DNA from: Oscillatoriales cyanobacterium PMM_0080
Lineage (GTDB): Bacteria > Cyanobacteriota > Cyanobacteriia > Cyanobacteriales > Microcoleaceae
Reading direction: 5' to 3'
Length of the DNA: 55,360 nucleotides
Assembly: GCA_949127775.1 (NCBI GenBank)
Contig: CASBQF010000137.1
Location: 1-55,360 of the forward strand
Positions 1 through 55,360 of this stretch are shown here, piece after piece (position 1 is the first letter of the stretch; every line of letters starts with the position of its first letter). Under the pieces are notes generated by a model, which saw nothing but the letters and a program-made list of their open reading frames with translations, made no database searches and was not told the DNA's origin. The translations under genes and the position numbers were made by a program.

Positions 1-1958
1 TCCAAGCCACAGGCAGCTTTACAGGAGCCAATTTCAACTACAGCGCCACCGACAACAGCGGCGCTACCAGTCCCGCTACTGCCACTGTTGCTGCTGTCCC
101 AGGGGCGACGCCAACTCCGCTACCAACTCCGACGCCAACTCCAGCGCCGATTCCGACGCCCCTACCAAGTTTAGTTACTGAGCCAGATTTGGAGTGTGAC
201 TGCGAGCCTTTGGTAGGAAAACCGGGAATTAACTTTCCCCTACCAACACAACCGCCTCGGATTTCATTTAACAGGCCGATTACACAACTTGGAGAAGGAC
301 AAACTACCAAAGGAACCGATCGCAACGACGTGATCTTCGATGCCAAAGGCAACCAAAAAATCATTGGTTTTAAAGGTAATGACTTGCTTTTAGGCAAAGA
401 TGGTGCAGACGAAATTCAGGGCGATGAAGGCAATGACACCCTTTTTGGCGACACCGAACCGGATATTATTTACGCTGGCCGGGATAACGATTTCATCTTC
501 GCTGGCAAAGATAACGACTGGATTGCTGGTGAGTTAGGGTCAGATACCATTTTGGGCGATCGAGGTAACGATACGATTCTCGGAGACACTGGGCAGAACA
601 ACTCCCAAAATCCTGACAATGCTCGCGATTTGATCTTCGGAGGCGACGGTGCAGACGTAATCAACGCTGGCGAGGGCAACGATACCATCCATGCTGGCAA
701 AGATAATGATCTTGCCCTTGGAGGTAAAGAAAATGACTTGATCTGGGGCGAACTCGGCTCCGATACTCTGTTGGGTGGTACTGGAGACGACACCTTACTG
801 GGCGGAAACCAAGACAAGGGAGCCATCGACAGCCAGGGACGCGACCTCCTGTACGGAGGCGACGGTAACGACTTCCTCAGTGGGCAAGAAAACGACGATA
901 CGCTGATTTCGGGCAAAGGTAACGATCGGACTTACGGAGGCAAAGGTAATGACCTAATATTTGGTCAACTCGGCTCCGATACTCTCTACGGCGGCGAAGG
1001 TATTGATACCATCCTCGGTGACAGCGGCAGTTCCAATCCTGTTGGGGATGCTGTTGAACAAGACTTAATCTTTGGTGGCACCGGTGGGGACATCATCGGC
1101 GGCGGTAACGGTGAAGATACCGTCCAAGCCGGCAAAGGCAACGATTGCGTTTGGGGCGGCAAGGATAATGACCTCATCTGGGGCGAAATCGGTAACGATA
1201 GCCTTACCGGAGATAGCGGTAACGACACTATTTACGGCGGTGTTCGAGATTTCCAGCGCGAAGATATCGATGGGATGGACTGGATCTTTGGTAACAGGGG
1301 CTCTGACTTGCTATTCGGTATGGAATCTGACGATACCATCGCCGGCGGTAAAGCCAACGATGACATTTACGGCGGCAAGGGTAACGACTTGATACACGGA
1401 GACCAAGGCGACGACTTGATTTACGGTGGTGACGGTAGCGATGAGATTTGTGGCGACGACGGCAACGATACCATTTTTGGCGATCGGTCTGATAATCGTG
1501 GAGTCCCAGCGGGTGCAAACGGTCAGCAAGAGTGCATCAACGGCGGTGCTGGCAACGATTTGGCCTACGGAAACGAAGGCGAAGATACCCTTAATGGCGA
1601 TGCTGGTAACGATACCCTCTACGGCGGTAAAGATAACGACATCCTGTTTGGCGGCGAAGGAGATGACATTCTGTTTGGAGGCTCAGGTGACAATACTTTA
1701 TCGGGAGGTGCTGGCAGCGATCAATTTGTTTTGGGTGCTCTCCAGGGCTCGAATACTATTCTTAACTTCGAGGTTGGCATCGATAAATTGGTGTTGACAG
1801 GTGGACTGAGTTTCCAGCAGTTGCAATTTAGCGCCACTCCTGACGGTTCGTTGTTGCGAGTAGTAGGAACCGATCGGGTTTTAGCTAACTTTGTCGGAGG
1901 TAATGGGGCGATCGGCTCCTCGGATTTCTTATCCAATCTCTTACGCGCTGAAGGTTAA
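1..1958 (+). CDS. RTX calcium-binding repeat protein, 3' part (5' end outside window)
   Basis: The reading frame is already open at base 3 and ends at TAA 1956-1958, so the gene starts before the window; the in-frame TTG at 189 is not a convincing start. The first ~30 visible residues (GSFTGANFNYSATDNSGATS region) look like the end of an Ig/cadherin-like or DUF11-type extracellular repeat. A short Pro-Thr linker (about bases 100-165) and then some 20 hemolysin-type nonapeptide repeats of the form GGxGxDxxx (bases ~300-1700) follow. These repeats bind Ca2+ as a parallel beta-roll and are typical of proteins exported by type I secretion. The last ~80 residues (GSDQFVLG... to the stop) are the usual C-terminal cap of cyanobacterial RTX proteins, where the secretion signal is expected. 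The RTX block closely resembles that of the gene at 49213. The N-terminal function cannot be seen. Extracellular location is inferred from the family. Confidence 0.9.
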   Translation, partial: QATGSFTGANFNYSATDNSGATSPATATVAAVPGATPTPLPTPTPTPAPIPTPLPSLVTEPDLECDCEPLVGKPGINFPLPTQPPRISFNRPITQLGEGQTTKGTDRNDVIFDAKGNQKIIGFKGNDLLLGKDGADEIQGDEGNDTLFGDTEPDIIYAGRDNDFIFAGKDNDWIAGELGSDTILGDRGNDTILGDTGQNNSQNPDNARDLIFGGDGADVINAGEGNDTIHAGKDNDLALGGKENDLIWGELGSDTLLGGTGDDTLLGGNQDKGAIDSQGRDLLYGGDGNDFLSGQENDDTLISGKGNDRTYGGKGNDLIFGQLGSDTLYGGEGIDTILGDSGSSNPVGDAVEQDLIFGGTGGDIIGGGNGEDTVQAGKGNDCVWGGKDNDLIWGEIGNDSLTGDSGNDTIYGGVRDFQREDIDGMDWIFGNRGSDLLFGMESDDTIAGGKANDDIYGGKGNDLIHGDQGDDLIYGGDGSDEICGDDGNDTIFGDRSDNRGVPAGANGQQECINGGAGNDLAYGNEGEDTLNGDAGNDTLYGGKDNDILFGGEGDDILFGGSGDNTLSGGAGSDQFVLGALQGSNTILNFEVGIDKLVLTGGLSFQQLQFSATPDGSLLRVVGTDRVLANFVGGNGAIGSSDFLSNLLRAEG

Positions 1959-1990
1959 AATTGGGGGCGAAAGTCTCCTATTCTCATGAC

Positions 1991-2027
1991 AAAATGCCAC
2001 AGCACTTTTGAGCTGCTGTGGCATTTT
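1991..2027 (+). terminator. Rho-independent terminator after the RTX gene
   Basis: A perfect 14-bp stem (1991-2004 with 2014-2027) and a 9-nt loop, with a run of T at the 3' side and A at the 5' side, lies 32 nt after the RTX stop codon. The A-rich upstream arm means it could also terminate transcription from the other direction. Confidence 0.9.
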
Positions 2028-2076
2028 TCACATACCAGAAAAAAGAAGTGAATTCGTCCCCGTTCCCAGTTATCTC

Positions 2077-2345
2077 AATTCCGATGTAACCAAAATTAAT
2101 ATAACCCGAAATCAGGAAACGGCAGTGCCGTCTCCCTACAATTAATCGTGGTAGGGAAACGGCACTGCCGTGTCCTCTATCTAATTTCGGCGCAGCCGGA
2201 ATTTATCTAATATCAATTCCGGTTACATCGAAATTATTAATATTACTGAAATCAAGAGACTGCACGTGCCGTTTTTTGCGCGATTAATCGTGGTAGGGAA
2301 ACGGCACTGCCGTGTCCTCTATATAATTCCGGCGCAGCCGGAATT
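2077..2345. repeat. Two tandem ~130-bp units of palindromic intergenic repeat
   Basis: Unit 1 (2077-2203) and unit 2 (2215-2345) share the order AATTCCG-TTAC... / ACGGCAGTGCCGT-type palindrome / GGTAGGGAAACGGCACTGCC / GGCGCAGCCGGAATT. The 'acggcaNtgccgt' palindrome also occurs at 52573 and twice at 52655-52717, so it belongs to an interspersed family. No coding potential is seen. Confidence 0.8.
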
Positions 2346-2393
2346 GATATTACCAATCCTGCACTATAGCAGTTCTCAAGCGTGGTGAGGTAT

Positions 2394-2429
2394 GCCCTGT
2401 TTGGCCTGTTTGGCCTGTTTGGCCTGTTT
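2394..2429. repeat. Tandem 9-mer repeat GGCCTGTTT
   Basis: Three perfect copies of GGCCTGTTT (2403-2429) are preceded by one variant copy (GCCCTGTTT, 2394-2402) and followed by a broken one. It is a simple short tandem repeat in gene-free DNA. Confidence 0.85.
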
Positions 2430-2435
2430 GGCCTT

Positions 2436-2544
2436 TTATACCATTTTTCTGACCTATGTGCTATGGATGAACTCTTAGCCCCCCCCTTACTAAGGGGGGG
2501 TTGGTGGGGTAATCTCTAACGCTACTTTAAAAAAATGGTATTAA
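2436..2544. repeat. Possible small inverted-repeat element with C7/G7 hairpin
   Basis: The arms TTATACCATTTTT (2436-2448) and AAAAATGGTATTAA (2531-2544) are inverted copies with one inserted base. Between them is a strong hairpin made of CCCCCCCTTA / TAAGGGGGGG (2480-2500). The arrangement is MITE-like, but no target duplication could be assigned. The right arm touches the 3' end of the acetyltransferase gene. Confidence 0.45.
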
Positions 2545-2553
2545 ATACTGAGT

Positions 2554-3180
2554 TCACGAAAGCACAATCTGCTTGCGTAAAAACAGCCGTCGCGGCTGGC
2601 CGAAAACCCAACAAGTCCAATTCCAATCCACCTGTTGTAAGCGGTAGCCGGCTTGATAGTACAACTGTCTCGCCGGATGATTATTTTCCAAAACGTGGAG
2701 GTATATCTCCGAAAATCCCCATTCTTTGGCTATATCCTCGCAGTTGCTGAGTAATAATTGAGCAACTCCCTGCCGCCGATACTCCGGATGAACAGCTAAA
2801 TTTGACAAATAAGGATAGTCAGAACTCGGGATTTGCCAAGGGAAGCGAGAACGCAGAGCCATTTCTATGGTTCCTGTTATGCACTGATCTCGTCGGTGCG
2901 ATCGCACTTTCTGCGTTCCCTCCTCGCGTGAGACTAGCTCAGCAACCAGACAAATATAATGTTCTACTTTAGAACGCAGTCGATTTTTTAAATCTTCGTA
3001 AATGCCTAAACGCAACACCGGATATATCCATTCTACAAACCCCTCGCGGGAATAAAAACTCATGGCCAAAATATCGGCTAGCTGCGTTAAGTCGTTCAAC
3101 GCAGCGACGCGGATCGAAAAGCCAGAAAGTCCGGGAGTTTGTTGTTGGTGAGACGGTGAGGAAAAAAAGGAAGTATTCAC
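2554..3180 (-). CDS. GNAT-family N-acetyltransferase
   Basis: The 208-residue product has a clear GNAT fold signature in its second half: the beta4-alpha3 segment LSNLAVHPEYRRQGVAQLLL (about residues 126-145) carries the R/Q-x-x-G-x-G/A acetyl-CoA pyrophosphate loop. It is followed by ENNHPARQLYYQAGY (about 164-178), the usual motif B. Such proteins transfer an acetyl group from acetyl-CoA to an amine; the substrate cannot be told from sequence. The start is GTG at 3180; no better ATG is available without losing the beginning of the domain. The first ~20 residues are polar and probably disordered. The gene stands alone between long repeat-bearing intergenic stretches. Family assignment is secure, substrate unknown. 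Confidence 0.92.
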   Translation of the reverse strand: MNTSFFSSPSHQQQTPGLSGFSIRVAALNDLTQLADILAMSFYSREGFVEWIYPVLRLGIYEDLKNRLRSKVEHYICLVAELVSREEGTQKVRSHRRDQCITGTIEMALRSRFPWQIPSSDYPYLSNLAVHPEYRRQGVAQLLLSNCEDIAKEWGFSEIYLHVLENNHPARQLYYQAGYRLQQVDWNWTCWVFGQPRRLFLRKQIVLS

Positions 3181-3695
3181 AATTCCAGGTCACTATATTA
3201 ATACTTTTTACGCTAGTTTTTCAGATGCCAAACTGAGAAAAATTACTGACGTCATACTAATTTTATCACGTAATTTATAGGCGTTTATTAGCAGAATTAA
3301 ATCACATTTTTTTGTGCTTAAGTTTAAGTAGGATCTAATGTAACTTAGAAAATTTCAGCATTTTAAACTAAATTTCGGCTCAATCAAAACCAATTCCCTA
3401 ATACTAGATTTCTAGGTAGTGCCAAAGGTATTAAAAACAATCAAAAAGGTTTTAACGTCTGGTTGCCGACACCCTCGCACTCTTTGCTTACGGAAATACC
3501 CGATCGCCTAAAATGTATCGGTCAAGCGGTAATTGCAAAACTCGCAAAACTCAACGACGTTTGATTGATTTTAACATCGGGGACGCCAATCGATCGAATG
3601 TTCGTCGCCGACCCCAGAACCTGATAACCCAACTTTGGGCAGTTTTGGGCTTCATTGCCCGTCACGGGAGCGAGCCGGCTTTACCTGTTTTACCT

Positions 3696-3769
3696 TTTAG
3701 CTCGATCGAGGTGCTGCGACACTCTGCGCTGCGGGCGATCGAGACTTTCAAAACCTCGATCGAGCTAAA
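3696..3769. repeat. 16-bp perfect inverted repeat around CGATCG cores
   Basis: TTTAGCTCGATCGAGG at 3696-3711 is exactly repeated in inverse orientation at 3754-3769, with 42 nt between. Weaker complementarity extends outward (CTGTTTTACC / GGCCGGTTT region). It is a potential cruciform or hairpin of unknown role. Confidence 0.75.
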
Positions 3770-3937
3770 TGGCCGGTTTCCACAAAGTACATCCCTAGCT
3801 AAGATTAACAGATGGATGCTCAAGCTTGCGGTGTTTCGTCGCAGTAATTTGCCGATCGAAAGTCTGCCCAAAGCACCAGAGATGCCACGATTAGGGGAAA
3901 AAGTGCAAGTCTAACTCCGATCGATCGTACAGCAATT

Positions 3938-4024
3938 GCACCCGCTCTCAGGGCGCTCCGGCGGCTCAGTTGGTCAATCAACCCCCTAATATCAGTCAGG
4001 GCAAGGGCGCTGGAGAGCGGGTGC
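3938..4024. repeat. Inverted repeat GCACCCGCTCTC
   Basis: GCACCCGCTCTC (3938-3949) pairs perfectly with GAGAGCGGGTGC (4013-4024), with an imperfect inner continuation (AGGGCGCT / AGGGCGCTG both present). The ends may mark a small palindromic element, but no flanking duplication is seen. Confidence 0.65.
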
Positions 4025-4397
4025 ATCTCATTTTCGCAAACATATTCGTAGGGGCTCTGGCATTTCGGTAGTAAATCTCTGGTTCTCGCTCATAAATTGT
4101 CTGTCAAAATGCTTCGCTTCGTTCTTCCACTCATTGATACGCAACCGCCGGAGCGCCGGCTAGATCCCGCGATCGGACTAAAGTTGCTGTAATCTTTCGA
4201 GAAAAACACAGGTGAATATATTGAGTGCATATTATATCGTGCTGCGAACTGTTTTCACCGAAAGACGAACGGGAAGCCCCTGGCTGTCTTACATGGGGAG
4301 GAACGTGGCTGCGACTTACTTAGTCGCCCACATTTCTATTCCTAATTAATAATTTGATATGAGGTGACAGAGTATGATACAAGAAGGAGGAGTCAAA

Positions 4398-5648
4398 ATG
4401 TTTAGATGCCAACAAAATCTAATTAATCCCAATAAAGACCTCAAAGCAATTTTAGAATTCCTTTGCAGTGAATCATCAAAATTGACTAATTGCGGCATCT
4501 ATTATGCTCGTCAAATGTACTTTAAGACACGTAAAATACCGAGTAGAGCAGATTTGCATAAAGTATTAGGTACTGAAAATCGCAACTTGCACTATAAAGC
4601 ATTTTATTCGGATACCGCACAGCAGATTTTAACTACTGTTGCCGAATCTTTTAAGTCCTACATTGGACTATTAAAAGGCATTAAGGAAGGGACAGTAACT
4701 CAAAGACCGAGACTACCCGATTATCGACAGGGTGGTCTAGCTTTAGTGACGTATACATGGCGCTCCGTAAAGCTGAAAGACGGCCTATTGAGATTCCCGC
4801 TGGGTACTAAAGTGAAAGCCTGGTTTGGACTCGATGCTTTCTATCTACCTTTGCCCACAAACTTAGACCACAAAGCAATCAAAGAGTATCGAATCCTACC
4901 TAGAAACGGCTGCTTTTACTTGGAATTAATCTACAAAACTGAGACTGTTCAAGCAGATGTAGACCCATCTAAAGCTTTGATGATCGACCACGGAATCAAC
5001 AATTGGCTGACTTGTGTAAGCAATAGTGGGACTAGCTTTATTATTGATGGGTTGCACCTAAAGTCTATTAATCAAGGATATAATAAGCGCGTTGCTTTTT
5101 TGAGGGAAGGGAAAGCGAATGATTATTGGTCAAAACGACTTGAGAGATTGACTGAAAATCGTAATCGAATGATGAGAGATGCTATCAACCAAGCTGCTCG
5201 GAAGGTGATTAATCATTGTTTGGCCAACAATCTGGGTACTGTGATATTCGGCTGGAACACTGGCCTGAAGAATGCCATTAATCTTGGGTCTAAAACAAAT
5301 CAGAATTTTGTGCAAATTCCGACGGGCAGACTCAAGACTATAATTGCTAAACTGTGCGAAAGATACGGGATTAAGTTTGTAGAAACGGAAGAGTCATATA
5401 CTTCCAAAGCTTCATTTGTTGACCTTGATTTGTTACCTAAATTCTGCGAAAAACCAGAAGGGTGGCAAGCAAGTGGCAAACGAGTTAAGCGCGGATTGTA
5501 TCGTACTCTTGAAGGTTTGTTGATTAATGCTGACTGCAATGGTGCAGCTAATATCGGTCGAAAAGTAGCGGCAACTTTGGGGATGAGTCTCAAGGGAGTC
5601 AGTAGAGGTGCCTTGATAACGCCTTTGAGAGTCCCTTTGTGGTCTTAG
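4398..5648 (+). CDS. tnpB: TnpB, RNA-guided nuclease of an IS200/IS605-type element
   Basis: The start at 4398 is preferred over ATG 4374 because GGAGGAG sits just upstream of it; the product is then 416 residues, normal for TnpB. The RuvC-like nuclease triad is present: D197 in LMIDHGINN, E332 in TEESYTSKAS and D379 in INADCNGAANIGRK. The first motif reads IDHG instead of the usual IDLG. The Cys4 zinc finger between E and the last D is absent; in its place is GKRVKRGLYR, as in a known TnpB subfamily without zinc ligands. TnpB proteins cut DNA guided by an omega-RNA derived from the element's 3' end and favour retention of the element. No tnpA is seen nearby, so this is a TnpB-only (IS1341-like) copy. 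Confidence 0.93.
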   Translation: MFRCQQNLINPNKDLKAILEFLCSESSKLTNCGIYYARQMYFKTRKIPSRADLHKVLGTENRNLHYKAFYSDTAQQILTTVAESFKSYIGLLKGIKEGTVTQRPRLPDYRQGGLALVTYTWRSVKLKDGLLRFPLGTKVKAWFGLDAFYLPLPTNLDHKAIKEYRILPRNGCFYLELIYKTETVQADVDPSKALMIDHGINNWLTCVSNSGTSFIIDGLHLKSINQGYNKRVAFLREGKANDYWSKRLERLTENRNRMMRDAINQAARKVINHCLANNLGTVIFGWNTGLKNAINLGSKTNQNFVQIPTGRLKTIIAKLCERYGIKFVETEESYTSKASFVDLDLLPKFCEKPEGWQASGKRVKRGLYRTLEGLLINADCNGAANIGRKVAATLGMSLKGVSRGALITPLRVPLWS

Positions 5649-5654
5649 TCAAGA

Positions 5655-5685
5655 ATCCCCCTGATTCATCAGTGGGGAGTATCAA
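5655..5685 (+). other. Candidate right end / omega-RNA hairpin of the TnpB element
   Basis: Just 7 nt after the tnpB stop, TCCCC...TGAT/ATCA...GGGGA (5656-5678) forms a hairpin followed by GTATCAA. Hairpins of this kind mark the right end of IS605-family elements. In TnpB systems the same end forms the scaffold and guide of the omega-RNA. The exact boundary and any guide sequence are inferred. Confidence 0.6.
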
Positions 5686-5840
5686 ATACCAGATCAAACT
5701 GATCGGTGGAACGAGAATAGAAGATAAATTTGGCGAATCAAATCACAATCAGGACGCTTATTCCTATGTATTATGAGATATCGATACGACTGTTAGAAGT
5801 GCCGGATTTGATTTTCCTCTCCTGCATAAAGGTGAAGGTT

Positions 5841-5878
5841 AACAGTTGACAGTTGACAGTTGACAGTTGACAGTTGAC
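5841..5878. repeat. Heptamer tandem repeat (ACAGTTG)n
   Basis: About five copies of the 7-mer ACAGTTG in head-to-tail order. The same heptamer recurs at 26942-26970 and 27984-28018. Short tandemly repeated heptamers are a known feature of filamentous cyanobacterial genomes. Confidence 0.9.
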
Positions 5879-5917
5879 GCTTCGACTACGCGAGCGGCAC
5901 CGCAGTTGATAGCGAAG

Positions 5918-5952
5918 TTTTTAGGCAGGGGCTTAAATCCCCTGCCTAAAAA
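5918..5952. terminator. Perfect 14-bp hairpin, terminator-like
   Basis: TTTTTAGGCAGGGG (5918-5931) pairs perfectly with 5939-5952 around the loop CTTAAAT. T and A runs at either end would allow it to act as a bidirectional terminator. A similar GGGGGCTTAAATCC motif follows at 5969, so it may instead be a remnant of a repeated element end. Confidence 0.55.
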
Positions 5953-6328
5953 CAATCCACCTTTAGGTGGGGGCTTAAATCCTCTGTGAAGGGTCAAGGA
6001 CACTTCCGGCAAGACGAGTTTATGTAAAGATAGTTAAATAATCAAATTGGGGTGTACGACAGAAAACTGTAGCTTGTGAACAATTACGAATTGAACACCC
6101 AGATATCAAAAATTAATGTTGATTTTTGCTTCGGAAAATTCAGAGCAATTTCAGATTGATACATTATTGTGACTTCAACAATGGAAATCTCTAAAAAGCC
6201 TGTTTTGATCGGGCTTTGCTGGCTGTTCCCCAAGAATTATGGGAGATGTCTAATGGAAATCGGCGAATTATTCCTTTCATCAGACTTATTAATAAATCGA
6301 ACTGCCCCGGGGCACAGGAGAACGGTGC

Positions 6329-9300
6329 ATGAATTCCCAAGAAAATCCTAAGATAAAAATTCTGGTTGTCGATGACGAACCGGATAACCTCGACTTGCTT
6401 TACCGCACCTTCCATCGGGAGTACAAAGTGCTCAGAGCCGAATCTGGCCCCGCTGCCCTTGAAATTTTGGCAAGGGAGGGAGAAGTTGCCGTGATTATCT
6501 CCGATCAACGAATGCCAAAAATGAGCGGTACGGAGTTTCTCAGTCTGACGGCGGCTCAATACCCGGATGTGATCCGAATTATTTTAACTGGCTATACGGA
6601 TGTTGAAGATTTAGTCGAAGCGATTAATGCTGGCAAAGTATTCAAATATGTTACCAAGCCTTGGGATGCTGAAGACCTCAGAGCTCTTGTCAGTCAAGCT
6701 GTTGATACTCACAATATCCTGAAGGCACGCACGAATGAACTGCGCAGAGCTCTCTCGCAAGAATCGCTGCTTTATGCCGTTACCAATACTATTCGATCGG
6801 CTCCCAATTACCAGCAAATGCTGCAAAGAATTGTGGAAACTATCGGGCAGATGTTTGAGGTGAGTTGCTGTCTGCTACGGCCTTTCCAAGACGGCAGGGT
6901 GGCCGATGAGTGGTTCGTTTACCAGAATGGCGATGCTGAAGCTAGACCAGATGATGATACTGCTGGACTTTCCCCAGATTTGCTGCCGGCTTTGGTTTGG
7001 GAAACTCTGGATGTGGAGGTGATTCAAGATGCCCAAACTGACTCACGAGTTTTAAACGGGGATAATCAGCGACAGCAGGCTTACCAAGCTGCGAATATTC
7101 GATCGAGCTTGATCGTACCGCTGTTTTACCAAATGGAACTGATGGCAGTCTTGGCGCTGCACTCCTTCGATCGACCGCGCCGATGGGCAGACCACGATGT
7201 ACAGTTGGTAATTACGGTGGCAGACCAAGCGGCTTTGGCGCTTTCTCAAGCCCGGGCTTACGAACAGGTGCGGGCCCTGGCAAAGCGCGAGGCCTTGGTC
7301 AATACTATTACTACGGCAATTCGATCGAGCCTCGACCCCCAAAATATTTTTGCAGCCATTACTCAACAACTTGGTCAAGCTTTGCAAGTTGACGGCTGCG
7401 CCCTATCTCTGTGGACAGAAGATGATGAATACGTTCAGTGCGTAGGGCTCTACGACACAACTAGGGATAGTGTGTCTGTGGAACAGGGTTTTAACAATCC
7501 AGAGGTAGTTGGGAACCTTCCCGACGTTGAGGCTGCCGCTGCTGCGAGTGCTGCTCTTAACACTCGTGGCTGGGTTTTTGCCCATCCTTCCCTGCCTCAG
7601 TCTTTGGTGCCGATTCGGGGCAATCCGGTGTTGCTACAAGTTATGGTATCAAAAGAGCCGGTGGCGATCGAAGACCTCAACGAACGCCCCGATTTAAATG
7701 TTACAGAACTGCAAGTTCGATCGCCAGCTCGCGCCCTGTTAGTCGTTCCTTTGCTCTCGGAAGGCCAAATCATCGGCAGCATTTCCCTGCGCCAAAATCG
7801 TAGCACTCGCTCTTGGAACCTCTCAGACATTGACCTGGCTCAAATAGTGGCAACTCAAGCGGCTCTGGCCGTGCAGCAGTCGCGCCTCTACCAGACTACC
7901 AGACAGCAGGCAGAACGGCTCCTGGAAGCCGATCGGCTCAAAACCGAATTTTTCCAAAATATCTCCCACGAATTCCGCACGCCTCTAACACTAACTATCG
8001 GGCCTCTCGAATCAGCTTGCGGCCGCAAAGAAGACTTACCCTACGAACAAGCAGTAATCGCCTTGCGCAATTCCCGCCGCCTCCTGCGCTTGGTAAATCA
8101 ACTACTGGACTTGCAGCGTCTCGATGCCGGACGGATGCAGCCGAGTTTTCGCCCCTGCGATTTAGTCGGTTTTTGTTACTCTACCGCAGAGTCATTCCGC
8201 TCCTACTGCGAGAAAAAAGGACTGCAATTAATTACCCAACTGCAAGAATGTCCATTACTTTATTTGGATATTGAAAGATTTGACAAAGTTATTTACAACC
8301 TGCTATCAAATGCTGTCAAATTCACCCCAGAAGGCGGAACAATCACACTGACAGTGGAACCAGCGGGCGCTCACTGCTTGTTGCAAGTAAAAGACACCGG
8401 CATCGGCATTCGCACCGAACAAATTCCCTATTTGTTTGAGCGCTTTCACCAAGCCGAAGGTTCTGCCAGCCGTTCCTACGAAGGCAGCGGTTTAGGTTTG
8501 GCACTTGTCAAAGAATTAGTCGAACTCCACGGCGGTCAAATTTCCGTCGAGTCAGTTTACGGGGAAGGTACTACTTTTACCGTTTGGCTGCACTTCGGTT
8601 CTACTCACTTACCTCCAGAACGGGTACTAGAAATCCCCGCCGAGTTTCACTCATCCAAAGCAGCGGTGGAACTGGCAGATGTGGAAGCAGATTTGTCGGA
8701 AGATGCGGCAGAAAATCCTAACTTAGAGGCTCTCGAACCGATAAATTCAGAAACAGCAGTCGGAACGGTTTTGGTGGTTGACGACAATCCAGATTTGCGC
8801 TTTTATGTATCGGGAATTCTGCGAGATTCCGGCTTTGCAGTTTTCCTTGCCCGCAACGGACAAGAAGGATTTGCCGTGGCAAAAAGTCGCCGTCCAGATT
8901 TGATTTTAACGGATTTGATGATGCCTTTGGTCTCTGGTTTGGATTTGATTAGGATGATTCGAGAGGATGAGGAATTGAAGGGAACTCCGGCAATTTTGCT
9001 GACTGCCAAAGCGGACGAGGATACTCGAATTGAAGGAGTAGAACGGGGTGCTGATGCTTATTTGTCTAAGCCTTTTAACGATCGCGAATTGTTGGCAGAA
9101 GTACGAAATTTAATCGCCCTCAAACAAAACGAGCGCCGAGTGCAGCAGTTGAACAGTTATTTAACTGAGTCGGTGCTGCGCCGATTTTTGCCGCCGTCGA
9201 TGGTGAAGGCCGCAGCGGCTGGAGATTTGGCCCTGGATTTGCGTCCGGAACCGCGTTTGATTACTATTTTGTTTAGTGATATTGTCGGTTTTACTGAAAT

Positions 9301-9826
9301 GGCAAATACGTTACGCTCGCGCCGGGTAGCTGAGCTGTTGAATGAATATTTGGCGGCAATGACTAAGGCGATTTTTGATAGCGGCGGTACGGTGGACAAG
9401 TTTGTCGGAGATGCGGTAATGGCTCTCTTTGGTGCGCCGGAGGAACTAACGCCTAATGAGCAAGTACGCCGCGCTTTAGCTGCTGCAAGGCAAATGCTGC
9501 GAGCTCTTAAGGAGCTTAATCAGCGCTGGTTGGAGCAGGGAATTGTGGGGGAAAATGGGGTTCCTGCGGTGCGGTTTCGCTGCGGAATTCACCAGGGTAC
9601 TGCGGTTGTGGGGATGTTTGGCGGCCCGGATCGATCGGACTATACGGCGATCGGGCCAAGCGTCAATATTGCCGCCCGTTTGCAAGAGGTAGCGGAACCA
9701 AACACTGTGCTGATTTCGGCGGCGGTTGCAGACTATGTTGAGGAAGGTCGAATTATTAAATATAAGCCACTGAAACTCAAGGGAATTGATGAAACGGTAT
9801 TGACTTTTGTACTGAATTGTGATTAG
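6329..9826 (+). CDS. Hybrid signalling protein: REC-GAF-GAF-histidine kinase-REC-adenylate cyclase
   Basis: 1165 residues, soluble. Domains in order: receiver (about 8-125; phospho-acceptor D59 in SDQRMP, K110), two GAF domains (~147-315 and ~325-525), HisKA with H547 in NISHEFRTP, HATPase (NLLSNAVKF, DTGIGI, GSGLGLALV), second receiver (D862 in LTDLMMP) and a class III nucleotide cyclase (~955-1165). The cyclase keeps both metal-binding aspartates (D984 in FSDIVGFT, D1028 in FVGDAV), K1024, the D1104-Y-T1106 adenine-selecting signature and the transition-state pair N1113/R1117. It should therefore make cAMP from ATP. A phosphorelay feeding a cyclase in one chain is inferred; GAF ligands are unknown (no obvious bilin-binding Cys). 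Preceded by ~640 bp of non-coding DNA and followed by an unrelated toxin-antitoxin pair, so probably monocistronic. Confidence 0.95.
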   Translation: MNSQENPKIKILVVDDEPDNLDLLYRTFHREYKVLRAESGPAALEILAREGEVAVIISDQRMPKMSGTEFLSLTAAQYPDVIRIILTGYTDVEDLVEAINAGKVFKYVTKPWDAEDLRALVSQAVDTHNILKARTNELRRALSQESLLYAVTNTIRSAPNYQQMLQRIVETIGQMFEVSCCLLRPFQDGRVADEWFVYQNGDAEARPDDDTAGLSPDLLPALVWETLDVEVIQDAQTDSRVLNGDNQRQQAYQAANIRSSLIVPLFYQMELMAVLALHSFDRPRRWADHDVQLVITVADQAALALSQARAYEQVRALAKREALVNTITTAIRSSLDPQNIFAAITQQLGQALQVDGCALSLWTEDDEYVQCVGLYDTTRDSVSVEQGFNNPEVVGNLPDVEAAAAASAALNTRGWVFAHPSLPQSLVPIRGNPVLLQVMVSKEPVAIEDLNERPDLNVTELQVRSPARALLVVPLLSEGQIIGSISLRQNRSTRSWNLSDIDLAQIVATQAALAVQQSRLYQTTRQQAERLLEADRLKTEFFQNISHEFRTPLTLTIGPLESACGRKEDLPYEQAVIALRNSRRLLRLVNQLLDLQRLDAGRMQPSFRPCDLVGFCYSTAESFRSYCEKKGLQLITQLQECPLLYLDIERFDKVIYNLLSNAVKFTPEGGTITLTVEPAGAHCLLQVKDTGIGIRTEQIPYLFERFHQAEGSASRSYEGSGLGLALVKELVELHGGQISVESVYGEGTTFTVWLHFGSTHLPPERVLEIPAEFHSSKAAVELADVEADLSEDAAENPNLEALEPINSETAVGTVLVVDDNPDLRFYVSGILRDSGFAVFLARNGQEGFAVAKSRRPDLILTDLMMPLVSGLDLIRMIREDEELKGTPAILLTAKADEDTRIEGVERGADAYLSKPFNDRELLAEVRNLIALKQNERRVQQLNSYLTESVLRRFLPPSMVKAAAAGDLALDLRPEPRLITILFSDIVGFTEMANTLRSRRVAELLNEYLAAMTKAIFDSGGTVDKFVGDAVMALFGAPEELTPNEQVRRALAAARQMLRALKELNQRWLEQGIVGENGVPAVRFRCGIHQGTAVVGMFGGPDRSDYTAIGPSVNIAARLQEVAEPNTVLISAAVADYVEEGRIIKYKPLKLKGIDETVLTFVLNCD

Positions 9827-9994
9827 GTTCCTGTGGTTTTGACTAGGTTCGGTGTGTTGGGTGATTGTGGGAAAAAACAGTCCGTCAGGGCGATCGCAAC
9901 TCGTAGAATCATCGGAGTGTTTGGTATTTGGTGTCAGGGGCGATCGTCTACGGAATAGCTTCGCTTCACGCTTTTTATTGACTATTTGATATGA

Positions 9995-10315
9995 TTACTC
10001 TGGTGGCTCAGTATCTAGAGGAGCTTGACGGTTGTGACGAATGTGTAATATTGCAATGATATCGCCCTCGACTACAAACAGAATCCGATAGGTTCTTGCT
10101 TTACCAACCCACAATTGTCGAATTTCCCGACCAACGATCGCACCTTCGGGTGCAACTGAACAACGGTAAGGAAACTGTTGCAAGGATGCGATCGCATCTT
10201 GGAGGTCGTAATACCAATTGTTTGCTGCGTCAGCACTCAGATAATCGCACATCCAACGGTAGGCGGTTTCAATTTCTGCAAAGGCGGGTGGTTGAATTAG
10301 GACTTGATAAGTCAT
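9995..10315 (-). CDS. ParE/RelE-type toxin
   Basis: 106 residues with the compact ParE/RelE fold pattern: an N-terminal strand (YQVLIQPPAFAEIE), two helices (AYRWMCDYLSADAANNWYYDL), and C-terminal strands with REIRQLWVGKARTYRILFVV and ILHIRHNRQ. The Arg/His-rich C-terminal strands are typical. Family members either poison gyrase (ParE) or cleave mRNA in the ribosome (RelE); sequence alone does not decide. It is the second gene of an operon: its ATG overlaps the antitoxin TGA by 4 nt (ATGA at 10312-10315), giving translational coupling. Confidence 0.88.
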   Translation of the reverse strand: MTYQVLIQPPAFAEIETAYRWMCDYLSADAANNWYYDLQDAIASLQQFPYRCSVAPEGAIVGREIRQLWVGKARTYRILFVVEGDIIAILHIRHNRQAPLDTEPPE

Positions 10316-10578
10316 AGACGGGGGGGGATGTTGAACTCCTGCTGTAGCGCTCTCATGGCTCGATCGGCTGGGATTCCTTCGCCTCGATCGAAGCTTTCGA
10401 GTCCTTTGCGGATACCGATAATGGTTTCGAGGTAGTCGATTCGCTCTAACAGTTGTTCGTAGGTATTGAGTTGGGGGTGTGGAGTAGATTTGAGCGATCG
10501 CACCAAGCTAAGAAGATCGGCGAGCTGTTCGTCAGGGGTGCTATCTATTTCTTGGATCAGGAGTTCTTTGATTGTCAT
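10312..10578 (-). CDS. Antitoxin of the ParE/RelE-type pair
   Basis: 88 residues, first gene of the pair. The N-terminus (MTIKELLIQEIDSTPDEQLADLLSL) is an amphipathic helical segment common in cyanobacterial antitoxins of RelE/ParE systems. The C-terminal part, with GLESFDRGEGIPADRAMRALQ, probably wraps the toxin. No clear DNA-binding domain can be named. The 4-nt overlap with the downstream toxin and the pair's small size support the role. Confidence 0.75.
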   Translation of the reverse strand: MTIKELLIQEIDSTPDEQLADLLSLVRSLKSTPHPQLNTYEQLLERIDYLETIIGIRKGLESFDRGEGIPADRAMRALQQEFNIPPRL

Positions 10579-10693
10579 CGCGGCGTCTGGTGGAGGATTG
10601 ATACTTTGAGTATAACGAGTCTTGATCGCTATGAGTTTTGATGGGCGATGCTCTTTGTAGAATCATCGCACTGTTTGAGCTTTGATTTGAGGG

Positions 10694-10868
10694 GCGATCA
10701 CCCTTTTGTTTGCTGCTGGGGCGATCGGCCTACGGGATAGCTACGCTTCACGCCTTGTGTGCAATCAGCGCCCTTTGAGATGGTGGAAATGGAGCGGATT
10801 GTCGGTGGAAACAGAGGTTGGGCTGACACGAGGGTTAACGGAATATGTCGGATGGGGCGATCGCCTTT
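10694..10868. repeat. Dispersed ~170-bp repeat, copy A
   Basis: Shares its whole length with copy B at 12980-13149: GCGATC..., TTTGTTTGCTG, GATAGCTACGC, GTGTGCAATCA, GACACGAGGGTTAA, GGAATATGTCGGAT. Partial copies occur at ~9937-9975 (CTACGGAATAGCTTCGCTTC) and ~12240-12276. The open frames crossing it on both strands (10698-10964 minus, 10706-10921 plus) are judged spurious. The rest of the 10579-11094 interval shows only the VapBC upstream region and no other gene. Confidence 0.8.
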
Positions 10869-11094
10869 CACCAAAGTCAGATGAAACGCCGATGAATGTT
10901 GGGTTGAGGGAGGAAAGTTAACCTGCGGAAGGGTTAGCATCGCAGGCTTCAGTCTAATCATCACACCGCTTGGTCATTGTACGAAGTGCGATCGATAGGC
11001 CAATTCCTCTGTATCTATACGATCGATCAAGATACTGGTCAAGGTCAAGAGCCTTGAGGTAAACTATAATTGCTCAAAGTTTCTGGAGTCTGAC

Positions 11095-11367
11095 ATGGAA
11101 ACAATGAAATTGCGATCGCATATTGGAACCGATGGTATATTGCTTCTCCAAATGCCCACTGAGTTTAAAGATACTTCTGTTGAAGTTCTAGTAGTTGTAC
11201 AGCCTCTAACATCTGAGGCAGTTAAACCGAAGTATAACGCTTGGGGAAAGCTAACTACTAAAAAATCAATTCAAGCAGCAATTGCTAAAATGCTACAACT
11301 GCGTCAAGAAATTGCTTTAGATAAAAATTCAATACGTTCCATGATTGAAGAAGGGCGCAGGTTTTAA
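11095..11367 (+). CDS. VapB-type antitoxin
   Basis: 90 residues. An N-terminal beta-rich part (METMKLRSHIGTDGILLLQM...) resembles the swapped-hairpin DNA-binding domains of Phd/AbrB/VapB-like antitoxins. The C-terminal segment ends in SIRSMIEEGRRF, the usual short motif through which antitoxins block PIN toxins. It overlaps the downstream PIN gene by one base (TAATG at 11365-11369), a standard toxin-antitoxin arrangement. Autoregulation of the pair is expected from the family but no operator was identified. Confidence 0.8.
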   Translation: METMKLRSHIGTDGILLLQMPTEFKDTSVEVLVVVQPLTSEAVKPKYNAWGKLTTKKSIQAAIAKMLQLRQEIALDKNSIRSMIEEGRRF

Positions 11368-11786
11368 TGCAGTTTATATTGGATTGTTCTGTAGCAATCA
11401 GTTGGTGTTTAGTAGATGAAGACAATGATTATGCCAATGCTATACTTGCGATGATGCCGGATTGTGAAGCATTTGTACCAGGCATTTGGTCGCTAGAAGT
11501 TGCTAATACTCTCCTGGTTGCTGAGCGACGCAACCGTATGACGACTGAGCAATCTGAGATGGCAATTTCTTTGTTACAATCACTTTTAATTCAGGTGGAT
11601 GAAGCTACAGATAGCAACGCACTCTCGTCAACTCTGGTACTAGGAAGACAAGAAGGTTTAGCTGCTTATGATGCAGCTTATTTAGAGTTGGCTCTACGAT
11701 TGGAATTGCCGATCGCCACACTTGATACCCGCTTGGCCCAAGCGGCAACTCGCTGCGGTGTGGGGTTGGTAGTTATTGATGGATAA
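11367..11786 (+). CDS. vapC: PIN-domain ribonuclease, VapC-type toxin
   Basis: 139 residues. The PIN nuclease acidic residues are visible: D6 in FILDCSVAISW, E44 or nearby in IWSLEVANTLL, the aspartates of AAYDAAYLELA, and D117-region ATLDTRLAQAA. PIN toxins use these with Mg2+/Mn2+ to cut RNA, often tRNA or rRNA. It is translationally coupled to the upstream antitoxin. The length and motif order match the family and nothing looks broken. Confidence 0.92.
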   Translation: MQFILDCSVAISWCLVDEDNDYANAILAMMPDCEAFVPGIWSLEVANTLLVAERRNRMTTEQSEMAISLLQSLLIQVDEATDSNALSSTLVLGRQEGLAAYDAAYLELALRLELPIATLDTRLAQAATRCGVGLVVIDG

Positions 11787-11879
11787 ACGCCAGAGACGGA
11801 TTGAGCGTAATGCAACCGACAACAGGTAATTGCTGCATTAGTTTCAGGCGATCGCTAATGTACGGTTATTAGAAGGATT

Positions 11880-12233
11880 ATGAGAGATTGGAATGCTTTA
11901 AAAGAACGCTATTTACGAGACGAACTACCGATTCGTTTGGGCAATTTAGCATCTAATTTGGCACGAATTAAATCTCGCTGTCAAAATTCAGCTAATGGCG
12001 AAATGGTTGAAGGTTTACTGCAAGAAAGTAAGCTGTTTATTGAATGGACTGCTCAAGATGCAGAGATAGAAATAGCTGCTGAGTTAGTCGAGTTGCAGAT
12101 TCAGTTAGCTTGCTGGCAATATTCTTGGGCTGGGATTTGGGAGGATTCGGAGCAACGAATGATGGTGGCCCAAGAAACAAAAATTTGGTCGGAGAAAGTG
12201 CTGAATATGTCTGGTTTGTTGGCTGTCAATTAG
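11880..12233 (+). CDS. Conserved hypothetical protein, mostly helical
   Basis: 117 residues, not assigned to a family I can name. The sequence is almost entirely predicted helix (LKERYLRDELPIRLGNLASNLARIKS..., then two long helices rich in Glu/Gln/Trp, including WTAQDAEIEIAAELVELQIQLACWQ). There is no signal peptide or membrane segment. Composition and codon use fit a real cyanobacterial gene. It stands alone, ~95 bp after the VapC gene and on the same strand, within the toxin-antitoxin island. A role with that island is possible but unsupported. Confidence 0.65.
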   Translation: MRDWNALKERYLRDELPIRLGNLASNLARIKSRCQNSANGEMVEGLLQESKLFIEWTAQDAEIEIAAELVELQIQLACWQYSWAGIWEDSEQRMMVAQETKIWSEKVLNMSGLLAVN

Positions 12234-12286
12234 GTAGCGTGCGATCGCACTTTTGTTTGCTGTGGCGATCGCCCTCCATGCAATAA

Positions 12287-12589
12287 TTACATTAGATCGT
12301 TGCGTGTTGATAACCAACGCTCAAAAGATTTCTGACTTTCGCCACTTCGCCGACCTGCTAACAACCCTTCAATTCCAATATGCTCGTCGATATCAGTCCA
12401 TTCAATTGCATAGCCATCACCCAGCAATTGCCAGTTTTGTCGCTCTGCGGGTGAGGCGTGCATCAAACGAGGATACCAAACCAGAGGAACGCTGATGCTC
12501 CGACCGTCAGCTAGGTCTACAATTAGCTTATCATCAGTGACTCTGACGAAGCTGGCGATTGGTTCCGCCTCAAGTATCAAAGTAGTCAT
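12287..12589 (-). CDS. DUF2442-domain protein, partner of DUF4160
   Basis: About 100 residues from the internal ATG at 12589 (MTTLILEAEPIASFVRVTDD...). The longer frame from 12637 adds an improbable WWKNIKHCCWRP leader lying inside the neighbouring gene. The domain core VTDDKLIVDLADGRSISVPLVWYPRL...ASPAERQNWQLLGDGYAIEWTDID is characteristic of DUF2442. It overlaps the end of the upstream DUF4160 gene by 20 nt. DUF4160 and DUF2442 genes are commonly found as a coupled pair with toxin-antitoxin-like organisation; their activity is not established here. Confidence 0.85.
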   Translation of the reverse strand: MTTLILEAEPIASFVRVTDDKLIVDLADGRSISVPLVWYPRLMHASPAERQNWQLLGDGYAIEWTDIDEHIGIEGLLAGRRSGESQKSFERWLSTRNDLM

Positions 12590-12806
12590 GCCAGGCCTCC
12601 AGCAACAGTGTTTGATGTTCTTCCACCAGTTTAGCAATCTGGCTCAACTCGTGATCCTTAAAGCCTCGGTTCTTCTCCAGAGTGATTGGTTCGAGCCAAT
12701 ATTTGGCAAGTTGTCGATCGCGCTTCACATGAATATGAGGTGGTTCACCGCGATCGGAACTAAAAAAGATGAATCCATAGGGCCCCACTTGCAAAACTGT
12801 AGGCAT
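12570..12806 (-). CDS. DUF4160-domain protein
   Basis: 78 residues from ATG 12806 (MPTVLQVGPYGF...). An upstream GTG at 12824 is possible but the family normally begins at this MPT. Typical features: SSDRGEPPHIHVKRD with the PPHIHV motif, then a helical C-terminus (ELSQIAKLVEEHQTLLLEAWHDYF). First gene of the two-gene unit with DUF2442. Function unknown; genomic behaviour of the family suggests a toxin-antitoxin-like pair. Confidence 0.85.
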   Translation of the reverse strand: MPTVLQVGPYGFIFFSSDRGEPPHIHVKRDRQLAKYWLEPITLEKNRGFKDHELSQIAKLVEEHQTLLLEAWHDYFDT

Positions 12807-12979
12807 AGGCAGATATGATATCACTTACAACACAGGACTTGTGCCGAGCTTTAACTAAAGACACGAACAATCAAATATAGTACATTTTATTAGGATCGAA
12901 CAATATGGATCTACCGTACTTGGTGTACCAAATTATCAACGAGTTTCCTGTCTGAAACCTAGCTGTATGAGTTTTTAAT

Positions 12980-13149
12980 GCGATCGCCCTTTGTTTGCTG
13001 TGGCGATCGCCCTACAGGATAGCTACGCCGCGCGTCCCTGTGTGCAATCATCGCCCTTTCAAAGGTGGAAACTGATTGGATTGTCAGTGGAAAAAGAGGT
13101 TGGGTGACACGAGGGTTAATGGAATATGTCGGATTGGGCGATCGGACTT
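12980..13149. repeat. Dispersed ~170-bp repeat, copy B
   Basis: Second full copy of the repeat at 10694-10868, in the same orientation, ending 8 bp before the stop codon of the GUN4-domain gene. The gene-free stretch 12807-13156 otherwise holds nothing I can recognise. Together with copy A it brackets the VapBC/DUF2442-DUF4160 segment. Confidence 0.8.
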
Positions 13150-13156
13150 TACCTTG

Positions 13157-13909
13157 TTAAATTCTGCACTCTTCTAGGTAGTCTGCGAGTGAGGGGAGCA
13201 ACCTATTATTCCATGGAAGTCGTTGAATAAATGGGGGTCTTCGATAGCAGAGCACTGGGAAGTGACCGATTGGCGCATTCAGGCTAAAGTGCATCTCTTT
13301 ATATGCTAATATCCAGGAACCATCAGGCAGTTTCCAACCTACTTGGTCGCCAAACTTTTCCCATGCTTCAGAGTTATACTTGCCTGGTTGTCCACCGCAA
13401 TCTAGATAAATATCTCTCTGCTTACTGAAACCAAATCGCTCTCCACTATGGTTTATCCATAGCTGATTTAATCTTCTTAGAGTCTCGCACGGTATTAGTT
13501 GAATGTTATCATAGCTCAATCCGAATAGTTCATCGTTACCAGCAGCGTGCTTTATCAATGTAAAAGTCTCTCGATCAGCCTTCTCCCATTGTCTTTGCCT
13601 AAGAAAAATTTCTAGCTTGTCATAGCTAGGAAGAAGGTTTGATGGTTGAACATCAGAATTATCTTTCGGAATCTCATTTGTCGTTTTCTTGTCACGATTA
13701 GAAGGCTGAGTACCTTGAGTAACACTGTTCGCGGACTGCGGTAAAGTAGATGGTTGTAGTTTAGCTGATGGCTGAGTAGATGGGGGTTTTGATCGTATAT
13801 CTTGTCCGCCATCACTGATTTTTCCTGGTTTATCCTTAAAAAGTATGTCGAGTATTGTGATAGAAATAGCACCAGAAAACATCAATATGATGAATTCTCG
13901 ACAAAACAT
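13157..13909 (-). CDS. Membrane-anchored GUN4-domain protein
   Basis: 250 residues from ATG 13909 (the frame extends to a TTG at 13912). The N-terminus is a single hydrophobic segment (FIILMFSGAISITILDILF, ~residues 7-25), followed by a ~70-residue Ser/Pro/Gln-rich linker. The C-terminal half is a GUN4 domain: YDKLEIFLRQRQWEKADRET, then LRRLNQLWINHSGERFGFSKQ and VGWKLPDG, and APIGHFPVL. Authentic GUN4 binds porphyrins and stimulates Mg-chelatase. Stand-alone or fused GUN4 domains in cyanobacterial accessory loci probably act as ligand sensors, which is an inference. It lies 35 bp downstream of a small conserved gene on the same strand, likely one operon, divergent from an NB-ARC ATPase gene. 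Confidence 0.87.
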   Translation of the reverse strand: MFCREFIILMFSGAISITILDILFKDKPGKISDGGQDIRSKPPSTQPSAKLQPSTLPQSANSVTQGTQPSNRDKKTTNEIPKDNSDVQPSNLLPSYDKLEIFLRQRQWEKADRETFTLIKHAAGNDELFGLSYDNIQLIPCETLRRLNQLWINHSGERFGFSKQRDIYLDCGGQPGKYNSEAWEKFGDQVGWKLPDGSWILAYKEMHFSLNAPIGHFPVLCYRRPPFIQRLPWNNRLLPSLADYLEECRI

Positions 13910-13944
13910 CAAGATGAATTCTCGGCGATTAATACCTTGATATA

Positions 13945-14361
13945 TTACTCGGGGAAAAAAATTGCTCCTCGAAAGTCCTGATTGCCTCCTTGAATCAAAA
14001 CCCCGACTTGTTTTGCAACTTCACCCATATTGATGATAATACTGGACTGACGCTTAACAGCATCATCAGCAAGAATTTTAATGTCTCTCTGTAAGTCTGG
14101 CTCGTCTTTTGCGGCTTCTTCAACCTTACTAATCAGCATATCAATGCCGAAATTTTTTGGGTACTGTTGCACCAGTTCACGTTGCTGAGCCACTTTTTCA
14201 ATAGCAGTTGCTGTCGCTGGATCTTTTGTTCTCAGTGAATTCAGGAAGTTGTGGACCAAGTTCCATGTATTTTCACTCAGTATATCACCTGTTTTTTCAA
14301 AAGCCTTTGTAGCAACTATCACGGCAATTGCTCCCATTGAAAGGCTGGCTGGATCGGGCAT
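13945..14361 (-). CDS. Small conserved cyanobacterial protein near NB-ARC/GUN4 genes
   Basis: 138 residues, well-placed ribosome site (AGGAG about 10 nt before ATG 14361). The N-terminal part MPDPASLSMGAIAVIVATKAFEKTGDIL is a short hydrophobic helix, followed by helices with DPATATAIEKVAQQ, then a C-terminal NMGEVAKQVGVLIQGG. This pattern recurs in cyanobacterial proteins encoded beside conflict-type ATPases, but I cannot name a function. It is the first gene of a probable two-gene operon with the GUN4 gene. Confidence 0.7.
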   Translation of the reverse strand: MPDPASLSMGAIAVIVATKAFEKTGDILSENTWNLVHNFLNSLRTKDPATATAIEKVAQQRELVQQYPKNFGIDMLISKVEEAAKDEPDLQRDIKILADDAVKRQSSIIINMGEVAKQVGVLIQGGNQDFRGAIFFPE

Positions 14362-14620
14362 TTTTCAGTTCTCCTATTTTTAACATCACTGTTTGCGTAA
14401 CTAACGTCAGCACCCTGAAATGAATCACTTTCGTAATTATGAGCCACTTCAGATTTCTTTAAAGTCATCAATGTAATGAAAATGTCGGAGATACACCCAA
14501 GGTAATAATCATTACCCGTATTATACTTTTCTATTATTCCTGAGAAATCAAAATTTTTTCTGGTCAAAATGCTCGATTTTGTTGGCAGTTTTGTTAGCTA
14601 CTCCAACTTGCCCTACGTAA

Positions 14621-14667
14621 AAAATGTTGGCAAATGCCATAAAATGTTGGAAAAAGTTAGGTATAAT
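14621..14667 (+). promoter_or_regulatory. Promoter region with two 10-bp direct repeats
   Basis: AAAATGTTGG occurs at 14621-14630 and 14641-14650, exactly 20 bp apart (about two helical turns). A TATAAT (14662-14667) follows, 30 bp before the NB-ARC start codon. The second repeat covers the expected -35 region, so a dimeric regulator could control the promoter from these sites. Confidence 0.55.
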
Positions 14668-14696
14668 ACGGAAAATCAGCACATCTACGATACTGC

Positions 14697-16049
14697 ATGA
14701 ATTTTAAGGAAGTGTTGAAAATGGCTGACGAGATGGTATTTGCCAAAACTGGTAAGCACCTTGATGACTTACAAGAGGCAATTCTGCGAGGAACCATGCA
14801 AGGTGAAAAATACACCAAAATTGCTGATGAGATTCACTGTAACGAGAGTTATGTCAGAGATATTGGCTCAAAGTTATGGCAAATACTTTCAGAAGAGTTA
14901 GGAGAAGATGTCAGTAAAACGAATTTTAGATCGGCAATGCAAAGATTGCAAGTCTCGATAGTTTCACATTATGCACAAGACTCTGTGCAAATAGGCTTAG
15001 TTAATTTTTGTGGAGAAGCTAGACACCCGCCAAACATACCAAATCCACACCCACCAAATCAAGAAACATCGCATCAAGATTTAAGCGAAATGCCGGAATT
15101 GGGTGATTTCTTCGATCGCACCCACGAACTAAAAACCCTCACAACCTGGATTCTACAACAAAACTGCCGCCTCATCACCCTGACCGGCATCAGCGGTATC
15201 GGCAAAACATCCCTAGCAGTCCAACTCGTACAACAAATCAAACACGAGTTTGAATACGCAGTTTGGTACACCCTAGACGAATTCCCCACCATCGATAAAT
15301 TTCAATCAAACCTAATACAGCTTTTTTCCAATTCCGAAAACCTAGATTCATCCCCAACAAATCAGAAACGCTTACCACTAATTAAATATTTACAAAACCA
15401 TCGATGTTTAGTAGTCCTGGATGACGTTCACAACCTTTTCTGTAGCGGCGAATTAGCAGGAAAATATAAACCAAACTACGAAGAATATCGCTCTTTATTC
15501 AAACAAATAGAAAAATTATCCCATCAAAGTTGCTTTCTGCTAATCGGTTGGGAACCGCCCAAAGAAGTTCCTCAACTCACCAGCCAAAATACTCCCATTC
15601 GTACCTTACAACTCACTGGTTTAGACACCGCAGCCGCACGGGAAATCCTTAGAGATAAAGGATTAGCCGAAATCGATAACTGCGAAGCACTCATTCACCG
15701 CTACCAAGGCAATCCCTCATGGTTGAAAAGCGTGGCGACTTTGATTCAAGAGTTGGGAATCGGTGCGGCAGAGTTACTAATAGATGATACCGTATTGTTG
15801 CCCGAAGATTTGAAAGATGTTTTACAGCAGCAGTTTAGTCGCTTGTCGGAAATAGAAAAACAAGTCCTCTCTTTGTTTTGTAGAGAAAGCGAACCAGTTA
15901 ACCTGGCAAAATTACTAGAATGTGGCACTGTGCGATCGCCAGATTTGCTCAATGCGCTACAATCTTTATCGCGGCGTTGCTTCATCGACAAAGCTGGAAG
16001 TTTTTATACTTTGCCACCTGTCTTGAGGCAGTATGTCCAAGAATTATGA
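14697..16049 (+). CDS. NB-ARC ATPase with vMAP-type N-terminal helix-turn-helix, no sensor repeats
   Basis: 450 residues. Residues ~1-90 (TGKHLDDLQEAILRG..., KIADEIHCNESYVRDIGSKLW) match the helix-turn-helix N-terminus found in vWA/MoxR-associated and NB-ARC proteins of cyanobacteria. The NB-ARC NTPase follows: P-loop GISGIGKTS at 164-172, Walker B CLVVLDDVH near 237-245, and a C-terminal winged-helix (LSRLSEIEKQVLSLFC...). Relatives usually continue into WD40 or TPR repeats that sense a trigger. This protein stops right after the winged helix (VLRQYVQEL), so either the sensor is another protein or it is a shortened paralogue. Divergently transcribed from the 13945/GUN4 pair. STAND ATPases of this kind act in signalling or defence; which one here is not known. 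Confidence 0.9.
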   Translation: MNFKEVLKMADEMVFAKTGKHLDDLQEAILRGTMQGEKYTKIADEIHCNESYVRDIGSKLWQILSEELGEDVSKTNFRSAMQRLQVSIVSHYAQDSVQIGLVNFCGEARHPPNIPNPHPPNQETSHQDLSEMPELGDFFDRTHELKTLTTWILQQNCRLITLTGISGIGKTSLAVQLVQQIKHEFEYAVWYTLDEFPTIDKFQSNLIQLFSNSENLDSSPTNQKRLPLIKYLQNHRCLVVLDDVHNLFCSGELAGKYKPNYEEYRSLFKQIEKLSHQSCFLLIGWEPPKEVPQLTSQNTPIRTLQLTGLDTAAAREILRDKGLAEIDNCEALIHRYQGNPSWLKSVATLIQELGIGAAELLIDDTVLLPEDLKDVLQQQFSRLSEIEKQVLSLFCRESEPVNLAKLLECGTVRSPDLLNALQSLSRRCFIDKAGSFYTLPPVLRQYVQEL

Positions 16050-16255
16050 TTTAACTGTTAAAATTTTGATAATATTGTGTTGACTTTTCTCGGTCTTTTG
16101 TTGTATTATAAAACTCATATATCATAATGGAAATAGCGACAATTTTATTTTTTTTGCACAAGTTCCCATTATATAAAAAGTATATGTCAATTCCCAAGAA
16201 TTTGCAATACTAAAACTATACTTTTTTACCGCCGATCGCACTTAAGCACCAATCA

Positions 16256-17110
16256 ATGAAATATTCCGCATCCAGCCCCAGAAACAACAGCCAAACCTCT
16301 CGCTTTGACGGATTATCTTTGGACGATCGCAATCCCGACTTCATAAAACTCTTGCTGCCACTGTGGGAATGGCTGTACCGCTACTATTTTCGCGTTCAAA
16401 GCGATGGCTGGCACCACGTCCCCGCACGCGGAAAAATGCTGATAGTCGGTTCTCACAACGGGGGAATCGCCACACCAGATATGTTTATGTTCCTATACGA
16501 ATGGTTCCACAGGTACGGTACGGAGCGATCGGCATACGGATTGATGCACCCGACGGTTTGGCAAGTTTCTCCTGATGTCGCTGGAATGGCGGTGCGGTGC
16601 GGCGCGATCAAAGCAAATCCGAAAATGGCGATCGCAGCTTTGCGAAAAAATGCCCCGGTTCTCGTCTATCCGGGCGGCGCAGAAGATACTTTTCGTCCCC
16701 ATCACTTGCGCAATAAAATTCACTTTGCCGGACGTAAAGGATTTATTAAATTAGCATTGCGAGAATCAGTGCCGATCGTCCCAATTATATCCCACGGCGC
16801 CCACGATACTTTAATAGTGTTAGCCGATTTGTATGAACAAGCAAAACAATTGCATGAATTGGGGATACCGTGGTTATTTGGCATCGATCCGGTGGTGTTT
16901 CCGGTGTATTTGGGATTGCCTTGGGGACTGAGTATTGGGCCTTTGCCGAACTTGCCTTTTCCCGTGCAAATTCGGACTCGCGTGTGCGAACCGATCGTAT
17001 TTGAGAGGTACGGTAAAGAGGCTGCGGGCGATCGCGATTATGTCGATGCTTGTTTCGATTTAGTTACCAATCAAATGCAAGCACAATTAGATTGTTTGGT
17101 TGGTAATTGA
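16256..17110 (+). CDS. DGAT2/PlsC-like acyltransferase
   Basis: 284 residues. The acyltransferase signature is seen in GSHNGGIATPDMF (HNGG...D) and LVYPGGAEDTFRP (the PGG/E acyl-acceptor motif), with further conserved blocks at VPIVPIISHGAHDT and VFPVYLGLPWGLSIGPLPNLPFP. Such proteins are cyanobacterial relatives of plant esterases/DGAT2-type enzymes that move acyl groups onto glycerolipids or other alcohols. The acceptor cannot be read from sequence. Probably membrane-associated through hydrophobic patches but without an N-terminal signal. Monocistronic, preceded by AT-rich DNA. Confidence 0.88.
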   Translation: MKYSASSPRNNSQTSRFDGLSLDDRNPDFIKLLLPLWEWLYRYYFRVQSDGWHHVPARGKMLIVGSHNGGIATPDMFMFLYEWFHRYGTERSAYGLMHPTVWQVSPDVAGMAVRCGAIKANPKMAIAALRKNAPVLVYPGGAEDTFRPHHLRNKIHFAGRKGFIKLALRESVPIVPIISHGAHDTLIVLADLYEQAKQLHELGIPWLFGIDPVVFPVYLGLPWGLSIGPLPNLPFPVQIRTRVCEPIVFERYGKEAAGDRDYVDACFDLVTNQMQAQLDCLVGN

Positions 17111-17767
17111 GGATTGGCAATTGTCATAAGCTGTGGTGGATTTAATTTTAACAATCCTCTGTCTTTCAACTATGAGTGGGGCAGGTGCGCGAACCCGCCC
17201 CCAAATTCAATCTAATGTATTAAGCTCTTCTGAAAATAACATACTTTTTTGCTTTTTTGGTCTGTGCTTTGAGAAATCGCGATCGCCAAAAGCAAGTAAA
17301 TATGATTGAAATTATTATAACCTTAGCAAAACAGCTTAATAACTAACAACTCTTTTTCTCTCTATTCTCTGACTCTGCGTTCTCTGCGCCCTCTGCGGTT
17401 CGTTTAAAAAATCTAGTTCACAACTTAAACAAAATTGGCATAAGTAAATCGACACGAAAAAACAATCATATCTTGTAGGGTCAGGTAGGGGCGGGTTTAG
17501 CGCAGGATCTATACTACGAGCGAGTTGATGAGTGCAAAACCCGCCCTCTCCCCATGCAATGTTTATTTGCACCTATCTAGTTAACACAAATATTCCTAAA
17601 GTGATAGCCGGCCACAGACATATTTATACACTTCCGACTGTAGGGGGATGCTTTAGCTCGTCAATAAAGCGATGCTTGGCATTGAGGGCAGAAAGCCGAA
17701 ACTATACATTAGCCGATCGCGCCAACTCACTCAACTATGCGCACCACCCTTTAACGAGGAATATACT
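17111..17767. other. Gene-free region with GC-rich interspersed repeats
   Basis: About 650 bp without a supported gene. It contains pieces of widespread cyanobacterial intergenic repeats: AACCCGCCCCC (near 17200), TTCTCTGCGCCCTCTGCGG (near 17380-17400), and a GTAGGGGCGGGTTT...AAACCCGCCCTC inverted pair (~17486-17552). The AGAGGAATATACT-like ribosome site before 17768 belongs to the next gene. Confidence 0.6.
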
Positions 17768-20700
17768 ATGTATCAAAATTTGCCAATAAATCCACAACTG
17801 TATAACATCGGGTTCTGGCTGGCTCAAGTGCCTGTAGAACAGACTACTACAACAACAAGCAGAGTAGAAGATGCAGCACTTCTCTATTCTGGGCCACAAT
17901 TTTTTATCGCCCTCATAGCTGGAGTCGTATTAGCCTGCGCTTTCCAACTCTTGCTCACAAATTTATCAGTAGCCGCGGGCCTTTCCTACATCGGAAAATC
18001 CCACGATGACGCACACCACTCCGACAGTGGCAGCCCCCCAGTGCGCCAGATCGGCACCAAAGTCGGCACTTGGACGCTAATCACCGTCACCGTCGCCCTC
18101 TTCTTCGCTTGCTTGCTAGCAGTTAAGCTGAGCTTGATTAGCAGTCCTGGTTTAGGTGCGATCGTCGGTTTAGTCATCTGGGCCGCTTATTTCTCACTCC
18201 TCGTCTGGGTGAGCTCCACCACCGTCGGTTCTTTGATCGGTTCCGTTGTTAACACGGCCACATCAGGCGTTCAAGCTATTTTCGGCACCGCAGCCGCAGC
18301 CCTGGGCGCCAAAGCAGCTAGCAATCAAGTAGTGGCCACAGCCAAAGCAGCAGCAGCAGCAGTGGGCCACGAACTCGGTAGCGCGATCGACCCCACCAGC
18401 TTGCGCGAAAACGTCGAAGACTACATTCAAGCCCTCAAACCGCCGGAATTAGACATCAAAGCGATGCGCAGCGAGTTTGAAAAGTTGCTCAACGATCCGC
18501 AACTCAAAACCATTGCGGGCGAAAATTTGCCGAATCTCGATCGGCAAACTCTCATAGATTTAGTCAGTTCGCGATCGGATTTATCAAAACGCGATGTCAA
18601 TCGGATTGTAGACCAACTCCAAGATGCTTGGAAACAAGTCGGAAAACCAGACCAGAAATCAGACGGCATCGGCCAATTGATAGATTATCTGAAATCAGCA
18701 AAATCTGGAGATTTGCTCTCCGATACACTGACAAGTAGAGTCGAAAAAGTCCTCGGAAATCTGGGCAGTCAAAATCCCGGACAAAGCTCGACCATGATGT
18801 CGCAAGCAACGTCAATGGCAGTCAATGCTTTAATGGGAGTAGTATTAGGTCGCACGGATATTTCCGACTTCGATGTCGAAAAAGTAATGGGTCAGCTTAA
18901 AACAGCTAAGGACAAAGTTAGCCAGCAAGCTGATAAAATTACTGCTCAAGTCAAAGGCGAACCTGAAACTTATAGCCCAATTCGTGCTGATGTCGAAAAC
19001 TACTTGCTCAACACTTATTCGTGGCAGATGAACCCTACCGCGATCGAGCGCGAATTTCGTGACGTGCTCTACGATCCGACGGCAGATCCGGGAACTGTGC
19101 GCCGCGAATTAGAAAAACTCAAACAGTCTAATTTTGCCGAAATCCTGGCCAGTCGCGGCGTTTTTACCCAAGACAAAATTAAAGAAATTTCCCAGGAGTT
19201 AGAAGGAATCAGACAGCGAGTTTTGCAAACTGTGATTTTTGCGGAAGAGCAAGAAAAAGCTCGCGATTTGCAGTGGCGCGTGGAAACTTATTTGAAGTTG
19301 ACGCCGAAAGAGGAACTGACAGCAGCAGCTATCGGCAGCAATTTCCAGAAAATTTTAGAGGATTCTGATGCGAATTACGAACAATTGCGCGATCGGCTTG
19401 CTCCTTACACCCGCGACAGTTTCATCCAAATCCTCAGAGGCCGCGAAGGCTTCGGTTTCCAGGAAGTAGAACAGATTGTTAAAGAGTTGGAAAGGACGCG
19501 AGATGTAGTTTTAGCAGATTCTCAAGGTTTGCAAGAAGCTGCGCAAGTCCGACTAGACAATCAGTGGCAAAAAGTTCAAGAATACTTGAAGTCTACGGGC
19601 AAAGATGAACTCAATCCCGAAGGCCTCAAACGCGATTTCAAAACTCTGCTCGAAAATCCCGAAGCAGGAATGTGGGCGCTCAAATCTAGAGCTTCTAAGT
19701 TCGATCGCGAAACTTTGGTAAAATTGCTATCTCAGCGCAAAGACCTCAGCGAAGACCAAGTAAATCAGCTTCTGGATGGCGCCGAAGAAAATTGGCACAG
19801 CGCTGTCGCTGCGCCGCAAAAGTTGGCAGAAAAAGCTAAGGATCAGTACGACCAAAGCACCACCGCCCTAGCAGATTATCTCCGCAATACTGGTAAGTCA
19901 GAACTCAATCCTGAAGGGATTCAGCGGGATTTGACCAAATTGATGGAAAATCCCAAGGAAGGAGCTTTAGCGCTGCGTGGAAGGCTATCTCAGGTCGATC
20001 GCGAAACTTTGGTAAAACTGCTTTCTCAGAGAGATGATTTGACCGAGGAACAAGTCAACCAAATCATCGACCAAGTGCAGAATACTCTCGGCTCGATCGT
20101 GAAAGCACCGCGACGTTTGGCGAAGCGGGTGCAAAGTCAAGTGCAAGATTTTCAGGGTATTTTAGAGGATTATTTGCGCAATACGGGCAAGGATGAATTA
20201 AATCCCGAAGCTATCAAGCGCGATTTGCAACTGCTGCTGCACGACCCGAAAGTAGGGGCTTATAGTTTGGGTGAACGACTGTCGCATATCGATCGAGCGA
20301 CTATGATTTCTCTGCTGTCTCAGCGGCAGGATATTTCGGAAGCAGAAGCGACTCGGATTGTCGATCAAATTTTGTCGGTGCGCGACCAATTTCAACAACA
20401 AATTCAGAAAATACAGGAGGGCATTCAATCGGTAATTGACGGCATTCTCGGAAAAGTTCGGGATTACCTCAATGGGCTCGATCGCCCAGAACTCAATTAC
20501 GAGGGTATCACGCGGGATGTGCGGAAGTTATTTGACGATCCGCAAGCCGGATTTGATGCTTTGCGCGATCGGCTGGGTCATTTCAACCGCGATACTCTAG
20601 TCGCCCTAATTAGTTCGCGCGAGGACATTTCGGAAGCAGATGCTAACCGCTTAATCGACCAAATCGAAAAAAGCAGAAACACAGTCTTGCAAAGAGCAGA

Positions 20701-20872
20701 ACGTTTGCAGCAAGAAGCGCAGCTTCGTCTCGAAAGCATTAAAGTGCAAGCCGAAAAACAAGCCGAAGAAACCCGGAAAGCAGCGGAAGTTGCCTCCTGG
20801 TGGCTATTTTTTACGGCTCTTTCCTCGGCTTTTGCGGCTGCGGGCGCTGGTGCTTTAGCGGTAATTAGGTAA
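17768..20872 (+). CDS. Large membrane protein with about eight ~90-100-residue helical repeats
   Basis: 1034 residues from ATG 17768, which has GAGG 8-12 nt upstream; the longer frame from 17672 lacks a ribosome site. Three hydrophobic segments lie near the N-terminus (about 43-65, 100-122, 126-150). After an Ala-rich stretch come ~8 imperfect repeats starting near bases 18410, 18670, 18980, 19270, 19560, 19860, 20150 and 20450. The repeat pattern is YL..TGK.ELNPE.I.RD...LL.dP..G...L..RL...DRETLV.LLSQR.DLSE...N.IIDQ. The protein ends in a membrane segment (ASWWLFFTALSSAFAAAG...). I do not recognise a function; automatic annotations as a transporter would rest only on the hydrophobic parts. 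The repeats are likely amphipathic helical bundles between two membrane anchors. Confidence 0.85.
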   Translation: MYQNLPINPQLYNIGFWLAQVPVEQTTTTTSRVEDAALLYSGPQFFIALIAGVVLACAFQLLLTNLSVAAGLSYIGKSHDDAHHSDSGSPPVRQIGTKVGTWTLITVTVALFFACLLAVKLSLISSPGLGAIVGLVIWAAYFSLLVWVSSTTVGSLIGSVVNTATSGVQAIFGTAAAALGAKAASNQVVATAKAAAAAVGHELGSAIDPTSLRENVEDYIQALKPPELDIKAMRSEFEKLLNDPQLKTIAGENLPNLDRQTLIDLVSSRSDLSKRDVNRIVDQLQDAWKQVGKPDQKSDGIGQLIDYLKSAKSGDLLSDTLTSRVEKVLGNLGSQNPGQSSTMMSQATSMAVNALMGVVLGRTDISDFDVEKVMGQLKTAKDKVSQQADKITAQVKGEPETYSPIRADVENYLLNTYSWQMNPTAIEREFRDVLYDPTADPGTVRRELEKLKQSNFAEILASRGVFTQDKIKEISQELEGIRQRVLQTVIFAEEQEKARDLQWRVETYLKLTPKEELTAAAIGSNFQKILEDSDANYEQLRDRLAPYTRDSFIQILRGREGFGFQEVEQIVKELERTRDVVLADSQGLQEAAQVRLDNQWQKVQEYLKSTGKDELNPEGLKRDFKTLLENPEAGMWALKSRASKFDRETLVKLLSQRKDLSEDQVNQLLDGAEENWHSAVAAPQKLAEKAKDQYDQSTTALADYLRNTGKSELNPEGIQRDLTKLMENPKEGALALRGRLSQVDRETLVKLLSQRDDLTEEQVNQIIDQVQNTLGSIVKAPRRLAKRVQSQVQDFQGILEDYLRNTGKDELNPEAIKRDLQLLLHDPKVGAYSLGERLSHIDRATMISLLSQRQDISEAEATRIVDQILSVRDQFQQQIQKIQEGIQSVIDGILGKVRDYLNGLDRPELNYEGITRDVRKLFDDPQAGFDALRDRLGHFNRDTLVALISSREDISEADANRLIDQIEKSRNTVLQRAERLQQEAQLRLESIKVQAEKQAEETRKAAEVASWWLFFTALSSAFAAAGAGALAVIR

Positions 20873-20974
20873 CAATATTTCGGACAGTTGTTGATGGGAA
20901 ACCATAGAATAAGTGTTTGAAGGCGATTCGAGAATCGAGCTAGAAACAGAAAATAGAGTGTTTCAGGCTAAGAA

Positions 20975-21026
20975 TTTTAACCTGTGTGGACTATTATTAT
21001 AAAATAATAGTCTAGACAGGTTAAAA
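20975..21026 (+). other. Long hairpin immediately before the glycosyltransferase start
   Basis: TTTTAACCTGT (20975-20985) pairs with 21016-21026, then a 3-nt internal bulge on each side, then GACTATTATT (20989-20998) pairs with 21003-21012 around the loop ATAA. The hairpin ends 9 nt before ATG 21036 and is flanked by T/A runs. It could terminate the upstream transcript or control translation of the next gene. Confidence 0.8.
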
Positions 21027-21035
21027 TTTTATTTT

Positions 21036-22082
21036 ATGTACCATTTAGCGTTAGGTCGCCCGATCGATCTAGAGAGTATCGCCCACGATGCTGAAGTTGG
21101 CCTGTGTCCGCGCCATGTGATGTGGGGAATCAGCCAGCGACTGGGGGCAACTATCCATCAACCGTCAGGCCATCCGGTGTCAGTGTTCGACAAAATACGA
21201 TCTAAAATTTCTAGTCGCCCGGAAAATTGGGCTCTAGCCCGCCAACTGTCTGAGCAACTTGATAGCAATGATACGATCTTCTGCACTGGCGAAGATGTAG
21301 GTATTCCCATCGCAATACTTTGCGGGGCTAAGCGTAATCGACCAAAAATTGCTATATTTTTCCATAATATCGATCGACCACGAGGCCGATTGGTGATGAA
21401 ACTGTTTCGATTGGCTGATAAGATTGACTTGTTTGTAAGTAATGCCAGCCTTCAGTTAGATTGCCTCCGTAATTTGGGAGTGCCTGAAAGTCGTCTGTTG
21501 ATGTTACCAGAACAGACAGATACAGCTTTTTTCACCCCTGGTGTTTCAACGTCTAATCAGCAACGCCCAATTATTGCTAGTGTGGGCCTGGAAAAGCGGG
21601 ACTATCGACTCTTGGCGGAAGCGACGGCGGATCTTGATGTTGATGTGAAGATTAGCGGTTTCTCGAAGGATGCGATCGCAATGGGCAAGGCTTTCCCAGA
21701 AACTTTGCCAGCAAATATGTCACACAAATTCTATTCTTGGCCTGATTTGGTGCAACTCTACCGCGATGCCGATCTAGTTGCTGTCACCCTTACAGAGAAT
21801 AAGTTCTGTGCTGGGTTGACTTCGATGTTAGAGGCGATGGCCTGTCAAAGGCCGGTGGTGGTGACGAAAACTCAAGGGTTGGCTGATTATCTTGCACATC
21901 CTGGTATCGCTACAGTGGTTAATTCAGGGGATGCGATCGGTTTGCGCGAGGCGATCGAAAAGCTCTTAAACAATCCCCAGGAAGCCCAAGCCCAAGCAAG
22001 ACGTGGTTATAAATTGGCGATCGAAGAACACAACAGCGAATATTATATTGAGGTTCTTGCAGCGCGGCTGACTTCACTCTAG
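21036..22082 (+). CDS. GT-B-fold glycosyltransferase (GT4-like)
   Basis: 348 residues. N-terminal Rossmann part lacks a signal; the C-terminal part has the GT4 nucleotide-sugar region, with SVGLEKRDYRLLAEA, the Asp-rich LYRDADLVAVTLTEN and the E-x7-E type motif GLTSMLEAMACQRPVVVTKTQG, followed by GDAIGLREAIEKLLNNP. These enzymes transfer sugars from NDP-sugars with retention, to lipids or glycans. Acceptor unknown. No ribosome site is visible and the start codon sits right behind a strong hairpin, so translation may be regulated or weak. MYHLALGRPIDLES is a plausible N-terminus. Confidence 0.88.
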   Translation: MYHLALGRPIDLESIAHDAEVGLCPRHVMWGISQRLGATIHQPSGHPVSVFDKIRSKISSRPENWALARQLSEQLDSNDTIFCTGEDVGIPIAILCGAKRNRPKIAIFFHNIDRPRGRLVMKLFRLADKIDLFVSNASLQLDCLRNLGVPESRLLMLPEQTDTAFFTPGVSTSNQQRPIIASVGLEKRDYRLLAEATADLDVDVKISGFSKDAIAMGKAFPETLPANMSHKFYSWPDLVQLYRDADLVAVTLTENKFCAGLTSMLEAMACQRPVVVTKTQGLADYLAHPGIATVVNSGDAIGLREAIEKLLNNPQEAQAQARRGYKLAIEEHNSEYYIEVLAARLTSL

Positions 22083-22555
22083 TTGCAAATTCAAAACTTA
22101 GAAGTTAAACATTGGCTCAAAGAATAGAAAATAGAGAATTAAGTATTTTCTATTTTCTATCTTTTGAAAAAAAAGAAAAAATCTCTCCCAGCAACAGCAA
22201 TAATTGGGACTTTACCCCATCATCTGTAAAACCAGCCGCCTGTCACGAATATACGACAGTATCAAATTTTAATTATTTTCAACTATTTCGTTGAATCTGA
22301 GAAAATATTGATGTTTAGGCGATGAAGGAGAGTTTACAGGTTGTGCATAATAGATGACTAGGACTGTGAAAATACTACACTGACTGTGGGAGCGACATAC
22401 CGGATACCTTGGAAATACCAACGGCTTTTACAAGTGGGCCCACAACAGTCAGTCAAAACACGCAGCCCCCCGAAGAGCCAATGCTATGCTAAACAACCCA
22501 CGTCTCAAACCTCCCCAGGCTTGTTGCCTAGTAGCACGGTGAGGAGGCCGACGCC
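22083..22555 (+). other. Structured 5' region of the CHASE4 kinase gene
   Basis: No gene supported in ~470 bp. ACTGACTGT (22379-22387) pairs with ACAGTCAGT (22445-22453), with adjoining GGG/CCC, enclosing ~57 nt. A GAGGAGG ribosome site (22541-22547) precedes ATG 22556. An A/T-rich segment with TATTTTCTATTTTCTATC (22144-22161) lies upstream. A leader RNA with a long-range stem is possible. Confidence 0.45.
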
Positions 22556-25500
22556 ATGCAACTCCGAAAAAAAACACTATTAATTATTGGTGCAGCACTG
22601 ATCGGCTTGATTTTGGTTCTCTATGCCACTGCATCAACTATTCTGCTGCACGATTTTCAGAACCTGGAGACACAATACGTCCGCCAGGATGTCGCACGGG
22701 CTTTGGACGCTTTAGATGATGACTTGTCGAGTTTAGACACTAGCGCCCAAGATTATGCCGAGTGGGATGATACTTACTCTTTTGTCGATACACGGAACCA
22801 AAATTTTGTCAAGTCAAATTTTGTCGATTCGACATTTGTTTACTTGAGACTAAACTTATTGGTGCTGCTAGACTCCAGCGGTAAAACGATCTTTGCTAAA
22901 GGTTTTGACCTGAAGTCGAAAACCGAAATTCCGATTCCTGAAAGCTTAAAACAGCACTTGATCGAGACGCTGCTGGACTCCTCGACTGTCGATCGCCCCA
23001 AAACAGGTGTCCTCACCCTCCCAGAAGTCACGCTGCTGATTGCCTCAAAGCCGATCGTTAACAGTAACGCGATCGGCCCCCCACGCGGGACGCTGATCCT
23101 GGGACGCTACCTCGACAACACCGAAATAAGTTTGCTTTCGGAACTGACTCACCTGTCAGTGGATTTTAGATTGCCGAGTTTAGATTTTAAAGTGGGAGCC
23201 ACGAACTACTCCGGGCCAGGCGCGAAGGCGATGGCTCGCGAGAGCCAGGATTTGGCAAATCTCAAACTCAAAATTTCCAACCTCAAATCAGTAGAAATTT
23301 TAGTCGAGCCGCTCAGCGACAGCGTAGTCGCAGGATACGCCCTGATTCGCGACATCCAGGGCAACCTAGGGCTGCTGCTGCGAGTAGAGGTCGATCGCAT
23401 CATTTACCGCCAAGGTCAGGCTACCTTGAATCTGTTTACCCTATCAACACTGGCAGTAGGTTTAGTCTTTAGTGCGATCGCCCTGCTGTTGCTAGAAAAA
23501 TTAGTCTTGGCGAGATTGGCAGACTTGAGCACTAGCGTCAGCAACATCGCAGCCAACGGTGACGCAAACTTAAGGGTTCAGATGTCCGGATCGGATGAAC
23601 TCACAAGTTTGGCCGACACCATCAACCGAATGCTAGAAGCATTGGGAAATTCTCAAGTCGAACGCAATGAGAGCGAAAATCGGTATCGGTTGATGGCAGA
23701 AAACTCAACCGACATGATCACCAGACACAACCCCGAAGGTGTGTTTGTGTACGCCTCCCCCGCCAGCTACGCTTTGCTGGGATATGAACCTTCTGAACTG
23801 ATCGGCCGCATCCCCAACGATTATTTTCACCCCGACGATTTAGAAAACATCGCCCGTGCTCACTCGAAAGTCCTGGCGCTGCCAGTTACTTACACCGTCA
23901 GCTATCGCATTCGCCGCAAAGACGGCAAATACATTTGGTTTGAAACCACCAGCCGGACGATTCGCGATCCGCAAACCGGCGCCGTCCAAGAAATTATCGG
24001 CATTTCCCGCGACATTAGCGTGCGCAAGCAAACAGAGCAAGAACTGCGAGAAAGCGAAGCTGCCATTAAAGCTTTGTATCAAGTGACTTCGGCTCCCCGT
24101 ACAGACCCCCAGGGCCGTCTCTCTACCTTCGATTTGCGCCTCCAGGAACTGCTGGCAATGGGATGCCGACAGTTGGGTCTGTCCGTGGGTATTTTGTCGC
24201 GCATTCAAGGCGACGACTATCAAATAATGGCTGTTGAGTGTCCCGATGGGTCGATCGCCCCTTCACAAATCTACGATCTAGAAAAAACTTTCTGCGTAGC
24301 CACAGCAATGGCAAAAGAACCGATGTACTTTGAGTCGGTGAGGTTTGCGGCTTTGTGTTTCGACACTCCCGATCCTGCCTTCAATATCGAAGCTTACATG
24401 GGAATTCCCGTCACAGTCGCAGGTGAAGTTTACGGCACTTTGTGCTTCTTTTCTCCGACTCTGCTCACAGAACCATTTCGAGTGGTAGACAGAGAGTTGG
24501 TAAAACTAATGGCTCAGTGGGTAGCAAGCGAACTCGAACGTCAGAAAACAGGCGTAGACTTGGCAAAAGCTCGCGACGAAGCACTGGCGGCTACTAGAGC
24601 CAAAAGTGAATTTTTAGCCACTATGAGCCACGAAATTCGCACTCCGATGAATGGCGTTATTGGCATGACAGGCTTGCTGCTGAATACCCGCTTAACTCGC
24701 GAACAGTGCGATTTTGTAGAAACTATCCGCAGCAGTGGCGATGCTTTGCTGACGCTGATCAATGATATTTTAGATTTCTCGAAAATTGAGTCGGGTAAAT
24801 TGGATTTGGAAGAACATCCGTTTGACATCCGCACTTGCATTGAGGAATCTATAGACTTGGTAGCTGCTAAGGGAGCACAAAAAAAACTGGAATTGGGTTA
24901 CTTGATCGATCGCGCAGTACCGACAACGGCGATCGGGGACAGCGCCCGCTTGAGGCAAATTTTAATCAACTTGCTCAGCAATGCTGTTAAATTTACTGAA
25001 GCTGGAGAAGTGGTGGTTTCGGTGACAGCCAAACAGATTTCAGCGCCAGCGACTAAGGTTAAAGAACGGCTAGAAATTAATGGCGAACCGTTAGAAATTG
25101 ACCAAGTATACGAAATACAATTTGCGGTGAAAGATACTGGTATTGGCATTCCGGGCGATCGCATGGATCGGCTGTTTAAATCTTTCAGCCAGGTGGATTC
25201 TTCAACGAGTCGGCAATACGGCGGTACCGGCTTGGGTTTGGCAATTAGCAAACGTTTAGCCGAAATGATGGGCGGCAGGATGTGGGTGGAAAGTATGGGA
25301 AGTCTGGCGGGCAATCCTCCCGCAGATTTTGCAGCGGCAGTTTTTGATTTGGAATCGGGAGCATCTTCCGAAATTGCCGAAAAATATGACTCTGGGAAAT
25401 CTGTACTCAGCAGCCAGCCGCAGAGTCAAAATCCCAAATCCGTTGGCTCTACCTTTTATTTCAGCACGATCGTTTCTGGCTGTAACAGTTCCTTGCCAGT

Positions 25501-26953
25501 TAATCTGAGCAATTCTCAACCAGAATTAGCTGGTAAGCGAGTCTTAATTGTCGATGACAATGCTACCAACCGCCAAATTTTGACTCTGCAAGCTCAATCT
25601 TGGGGAATGGTGGCTAGGGCTTCAGCTTCGGCTCGTTTGGCTTTAGATTGGCTCGCTGCTAAAGAAGTGTTTGACTTGGCAGTTTTGGATATGCAAATGC
25701 CAGAAATAGACGGGTTGGCTTTAGCGGCCCAAATTCGCCAGTATCCAGATTGCCAAAATTTGCCGTTAGTGATGCTAACTTCGATCGGCAGACAAGAAAT
25801 TAACACCCCTACGATTGAGGTAGATTTTGCGGCTTTTTTGAACAAGCCGATCAAACAATCTCAGCTTTACAATGTCTTAATCAGTATTTTTGGGAAAGAG
25901 GTAACAGAAGTTAAAGTACAGCGCTCTCTTCTCGGGCCTTTCGTGCAAAGCATACCGATGCTGGCTTTAGAATTACCCCTGCGAATTTTGTTGGCTGACG
26001 ATCATTTGGTAAATCAGAAGGTGGCTTTGCAAATTTTGCAGCGGATGGGGTATCGCGCCGATGTGGCGGGAAACGGTATCGAAGTGCTCGAAGCTTTGCA
26101 CCGCCAGCCTTACGATGTTGTGCTGATGGATGTGCAAATGCCGGAAATGGACGGTTTGGAAGCTACCCGCCACATCCGCGAGCAATTTTGTGCAGATTTG
26201 ACTACCCAAAATTCCACTGGAGAGTCTGAAGTTTCGGCAACAGATCAGGAATCTAGTCATCGAAACTCCCCGATCGAAAATCCCAAATTGACTGAGGAAT
26301 CTAACAATCGAAAATCGAAAATCGAAAATCGAAAATCGACGAGGCCTTGGATTGTGGCGATGACGGCAAATGCGATGCAGGGCGATCGAGAAGAGTGCAT
26401 GGCTGCGGGTATGGACGACTATTTGAGCAAGCCGATCGCCATTGAGGAGTTAGTTCGAGCTTTGAGCGCCTGTCAACCTCGATCGAATGGGGCTGTTGCC
26501 CAAAATCCACAACAGACAATTCCCAATTCGCCCGCCTGCGTCGAGTCCGATCGATCGAATCTCGATCGGGCTTTGTCCGACAGCGGCGATTCCCTGAGTG
26601 CCAAGATTGTACAGTCTCTGCGAGAGGTAGAAGCTTTGGACGAGGTGATCGACATTTACCTCGAAACAGCTCCCGAACTGCTGCGAGGTATCTCTGTGGC
26701 TCTGTGCAGTGCCGATCCGTTGGCTTTGAGGCGATCGGCTCACTCGTTGAAATCGATTAGCGGTACTCTCGGTGCTTTTCGCTTGTTTGAGCTGTGCGGG
26801 GAACTCGAAATCATGGGCCGCATCGGAACAGACACGAACCAGGCTTTACCTGCGAATTCCTGCGGGCTTTTAGAACAGGTTGAGGCTGAGTATCAAAGAG
26901 TAGAAACGGCGTTGAAAATAGAACGCCTGTACAGCGATACAATTGACAGTTGA
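22556..26953 (+). CDS. CHASE4-HAMP-PAS-GAF hybrid histidine kinase with two receivers and Hpt
   Basis: 1465 residues, strong GAGGAGG ribosome site. Membrane helix 8-28, periplasmic CHASE4 domain (~35-250, with SAQDYAEWDDTYSFV), second membrane helix (~288-312), HAMP, PAS (~378-490, YRLMAENSTDMITRHN), GAF (~510-665), HisKA with H692 in ATMSHEIRTPMN, HATPase (NLLSNAVKF, DTGIGIPGD, GGTGLGLAISKRL), receiver 1 (D1045 in VLDMQMPE), receiver 2 (D1192 in LMDVQMPEMDG) and Hpt (H1396 in AHSLKSIS). It should sense an extracytoplasmic cue and pass phosphate along His-Asp-Asp-His to an unlinked regulator. Receiver 2 has a ~50-residue insertion (about 1210-1261) encoded partly by a heptamer tandem repeat. 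The last codons (DTIDS-stop) run into another heptamer repeat. Confidence 0.96.
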   Translation: MQLRKKTLLIIGAALIGLILVLYATASTILLHDFQNLETQYVRQDVARALDALDDDLSSLDTSAQDYAEWDDTYSFVDTRNQNFVKSNFVDSTFVYLRLNLLVLLDSSGKTIFAKGFDLKSKTEIPIPESLKQHLIETLLDSSTVDRPKTGVLTLPEVTLLIASKPIVNSNAIGPPRGTLILGRYLDNTEISLLSELTHLSVDFRLPSLDFKVGATNYSGPGAKAMARESQDLANLKLKISNLKSVEILVEPLSDSVVAGYALIRDIQGNLGLLLRVEVDRIIYRQGQATLNLFTLSTLAVGLVFSAIALLLLEKLVLARLADLSTSVSNIAANGDANLRVQMSGSDELTSLADTINRMLEALGNSQVERNESENRYRLMAENSTDMITRHNPEGVFVYASPASYALLGYEPSELIGRIPNDYFHPDDLENIARAHSKVLALPVTYTVSYRIRRKDGKYIWFETTSRTIRDPQTGAVQEIIGISRDISVRKQTEQELRESEAAIKALYQVTSAPRTDPQGRLSTFDLRLQELLAMGCRQLGLSVGILSRIQGDDYQIMAVECPDGSIAPSQIYDLEKTFCVATAMAKEPMYFESVRFAALCFDTPDPAFNIEAYMGIPVTVAGEVYGTLCFFSPTLLTEPFRVVDRELVKLMAQWVASELERQKTGVDLAKARDEALAATRAKSEFLATMSHEIRTPMNGVIGMTGLLLNTRLTREQCDFVETIRSSGDALLTLINDILDFSKIESGKLDLEEHPFDIRTCIEESIDLVAAKGAQKKLELGYLIDRAVPTTAIGDSARLRQILINLLSNAVKFTEAGEVVVSVTAKQISAPATKVKERLEINGEPLEIDQVYEIQFAVKDTGIGIPGDRMDRLFKSFSQVDSSTSRQYGGTGLGLAISKRLAEMMGGRMWVESMGSLAGNPPADFAAAVFDLESGASSEIAEKYDSGKSVLSSQPQSQNPKSVGSTFYFSTIVSGCNSSLPVNLSNSQPELAGKRVLIVDDNATNRQILTLQAQSWGMVARASASARLALDWLAAKEVFDLAVLDMQMPEIDGLALAAQIRQYPDCQNLPLVMLTSIGRQEINTPTIEVDFAAFLNKPIKQSQLYNVLISIFGKEVTEVKVQRSLLGPFVQSIPMLALELPLRILLADDHLVNQKVALQILQRMGYRADVAGNGIEVLEALHRQPYDVVLMDVQMPEMDGLEATRHIREQFCADLTTQNSTGESEVSATDQESSHRNSPIENPKLTEESNNRKSKIENRKSTRPWIVAMTANAMQGDREECMAAGMDDYLSKPIAIEELVRALSACQPRSNGAVAQNPQQTIPNSPACVESDRSNLDRALSDSGDSLSAKIVQSLREVEALDEVIDIYLETAPELLRGISVALCSADPLALRRSAHSLKSISGTLGAFRLFELCGELEIMGRIGTDTNQALPANSCGLLEQVEAEYQRVETALKIERLYSDTIDS
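26306..26339. repeat. In-frame heptamer tandem repeat (AATCGAA)n within a kinase gene
   Basis: Nearly five copies of AATCGAA encode the NRKSKIENRKS segment of the insertion in receiver 2. Because 7 is not a multiple of 3, copy-number change would shift the frame unless it changes by three units. Confidence 0.85.
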
Positions 26954-26970
26954 GAGTTGACAGTTGACAG
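26942..26970. repeat. Heptamer repeat overlapping the kinase stop codon
   Basis: ATTGACAGTTGAGAGTTGAC... Copies of ACAGTTG-type heptamers run through the stop codon (TGA 26951-26953), so the repeat supplies the C-terminal residues and stop. Confidence 0.85.
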
Positions 26971-27066
26971 CTACCTGGAAGGAAGAGGATTGGAGTAATG
27001 AATAGTCTGATTTTATTTTCTCGCCTTTAGGGCTTTGGGCTTTAAACCAATTCTTTCTGGTAATTT

Positions 27067-27110
27067 TTTAATCCCTAAAGATCGATCGACTTTTAGAGCA
27101 GCGACGCACC
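27067..27110. repeat. 44-bp direct repeat, copy 1
   Basis: TTTAATCCCTAAAGATCGAT...GCAGCGACGCACC; matches 28063-28106 at 43 of 44 positions (difference at 27095/28091). The two copies enclose the degenerate CRISPR unit and the exported-protein gene. Confidence 0.9.
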
Positions 27111-27182
27111 TCATAGAGCAGGTGCAAACATTGTTAGGCGTTCCTGAATTTAGATATGATTCACCTAGCGAAGGGAATCCCT

Positions 27183-27230
27183 GAAATTTAGAGTAGGGGC
27201 AATTCATGAATTGCCCCTACTCTAAATTTC
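27183..27230. repeat. 48-bp perfect palindrome
   Basis: The left half 27183-27206 (GAAATTTAGAGTAGGGGCAA...) is exactly complementary to 27207-27230, with no unpaired loop bases. It lies 33 bp upstream of the degenerate CRISPR leader. The core GTAGGGGCAATTCATGAATT-type sequence is related to dispersed cyanobacterial repeats. Confidence 0.95.
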
Positions 27231-27262
27231 GGATGCAAATCATACTCCGAATCAGCAACGCC

Positions 27263-27328
27263 CATTTTTAGGAGTCCTGGCAAACTGCATATAGACAGCT
27301 TCCGCTATATGAGGTGTATAGTGAAGTC
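27263..27328 (+). promoter_or_regulatory. Degenerate CRISPR leader (duplicate of the main-array leader)
   Basis: These 66 bases align without gaps to the last 66 bases of the main leader (40770-40835), about 52 identical by eye. Shared blocks are CATTTTT, GGAGTCCT, GCAAA, GACAGCTT and GGTGTATA. A -10-like TATAGT (27317-27322) sits at exactly the same distance (6 nt) from the first repeat as TATAAT does in the main leader. Confidence 0.85.
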
Positions 27329-27527
27329 GTTCCCACTCGCTGGGGAAACTAATTGAATTGAAACAGTGTCAACTTCAGCAGTGGAGCTGGCAGGATGAGC
27401 ATTTTTTTCATTTAACTCCGCACTCATTGGGGAAACTAATTGAATAAAAACGCTGCCAGCGAGCGAGGCTCGAATCAGCCGCAACCTGCTACTCCCCACT
27501 CGCTGAAAAAACTAATTGAATGGAAAA
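27329..27527 (+). CRISPR. Degenerate three-repeat satellite CRISPR array
   Basis: Three 36-nt units of the main-array repeat family: 27329-27364 (3 differences from consensus), 27416-27451 (5 differences), 27492-27527 (4 differences, including loss of the hairpin GGGG). Spacers are 51 nt (27365-27415) and 40 nt (27452-27491). The third unit no longer has a proper stem and ends in A instead of C, so processing of the distal part is doubtful. Too few and too decayed to be found by default array finders. Confidence 0.88.
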
Positions 27528-27533
27528 CACACC

Positions 27534-27983
27534 ATGAATAAACTACTTGTAGTCTCGATTATTGCGATCGGCTTGAATGCTGTCGCCAGCGATGTCGAAA
27601 AAACAGTTCAGCAAAAAAATGGCTGGGCGACGTATCAAAGCGAAATCGATCGCAAAGTCGGAGCGGTGAATCAAAAATGCGCCAGCAAAATCCGTGCGAG
27701 CTACGATAAATCAACATATCCAAGTTTCGATCCGATCCAAGATCGTACACAAGCCGCCTGCCAAGCAGCAGTCGGTACATTAGAGAACTTGTGCGTTTCT
27801 GACGCGGGCAAGCAGGCGGTGCAGAAAATAAAAACCAGCAGTTGCCAGTTTTCAACTTCTGGCACTGGTGTCGCGTTGAAGGAAGGAACCCTGATCATTC
27901 GCATCGATCCAAAAAACTCGAGTATCACTGGAAAAAAAGCAGGTTCCTATAGCTGGAAGAGCGCGCTCGAAGAGGTGCTTTGA
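27534..27983 (+). CDS. Small exported protein of unknown family
   Basis: 149 residues from ATG 27534; the in-frame TTG 27516 and the ATG overlapping the CRISPR repeat are less likely starts. The N-terminus MNKLLVVSIIAIGLNAVASD is a convincing signal peptide with cleavage after AVA or ASD. The mature part is polar, with four or five cysteines (C near KCASK, TQAACQ, ENLCV, SSCQF) that could form disulphides, and a C-terminal beta-like segment (TLIIRIDPKNSSI). I do not recognise the family. The coding start lies 6 nt after the third degenerate CRISPR repeat, so the only recognisable promoter upstream is the duplicated leader. It contains CGATCG-type octamers like its neighbours. Confidence 0.7.
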   Translation: MNKLLVVSIIAIGLNAVASDVEKTVQQKNGWATYQSEIDRKVGAVNQKCASKIRASYDKSTYPSFDPIQDRTQAACQAAVGTLENLCVSDAGKQAVQKIKTSSCQFSTSGTGVALKEGTLIIRIDPKNSSITGKKAGSYSWKSALEEVL

Positions 27984-28018
27984 ACAGTTGACAGTTGACA
28001 GTTGACAGTTGACAGTTT
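27984..28018. repeat. Heptamer tandem repeat (ACAGTTG)n after the exported-protein gene
   Basis: Four to five ACAGTTG heptamers begin directly after the stop codon. The same heptamer ends the upstream kinase gene (26942-26970), so heptamer array plus 44-bp repeat occur in the same order on both sides of this segment. Confidence 0.9.
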
Positions 28019-28062
28019 AAGAGCGACCTCTATCTAGTCAGCCGTAGGGTGCGTCGCCATTC

Positions 28063-28106
28063 TTTAATCCCTAAAGATCGATCGACTTTTCGAGCAGCGA
28101 CGCACC
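28063..28106. repeat. 44-bp direct repeat, copy 2
   Basis: Second copy of the repeat at 27067-27110, ending 3 bp before the stop codon of the WYL gene. Here it is preceded by GTAGGGTGCGTCGC (28034-28047), inverted relative to its own end GCGACGCACC, so this copy lies inside a larger inverted repeat. Confidence 0.9.
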
Positions 28107-28109
28107 CGA

Positions 28110-29285
28110 TCAGCTATATCTCGCAACTAAATCTCTGGCTGCTTGTCGGTGTTTTTCCACCAAACTCGGCGGCGAAAGCACTTGCGCGTTATCCATATGC
28201 TTGTTCACCCACAGGCTGAATTCGTTGAGCGATCGATCGGGCAAATCGATCCAATAATCAACATACAGCAGTTGCCCATCACTATCTCGTCGCCCTTCCT
28301 TAATCTTTTGTCGCGGATGTCGTCGATCGCCCTCTAGAATAAATCCAACGACTTTCTCAAAAAATCGCACCTTCACTTTTTGCAACTTCAGCGTTCCCTC
28401 CAATTCAGCCTGCTGTTGCTCTGAATTGCCCAAGAACAGCCCCCAACCGTTTTTTAACAATTTGTGAGCTATTTTCAGACTTTGTAGCTGTGCAGCTAAA
28501 CCACGCGCTTCTACATCGATAATTTCGCAGTGTTCAGTAAAGCGATTTACCCGTTCTACGGTCAAGTGTCGGCTGTCGTAATCTTCACAAATCAGATACC
28601 AAGCGATATCGTGATAAATCAGTTGCAGAGGCCAGATTCGCCGGAAGCCGAGATGGCTTTTACCGTAATAGTTTTTTTCGCGGTAAAGTTCGATCGGCTG
28701 TCCGCGCACGATTGCTGTTTCTACAATATCCAATTTGTGGAAGAGGGTATGCTGATTGTTTTGGCGATCGATCATTTCGACAGGATCGGTGTAAATAATC
28801 GCCCGATTCAGGTGTTGGCGAACGGGATAAAACAATTCGCCTTTTAGTTCGATATCCAATCCGCGCAAGAGTTTTGTTAGTTTTTCGTAAATGCGACGCA
28901 CTTGGGGATTTCCCTGATTTTTTGCTTGGGATGCGAGTGCTTGGAATGCTACTTGCAATTCTTCGCGAGTCATTGCACCGGTGCCGAGATAGTAGCCCGA
29001 TCGATACATTCTTTTATCGAGGATTCCGTAGTGTCGCAAAGTTTCTAAGTCTTTGCGGATTGTGGGAGTTGCGGGATAGTTTTCGGGAAATTCGATGCTG
29101 AATTCGGCGGCTATTGTCTGTAATTGCGATCGAACTTCTAGCAAGGCATCGTGATATTTGCCGTCGGATGTTTCGGTATCGCTGTAGCCGATGCCGGGGT
29201 GGTTTACTAATGTGGCAATTAGGAGCATTATGCGATCGAACGTCAGTTTGTCGGCGTAGGGGTGAGGGGTTGGATTTTTTGCCAT
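28110..29285 (-). CDS. WYL-domain regulator of the CRISPR-Cas locus
   Basis: 391 residues. N-terminal region (~10-110, including TPTIRKDLETLRHYGILDKRMY) resembles a winged helix-turn-helix. The central WYL domain has HTLFHKLDIVETAIV... and IWPLQLIYHDIAWYLICEDY with the WYL triad, and VERVNRF; a WCX-like C-terminus follows. WYL proteins bind nucleic-acid ligands and often repress CRISPR-cas operons; a WYL protein regulates a CRISPR locus on a Synechocystis 6803 plasmid. Divergent orientation from cmr2 with a 191-bp shared control region fits this role. No truncation seen. Confidence 0.92.
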   Translation of the reverse strand: MAKNPTPHPYADKLTFDRIMLLIATLVNHPGIGYSDTETSDGKYHDALLEVRSQLQTIAAEFSIEFPENYPATPTIRKDLETLRHYGILDKRMYRSGYYLGTGAMTREELQVAFQALASQAKNQGNPQVRRIYEKLTKLLRGLDIELKGELFYPVRQHLNRAIIYTDPVEMIDRQNNQHTLFHKLDIVETAIVRGQPIELYREKNYYGKSHLGFRRIWPLQLIYHDIAWYLICEDYDSRHLTVERVNRFTEHCEIIDVEARGLAAQLQSLKIAHKLLKNGWGLFLGNSEQQQAELEGTLKLQKVKVRFFEKVVGFILEGDRRHPRQKIKEGRRDSDGQLLYVDYWIDLPDRSLNEFSLWVNKHMDNAQVLSPPSLVEKHRQAARDLVARYS

Positions 29286-29476
29286 GAGGTGGGCTGCGGG
29301 TAAATCGCGGAAAAGTCAAGGAAAAGACAATATTGACACAAAATTTTATAAATGGCTGAAAGCTTTTTATTTAAAAAGCTTTAGGTTTTGTAATCAGTTT
29401 GATAAATATTGTGAATTTAGAGCATTGAGGCAGGCTCGACTGATATAGTAAGTTGAGTCGTTAGCGAATAACAGCA
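29286..29476. promoter_or_regulatory. Divergent WYL/cmr2 control region with palindromic operator candidate
   Basis: AAAGCTTTTT (29359-29368) and AAAAAGCTTT (29373-29382) form a 10-bp perfect inverted repeat around ATTT. It lies near the centre of the divergent intergenic region, where a self- and operon-regulating repressor would bind. TATAGT at 29443-29448 could be the -10 of the cmr operon; the -35 is not clear. Confidence 0.5.
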
Positions 29477-32400
29477 ATGTCAACATTCTGGCAAGCCAAG
29501 ATTTGGGGATTGATGCACGATCCAGTCCTCAAGTCGCTGCATCGAGACATGAGTCGGGAGGGGAGATGGGAAGAGTTGGAGTGTATGGAGGGTTGGAAAT
29601 CTCCGAAAGAACCGGCAACTCATTCTCAAACCAATTTGAATGGAACTTGGCTAAAGTATGTAGGATTATGCGATTTAATCGCAGCGGCAAGCGATCGCAC
29701 TACTGTTGGCAGATTACCGCCCGAACACAGTGCCGTACTCTATGATAATCAAGGGTTACAGCTACGCCATTTGTTATCGGGAAAAGAACAAACTCTGATT
29801 TTGAAACAGTGGCACCACCGAATTATGGATCGCGATCGCGCGAAATTTTTAGATTGGGTTGAACAAACTGCACTCGATCCTATTAAAAAATGGAAAGATC
29901 CACAAAAAGTATTTTGGTGGTTGTGGCGATGCTATACACAGGCACTTTCTACCTCTTTGGGAGCAGGAACAGATGAGCCGTGCATTCATTTATTACCCGC
30001 AGAAACGCGCATTCCCGATGCTTCTTTATGGAGTCACGTTACTATGACTTCTGCTTTAGCTGGAGGATTAGCAGGGTATTCCGACAATCCAGAAGATTAT
30101 CCGAAAAAAGGCGATCGTAATTGGCCGCGATCGCGCCCTTATGTCGCTACCTTCAGTTTTACCCCCGTACAAGAATTAATCAAATCCAGCCGCAAAATGC
30201 GAGATTTTTGGGCTGGTTCCTGGCTGCTACACTATCTTTCTGCCAAAGTTTGTTGGGCGATCGCCCAGAAATACGGCCCCGATACTCTGCTTTACCCTTG
30301 TTTGTACGCCCAACCGCTAATTGACCATTGGCTATTACAAAAATATCCCGATTTTCAAGAGTGGATTAAACAGCCATCCGAGTCAGTTTGGGAACAACAA
30401 TTACTCACGGCAGGATTTCCCAATGTCTTAGTAATGATCTTGCCTAATAATGGTCAAGATCCAGAAGCAACCAGCGGCAATCCAGTCCGCGCAGCGATGG
30501 CTTATGCCGAAGCAACGCTTCACCAAGAATGGAAAAATATCGGGCAACAAGTATTAGCTTTCCTGCAAGCAGACAAAACAGAAGGTAGCAAACAGTGGCG
30601 CAATATCAAGTCCGAAAAGTGGGAGGGCTGGTTAAAAACACAGTGGCAGACATACTGGACAGCACTGCCGATCGGTTCTTCAGATGCTGAATTGCATCAT
30701 TCCCCCCGCAAAGAAACTGAGTACAAAGCATGGATTCAAAAGCAAAATGACTTTGCTAATCCGCATCCAAAATTATTTATTGAGCCGGAATACAATTTTC
30801 TGGAATCTGTATTTAGAAACATATCTCTTAAGTCGCAAGAAAACCTCTCTCAACCGGAAACCAGAGCTGAGTTTAGAGCAAAACAGCCTAATATGAATGC
30901 AGGCTCTTGGTGGGCGAGTATTTTTGACTCTCTGCGCTTCAGTCTCAATGCTGTTAAAAATTCTAGAACTTGGCAACTGCCAACAGCCTTTGGCCCCCGT
31001 TCCACGATTTCAGGAATAGGATCAGCCGTGCATCTCACCAACAATTCTCAACAAAATGATTGGGTGACGGAGGAACAAACTGGGAAATTTTGGTCTTATG
31101 ATATGGGGTTATTCGATGGTATCGAAGAACTTAACGCTACCGAAGTCATTAAGCGCTGTTTGCACAAAATTTTGCTCAAAGAACTTTTTCCAGGAGAATC
31201 TGAAAACCAGCGGCATAAAATACCTGTTCTTTATCCCGATTTGAGTTCTGGTGTAGCTGGCTGGCTGCGAACAATGGAAGCAGTAGGAAATCAGTCAGCT
31301 ATTGATTACTTTTTGGCATCTTGTCAAAAAGTAATTGATGATTTTAGGTGGACAAATGACAGTGGATATGCACCAGCTAATTTACCTTGGGGCATTCCTT
31401 GGATCGCCAAGAATCACAGTCAGTGGCATAATCCGCGCTTGCTGAATGCTGGCTGGTTGATTGATGACTATCACCCAAAAAGCGATATTCCTGACCAACC
31501 ATTCACTCGCACTGAACAACAAAAAGCTAAACAAGCAGAGTTGAGAGAACTGCGAGAAGCCATTTCTAAATTATTTGCTCCTGGCAATAATCCGACGGAT
31601 TGGTACGTCTTAGCTGCTGGCGATGGCGACGGTATGGGTGAGTGGCTAAAAGGTACAAAATTAGAAGCATATAAGCATTATCTTCCTGATGCTTTGCACC
31701 GTAAGATAAATCAAATGCCGGAGCAGTTTCGGGAACCATTTCAAGAGTTTCTGGAAGTGCAAAAGCGCATGGGCCCAGCTACTCACAGCGCTTTGAGTCG
31801 CGCTTTGTTAGATTTCTCGAATCAGTTAGTGCCTTACCTCACAGAACAGCGTTATGCGGGACGTTTGATTTACGGCGGTGGTGATGACGTTTTGGCTTAT
31901 ACCAATCTCTGGGAATGGGATAAATGGCTGTGGGATATTCGCCAGTGTTTCCGAGGTGAAGAAGATCCACAACAGGAGTTTGACAATGCTGGGGATTATT
32001 GGCGCTGGAAGAATGGCGATTTACCAAATAATTTATCTGAACGTCCCTTATTTACAATGGGACATAAGGCGACTATTAGTTTTGGGATTGTCATTGCTCA
32101 TCATTCAGTACCTTTGGCGATCGCACTTGAAAACATCTGGGAAGCTGAGGCGGAAGCTAAGGAACATGAATATCAAAATAGCTGCCGCTTGAAAGACAAA
32201 AAGGATTGCTATGCCAAAAAAGATGCCGTGCAAGTCCGAGTTTTGTACGGTAACGGCAACATTTTAAAAGCAACCTGTAAATTTGAGGTGTTTCGTCAGT
32301 GGCAATTACTGACGGCTCTCCCGGATTTAGACAGCGCTATTTTCGAGCAAGCTGCGACTGTTTGGAGCCAGCATCCCGCACCGATATATGGGGCGATCGC

Positions 32401-32590
32401 ACCTTGGAGCCAAGCTTTTTGTTCGCGGCGAGAGCAATTGGTTGATGATAGCGATCGAGAATTTCAGCAAAAGTTATCTGAGTTTCTGCAACAGTTGTGG
32501 AAAACAACGGTAGAGGATAAGTTAACTCAAGAAATTTATAACTGGTTGAAATTAGCAGCTTTTGTCATCCGCAAACGTCAAATAAATTGA
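29477..32590 (+). CDS. cmr2: Cmr2/Cas10, large subunit of type III-B effector
   Basis: 1037 residues. The N-terminus has an HD dipeptide in the Cas10 position (GLMHDPVLK, H14-D15) and the Cmr2 segment DLIAAASDR. The first palm part follows at PYVATFSFTPVQELIKSSRKMRDFW (in two pieces here). The second palm holds AAGDGDGMGEWLKG and GGGDD (G801-D804 in RLIYGGGDDVLAYTN). GGDD is the active site that makes cyclic oligoadenylates from ATP when target RNA is bound; the HD domain can cut single-stranded DNA. Both look preserved, though full HD coordination cannot be confirmed by eye. It is the first gene of an operon continuing 11 nt downstream into cmr3. Confidence 0.96.
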   Translation: MSTFWQAKIWGLMHDPVLKSLHRDMSREGRWEELECMEGWKSPKEPATHSQTNLNGTWLKYVGLCDLIAAASDRTTVGRLPPEHSAVLYDNQGLQLRHLLSGKEQTLILKQWHHRIMDRDRAKFLDWVEQTALDPIKKWKDPQKVFWWLWRCYTQALSTSLGAGTDEPCIHLLPAETRIPDASLWSHVTMTSALAGGLAGYSDNPEDYPKKGDRNWPRSRPYVATFSFTPVQELIKSSRKMRDFWAGSWLLHYLSAKVCWAIAQKYGPDTLLYPCLYAQPLIDHWLLQKYPDFQEWIKQPSESVWEQQLLTAGFPNVLVMILPNNGQDPEATSGNPVRAAMAYAEATLHQEWKNIGQQVLAFLQADKTEGSKQWRNIKSEKWEGWLKTQWQTYWTALPIGSSDAELHHSPRKETEYKAWIQKQNDFANPHPKLFIEPEYNFLESVFRNISLKSQENLSQPETRAEFRAKQPNMNAGSWWASIFDSLRFSLNAVKNSRTWQLPTAFGPRSTISGIGSAVHLTNNSQQNDWVTEEQTGKFWSYDMGLFDGIEELNATEVIKRCLHKILLKELFPGESENQRHKIPVLYPDLSSGVAGWLRTMEAVGNQSAIDYFLASCQKVIDDFRWTNDSGYAPANLPWGIPWIAKNHSQWHNPRLLNAGWLIDDYHPKSDIPDQPFTRTEQQKAKQAELRELREAISKLFAPGNNPTDWYVLAAGDGDGMGEWLKGTKLEAYKHYLPDALHRKINQMPEQFREPFQEFLEVQKRMGPATHSALSRALLDFSNQLVPYLTEQRYAGRLIYGGGDDVLAYTNLWEWDKWLWDIRQCFRGEEDPQQEFDNAGDYWRWKNGDLPNNLSERPLFTMGHKATISFGIVIAHHSVPLAIALENIWEAEAEAKEHEYQNSCRLKDKKDCYAKKDAVQVRVLYGNGNILKATCKFEVFRQWQLLTALPDLDSAIFEQAATVWSQHPAPIYGAIAPWSQAFCSRREQLVDDSDREFQQKLSEFLQQLWKTTVEDKLTQEIYNWLKLAAFVIRKRQIN

Positions 32591-32601
32591 GGTAATGTTG
32601 A

Positions 32602-34612
<2,011 letters not shown>

Positions 34613-34615
34613 ATT

Positions 34616-35110
34616 ATGACATTTGATCCTAGAACGATCGCAACACCTGTTTATAAGGCTTTGTCACAGTTGCGATCGCCTTATGACCAGGCATTGAATC
34701 AAACACAGTCGGTTTCAGAAAAGAAGGTTTACTACGACCATATGAAAGAGCAAAAAAATCAAGCGGTAGAATTGTACACTTATCTCTCTACTTGGGGCTT
34801 GATGCGCTTAAGAGCCGAGGAAATGGCTTTAGATAAATCCAAACCAGGAGAGCCACCACTTAGCTTGAAAAAGAAGGCTGAAACCAGTCAATATGGGAAA
34901 CTAGAGGTTATTCAATATTATTTTCAATGCTTAGAAAAGCTGGCAGATTCTCAGACAATTAAAAATTTGGGAGGTAAACAGGGATTGGAAGTTCTGCATA
35001 AATTGGGTACGGATGACTATCTCGGCTTAACAGGTTTGGGATTAGCATTAGCGCAAGAATTTAGTTTTTGGGCAACTGCTGTTTATCACGATATTTCTGG
35101 AGAAGATTAA
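34616..35110 (+). CDS. cmr5: Cmr5, Cas11-type small subunit
   Basis: 164 residues, all-helical, with the Cmr5 pattern (ALSQLRSPYDQALNQTQSVSEKKVYYDHMKEQ..., then AVELYTYLSTWGLMRLRAEE, and C-terminal EVLHKLGTDDYLGLTGLGLALAQEFSFWATAVYHD). Cmr5 forms the inner filament facing the target strand. GAAGGAG ribosome site overlaps the end of cmr4; the fusion gene starts 2 nt after the stop. Slightly longer than the ~120-150 residues usual for the family. Confidence 0.93.
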   Translation: MTFDPRTIATPVYKALSQLRSPYDQALNQTQSVSEKKVYYDHMKEQKNQAVELYTYLSTWGLMRLRAEEMALDKSKPGEPPLSLKKKAETSQYGKLEVIQYYFQCLEKLADSQTIKNLGGKQGLEVLHKLGTDDYLGLTGLGLALAQEFSFWATAVYHDISGED

Positions 35111-35112
35111 AT

Positions 35113-37113
35113 ATGTCGCCTAATCCTTGGGAACGCCCTAAACAATCGGGACAAGCAAAGCCTAAAGTATCGGGAACACCTAACCCTGCTACTCAAAAAG
35201 CTGGTACTAAACCAAAGAAAATCATTCCTCCCATTTCCGGCGGTGGCGGTGGTGCTGGTGCTGGTGGATGCGCCCCTAATACGCCCCCCTCTTCACCTTG
35301 GCTAGATCCTGAAAATGAACCGCAGCCTGATGCAACTGCCAGTTTTGTAGAGTATTTGCGGTGGATGCGATCGCCCGATCGCTCCCACAAAGACGCTACC
35401 AAAGTGCAAATTTTGCAAATGGCTGAGGAATCGGCCGATTATGGCGATCGGCTAACTCAACTCACCAACCGCACTAAGCTCATTGCAGGAGAAAAAAAAT
35501 ATTTTTCCGTTCAATGTCCTTGGCGAATTCGCACGGGCGGACATCGCGGGCCGGAAAGCATCTTACTCCCTGCTTTTGATGCCTTGGGAATGCCTTACAT
35601 CCCGTCTTCTACCTTGCGGGGAGTTGCGAGAAATCAAGCCATTCGCGAAATCATGGCTAAGGACAAAGTAGATTGGAAAGAAGCTGAAGAACGGGTAGCG
35701 CCTTGGTTTGGTTCTCTCAAGGCAAAAGGGGGCGATCGGGCTGGCAAAGTCGTCTTTCTCGATGCCTATCCCTCGCCCATTCAAAAAGGGGGAGGGCTAG
35801 CAGTAGACATGGCAAATAATATCTGGACTTGGGAGGGTAATTCACTTAAATATAGCCCCAATCCTAACCCGTTTTTTTCGCTCAAAGAAGCTACTTTTGT
35901 AATTGGGTTGCGCCTTGTCAGTAGTTGCAATGATGCTGATGTATTGCAGCAAGTTAGGAAGTGGTTAATTAAAGGGTTGCAATCAGGGATTGGCTCGCAA
36001 GTCAATACTGGTTATGGAGAAATGTTAGTCGCAGGTGAAGGGCGGCCGACTAATGAATTTTTCCGAGTTGAGTTTAGCTTAGAAGGGCAGTTAATTCACG
36101 GGCGGCAAAAGTTTACCGGGTGGAATTGGAATTATGACAAAAATGAATGGCAAACGCGGGGTCAAGCTGAGGCTGAAGTCCGTCCCGTTGCTTTTAAGTC
36201 GATGCTGCGATATTGGTTCCGCGCTTTTGCTTTAGGAGTTTTTCCCGTATCGGACGTGCAGGTATGGGAAGCTAATCTTTTTGGCGCTATTAATCCCAAC
36301 AGAGCAAGGGGATGGGTACGGTTTGCAATGTTAGAAGGTCAGGTAACTCAGCGGGAACCTCAAGGAAAAAATGACTATTGTGGCGAACAACAGGGCATTT
36401 TAACTTTGAGTTATTCACCAGCAGTACCAGCAAATAAGCAAACTGCCATTGATCAACTTTTTAAGAACCTGACTTGGATGATGTTTCATCTCGGAGGAAT
36501 CGGTCAAGGTGCGAGAAGACCTTGCTATTCTCGTCAAAATCGAGATTATCCCAGGCCACCTTGGTATCGCGGCTCAGATTTAAGGAATGAAGATAAGGAT
36601 GACGCTTTCTGGGAATTACCCAAGGATATTAGTTCATTTCAAAAGTTATTTCAGCAGCGGTTAGAAGGATTTTATACAGCATTAGCCACACTGACGGGGA
36701 ATCAAATTAACTATCTAACTCCTAGAGCGATCGGTGTAGTTCGTGGGGATACTTGGACTGAAGCGGTTGATGCTCATTGTCGGATTATTGTCTGTTCTGG
36801 CGATGAAGATTTTGGCAAAGCTTATGCTTTGGCAGTGCTGCATAGTGAAGACCTAAAAAAACCCGTAAAAGACAGGGACGGAAATTCCATCATAGAGCAA
36901 GGTAGAGTTAAAAAAATATACGATTCCAATTTGTGTGGCAAAGTTAGCAAAGTTAGCCGGGATGTGAAACCTTCTCCCGTTTGGATTGCCGATTTAGGTG
37001 ATTATCAAGTTGTCACAGTCTTTGGTGCTACCCAAAACCCGCGCCAAAATTATTTAGCAACTTTGCGGGAACAAACTACTAAGCAAAACTTCGTTCAACT
37101 TTGGCCTTTTTGA
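35113..37113 (+). CDS. Cmr6-Cmr1 natural fusion protein
   Basis: 666 residues from ATG 35113; the longer frame from 35068 lies inside cmr5. Residues ~1-75 are a Pro/Gly/Lys-rich disordered tail. Cmr6 part (~85-310): RTGGHRGPESILLP, MPYIPSSTLRGVAR, GKVVFLDAYP and GIGSQVNTGYGEM. A second RAMP begins near 314 (FFRVEFSLEGQLIHG) and has Cmr1 hallmarks: EVRPVAFKSMLRYWFRAF, WEANLFG and GIGQGARRP. The operon has no other cmr1, so this protein supplies both the 3' cap subunits of the Cmr complex in one chain, which would fix their ratio at 1:1. In canonical III-B loci cmr1 and cmr6 are separate genes. Confidence 0.88.
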   Translation: MSPNPWERPKQSGQAKPKVSGTPNPATQKAGTKPKKIIPPISGGGGGAGAGGCAPNTPPSSPWLDPENEPQPDATASFVEYLRWMRSPDRSHKDATKVQILQMAEESADYGDRLTQLTNRTKLIAGEKKYFSVQCPWRIRTGGHRGPESILLPAFDALGMPYIPSSTLRGVARNQAIREIMAKDKVDWKEAEERVAPWFGSLKAKGGDRAGKVVFLDAYPSPIQKGGGLAVDMANNIWTWEGNSLKYSPNPNPFFSLKEATFVIGLRLVSSCNDADVLQQVRKWLIKGLQSGIGSQVNTGYGEMLVAGEGRPTNEFFRVEFSLEGQLIHGRQKFTGWNWNYDKNEWQTRGQAEAEVRPVAFKSMLRYWFRAFALGVFPVSDVQVWEANLFGAINPNRARGWVRFAMLEGQVTQREPQGKNDYCGEQQGILTLSYSPAVPANKQTAIDQLFKNLTWMMFHLGGIGQGARRPCYSRQNRDYPRPPWYRGSDLRNEDKDDAFWELPKDISSFQKLFQQRLEGFYTALATLTGNQINYLTPRAIGVVRGDTWTEAVDAHCRIIVCSGDEDFGKAYALAVLHSEDLKKPVKDRDGNSIIEQGRVKKIYDSNLCGKVSKVSRDVKPSPVWIADLGDYQVVTVFGATQNPRQNYLATLREQTTKQNFVQLWPF

Positions 37114-37198
37114 AAATGCGATCGCACTTCTTGTCTTTCTTGTAAAACAGGCATCTTGCCAACTTCTATCACCCCTAATTTTACCCCAAAAAATCACC

Positions 37199-38746
37199 AT
37201 GCCAGAAACTAATCGCGTCAGCACTCTCATCATCACCGTCGGCACGCGCCAAATTGGATGGAACTGCAAAGATGGTGTCATTCGCTCCTTCGGTGCTGAC
37301 GGCAATACCAGCTACCCACCTCATGTTAACGAACTGTATCAAGAAATAGAAATCCCTCGTGGGAACTATGAAGAAAAAGATAAAACCTATCCTTGGAGTG
37401 CTAAGGATTTAGGTGAGCGGTACTACGATCGCTGCATTTACGAACTTAGTTATGATTTTAGCAAAGTTGAACTATTGCTAGACTATCAAATTATTGAAGC
37501 CGCTGTCAAACAAGGACTCAAACATATCATATTGTGGGGAACTGACCAGCCAGAAAAAGTTTCCTGGTTCTACCGCCGCCTCGATACAATCTGGCTGGCT
37601 AAACTCATGGAAGGTAAAATCAAATCTATCTGGCCAAATCTCAAGGTTGACGTTCACACTCCCAAAATTGAAGCTAATGACAATAGCGCTATTCGGGAAG
37701 AATTGGAACAGTTAATTTTGCGAGAAGCCCTTGAGTTTTTCTCTCCCACAGGTATTGACGAACAGTTTGTTTTGTGGATTCAAAATAAAGGTTGCACGCC
37801 TGCGATCGCCTCTGGTGTCGAAATCTGTGCTGCTGCTTTAGTCCGTCAATGTCAAGTCTTTAATGCTACTCCCGATGACCCGGAATCATTTTTTGCGCCT
37901 CACGACAGCGGCGCTCAATTTGCGTGTCATTCTCCCGGCTACAAACTAATTCCAATGGGCGAATATTTCTGGCCACTGGAACGGGTGCGGGTGATTTCTG
38001 CTTGGAAGCGGGGCGATTTTTCCGAAGCCCAGATTTGGCTGAAACTGCATCAAAGTCGCTACAGTCTTATCTATAAGTTAGCGGGAATCTTGGCTCTTTC
38101 GGCTAACTGGGAAAATGACAAATTTATCACAAAAATAGGAGAGTGGGTGCACTCCCGCGATGTGCTGAAATTTGTAGGAGAAAACCAGGTTAAAGCCTGG
38201 GAAGAACAGCTATATCGGCTCAAAAACACTCAACAAACTCAAGCTTGGGAATCGAGTTTCCTGATTGAGTTGCCCTTGTACCGCCAAAACTACACTGGCG
38301 CTTTTATCCAGTTTGTCCAAACCTTAGAAAGGTTGCTCTACCTGCACAGCAAATCAGGTAATTGGCTCGGCAAACGCTATATTACTGTTCCGGATCATTT
38401 GACTTATTTAGGCGATCGATATCAACCGGGATTTAGTGGGTTAATTGACGGCTGGTGTCAATCTAAAAAGTTTGATAAAAATCATAAATGGTACAAATTG
38501 CTGCATCGACTTCGGGAAAAACGGAATCAAGTAATTCACTCAGGCGAATCAGTAACTTTGGCTAATATTAGATCGATTTGGTCGGATGGAGGTTTGTTTC
38601 CTGTCAAGCATCCAGAGGAACCGGAAGTGATTAGAGACTTGATGGTAGAAGTGCTGAAAGAAATTTGCGATCGCACTTGGGAAATACCTCAAAAAACCTT
38701 CCTCTGTTCCCTCTACGACTGGGGATTAAAAACGCTCAACGATTAA
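37199..38746 (+). CDS. Candidate CARF-HEPN ribonuclease (Csm6/Csx1-like)
   Basis: 515 residues. The N-terminus (STLIITVGTRQIGW..., then KHIILWGTDQPE) is a Rossmann-type strand-loop as in CARF sensor domains. The C-terminal region has a HEPN-type motif R442-x4-H447 (EKRNQVIHSGES) followed by a final helix. CARF-HEPN enzymes are switched on by cyclic oligoadenylate made by Cas10 and then degrade RNA indiscriminately. Position 85 bp after the Cmr6-Cmr1 gene, and an intact Cas10 GGDD, fit that partnership. The exact family (Csm6, Csx1 or another CARF class) cannot be set from sequence alone. The middle region 250-430 is not assigned. Confidence 0.78.
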   Translation: MPETNRVSTLIITVGTRQIGWNCKDGVIRSFGADGNTSYPPHVNELYQEIEIPRGNYEEKDKTYPWSAKDLGERYYDRCIYELSYDFSKVELLLDYQIIEAAVKQGLKHIILWGTDQPEKVSWFYRRLDTIWLAKLMEGKIKSIWPNLKVDVHTPKIEANDNSAIREELEQLILREALEFFSPTGIDEQFVLWIQNKGCTPAIASGVEICAAALVRQCQVFNATPDDPESFFAPHDSGAQFACHSPGYKLIPMGEYFWPLERVRVISAWKRGDFSEAQIWLKLHQSRYSLIYKLAGILALSANWENDKFITKIGEWVHSRDVLKFVGENQVKAWEEQLYRLKNTQQTQAWESSFLIELPLYRQNYTGAFIQFVQTLERLLYLHSKSGNWLGKRYITVPDHLTYLGDRYQPGFSGLIDGWCQSKKFDKNHKWYKLLHRLREKRNQVIHSGESVTLANIRSIWSDGGLFPVKHPEEPEVIRDLMVEVLKEICDRTWEIPQKTFLCSLYDWGLKTLND

Positions 38747-38853
38747 TCAGCATCGTCACAAAATTAGTCTCATCGATAGATTGCACCTGAAATCTGTAAC
38801 AACGCAGCATTGCCGCATCTCTACCTGTATTTGCCTCATCAACCCATAAAACT

Positions 38854-39138
38854 ATGTACATCACATCTCGCGCATCCACAATCCGCAACTTCTCCCTAGC
38901 CGCCGTCAATGGCACGATCACTCTGATCATCCTCCTAATCGCACCCCTCGGATTAGCCGCCGTAATTTCTAACACATTTCTAGTAACAGTAGCTACTTTT
39001 TTTGCATCCGCCATCGCTGACCAAATCACTCGCTACCTGCAACCTTCGCGTGCTCAATCAATCGGAAATTCCTTGGATTCTGGCGCGGAATCGTCGCAGA
39101 TTATTGAGGGCGATTCCCAAGGTTTAGAACGAAAATAA
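38854..39138 (+). CDS. Small CRISPR-associated membrane protein, Csx18-like
   Basis: 94 residues. MYITSRASTIRNFSLAAVNG precedes a hydrophobic region with two probable membrane helices (TITLIILLIAPLGLAAVIS and TFLVTVATFFASAIAD) and a polar, acidic tail. This resembles the Csx18 family of short membrane proteins found beside cyanobacterial type III loci; I recall the family but cannot verify the match here. Function of Csx18 is not established; a membrane-linked accessory to type III signalling is an inference. It lies ~105 bp after the CARF-HEPN gene, same strand, and before cas1. Confidence 0.65.
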   Translation: MYITSRASTIRNFSLAAVNGTITLIILLIAPLGLAAVISNTFLVTVATFFASAIADQITRYLQPSRAQSIGNSLDSGAESSQIIEGDSQGLERK

Positions 39139-39162
39139 TTGGGTTTTTCTTGACCCAAATTC

Positions 39163-39336
39163 CGTAGGGGCGGGTTCACCAATAACATTTAATACTCACA
39201 AATGATCTCAATAAACCCGCCCCCACACAACAGATAACCTACTGGCAAAAATGTATTTTGGAATTGTTTGTTGGGCTGGGGCGGGTTTAGGAATTCTTGC
39301 TCTGCGGCGATTATTGTTGGTGAACCCGCCCCTACG
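39163..39336. repeat. Inverted-repeat element between csx18-like gene and cas1
   Basis: CGTAGGGGCGGGTTCACCAA begins at 39163 and its exact inverse ends at 39336, with two further internal AAACCCGCCCC copies. It is a 174-bp palindromic element of the GTAGGGGCGGGTT family common in this window. No target duplication was found. It separates the effector/ancillary genes from the adaptation genes. Confidence 0.75.
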
Positions 39337-39370
39337 ATGATTATGAAAAAAAGCGGGTTTTTTATTGCTT

Positions 39371-40363
39371 ATGCGTACTATCTATGTTTCGCAACCGGGT
39401 TGTTATGTTTCTTTGCAACTAGAAATGCTGGTTATCAAAAAAGGGGAGGTGATTCTCGGTGAAATTCAGCTTCCTTTGCTCGAACAAGTTCTGATTTTTG
39501 GTCAATCTCAAGTGACTACTCAAGCAATTAGAACTTGTCTGTGGCGGAATATTCCCATTGCCTATCTTTCGCGGATGGGTTACTGTTACGGGCGGATTCT
39601 GCCTATCGAGCGGGGCTACCGGCAACTGTCTCGCTATCAGCAACAGTTGTGTTTTCCTGATCGCCTGCAAGTGGCACAGCGCATTGTGCAAGTTAAGCTG
39701 AAAAATAGCCGGGTGATCCTGATGCGACAGCAGCGCCGACAAGCTTCTGAGGTGATTGCTTTTGCGATTCAGTGTTTGGAACATTTAATCAAAAAGGCGG
39801 GTGAGGCTGAAACTATTGAGCGGTTGATGGGGTTGGAAGGTGCTGGGGCGGCTCAGTATTTCTCGGCTTTTGAAGAGTGTTTGAATAATCGAGATTTTGT
39901 GTTTGTGAATAGGTCGCGCCGCCCTCCGGGTAATCCGGTGAATGCGATGCTGAGTTTTGGGTATCAGGTTTTGTGGAATCATTTGTTGAGTTTGATCGAG
40001 TTGCAAGGTTTAGATCCTTATTCGGCTTGTTTGCATCAGGGGACCGATCGTCATGCGGCTTTGGCTTCGGATTTGATTGAGGAGTTTCGCGCGCCAATTG
40101 TTGATACTTTGGTTTTTTATCTTGTTAATAATGGCATGATGAAAGCTGACCAAGATTTTGCTTTCCGCAATAGCGGCTGTTTTCTCAATGATTCTGGGCG
40201 ACAGAAATTTTTGACTGCATTTTTGCGGCGGATGGAAGAGAATTTTACTAATAATTCTGGGGATAGCCAACCTAAATGGGATTTGCTCAATCAGCAGGTG
40301 AAAGCTTTCAAAAAGTTTGTGTACAATCCTCTTGAGCTTTATCAACCTTATCAAATTCGATAA
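39371..40363 (+). CDS. cas1: Cas1, spacer-integration nuclease
   Basis: 330 residues from ATG 39371 (MRTIYVSQPGCYV); the frame's upstream TTG 39365 is not needed. The metal-binding residues of Cas1 are present: E156 in LEGAGAAQYF, H222 in CLHQGTDRHA and D234/E237 in SDLIEEFRAP. Cas1 integrates new spacers at the leader end as a complex with Cas2. Not fused to a reverse transcriptase or Cas6, unlike some type III Cas1 proteins. cas2 follows after 3 nt. Confidence 0.97.
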   Translation: MRTIYVSQPGCYVSLQLEMLVIKKGEVILGEIQLPLLEQVLIFGQSQVTTQAIRTCLWRNIPIAYLSRMGYCYGRILPIERGYRQLSRYQQQLCFPDRLQVAQRIVQVKLKNSRVILMRQQRRQASEVIAFAIQCLEHLIKKAGEAETIERLMGLEGAGAAQYFSAFEECLNNRDFVFVNRSRRPPGNPVNAMLSFGYQVLWNHLLSLIELQGLDPYSACLHQGTDRHAALASDLIEEFRAPIVDTLVFYLVNNGMMKADQDFAFRNSGCFLNDSGRQKFLTAFLRRMEENFTNNSGDSQPKWDLLNQQVKAFKKFVYNPLELYQPYQIR

Positions 40364-40366
40364 AGT

Positions 40367-40648
40367 ATGCTGCTTTATATCGTTGTCTACGATATTCCGG
40401 TTGACAAGCGCAGGAAAAAGGTGCATGACTTGCTGAAAGGTTACGGCAAGTGGGTGCAATATTCTACGTTTGAGTGTGTTTTACCAACTGCCAAGTTTAC
40501 AGAACTTCAGCGGCGACTCGGAAAGTTAATCAATTTAGATGAGGACAGTATTAGGTTCTATCCTGTGTCGGGGCATACTTTGGGTAATGTCCAGACTTGG
40601 GGTGTGGGGCCACCTGTCACGGAGTTGCCGGGATCGGTGATTATCTAA
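40367..40648 (+). CDS. cas2: Cas2, adaptation subunit
   Basis: 93 residues with the ferredoxin-like start LLYIVVYDIPVDKRRKKVHDLL (in pieces: YIVVYDIP and KRRKKVHDLL) and VQYSTFECVLP, then GHTLGNVQTWG near the C-terminus. Bridges Cas1 dimers during spacer integration. It starts 3 nt after cas1 and ends ~190 bp before the array, the usual cas1-cas2-leader-array order. Confidence 0.97.
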   Translation: MLLYIVVYDIPVDKRRKKVHDLLKGYGKWVQYSTFECVLPTAKFTELQRRLGKLINLDEDSIRFYPVSGHTLGNVQTWGVGPPVTELPGSVII

Positions 40649-40835
40649 TATCACTCGCGAGGGCTGGAAGAAATGGCTGTGATGGCGGAAGTTCGTTGGA
40701 GCCTTCGATATGCTGTCTTGTAAGGGTTTCAGGCATTAGTAAGATAAGTTGGGAGGGTGTTTGTACGGACATTTTTGGGAGTCCTCGCAAATGGCCTCTG
40801 GACAGCTTGCGCTGTATGGGGTGTATAATGGAGGT
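40649..40835 (+). promoter_or_regulatory. CRISPR leader and promoter of the main array
   Basis: 187 bp between cas2 and the first repeat. TATAAT at 40824-40829 ends 6 nt before repeat 1, so transcription should begin at or just inside the first repeat. TGGACA (about 40799-40804) is a weak -35 candidate with a long spacer. The last 66 bases are conserved in the satellite locus at 27263-27328, which marks them as functionally important for integration or transcription. Confidence 0.85.
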
Positions 40836-43177
40836 CTCCCCACTCGCTGGGGAAACTAATTGAATGGAAACCGCACGTGGGGCGAAAGGAGATAAAGATG
40901 GATCGAAACTCCCCACTCGCTGGGGAAACTAATTGAATGGAAACGTTAAAGACGATCGCTCCGTAGCACCCCTTAACGCACTCACCAACTCCCCACTCGC
41001 TGGGGAAACTAATTGAATGGAAACACTCATCAATTGCATCCAACCAGCACATACCTTAACTCCCCACTCGCTGGGGAAACTAATTGAATGGAAACTTGAC
41101 ATCATCAAACCACAACCCGATCGTCGGTAGCTGGTAAACTCCCCACTCGCTGGGGAAACTAATTGAATGGAAACCGGTAAATTGCTCGTTTTCGTAATGC
41201 GGTTGACTCCCCACTCGCTGGGGAAACTAATTGAATGGAAACAAGGTAAAGTTTTCGCACAGCTTGATTCCAATCGCTCCCCACTCGCTGGGGAAACTAA
41301 TTGAATGGAAACTCCCAAATCTCACCATCAACAATTTTGGTTGAGTCAACGGGACTCCCCACTCGCTGGGGAAACTAATTGAATGGAAACTATGCTTCCC
41401 AGTTGGGTCTGGGTAACAAATGTTCTCTCCCCACTCGCTGGGGAAACTAATTGAATGGAAACTTTACACAAAGCTATGCTCCTGATTAGTGGCCCTCGTG
41501 TGTGGATTTAATGGACTCCCCACTCGCTGGGGAAACTAATTGAATGGAAACCTTTCAAAGCAAACCCATAAACCTGTTCCATCTTTTGTTCTCCCCACTC
41601 GCTGGGGAAACTAATTGAATGGAAACCCAGCTTTACCCGTAGATTACCCACCAATTCCTTCACCTCCCCACTCGCTGGGGAAACTAATTGAATGGAAACT
41701 TACTAATGATGAGATTACCGGAAACCTGTGTAATCTCCCCACTCGCTGGGGAAACTAATTGAATGGAAACACTTGTAAATAAGAGGTTTTCCGAATCATT
41801 CTAAAATCTCCCCACTCGCTGGGGAAACTAATTGAATGGAAACCCGGCATCCGTGGGATCGACCTTTATAACCTCACAACTCTCCCCACTCGCTGGGGAA
41901 ACTAATTGAATGGAAACGAAACTACCCGATCGCTTGTATGATTTTTTCTATAAAGACTCCCCACTCGCTGGGGAAACTAATTGAATGGAAACTCTCGATT
42001 TTTGCGCTGAATCAGCAGTAGTCCTTCTCCCCACTCGCTGGGGAAACTAATTGAATGGAAACAGGTTTAGTTGGTTCCTTTCTCTTTTTGATGAACTCAG
42101 ACTCCCCACTCGCTGGGGAAACTAATTGAATGGAAACGATACTTTACTGCCCATCCGTCCTCGTAAATAGTGTTTATCCTCCCCACTCGCTGGGGAAACT
42201 AATTGAATGGAAACTTTGCTCTAGCTCTAAAACTTTCTGACTTTGGGCATTATCCTCCCCACTCGCTGGGGAAACTAATTGAATGGAAACTAGAAATGTA
42301 CTTTAGTGATAAAACTACAACAAATTTATTCTCCCCACTCGCTGGGGAAACTAATTGAATGGAAACTTTCAATTCATTAGGCTTGATCCATTTTTTAACA
42401 ACTCCCCACTCGCTGGGGAAACTAATTGAATGGAAACAGGATATATCCCGAACTCTTATATGGTAGAATCCTCCCCACTCGCTGGGGAAACTAATTGAAT
42501 GGAAACTCGTCAGCGATGACGGTATAGTAAGAATGGCTTGTTTCTACTCCCCACTCGCTGGGGAAACTAATTGAATGGAAACAATGCGCCGACACCCACC
42601 CATCCCAAGAAGTTGGCTCCCCACTCGCTGGGGAAACTAATTGAATGGAAACTTCTTTCGCCAGTTCATAGATTGAATGTAGGTGACCTCCCCACTCGCT
42701 GGGGAAACTAATTGAATGGAAACGCGCGATCGTTTTTAGCGTCGTGGATGAAGGCGATTTCCCTCCCCACTCGCTGGGGAAACTAATTGAATGGAAACGG
42801 AATAATTGTCTCTCCGTTGGGTGTAGGCTGTGACACTCCTCACTCGCTGGGGAAACTAATTGAATGGAAACTTACATAGGTTTGTCACCATCCCCGTGAT
42901 GCACACAATTCGACCTTTCTCCCCACTCGCTGGGGAAACTAATTGAATGGAAACGGAAAATTCATGGCGTAGATTTCAGCGGCTTTTGGGTTGTTTCTCC
43001 CCACTCGCTGGGGAAACTAATTGAATGGAAACTCTGGAATGAGAAACTCGACAAAATCAGGATAGTTACTCCCCACTCGCTGGGGAAACTAATTGAATGG
43101 AAACTGACAATCGAACTCAATATCCTTCATACTGTTACCTGCTCCCCACTCGCTGGGGAAACTAATTGAATGGAAAC
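40836..43177 (+). CRISPR. Main CRISPR array, 32 repeats and 31 spacers
   Basis: 36-nt repeats, read on the + strand as CTCCCCACTCGCTGGGGAAA followed by CTAATTGAATGGAAAC. All are identical except repeat 28 (42836-42871, C5 to T). TCCCC/GGGGA forms a 5-bp hairpin with a 7-nt loop. The last eight bases ATGGAAAC match the 5' crRNA tag type of III systems, supporting + strand transcription from the leader. Spacers are 32-53 nt: most 34-44, with spacer 9 (41463-41515, 53 nt) and spacer 28 (42872-42918, 47 nt) unusually long. No duplicate spacer was noticed. Variable spacer lengths are usual for type III arrays. Confidence 0.99.
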
Positions 43178-43184
43178 AAAACAT

Positions 43185-43217
43185 AAGCCTCCGTGATTGA
43201 CTAACGGAGGCTTTTTT
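43185..43217 (+). terminator. Terminator after the CRISPR array
   Basis: AAGCCTCCGT (43185-43194) pairs with ACGGAGGCTT (43204-43213), followed by TTTT, only 7 nt after the last repeat. Most of the hairpin's second half and the next ~45 bases are repeated at 43288 onward (GATTGACTAACGGAGGCTTT...). Confidence 0.85.
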
Positions 43218-43987
43218 CTACTTGTTGGAGAAACTACAGGATTTGAGATTGCTTCGTTTCCCTCGCAATGACAGAGTTAGATTCGATGATTGACTAACGG
43301 AGGCTTTTTTCCATTTGTTGGAGAAACTTACAGGCTTTGAGATTGCTTTCCTTCGGATCGCTTACGCTAACGTTTCTCTCGCAATGACAGAGTGAGATTC
43401 CCTTCTCTCGCAATGACAGGGTGAGATTCTGTGCTGTTTAGCTAAAAATACCAGGGGTATTTCATTCTGGAAAAAACGAGGGTTTTGTAGGGGTAGTGCC
43501 CCCGTGCCTACCCCCTCACCGAAGAGTTGTTGCTCATTTAAGGCATCGGGGCAACCACGGGGGGATTGCCCCTACAAAGAATGAAATAGCCCTGCTAAAA
43601 ATACTTGCAATGACAGAATTACCTAAATCTGTGCGTTCAGGACTGATTACTCTAAGAAGCCCCAAACCCGATCGACTAAATAGAGAAACTCGATCGCACT
43701 TTATGTCCAGAATCGGTAGTTGTGAATGGCGCGCCCTGAAAGTCCTTGCCTCAGTATAGCGATCGCTGGTTGTTTGAAGGGCCCATTCAAGGTAGTCTCC
43801 AAGAAAGTAAGGGTATTGCGATCGGGCAAAATCAACCTTTGAGAGTCCGACTAGACTATGGTTGATTCTAGTAATCGGCAGAAACAGGCGATCGCGCGTA
43901 GTGGGGGCGGGCTTACCAGATTGTTTGTTTTTGGCATTGATGGTTGGTGAGGGGAACCCCTACGATAATTTGGGCGGACACCATCGC
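43218..43987. other. Gene-free region downstream of the CRISPR array
   Basis: Holds the imperfect duplication of the terminator region (43195-43287 versus 43288-43400), short tandem copies of CTCGCAATGACAGRGTGAGATTC (two pieces, 43377-43425), and the inverted-repeat element at 43452-43594. At 43743-43865 a short frame ends in LQESKGIAIGQNQPLRVRLD; it reads like the C-terminus of a decayed gene but has no start. Remaining open frames are not convincing. Confidence 0.55.
43452..43594. mobile_element. MITE-like element, family 1, copy 1, with 10-bp target duplication
   Basis: Terminal repeats CAGGGGTATTTCATTCT and, at the other end, AGAATGAAATAGCCCTG (inverse CAGGGCTATTTCATTCT, one mismatch). 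The 143-bp element is flanked on both sides by CTAAAAATAC (43442-43451 and 43595-43604), an exact 10-bp duplication. No coding capacity; it would be moved by a transposase elsewhere. A second copy lies at 48431-48579. Confidence 0.88.
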
Positions 43988-45649
43988 TTATTTTCGTGTT
44001 ACCAAAACCCAATCATCAGCAGTTTTCACAACCTCGGCATTTGGTAATTTTAGATGTTTTAGTACGGGTTTTTCTAGCAGAAAATAAGGCTGGCTAAGAG
44101 TTTGCCATTTCTGTTGGAGAGTCGCCGAATCTGCTACGATTACTTGCCGATCGCTATAAAAATTCAGCGATGGACGTGGTAATTTATGAGATGTAAAGAC
44201 TTGCTGCCCGGCTGGGGTTCCTTGACGGACGATTTCGGCGATCGGCTTAACTGGATAATCCTCTGCCAGTTCCCAAACCCAGTTATCGGAGGCGACAAAT
44301 ACTAACAATGTGACGTAGGTTCCCCAAATTAAAACTAATAGAAATTGTCGGTCTTTTCGATGCAGCAACACAGCGGATATTGCCATTGTCAATGCTACAA
44401 ACATTAGCATTAACTGCAAATCTCGCTCGATCGGCGCAATTTGTCCCCCAGTCCATAGCACGCCGCTGAAGTAAATGCAGCCGACAATCGCAACTACAGC
44501 CAAAACTCCCAAAATGGCGGGATGAGGTAACAAGGATATAGCATCAAAATGTTCTTCTACTTGATCTTTTTCACGTTCTTCTGGCAACCACATTTGATCC
44601 CAAACTTCGGCGAGATAGCTACCAACTGCTAGGGCAAATGCTGGATAAATTGGCAAGACATACCAAGGTAGTTTGGTATTCATTACGGAAATAGCTAGGA
44701 GATATACTCCAGTCCAAACTAATACTAATTTTGGCCCGGGAAAATTGCGATTTTCCCAACTCAAATACAGCCCTTGCAGATAAAATAACTGCCACGGCCA
44801 TGCTGATTCTAAGATTTCTAAAAGATAATACCAGGGTGGGCCTTTGTGATTGCCTACTGTTTCTCCAATTCGCCGGAATGATTGGCTAACTAAGTTGATG
44901 TTGATGAATTCTTGGCCGTAGTTTACCCATTGGGCAAAATACCAAGCAGCTACGGGGAATGTTCCGATCGCCAATCCGCCCCAAAGATACCCAGAAGTCA
45001 GCAATCGCGGGGTATCCCAAACCAGGAAAATACAGCCGATCGCCCCTAGCAGCAGCCCCAACATCACGCCTTTAGTCAGGCAAATGAGTCCGAAGCCAAT
45101 CCCCGCGCCCAAAGCGTACCGCAAGTCGCGGCGCGATCGCAACAAACACCACATTGAGACGAGCAAAAAGCACAAAACAGCCCCATCCAACATCGCCAAA
45201 CGTCCATGCCGCACTACCGGAAGCAGCGTCAGATAGACGAGAGCCGAAAAAATGGCGATCGACCTTCTGGGAAACAACTCGCGCCCGATCGCGTAAAGCA
45301 TCGGTACTGAAGCGGCTGTCAACATGGCGGGTATCAACCTCGCCGTCAATTCGCTGACACCGCCGACGCTAAAACACAGCCCAATCAGCCAGTGTACCAG
45401 TGGCGGTTTGTTCAAATAAGGCACCCGGCCGATCGTCGGATACAACCAATTTAAATTACCGCGCCAAATTTCGCGACTCACCTGGGCTGCAATTCCTTCA
45501 TCCCAATCCCGCAACGCCACACCGCCCAGATTCAGTCCGAAAATTAGCACAGCAGCCAACAAAAAAGCCCACATCCACAGTTTGTCTGTAGAGTTGTCAT
45601 TGAGGCGACTTGTATATTTCCCAGTGCTCGGTGGAAAGATTTCTGACAT
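43988..45649 (-). CDS. GT39-type membrane glycosyltransferase (PMT/ArnT-like)
   Basis: 553 residues with about ten to eleven hydrophobic segments. The first periplasmic loop has GVALRDWDEGIAAQVSREIW and VPYLNKPPLVHWLIGLCF, the acidic motif and PP motif of GT39 enzymes that use polyprenyl-phosphate sugars. A second motif is AWPWQLFYLQG and TKLPWYVLPIYPA. The C-terminal ~90 residues (FTSHKLPRPSLNFYSDRQVIVAD region) form a soluble domain. The substrate (protein, lipid or glycan) is unknown. Transcribed alone, convergent with the CRISPR locus. Confidence 0.93.
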   Translation of the reverse strand: MSEIFPPSTGKYTSRLNDNSTDKLWMWAFLLAAVLIFGLNLGGVALRDWDEGIAAQVSREIWRGNLNWLYPTIGRVPYLNKPPLVHWLIGLCFSVGGVSELTARLIPAMLTAASVPMLYAIGRELFPRRSIAIFSALVYLTLLPVVRHGRLAMLDGAVLCFLLVSMWCLLRSRRDLRYALGAGIGFGLICLTKGVMLGLLLGAIGCIFLVWDTPRLLTSGYLWGGLAIGTFPVAAWYFAQWVNYGQEFININLVSQSFRRIGETVGNHKGPPWYYLLEILESAWPWQLFYLQGLYLSWENRNFPGPKLVLVWTGVYLLAISVMNTKLPWYVLPIYPAFALAVGSYLAEVWDQMWLPEEREKDQVEEHFDAISLLPHPAILGVLAVVAIVGCIYFSGVLWTGGQIAPIERDLQLMLMFVALTMAISAVLLHRKDRQFLLVLIWGTYVTLLVFVASDNWVWELAEDYPVKPIAEIVRQGTPAGQQVFTSHKLPRPSLNFYSDRQVIVADSATLQQKWQTLSQPYFLLEKPVLKHLKLPNAEVVKTADDWVLVTRK

Positions 45650-45704
45650 AACTTATACTGTTTTAGTTGAACAATTGAAGAATTGGCAATGGCTTATTCA
45701 ATCA

Positions 45705-45828
45705 GGCTGCATCTGGGCGCAAGCAAATATATCTGTAGGGGCGAAGCATGACCGTAGTCAATATGAGATTATAACTAAATAACTTATATGCGGTCATGCT
45801 TCGCCCTCTCCAAAAACCAGATGCACCC
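45705..45828. mobile_element. MITE-like element, family 2, with 10-bp target duplication
   Basis: Ends GGCTGCATCTGG (45705-45716) and CCAGATGCACCC (45817-45828) are inverted copies with one mismatch. An inner inverted pair AGGGGCGAAGCATGACCG / CGGTCATGCTTCGCCCT strengthens the palindrome. TATTCAATCA flanks both sides (45695-45704 and 45829-45838). It occupies most of the gene-free interval 45650-45951, which otherwise contains only the two divergent upstream regions. Confidence 0.82.
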
Positions 45829-45951
45829 TATTCAATCAGGGTTTGAAGTTTGCCTACAGTTATTTTTTTTTAAACTTATATTAATCGAGTTTTGAGGATT
45901 CCAAACAGAAGGTAAACTTAGACAGCAGTTATTTGCAAACACGAAAATACC

Positions 45952-47445
45952 ATGAATTTACCCATCATTATAGATATTATCATTGGCTTGGTGTTTATCT
46001 ACCTGACTTTAAGCTTGCTAGCTTCCGAAATTCAGGAATTGATTGCTACTGTTTTGCAGTGGCGGGCAGAACATTTAAGAAAGTCGATCGAAGTTCTGAT
46101 TTCTGGCGGTAATGAAGGCGCGAAAGATCCGGTGCAATTTCAGCGAGTCGGATTGTTGGCTAATGCGATTTATGCTAATCCAATTATCAAGGATTTGAAT
46201 CAGGGGGCCAAAGGGATGTTACCAGAGGGGTTCCGCTCTATTACGCACCGATTGGGACATTTTTTTCTGCTAATTACTGGAACTAAGAATGTTTTCGGCA
46301 CTAAATTAAGTGGGCCTTCTTATATTTCCGCCGAGAGTTTTTCTACTAGCCTTTTGGATACTTTAAAGATTTCTAGTTTAGTGCGATCGATCTCTAAAGC
46401 CCGATTGGAAAGATTTAAAGATTTACAGTTAGCACAAATTCAGGTGATTGGAGAGGGTTTAAATCTGCCGGAGTCTACTAAACCGATTATTGAGCAAGAG
46501 TTTGGCTGGTTGACTGCGGAGTTTAATCGAGTTGTCGAAGATTATAAAAATGATTTGGGGAGTTTGAACAATAGCTTGGATCGGATGTCGGAAAAACTAG
46601 GATTTTATATTAATGATTCTCAGGTTTACTTGCCAGAAACTGAGCTGGCGGGAAGAGAGTTTCAGAGGAAGATGGCATTTGTCAAGGCTAGTTTTGATAG
46701 CGAATTTGAGCGGGCGGCGCTCAGGGCGCAACTGCAACCGAGTTTGAGTAATCTGTTAAATACTGTTAGGAAAATTAGAAAAACTCAGGATACGGTAGCA
46801 GAAATTATGGAGGAGAAAGAGGACAGTCCGATTTACAAACAAATTCAAGAAACTTTGGATAGTATGCCAGAATCTTTGAAACGTAGTCTTTATATTTTAG
46901 CTCAACGTGTTGAAGATGAAGGAGATACTCAAGAGCAATTGCAACGATTTCAGAAAGAAATTGAAGTTTGGTTTGATCAATCAATGGAGCGGGCTTCGGG
47001 TGTTTACAAGCGGAATGCTAGAGGGGTGGCGATTTTGCTCGGAACTACGATCGCCCTTGCCGCTAATGCTGATAGCATTAATATTGTCAATCGGTTGTCG
47101 AAGGATTCGACGCTGCGATCGACTGTTAATTTGTACGCTAAGCAGTTGGTGGAAAAAAATGCTAACACGAAATTGGATAATTTAACAAATCTGACGAAAG
47201 TTAAAAATGAGGTCGATCGAGCTTTGGATAATGTAGCTCTACCTTTTGGCTGGAACGAACCCAACAGGATAGAAATAGACGCGAAGGGGAATGTATTGTT
47301 GCCGGCTTTGATGACAAAATTGTTGGGTTGGATGTTGAGCGGCGTAGCTATTTCAATGGGAGCTACTTTTTGGTTTGAGGCGCTCAACAAGATTATTAAT
47401 ATCCGCAATGCAGGGAAAAAGCCGCCATCTTCTACCGAATCTTGA
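45952..47445 (+). CDS. Conserved membrane protein of unknown function
   Basis: 497 residues. An N-terminal membrane helix (~4-28, PIIIDIIIGLVFIYLTLSLLA) is followed by ~400 soluble, helix-rich residues (SEIQELIATVLQWRAEHLRKSIEVLISGG..., later LDRMSEKLGFYIND, and VWFDQSMERASGVYKRNARG). A C-terminal membrane helix is formed around LLGWMLSGVAISMGATFWF (~458-480). I recognise the pattern as a conserved bacterial membrane protein but cannot assign a role. Monocistronic. The only odd feature is its position between a MITE and a family of giant secreted proteins. Confidence 0.85.
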   Translation: MNLPIIIDIIIGLVFIYLTLSLLASEIQELIATVLQWRAEHLRKSIEVLISGGNEGAKDPVQFQRVGLLANAIYANPIIKDLNQGAKGMLPEGFRSITHRLGHFFLLITGTKNVFGTKLSGPSYISAESFSTSLLDTLKISSLVRSISKARLERFKDLQLAQIQVIGEGLNLPESTKPIIEQEFGWLTAEFNRVVEDYKNDLGSLNNSLDRMSEKLGFYINDSQVYLPETELAGREFQRKMAFVKASFDSEFERAALRAQLQPSLSNLLNTVRKIRKTQDTVAEIMEEKEDSPIYKQIQETLDSMPESLKRSLYILAQRVEDEGDTQEQLQRFQKEIEVWFDQSMERASGVYKRNARGVAILLGTTIALAANADSINIVNRLSKDSTLRSTVNLYAKQLVEKNANTKLDNLTNLTKVKNEVDRALDNVALPFGWNEPNRIEIDAKGNVLLPALMTKLLGWMLSGVAISMGATFWFEALNKIINIRNAGKKPPSSTES

Positions 47446-47655
47446 GTGGGGCTGTGTGTCTAGCCGATCGACCAACTGTCACCTACAGGATACAGGATCT
47501 ATCGGTAATTACGGGCCTATCGGCAATTTTAGGAAACACCTAAAACATAAATTCCGTACGATCGCGGATGGCAGTACCGCAGAAATAGGCGAGACTGATA
47601 GGAGATTAAATGGAAATAAGCGCAACAAGGTCGCTGCGAGTTTCCGACGGTCTGA

Positions 47656-47701
47656 CTCCCGGGGTGTATCTACCACCTAACACCCTTTTGGAGAACGGTA
47701 T
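47656..47701 (+). promoter_or_regulatory. Conserved 5' leader shared by DUF4347 genes, copy 1
   Basis: CTCCCGGGGTGTATCTACCA...TAACACCCTTTTGGAG directly upstream of the short DUF4347 copy corresponds to CTCCCGGGCTGTATCTACCA...TAACGCCCTCAATGGAG (49166-49204) before the intact gene at 49213. ATCTACCA also precedes the gene at 52798. The conservation outside the coding region points to a shared control element in the transcript leader. Confidence 0.6.
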
Positions 47702-48139
47702 ATGTTCACTTCTTTGACGGAAACCAATCCCGCCTCGGAATACCAAAATCCCCTATCCAGAAGCTCTGTATTCAATGGCTTCAGCATCAATTACGATCGA
47801 TATGCCATCTCTAGGATTTTGGCTGGCGAAACAGCAATTTTACGGAGTTCTAAGTTGGAAGCGATCGAGCAAATTATCTCGGCACTTCAAAAATATGTCT
47901 CTATGCTTAGAGAGATCGATCGAGTTTGCATAATGTCTAGTGCAGCTTCAGATACTAAAAAAAGCGGACTGGATTCGTGTTATGCCGATCGAGATATCGA
48001 CACACTCAGCAACGGCGGCAAGTGCGATCGCAGGTTTGCTAATAAAGGGAGTGATGCGAAAGCAAATATAAATCTCCCAGAATTCTTGTGGAATAGGCCC
48101 GAAAGCCTTTTCAAACCGTGCTTTTTAGGAGATGTCTAA
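47702..48139 (+). pseudogene. Truncated, decayed DUF4347-domain paralogue
   Basis: 145 residues. Residues ~31-80 align by eye with the start of the DUF4347 domain of the genes at 49213 and 52798: YAISRILAGETAILRSSKLE, then IEQIISALQKYV, IDRVCIMSSAAS. The aligned intact segments are [21 protein letters not shown], split at its centre, then [12 protein letters not shown] and [12 protein letters not shown]. The conserved His-Gly becomes Ala-Ala and the later Cys motif is missing. The frame stays open to a stop at 48139 with unrelated sequence. It keeps the same transcript leader. It could be a decayed gene or a short product with a new role. Confidence 0.6.
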
Positions 48140-48430
48140 TCATATCGTTAATCATATAGTCGCGATCGCATTTGCGACTCATCGAAACCTAGTTTTTGTT
48201 TATCGTTTCAGCGGGCTAAGCTTTTGTGCATTTAAAACGACCCAATTCCTGAAAGTGCGCCAGCGCGCAAACAACTTAATTGCGATCGATTAACCGACAT
48301 TTAATGTCAAACAGTTTTGATAGTTAGTAAATACCACAAAACCAAATTGATATCAGTATTTTGGTATCTCAAAAATCCATAGAATAGCTTCAAAGCATAT
48401 CTGTAAGACTTACGCACCGATTCTAATTGT

Positions 48431-48579
48431 CAGGGCTATTTCATTCTCTTGTAGGGGCGGTGCCCCCGTGCCCGCCCGAGCCTCAAACACCTGCAAAATC
48501 GTCGATCAAGAGGGTCGGCACGCACCATCCACGACCCCTACTACAAAATTATCGTTTTCTTGAGAATGAAACAGCCCTG
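48431..48579. mobile_element. MITE-like element, family 1, copy 2, with 10-bp target duplication
   Basis: Begins CAGGGCTATTTCATTCTC and ends GAGAATGAAACAGCCCTG (one mismatch as inverted repeat). TTCTAATTGT flanks it exactly on both sides (48421-48430, 48580-48589). The inside carries GTAGGGGCGGTGCCCCCGTG and a matching GTAGTAGGGGTCGTGG on the other strand, as in copy 1. No coding capacity. Confidence 0.9.
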
Positions 48580-48597
48580 TTCTAATTGTAGGATGTG

Positions 48598-48732
48598 CAG
48601 TAATTTGTAGGTGTGCACTGCGCACCAGTTGACTTTGACACCTATCGAAATACGTACTGGTTCACTTTTTCGGTGAACATTGCGCAGGTTACAAGATCAG
48701 CCGGTGCGCAATGCACACCTTACAAACTACTG
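48598..48732. repeat. Palindromic element with GTGTGCA..GCGCACC arms
   Basis: CAGTAATTTGTAGGTGTGCA...GCGCACC (48598-48626) is inverted at 48703-48732 (GGTGCGCAATGCACACC...ACTACTG) with a few mismatches and an inserted base. It begins ~9 bp after the target duplication of the preceding MITE. No flanking duplication recognised. Confidence 0.75.
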
Positions 48733-48773
48733 GATCAGGCCATGTACATATAATTAAGAAATAAAAATTTAAC

Positions 48774-48856
48774 AACTTACAATTTCTATGATTCTTGTGG
48801 GATGTCCCGCCTGTCCAGAAAGAGCGGGCGGGACATCCCACAAACTTGTGTAAGTT
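48774..48856. repeat. Nested hairpin element, 17-bp perfect stem
   Basis: TTGTGGGATGTCCCGCC (48795-48811) pairs perfectly with 48827-48843 around a 15-nt loop; AACTTAC/GTAAGTT (48774-48780, 48850-48856) form an outer pair. It may be a transposed palindrome or a strong terminator. Confidence 0.8.
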
Positions 48857-49212
48857 ATTTAATTCGCGATCTTAAGAAGGGGTATTCAGGTAGAGATTAC
48901 CGCCATGAACATTTTTTGATGCCTGAAGTAATGGCTACAATCAACCACATAATACTCAAAAAGTCCGGCTAGGAGAAGCTGGATTTTTTTTTCAATATTT
49001 AGATAAATTTTATTATTTATTTCTTATTGGTTGCATTAAAAAATCAATTTGCTACAAGAATTAAAATGTAAATCCGGATAAAAATAAATAGAAAAAAAGA
49101 TTTTTAATCTTGCCAATTATTCATTCTTAGTGTTAAGATGTAGTGAAATAAGACTGATTAGATTACTCCCGGGCTGTATCTACCAAATAACGCCCTCAAT
49201 GGAGTATCAAAA
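48857..49212 (+). other. Upstream region of the DUF4347/RTX gene
   Basis: AT-rich, no gene. A terminator-like hairpin TCCGGCT/AGCTGGA (48964-48983, one G-T pair) followed by eight T's lies at its centre. The conserved leader CTCCCGGGCTGTATCTACCA starts at 49166, and TGGAG (49199-49203) gives the ribosome site of the next gene. Confidence 0.55.
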
Positions 49213-52200
49213 ATGAGTTCTACATTCGCTCAAACCAGTTCAAAATCCACTCTCGAAAAACTACCACTGCGTTCATTAGTATTCATAGATTCTGGCGTAG
49301 AAGATTATAAGTCAATTGCAGCGGGAGTGCTGCCAGGACAACAGGTAGTCATACTCGATCGCAGCAAAAATGGTATCGAACAAATTACCTCGGAAATTGA
49401 CAAATACGCCTCTACCAACGGGGCGATCGACTCTGTTCACATTATTTCTCACGGCAGTTCTGGCAACCTGCAACTAGGCAATACCGCTGTGGGTTCAGAC
49501 AACATCGATCAATACAAAAGCCAGTTGGAAAAGTGGCAAACTTCACTGTCCCCAGACGCCGATATTATGCTGTACGGCTGCGATGTAGCAGCAGGTACAG
49601 GCGCTAATTTCGTTGATAAATTCAGCCAACTAACCGGAGCTGATGTTGCCGCATCCACCAATATTACCGGCAGAGACGGTGACTGGAATTTAGAATTTGC
49701 TAAGGGTCAAATTGAATCGGACTTAGCCTTAAGCCCGGAGACGATGGCAAATTACCAAGGTGATTTAGCTACTATCGTGGTTGCCAATAATAGCGATAGT
49801 GGGGTCGGTTCTTTGAGAGCGGCGATCGCCTCGGCTGTTGCTGGGGATATAATTACCTTCGCTCCCGGTTTGGCGGGTCAAACCATCACCCTCACCAGCG
49901 GTCAACTCGATATTCCCGTTGGCAAAAACATCACGATTGATGGCGCTGCCGCCGCAGGTTTAACCATCAGTGGTAACAACGCATCCCGTGCCTTTTTTGT
50001 CAATGCAAACGTGGTGACTGCGACGAATTTTGCAGTCAAAAACCTGATCGTTAATAACGGTAAGACTACGGATCGAGGTGGTGCGATCGGCACAACCGAC
50101 GAAGTAAGCCTCACAGTAGACAATGTTCAGTTCAACAACAACGTTGCCGATAAAGGCGGTGGCGCAATTTTCGGTAATTTCAACAATACTCTGACAGTAA
50201 ACAACAGTAAATTCACCGGTAACATCGCTACGGCGGGTAATGATGAACGGGGCGCTGGTGCGATCGGCTTTTTGAGCTCCAAAGCTATTACAGTCACCAA
50301 CAGCGACTTCACCAACAACAAGGGAATTAACGGTGGGGCAATTAACAGCCTTCAAGGTAAGCTGACAATTGAAAACTCCCGATTCATCGGCAACGACACC
50401 ACCGGAGCCACTTTCGCTACAGGCCAGCCCAATGACTTCTTAAGAGGTTTCGGTGGCGCAGTTTACACAGACAGAGCTAGTTCTACAACTGAAGCTTCCG
50501 GCACAATTCGGATTAGTGGCAGCGTATTTCAAGACAATAAAGGTCGAGGTGAAGGAGGCGCAGCTTATCTGTTCACCGGCAACCAAGACAAGGTAATTTT
50601 GGAAAACAGCACCTTCCAAAATAACGAAATTCTGGCGCTACCCAACGGTGGAGGGCCTGGAAACGGTGGTGGTGTAACGAATTTGAGCGACAGCACCAAC
50701 CAGGGATTGACGATTACCAACACCACCTTCGCTGGCAACAAAGCCGCCAATCAAGGTGGCGGCTTGTGGACACGCAATGCCCCTGGTACGATTACTAACA
50801 GTACCTTTTCTGGCAACTCCACCGCGTTTGCTGCTGGTGATTTCAACAAACTCGGCGGTGGCATGACTCTTGGTGCGCCCACAACTATTGTCAACACGAC
50901 GATCGCCGATAATAGCGCCGGCTGGGTTGGTGGAGGTATCTTCGCCAGTGCCGCTAATGTCAGCCTCAAAAACACGATTCTTTCCAACAACACAGCGGCT
51001 AACGGAGGAAACCCTTGGGGAATTCAGCAACACGTCACCGCCCAATACGCCGATCAAGGAGGGAATTTTCAGTGGCCACCCAAAAACCCTAATGACGGCA
51101 GTGATGTCAATGCTACGGCAAGTGTGACGCTTGCAGATCCCAAACTCGGCCCCCTGCAAAACATCAACGGCGCTTTCGTAAGGCCTCTGCTAGTAGGAAG
51201 TCCGGCAATTGACAAAGGAGTACCAAGCGGCGCACCAGCTACGGATCAGCGCGGCGTGACTCGTCCTCAAGATGGTGATACAATTCCAGGGGCGATCGTT
51301 GACAGTGGCTCTTATGAATTTGGAGGTACAGTCGCGCCGACTCCGACTCCCACACCGACTCCAGCGCCCACACCAACACCCGCGCCGACTCCGACTCCCA
51401 CACCGACTCCAGCGCCAACTCCCACACCCGCGCCAACTCCGACTCCGACTCCGACTCCAGCGCCCACACCCACACCCGCGCCGGGCACAGATGACAGCAT
51501 CATCGAACCCCTAGGTGCTCCAGAGCTCAACCTTTCTAGCATTACCCCCAATGCCACCCAACAAACTCTCAACGGCGGTGAAGGCCCCGATTTCATCAGC
51601 GGTGGCGGCATCAACGAGTCAATTAACGGACTCGGTGGCAACGACACCCTCTACGGGATGGCAGGCAATGACAACATCGACGGCGGTGCGGATAACGACT
51701 TGCTCTTTGGCAATGAAGGTGCCGATTTTATCCTAGGTGGAAGTGGTAGCGATACCATCTACGGCGGTAAAGATAACGACACCGTTGTTGGCGGAGATGG
51801 CAATGATTTTCTGCGAGGAGATTTTGGCAAGGATACTGTTGCTGGCGGTATTGGTAACGATACGATTTTCGGCGGCAAAGATGACGATATCTTGCTCGGA
51901 GAAGACGGCGACGACTACATTTTAGGCAACTTAGGAAAAGACACGATTAATGCTGGCAACGGCAACGATATTGTGTTTGGAAATGAGGAGGCCGACTTGC
52001 TTTTTGGTAAAGCTGGAAATGACACGCTTTACGGTGGCAAAGACAATGATAGTCTCGGCGGTGGCGACGGCAACGATTTGTTGTTCGGCGGCAATGAAAA
52101 CGATCTACTTGAGGGTTTCACGGGCAACGATACGCTTTACGGCGGTAAAGGTAACGATAGCTTGTTTGGCAATGCTGGTTCCGATTTCCTTGCCGGCGAT

Positions 52201-52464
52201 GTTGGGGATGACACTTTAACTGGTGGTTCGGGAAGTGATGTATTTTTCCTAACTCAAAGTGTCGGTAGCGACATCATTACTGATTTCCGCAAAGGCGAGG
52301 ATTTAATTGGGTTGGCTCCTGGTTTGAGTTTCAATCAACTCAGCATTACGTCGAGCAACAATCAAACTTTGATTAGCGTGACTGGTACCAATCAATTGTT
52401 AGCGAAATTGAACGGTACGCCCGGTACTCTGGGCGCTGGCGATTTCACTCAAGTGACAATTTAA
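49213..52464 (+). CDS. DUF4347 - beta-helix - RTX secreted protein
   Basis: 1083 residues. DUF4347 domain (~20-185) has H80 in IISHGSSG and C123 in [12 protein letters not shown], reminiscent of the His/Cys pair of caspase-like peptidases; activity is an inference. Then comes a right-handed beta-helix region (~190-690) starting with [20 protein letters not shown] and rich in GGGA/NNxA repeats as in polymorphic outer-membrane proteins. A Pro-Thr-Ala linker (~707-757) is followed by RTX nonapeptides (~780-1005, [17 protein letters not shown] type) and the C-terminal cap. Likely exported by type I secretion through the C-terminus; there is no classical signal peptide. It is a tandem paralogue of the gene at 52798, and its RTX part resembles the gene at the window start. 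Confidence 0.93.
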
Positions 52465-52503
52465 CTGCTGATTTGGGATTTGGGATTTGGGATTAAAAAC
52501 AAA

Positions 52504-52630
52504 TATAGCAATCCTAAATCATTACCTACACCGCAAACATAAATGTGATTTCTGCAAAATCCATCAGTAAGGACACGGCAGTGCCGTGTCCCTACTGGTA
52601 CTACATAGAGAATCATTTAGGATTGCTATA
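52504..52630. mobile_element. MITE-like element, family 3, with TA ends
   Basis: TATAGCAATCCTAAATCATT (52504-52523) and AATCATTTAGGATTGCTATA (52611-52630) are inverted copies with one mismatch, bounded by TA as expected for IS630/Tc1-type insertion. Inside is a perfect palindrome GGACACGGCA-G-TGCCGTGTCC (52571-52591). Confidence 0.7.
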
Positions 52631-52654
52631 ATCTCAAATCTTAAGGAATGATAG

Positions 52655-52717
52655 AGGAGACGGCAATGCCGTTTCCCTACCCCAATTAATTGTAGGGAAA
52701 CGGCATTGCCGTTTCCT
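52655..52717. repeat. 26-bp inverted repeat with nested palindromes
   Basis: Arms 52655-52680 and 52692-52717 match in inverse orientation with one mismatch around an 11-nt loop. Each arm contains the small palindrome ACGGCAATGCCGT. Member of the repeat family seen at 2077-2345. With the preceding element it fills the gene-free interval 52465-52797. Confidence 0.85.
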
Positions 52718-52797
52718 GAACAAAGGCGACTACGAGCGCAAAACATTTCATTGTTGCATCTACCAGCTATAAGCAAACATTCTCAGAGGTATGCAAA

Positions 52798-55360
52798 ATG
52801 AGTTCCAATCTTACCAGTATTACTTCAAAATCTGTTCTCCACAATTTTCGTCCTAAATCGATTGTTTTCATTGATGCTGAGTTAGATGACTATCAAACTC
52901 TGGCAAACGGTGTGATCGGGAATGCTGAGACAATTATTTTAGATAAAAATAGCAATGGTATTGAGCAAATTAGTGCTAAATTGCAAGAAGTTGCTGCTGC
53001 GGGCGGAACTGTAGCTCAAGTTCACATTTTTTCTCACGGTAATTCTGGCAGCTTGCAGCTAGGTTCGGCGACGTTGAATTCGGATAGTTTGCCACAGTAT
53101 GAAAGCCAGTTGCAACAGTGGCGAAGTGCACTAACCGACAAAGCTGATATTATGCTTTACGGTTGCGATGTGGCTGCTGGTTCGGGTAGCGATTTTGTCG
53201 ATCGCCTTTCGGAGTTAACTGGGGCTGATATTGCGGCATCTACGGATTTAACTGGCAGCGGTGGTAACTGGAATTTGGAGTTTGCCAAGGGTGATATTGA
53301 AGCACCTCTAGCTTTGACTCCAGAGACAATGGCGGATTACCGAGGGACTTTAGCGACTATTACTGTCACCAACAATAATGATAGCGGGGATGGTTCCTTG
53401 AGAAGTGCGATCGCCTCCGCAGCAGCCGGCGATACTATTCAATTTGCCTCCAGTCTTGCCAGTCAAACAATCACTCTGACTTCCGGTCAACTTGCCATCA
53501 ACAAGGACTTGACAATTGATGCAGTTGGTGCTAGCAATTTAACAATTAGTGGGAACAATGCTTCGCGGGTAATCCTCACCGAAGGTTCCACCAATGTTAC
53601 TCTCAAAAACCTGATTATTGCCAACGGCAAAGTTTCGGGAACCGATGCGAATAATGAGGCAACTAGCAGCGGTGGTGGCATTCAAACTGGCGGTAACAGC
53701 ACTTTAACTTTAGAAAATTGCCAAGTCAATAATAATGTTGCCGGTTTCGGCGGCGGCATTTATACAGGTTTCCGCAGCACTGCGACTGTCATTAACAGCA
53801 AGTTTAACGGCAATGACGGTTCTTTGGCTAATAATACCGAACGCGGTGGCGGCGCGATCGCCACTAAAAGCGGTGGCTCTTTGACGATCAGAGATAGCGA
53901 ATTTACCAACAACAAAGGTAGCTACGGTGGAGCTGTTAATAACCTGTTGGGCAGCATGACCATCGAAAACTCCAAATTCACCGGCAACCGCACAGACAAA
54001 GGCCCTGGTGGCGCAGTTTACGTCGATGGTGCTAATGCTTCTGGCCCGAATGCAACCCCCGGGCCTGTGGCGGGAAATGTGGCTATCCGCAACAGCGTTT
54101 TCGACGGCAATATCGGCTCAGGAGAAGGAGGAGGAGCCTTTTTGTTTGGTTATTTTCAAGATAAGTTTGTTTTGGAAAATAGCACTTTTATTAACAATAA
54201 AGCTGTCAAGAATGCAGCAGGAATTGGAGGCTCTGGAGGTGGTGTGCGCCACGGCAATGCCGATTTGACAGTGACAAATACTACTTTTGCTAACAATACA
54301 GCCGATGACAACGGCGGTGGTTTGTGGTTGGGAGAAGATGGGAATATCAGTGTTGTCAACAGTACCTTTTCCGGCAACACCGCTGCTAAGCAGGGCGGAG
54401 GAGTCGTTGTTGGCAACAGAGATTCTTTTTCAACTAACATTGTCAACTCGACTTTTGCTAAGAATACCGCTGGGGAATTTTCTGGAGGTATTGCTACTTT
54501 TGGGAATCAGCCAATTACTGTCAAAAATTCGATTTTTGATAGCAATACGGCAGGTAATCCTTTCAAGGTTAAGCAGCAAACTGGAAGAGAACTAATTGAT
54601 GGGGGAAACAATCTGCAATTTCCCGCTAAACTGACGACGGGCGATCCTAATGATAATAATGCCACGGCAAGTGTGACGATCGCCGATCCGAAACTCGGCC
54701 CATTGCAAAATATCAATGGCGCTTTCGTGCTACCGCTACTAGCAGGAAGTCCAGCCATTGATACCGGTACTGGCAATGGTGCGCCGACTAAGGATCAGCG
54801 CGGTGTGACTCGCCCTGTTGATGGTGATGGTAACGGAAGTTCGATCGTTGATATCGGCGCTTTTGAATTTAACGGTAATGTCATACCCACACCAACTCCC
54901 ACACCAACTCCGGCGCCAACACCAACACCCACACCAACTCCAGCGCCCACACCAACACCCGCACCCACACCAACTCCCACACCAACTCCGGCGCCCACAC
55001 CAACACCCGCACCCACACCAACTCCCACGCCAACTCCGGCGCCAACTCCCACACCCGCGCCCACACCAACTCCCACACCAACTCCGGCGCCAACTCCCAC
55101 ACCCGCGCCGACACCAACTCCCACACCAACTCCGGCGCCAACTCCCACACCAACACCCGCGCCCACACCAACTCCGACGCCTGTTGGTACAACGCCAACA
55201 CCCGCGCCGACACCAACTCCCACACCAACTCCGGCGCCGACACCAACACCCGCGCCGACTCCGACTCCGACTCCGACTCCGGCGCCAACACCAACACCCG
55301 CGCCGACACCAACTCCCACACCAACTCCGGCGCCAACTCCCACACCCGCGCCCACACCCA
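52798..55360 (+). CDS. DUF4347 - beta-helix protein with long PT linker, 5' part (runs off window)
   Basis: The frame from ATG 52798 stays open to the last base (854 codons visible). The DUF4347 domain is close to that of the gene at 49213, including H80 (FSHGNSG) and C123 ([11 protein letters not shown]). The beta-helix follows from about residue 185 ([20 protein letters not shown]) to ~690, with the same closing block ([13 protein letters not shown]). From 54886 the frame enters a [14 protein letters not shown] linker of at least 158 residues, three times that of its neighbour. RTX repeats are expected beyond the edge by analogy. The weak ribosome region is AGAGG 8 nt before ATG. The repeat-rich linker could vary in length between strains. 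Confidence 0.92.
54886..55360. repeat. Tandem minisatellite encoding the Pro-Thr-Ala linker
   Basis: More than 470 bp of CCAACTCCSACACCMACNCC-type 6- and 12-bp units with GCG (Ala) at regular intervals, continuing past the window. Synonymous third-base variation is limited, which suggests recent expansion. A single interruption PVGTT (about 55179-55199) breaks the series. The minus-strand frames rich in Gly-Val here are shadows. Confidence 0.9.

What the first reader, a model, noticed from the sequence alone, without database searches (positions are those of the whole stretch)
27263..27527. Second, decayed CRISPR locus that kept its own leader
Three diverged copies of the main 36-nt repeat lie 13 kb upstream of the main array on the same strand. 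They are preceded by a 66-nt segment aligning gap-free with the main leader, with the -10 element at the same 6-nt distance. Leader-proximal repeat decay and a lost hairpin in the third unit suggest a once-active array that has been frozen. It may still be transcribed and give one or two crRNAs.
Basis: seen in the sequence. Interest (0 to 1): 0.72.

Follow-up and report, generated by a model that had tools for sequence, protein, structure and literature searches.

The report
Decayed mini-CRISPR leading into a gene
A short, worn-out copy of a bacterial immune-memory locus still has a recognisable start signal and now sits directly in front of a small unknown gene; it looks like a genomic fossil, possibly reused as that gene's switch.

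Summary
In detail: three diverged repeats (3, 5 and 4 mismatches of 36) follow a 66-nt segment matching the main leader gap-free at 52 of 66, with a -10-like hexamer 6 nt before repeat 1. It is not merely a 'second locus'; two further arrays in the genome have this leader. All repeats are decayed, and the leader has more changes at conserved columns (6 of 39) than any of 31 others (0-5). Best reading: an acquisition-dead mini-array, one of several short arrays in this Microcoleus-like genus, whose leader promoter may still drive a transcript into the ORF. No spacer target was found, which is uninformative because the main array matched no phage record either. A guide-RNA regulator is unsupported. 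Promoter reuse is open; array-gene adjacency is not significant (P 0.098).

The parts
27063..27110 (+). left copy of a 48-bp direct repeat flanking the insert
   Evidence: 46 of 48 identical to 28059-28106; G010 has one copy at the empty site
27137..27262 (.). MITE-like dispersed repeat with imperfect 25-bp terminal inverted repeats (18 of 25), abutting the leader
   Evidence: dozens of places in the genome, the long matches at about 79-95% identity
27263..27328 (+). mini-leader; -35-like TAGACA and -10-like TATAGT 6 nt before repeat 1 (promoter function inferred)
   Evidence: 52 of 66 to the main leader; column test
27329..27364 (+). degenerate repeat 1 (3 mismatches)
27365..27415 (+). spacer 1, 51 nt, no target found
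27416..27451 (+). degenerate repeat 2 (5 mismatches)
27452..27491 (+). spacer 2, 40 nt, no target found
27492..27527 (+). degenerate repeat 3 (4 mismatches), hairpin lost; supplies an in-frame TAA and a GGA about 9 nt before the ATG
27534..27983 (+). orphan ORF, 149 aa, N-terminus resembles a signal peptide (recalled criteria), ATG 6 nt after repeat 3; a TTG start inside repeat 3 (27516) is also possible
   Evidence: coding score 0.138 vs -0.02 in the other two forward frames, but 0.109 in one reverse frame; no homologue
28059..28106 (+). right copy of the 48-bp direct repeat
28110..29285 (-). CARF-WYL regulator divergent from the cas operon
29477..40648 (+). type III-B cas operon: cas10b, cmr3, cmr4, cmr5, cmr6/cmr1-like, CARF-HEPN, cas1, cas2
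40770..43177 (+). main leader and 32-repeat array

Best explanation
This is a defunct, leader-bearing CRISPR mini-array of the same family as the main III-B array. It is carried in a roughly 1-kb, repeat-flanked segment that was found in this genome only. It no longer acquires spacers (inferred). Its leader promoter most likely still starts transcription at repeat 1 (inferred), and the transcript runs through repeats and spacers into the orphan ORF (inferred), so the array is now in effect a 205-nt 5' untranslated region. Host RNase E or a Cas6-type enzyme may cut at repeats 1 and 2 (inferred). Any crRNA made would be a by-product, not a maintained immune memory.
For: Leader and repeats are far above chance. 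All three repeats are diverged, whereas 31 of the 32 main-array repeats are exact. The mini-leader differs at 6 of 39 highly conserved columns against 0-5 (mean 1.2) in 31 other leaders, one of them in the conserved CCTCG block; the -10 spacing is kept, and its -10 variant TATAGT also occurs in two other leaders (L090, L098). The segment is absent at the orthologous site of G010, G027, G019 and G012, and 0 of 15 relatives' WYL loci examined has a repeat or leader within the DNA held. The ORF begins 6 nt after repeat 3, and the scan shows no plus-strand terminator-like or promoter-like site between leader and ATG. The forward-frame coding score lies within the range of 19 window genes. Short leader-bearing arrays are frequent in the genus.
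Against: No transcript data. The orphan ORF has no homologue, so selection on it cannot be tested, and one reverse-strand frame scores almost as high (0.109 vs 0.138). Array-to-gene adjacency is not significant across independent arrays: 2 of 31, expected 0.53, P 0.098, and this array suggested the test. The promoter scan flags neither the mini nor the main leader, so its silence elsewhere is weak evidence. The margin in the leader column test is small (6 vs a maximum of 5; rank p 0.03). The 48-bp repeats and the MITE leave some room for misassembly.
Confidence: 0.5

Rival explanations
1. Pure fossil: the same dead array, but silent or transcribed to no effect, its closeness to the ORF accidental.
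For: Decay in every repeat and in conserved leader columns; adjacency not significant over independent arrays; insert seen in one genome only; one reverse frame of the ORF scores nearly as high as the forward one.
Against: No other promoter-like site found for an ORF whose score is in the range of genes; -10 spacing and leader core preserved.
Confidence: 0.35
2. Guide-RNA regulator like CreA/CreR: degenerate repeats make a dedicated crRNA that represses a chromosomal promoter by partial pairing.
For: Degenerate repeats are typical of such ectopic repeats (PMC9458426, passages; PMC8501985, abstract). The locus neighbours the cas operon. Spacer 2 has an 11-of-13 match in the cas/WYL divergent promoter region, P about 0.02 (60 shuffles), one of 20 comparisons.
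Against: One of 20 comparisons at P 0.02 is expected by chance. The effector here is type III-B, whereas CreTA uses the type I effector Cascade (PMC8501985, PMC9458426). The hairpin of repeat 3 is lost. The locus was not found in the relatives examined.
Confidence: 0.08
3. Origin by delivery: the mini-array came with a virus or plasmid (as in cyanophage N-1) and was left behind with a cargo ORF. This concerns origin and is compatible with the first two readings.
For: Insert with flanking direct repeats and an orphan ORF. One IMG/VR contig (L179) carries phage tail genes and a 4-repeat array with the same repeat. Cyanophage N-1 carries a host-type array (PMC4916379, passages).
Against: No match to the ORF in plasmids, phages or (by peptide-pattern scan) viral contigs. 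No match of the mini-locus in the 50,697 phage records. The MITE beside it is a dispersed element of the host genomes. The leader of L179 matches the main leader at only 23 of 66 without gaps.
Confidence: 0.15
4. Assembly artefact joining an array fragment at repeats.
For: Segment bounded by a 48-bp direct repeat and a multi-copy MITE.
Against: The repeats and leader are not identical to any other array found in the genome, the best other long MITE match is 95% identical, and both flanks are collinear in four relatives.
Confidence: 0.05

Closest known systems
RliB-CRISPR of Listeria (PMC3886909, abstract and section list seen)
   Same: array apart from cas genes, possible processing by a host RNase
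   Different: RliB is reported as ubiquitous at one locus in Listeria, with spacers sharing sequence with phages; this one was seen in one genome, with no spacer match
CreTA / degenerate ectopic repeats (PMC8501985, abstract; PMC9458426, abstract and passages)
   Same: minimal array with diverged repeats near a small gene
   Different: no toxin RNA or target promoter shown; effector here is III-B, not type I; three repeats and a leader core
Solitary repeat units / Racr (PMC10651486, abstract and passages)
   Same: repeat(s) just downstream of a promoter
   Different: three repeats with two spacers on a chromosomal contig, with a leader; not viral
Short leader-bearing arrays of the same genus (G017:C59, G008:C21, G023:C62, G011:C13, G018:C10, G006:C32)
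   Same: same leader and repeat family, 1-3 repeats; in three genomes a SnoaL-like gene starts 19-23 nt after the last repeat
   Different: at another locus (near a tryptophan-synthase-like and, in some, a recR-like gene; names recalled); most of their repeats are less decayed (0-4 mismatches)
III-Bv system of Synechocystis, crRNA cut by RNase E (Behler 2018, seen only as a reference title in PMC9676260)
   Same: cyanobacterial III-B setting
   Different: processing enzyme not tested here

Membership tests
CRISPR array | three or more directly repeated units with unique spacers of similar length | tested here: met
   3 units, spacers 51 and 40 nt; main-array spacers run 32-53
CRISPR array | near-identical repeats | tested here: not met
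   3, 5 and 4 mismatches to the family consensus; hence filed as a degenerate array, not a working one
CRISPR array | leader shared with cognate arrays | tested here: met
   52 of 66 gap-free; ends upstream at the MITE. Leader-only seeded searches missed the link
CRISPR array | spacers derived from mobile elements | tested here: inconclusive
   no convincing match; the main array also matched nothing in the phage set, so absence is uninformative
CRISPR array | matured crRNAs | not testable with these tools
   no RNA data
CreTA | spacer partly complementary to an adjacent toxin promoter | tested here: inconclusive
   best match to the leader/MITE region is 9 nt of spacer 2, P about 0.05, in the MITE end; none to the ORF region beyond chance
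CreTA | type I effector in the locus | tested here: not met
   adjacent effector is III-B; type I elsewhere in the genome was not searched
CreR-type cas regulator (name recalled; its words occur in papers listed, none read) | spacer match in the cas promoter | tested here: inconclusive
   11-of-13 match, P about 0.02 in one of 20 comparisons
Solitary repeat unit / Racr | single repeat in a viral genome | tested here: not met
   three repeats, contig with host genes; no match of the mini-locus in phage records

The most novel reading that the evidence does not exclude
CRISPR leaders of dead mini-arrays are captured as promoters by small neighbouring genes. The repeats become a 5' untranslated region that CRISPR-processing nucleases can cut, tying the gene's expression to CRISPR activity. 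It would have happened at least twice in this genus: this ORF, and the SnoaL-like gene of G017, G008 and G023.
Probability: 0.2. Interest if true: 0.6.

Novelty: new member of a known kind. Interest (0 to 1): 0.3.

Why it matters
If leaders of dead CRISPR loci are reused as promoters and their repeats as processable 5' regions, array decay would be a source of new gene regulation. As it stands, it mainly shows that this genus scatters short leader-bearing arrays over its genomes and that one of them has decayed beside a MITE and an orphan gene.

Tried and rejected
Spacer targets: blastn in phages gave only hits with E of 1 or more. In the own genome the best non-repeat match is 20 nt at 95%, E 0.108, over the T-rich end of spacer 1. 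Exact 18- and 19-mers in viral contigs gave 4, 1 and 0 contigs; none extends beyond the seed, and about one or two such hits are expected by chance (own estimate). Rejected as targets. Only three pieces were scanned; the first 18 nt of spacer 2 were not.

Homologues of the orphan ORF: Pfam, NCBIfam, PHROGs, PADLOC; 58 relatives besides the own genome; 290 genomes of the order besides the own (drawn from a larger group); plasmids, phages; and peptide-pattern scans of genome and viral contigs, which reach close relatives only. None found. AlphaFold without an alignment gave pLDDT 39.6 and was not used.

Adjacency test: 4 of 33 arrays have an ORF of at least 100 aa starting within 25 nt of the last repeat (naive P 0.0023), but three are orthologues; for 2 of 31 independent arrays P is 0.098, so I do not claim enrichment. 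Background: 871 of 51,026 sampled intergenic positions. Left out of the 33: L082, L089, L099, L109 (array runs to or near the end of the contig or fetched piece) and L114 (degenerate). Six repeat remnants without a full leader were listed but not counted; one of them (L039) has a 74-aa ORF at 7 nt. Some of the 33 have little downstream DNA (L080 142 nt, L091 284 nt). Among the 55 loci, only the same orthologues recur within 25 nt.

RNA fold of the 5' region: z -1.07, not unusual.

Leader column test: 31 leaders formed the consensus. Left out: the mini-leader under test; L107 and L110 (different offset); L113, L114 and L115 (degenerate or partial); L088 (6 extra nt before its repeat, never entered). 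L093, whose leader is not directly followed by a repeat, was kept.

WYL loci: 15 (L128-L142) of the 24 non-own matches were examined; the nine others (L143-L151, fragments or distant matches) were not. The DNA held beyond the gene is about 1.5 kb at most, about 600 nt in L134 and about 200 nt in L138.

Full report
Setting. The window is contig C137 of a 6.36-Mb genome. A type III-B locus runs from 29477 to 40648 (Cas10b, Cmr3-5, a Cmr6/Cmr1-like protein, a CARF-HEPN nuclease, Cas1, Cas2), with a divergent CARF-WYL regulator at 28110-29285. A 32-repeat array follows at 40836-43177.

Observation. Three diverged repeats and a 66-nt gap-free leader match (52 of 66) are present as described and far above chance. 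The genome contains two further arrays with the same leader, on C160 (13 repeats seen) and C286 (10). Repeat 1 has 3 mismatches, repeat 2 has 5, repeat 3 has 4. Repeat 3 has lost the stem; repeats 1 and 2 keep weakened stems. Negative result: leader-only 73-nt genome searches failed to pair the mini and main leaders; the mini-leader query found only G011, G015 and G018 besides itself (4 of 29 genomes).

Left boundary. Upstream of 27263 similarity to the main leader drops to background (5 of 20 in the first block). The reason is a 126-bp element at 27137-27262 with imperfect terminal inverted repeats, present at dozens of places in this genome (59 matches, with palindromic reverse matches counted apart). 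It ends at 27262 and the leader begins at 27263. Several other leaders (main, L084, L086, L087, L089) continue upstream with TGTTTGTAC, which is missing here.

Insert. Of 15 relatives' loci carrying the WYL gene (L128-L142), none has a repeat (13 mismatches or fewer) or leader (32 or fewer) in the DNA held, which in L138 reaches only about 200 nt past the gene. Four of them (G010, G027, G019, G012) show both flanks and lack the segment between about 26942-27110 and 28059-28127. A 48-bp direct repeat (27063-27110 / 28059-28106, 46 of 48) bounds it, and G010 has a single copy that looks like a join of the left and right versions. So either this genome gained the segment, or G010 lost it by recombination between the copies; I cannot tell which.

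State of the leader. Across 31 leaders, 39 of 66 columns are at least 90% conserved. Each of those leaders departs at 0-5 of them in a leave-one-out test; the mini-leader departs at 6. Its -35-like and -10-like hexamers (TAGACA, TATAGT) occur as variants in other leaders, and the 6-nt spacing is kept. This fits loss of acquisition with a surviving promoter, but the margin is small (rank p 0.03).

The ORF. 27534-27983 (149 aa) begins 6 nt after repeat 3, which also holds an in-frame TAA and a GGA about 9 nt before the ATG. Its codon score is 0.138, against about -0.02 in the other two forward frames and 0.065-0.223 for 19 other window genes (10 of which trained the score); one reverse-strand frame reaches 0.109, so the strand is not settled by this test alone. 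No homologue was found in the collections searched. The plus-strand scan shows no terminator-like site and no promoter-like site between leader and ATG; that scan also misses the main leader, so it is weak evidence.

Genus context. The main leader was found at 35 places in 19 of 29 genus genomes (the mini-leader is not among them). Where complete repeats were held beside a leader, arrays have 1 to 67 repeats. Six genomes have 1-3-repeat arrays at one shared locus. In three of these, two with nearly the same spacer (one difference), a SnoaL-like gene starts 19-23 nt after the last repeat; its 80%-identical relative in G007 has no repeat in the roughly 300 upstream bases shown. In G008 and G023 the WYL gene is a fragment or interrupted and no Cas10 of the window's lineage was found; that search does not see the other Cas10b lineage, so absence of a III-B system is not shown. 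This resembles the window's layout but is not statistically convincing.

Odds. On re-checking I lowered the best explanation from 0.6 to 0.5, because one reverse frame scores almost like the ORF, and the pure-fossil rival from 0.45 to 0.35, because the two exclude each other and should not sum above one. Both share the dead-array reading.

Verdict. A decayed mini-array with a leader: real, ordinary in kind, with an untested chance that the leader now serves as a gene's promoter. Literature: judged from the titles and abstract openings listed in searches (the longer lists were capped), no paper on a CRISPR leader used as promoter of a downstream protein gene appeared.

Noticed in passing
window 27137-27262: 126-bp MITE-like element with a 48-nt perfect internal palindrome; dozens of places in this genome and many in G023, G010 and G027.
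   Followed up: partly
L084, L087, L088 (G017:C59, G008:C21, G023:C62): Leader plus 1-2 repeats immediately upstream of a SnoaL-like gene; nearly the same spacer in two genomes.
   Followed up: partly
L092, L098, L102 with L084, L087, L088: Six genomes carry a 1-3-repeat leader-bearing array at one shared chromosomal site near a tryptophan-synthase-like gene (name recalled); no cas genes were noticed in the roughly 10 kb looked at (compared with window ORFs only).
   Followed up: partly
L128, L130, L133, L136, L139: The same CARF-WYL regulator stands beside a different Cas10b lineage (best PADLOC match PDLC02051) than in the window (PDLC02052): effector modules seem swapped while the regulator stays.
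   Followed up: partly
L115 4964-5600 (reverse strand): A 479-nt non-repetitive stretch with a 105-aa ORF lies between two repeats: a gene apparently inserted in, or captured by, an array.
   Followed up: no
L179 11165-11419: IMG/VR contig with phage tail genes carries a 4-repeat array with the same repeat.
   Followed up: partly
L038 and L036: Leader fragment plus a single repeat conserved in two genomes (G001, G014) some 60 nt upstream of an ATG.
   Followed up: no
L039 1502-1616: Two degenerate repeats ending 7 nt before the ATG of a 74-aa ORF in G007.
   Followed up: no
L086, second spacer: Spacer contains, by eye, a terminator-like hairpin with a T-run, followed by a degenerate last repeat.
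   Followed up: no
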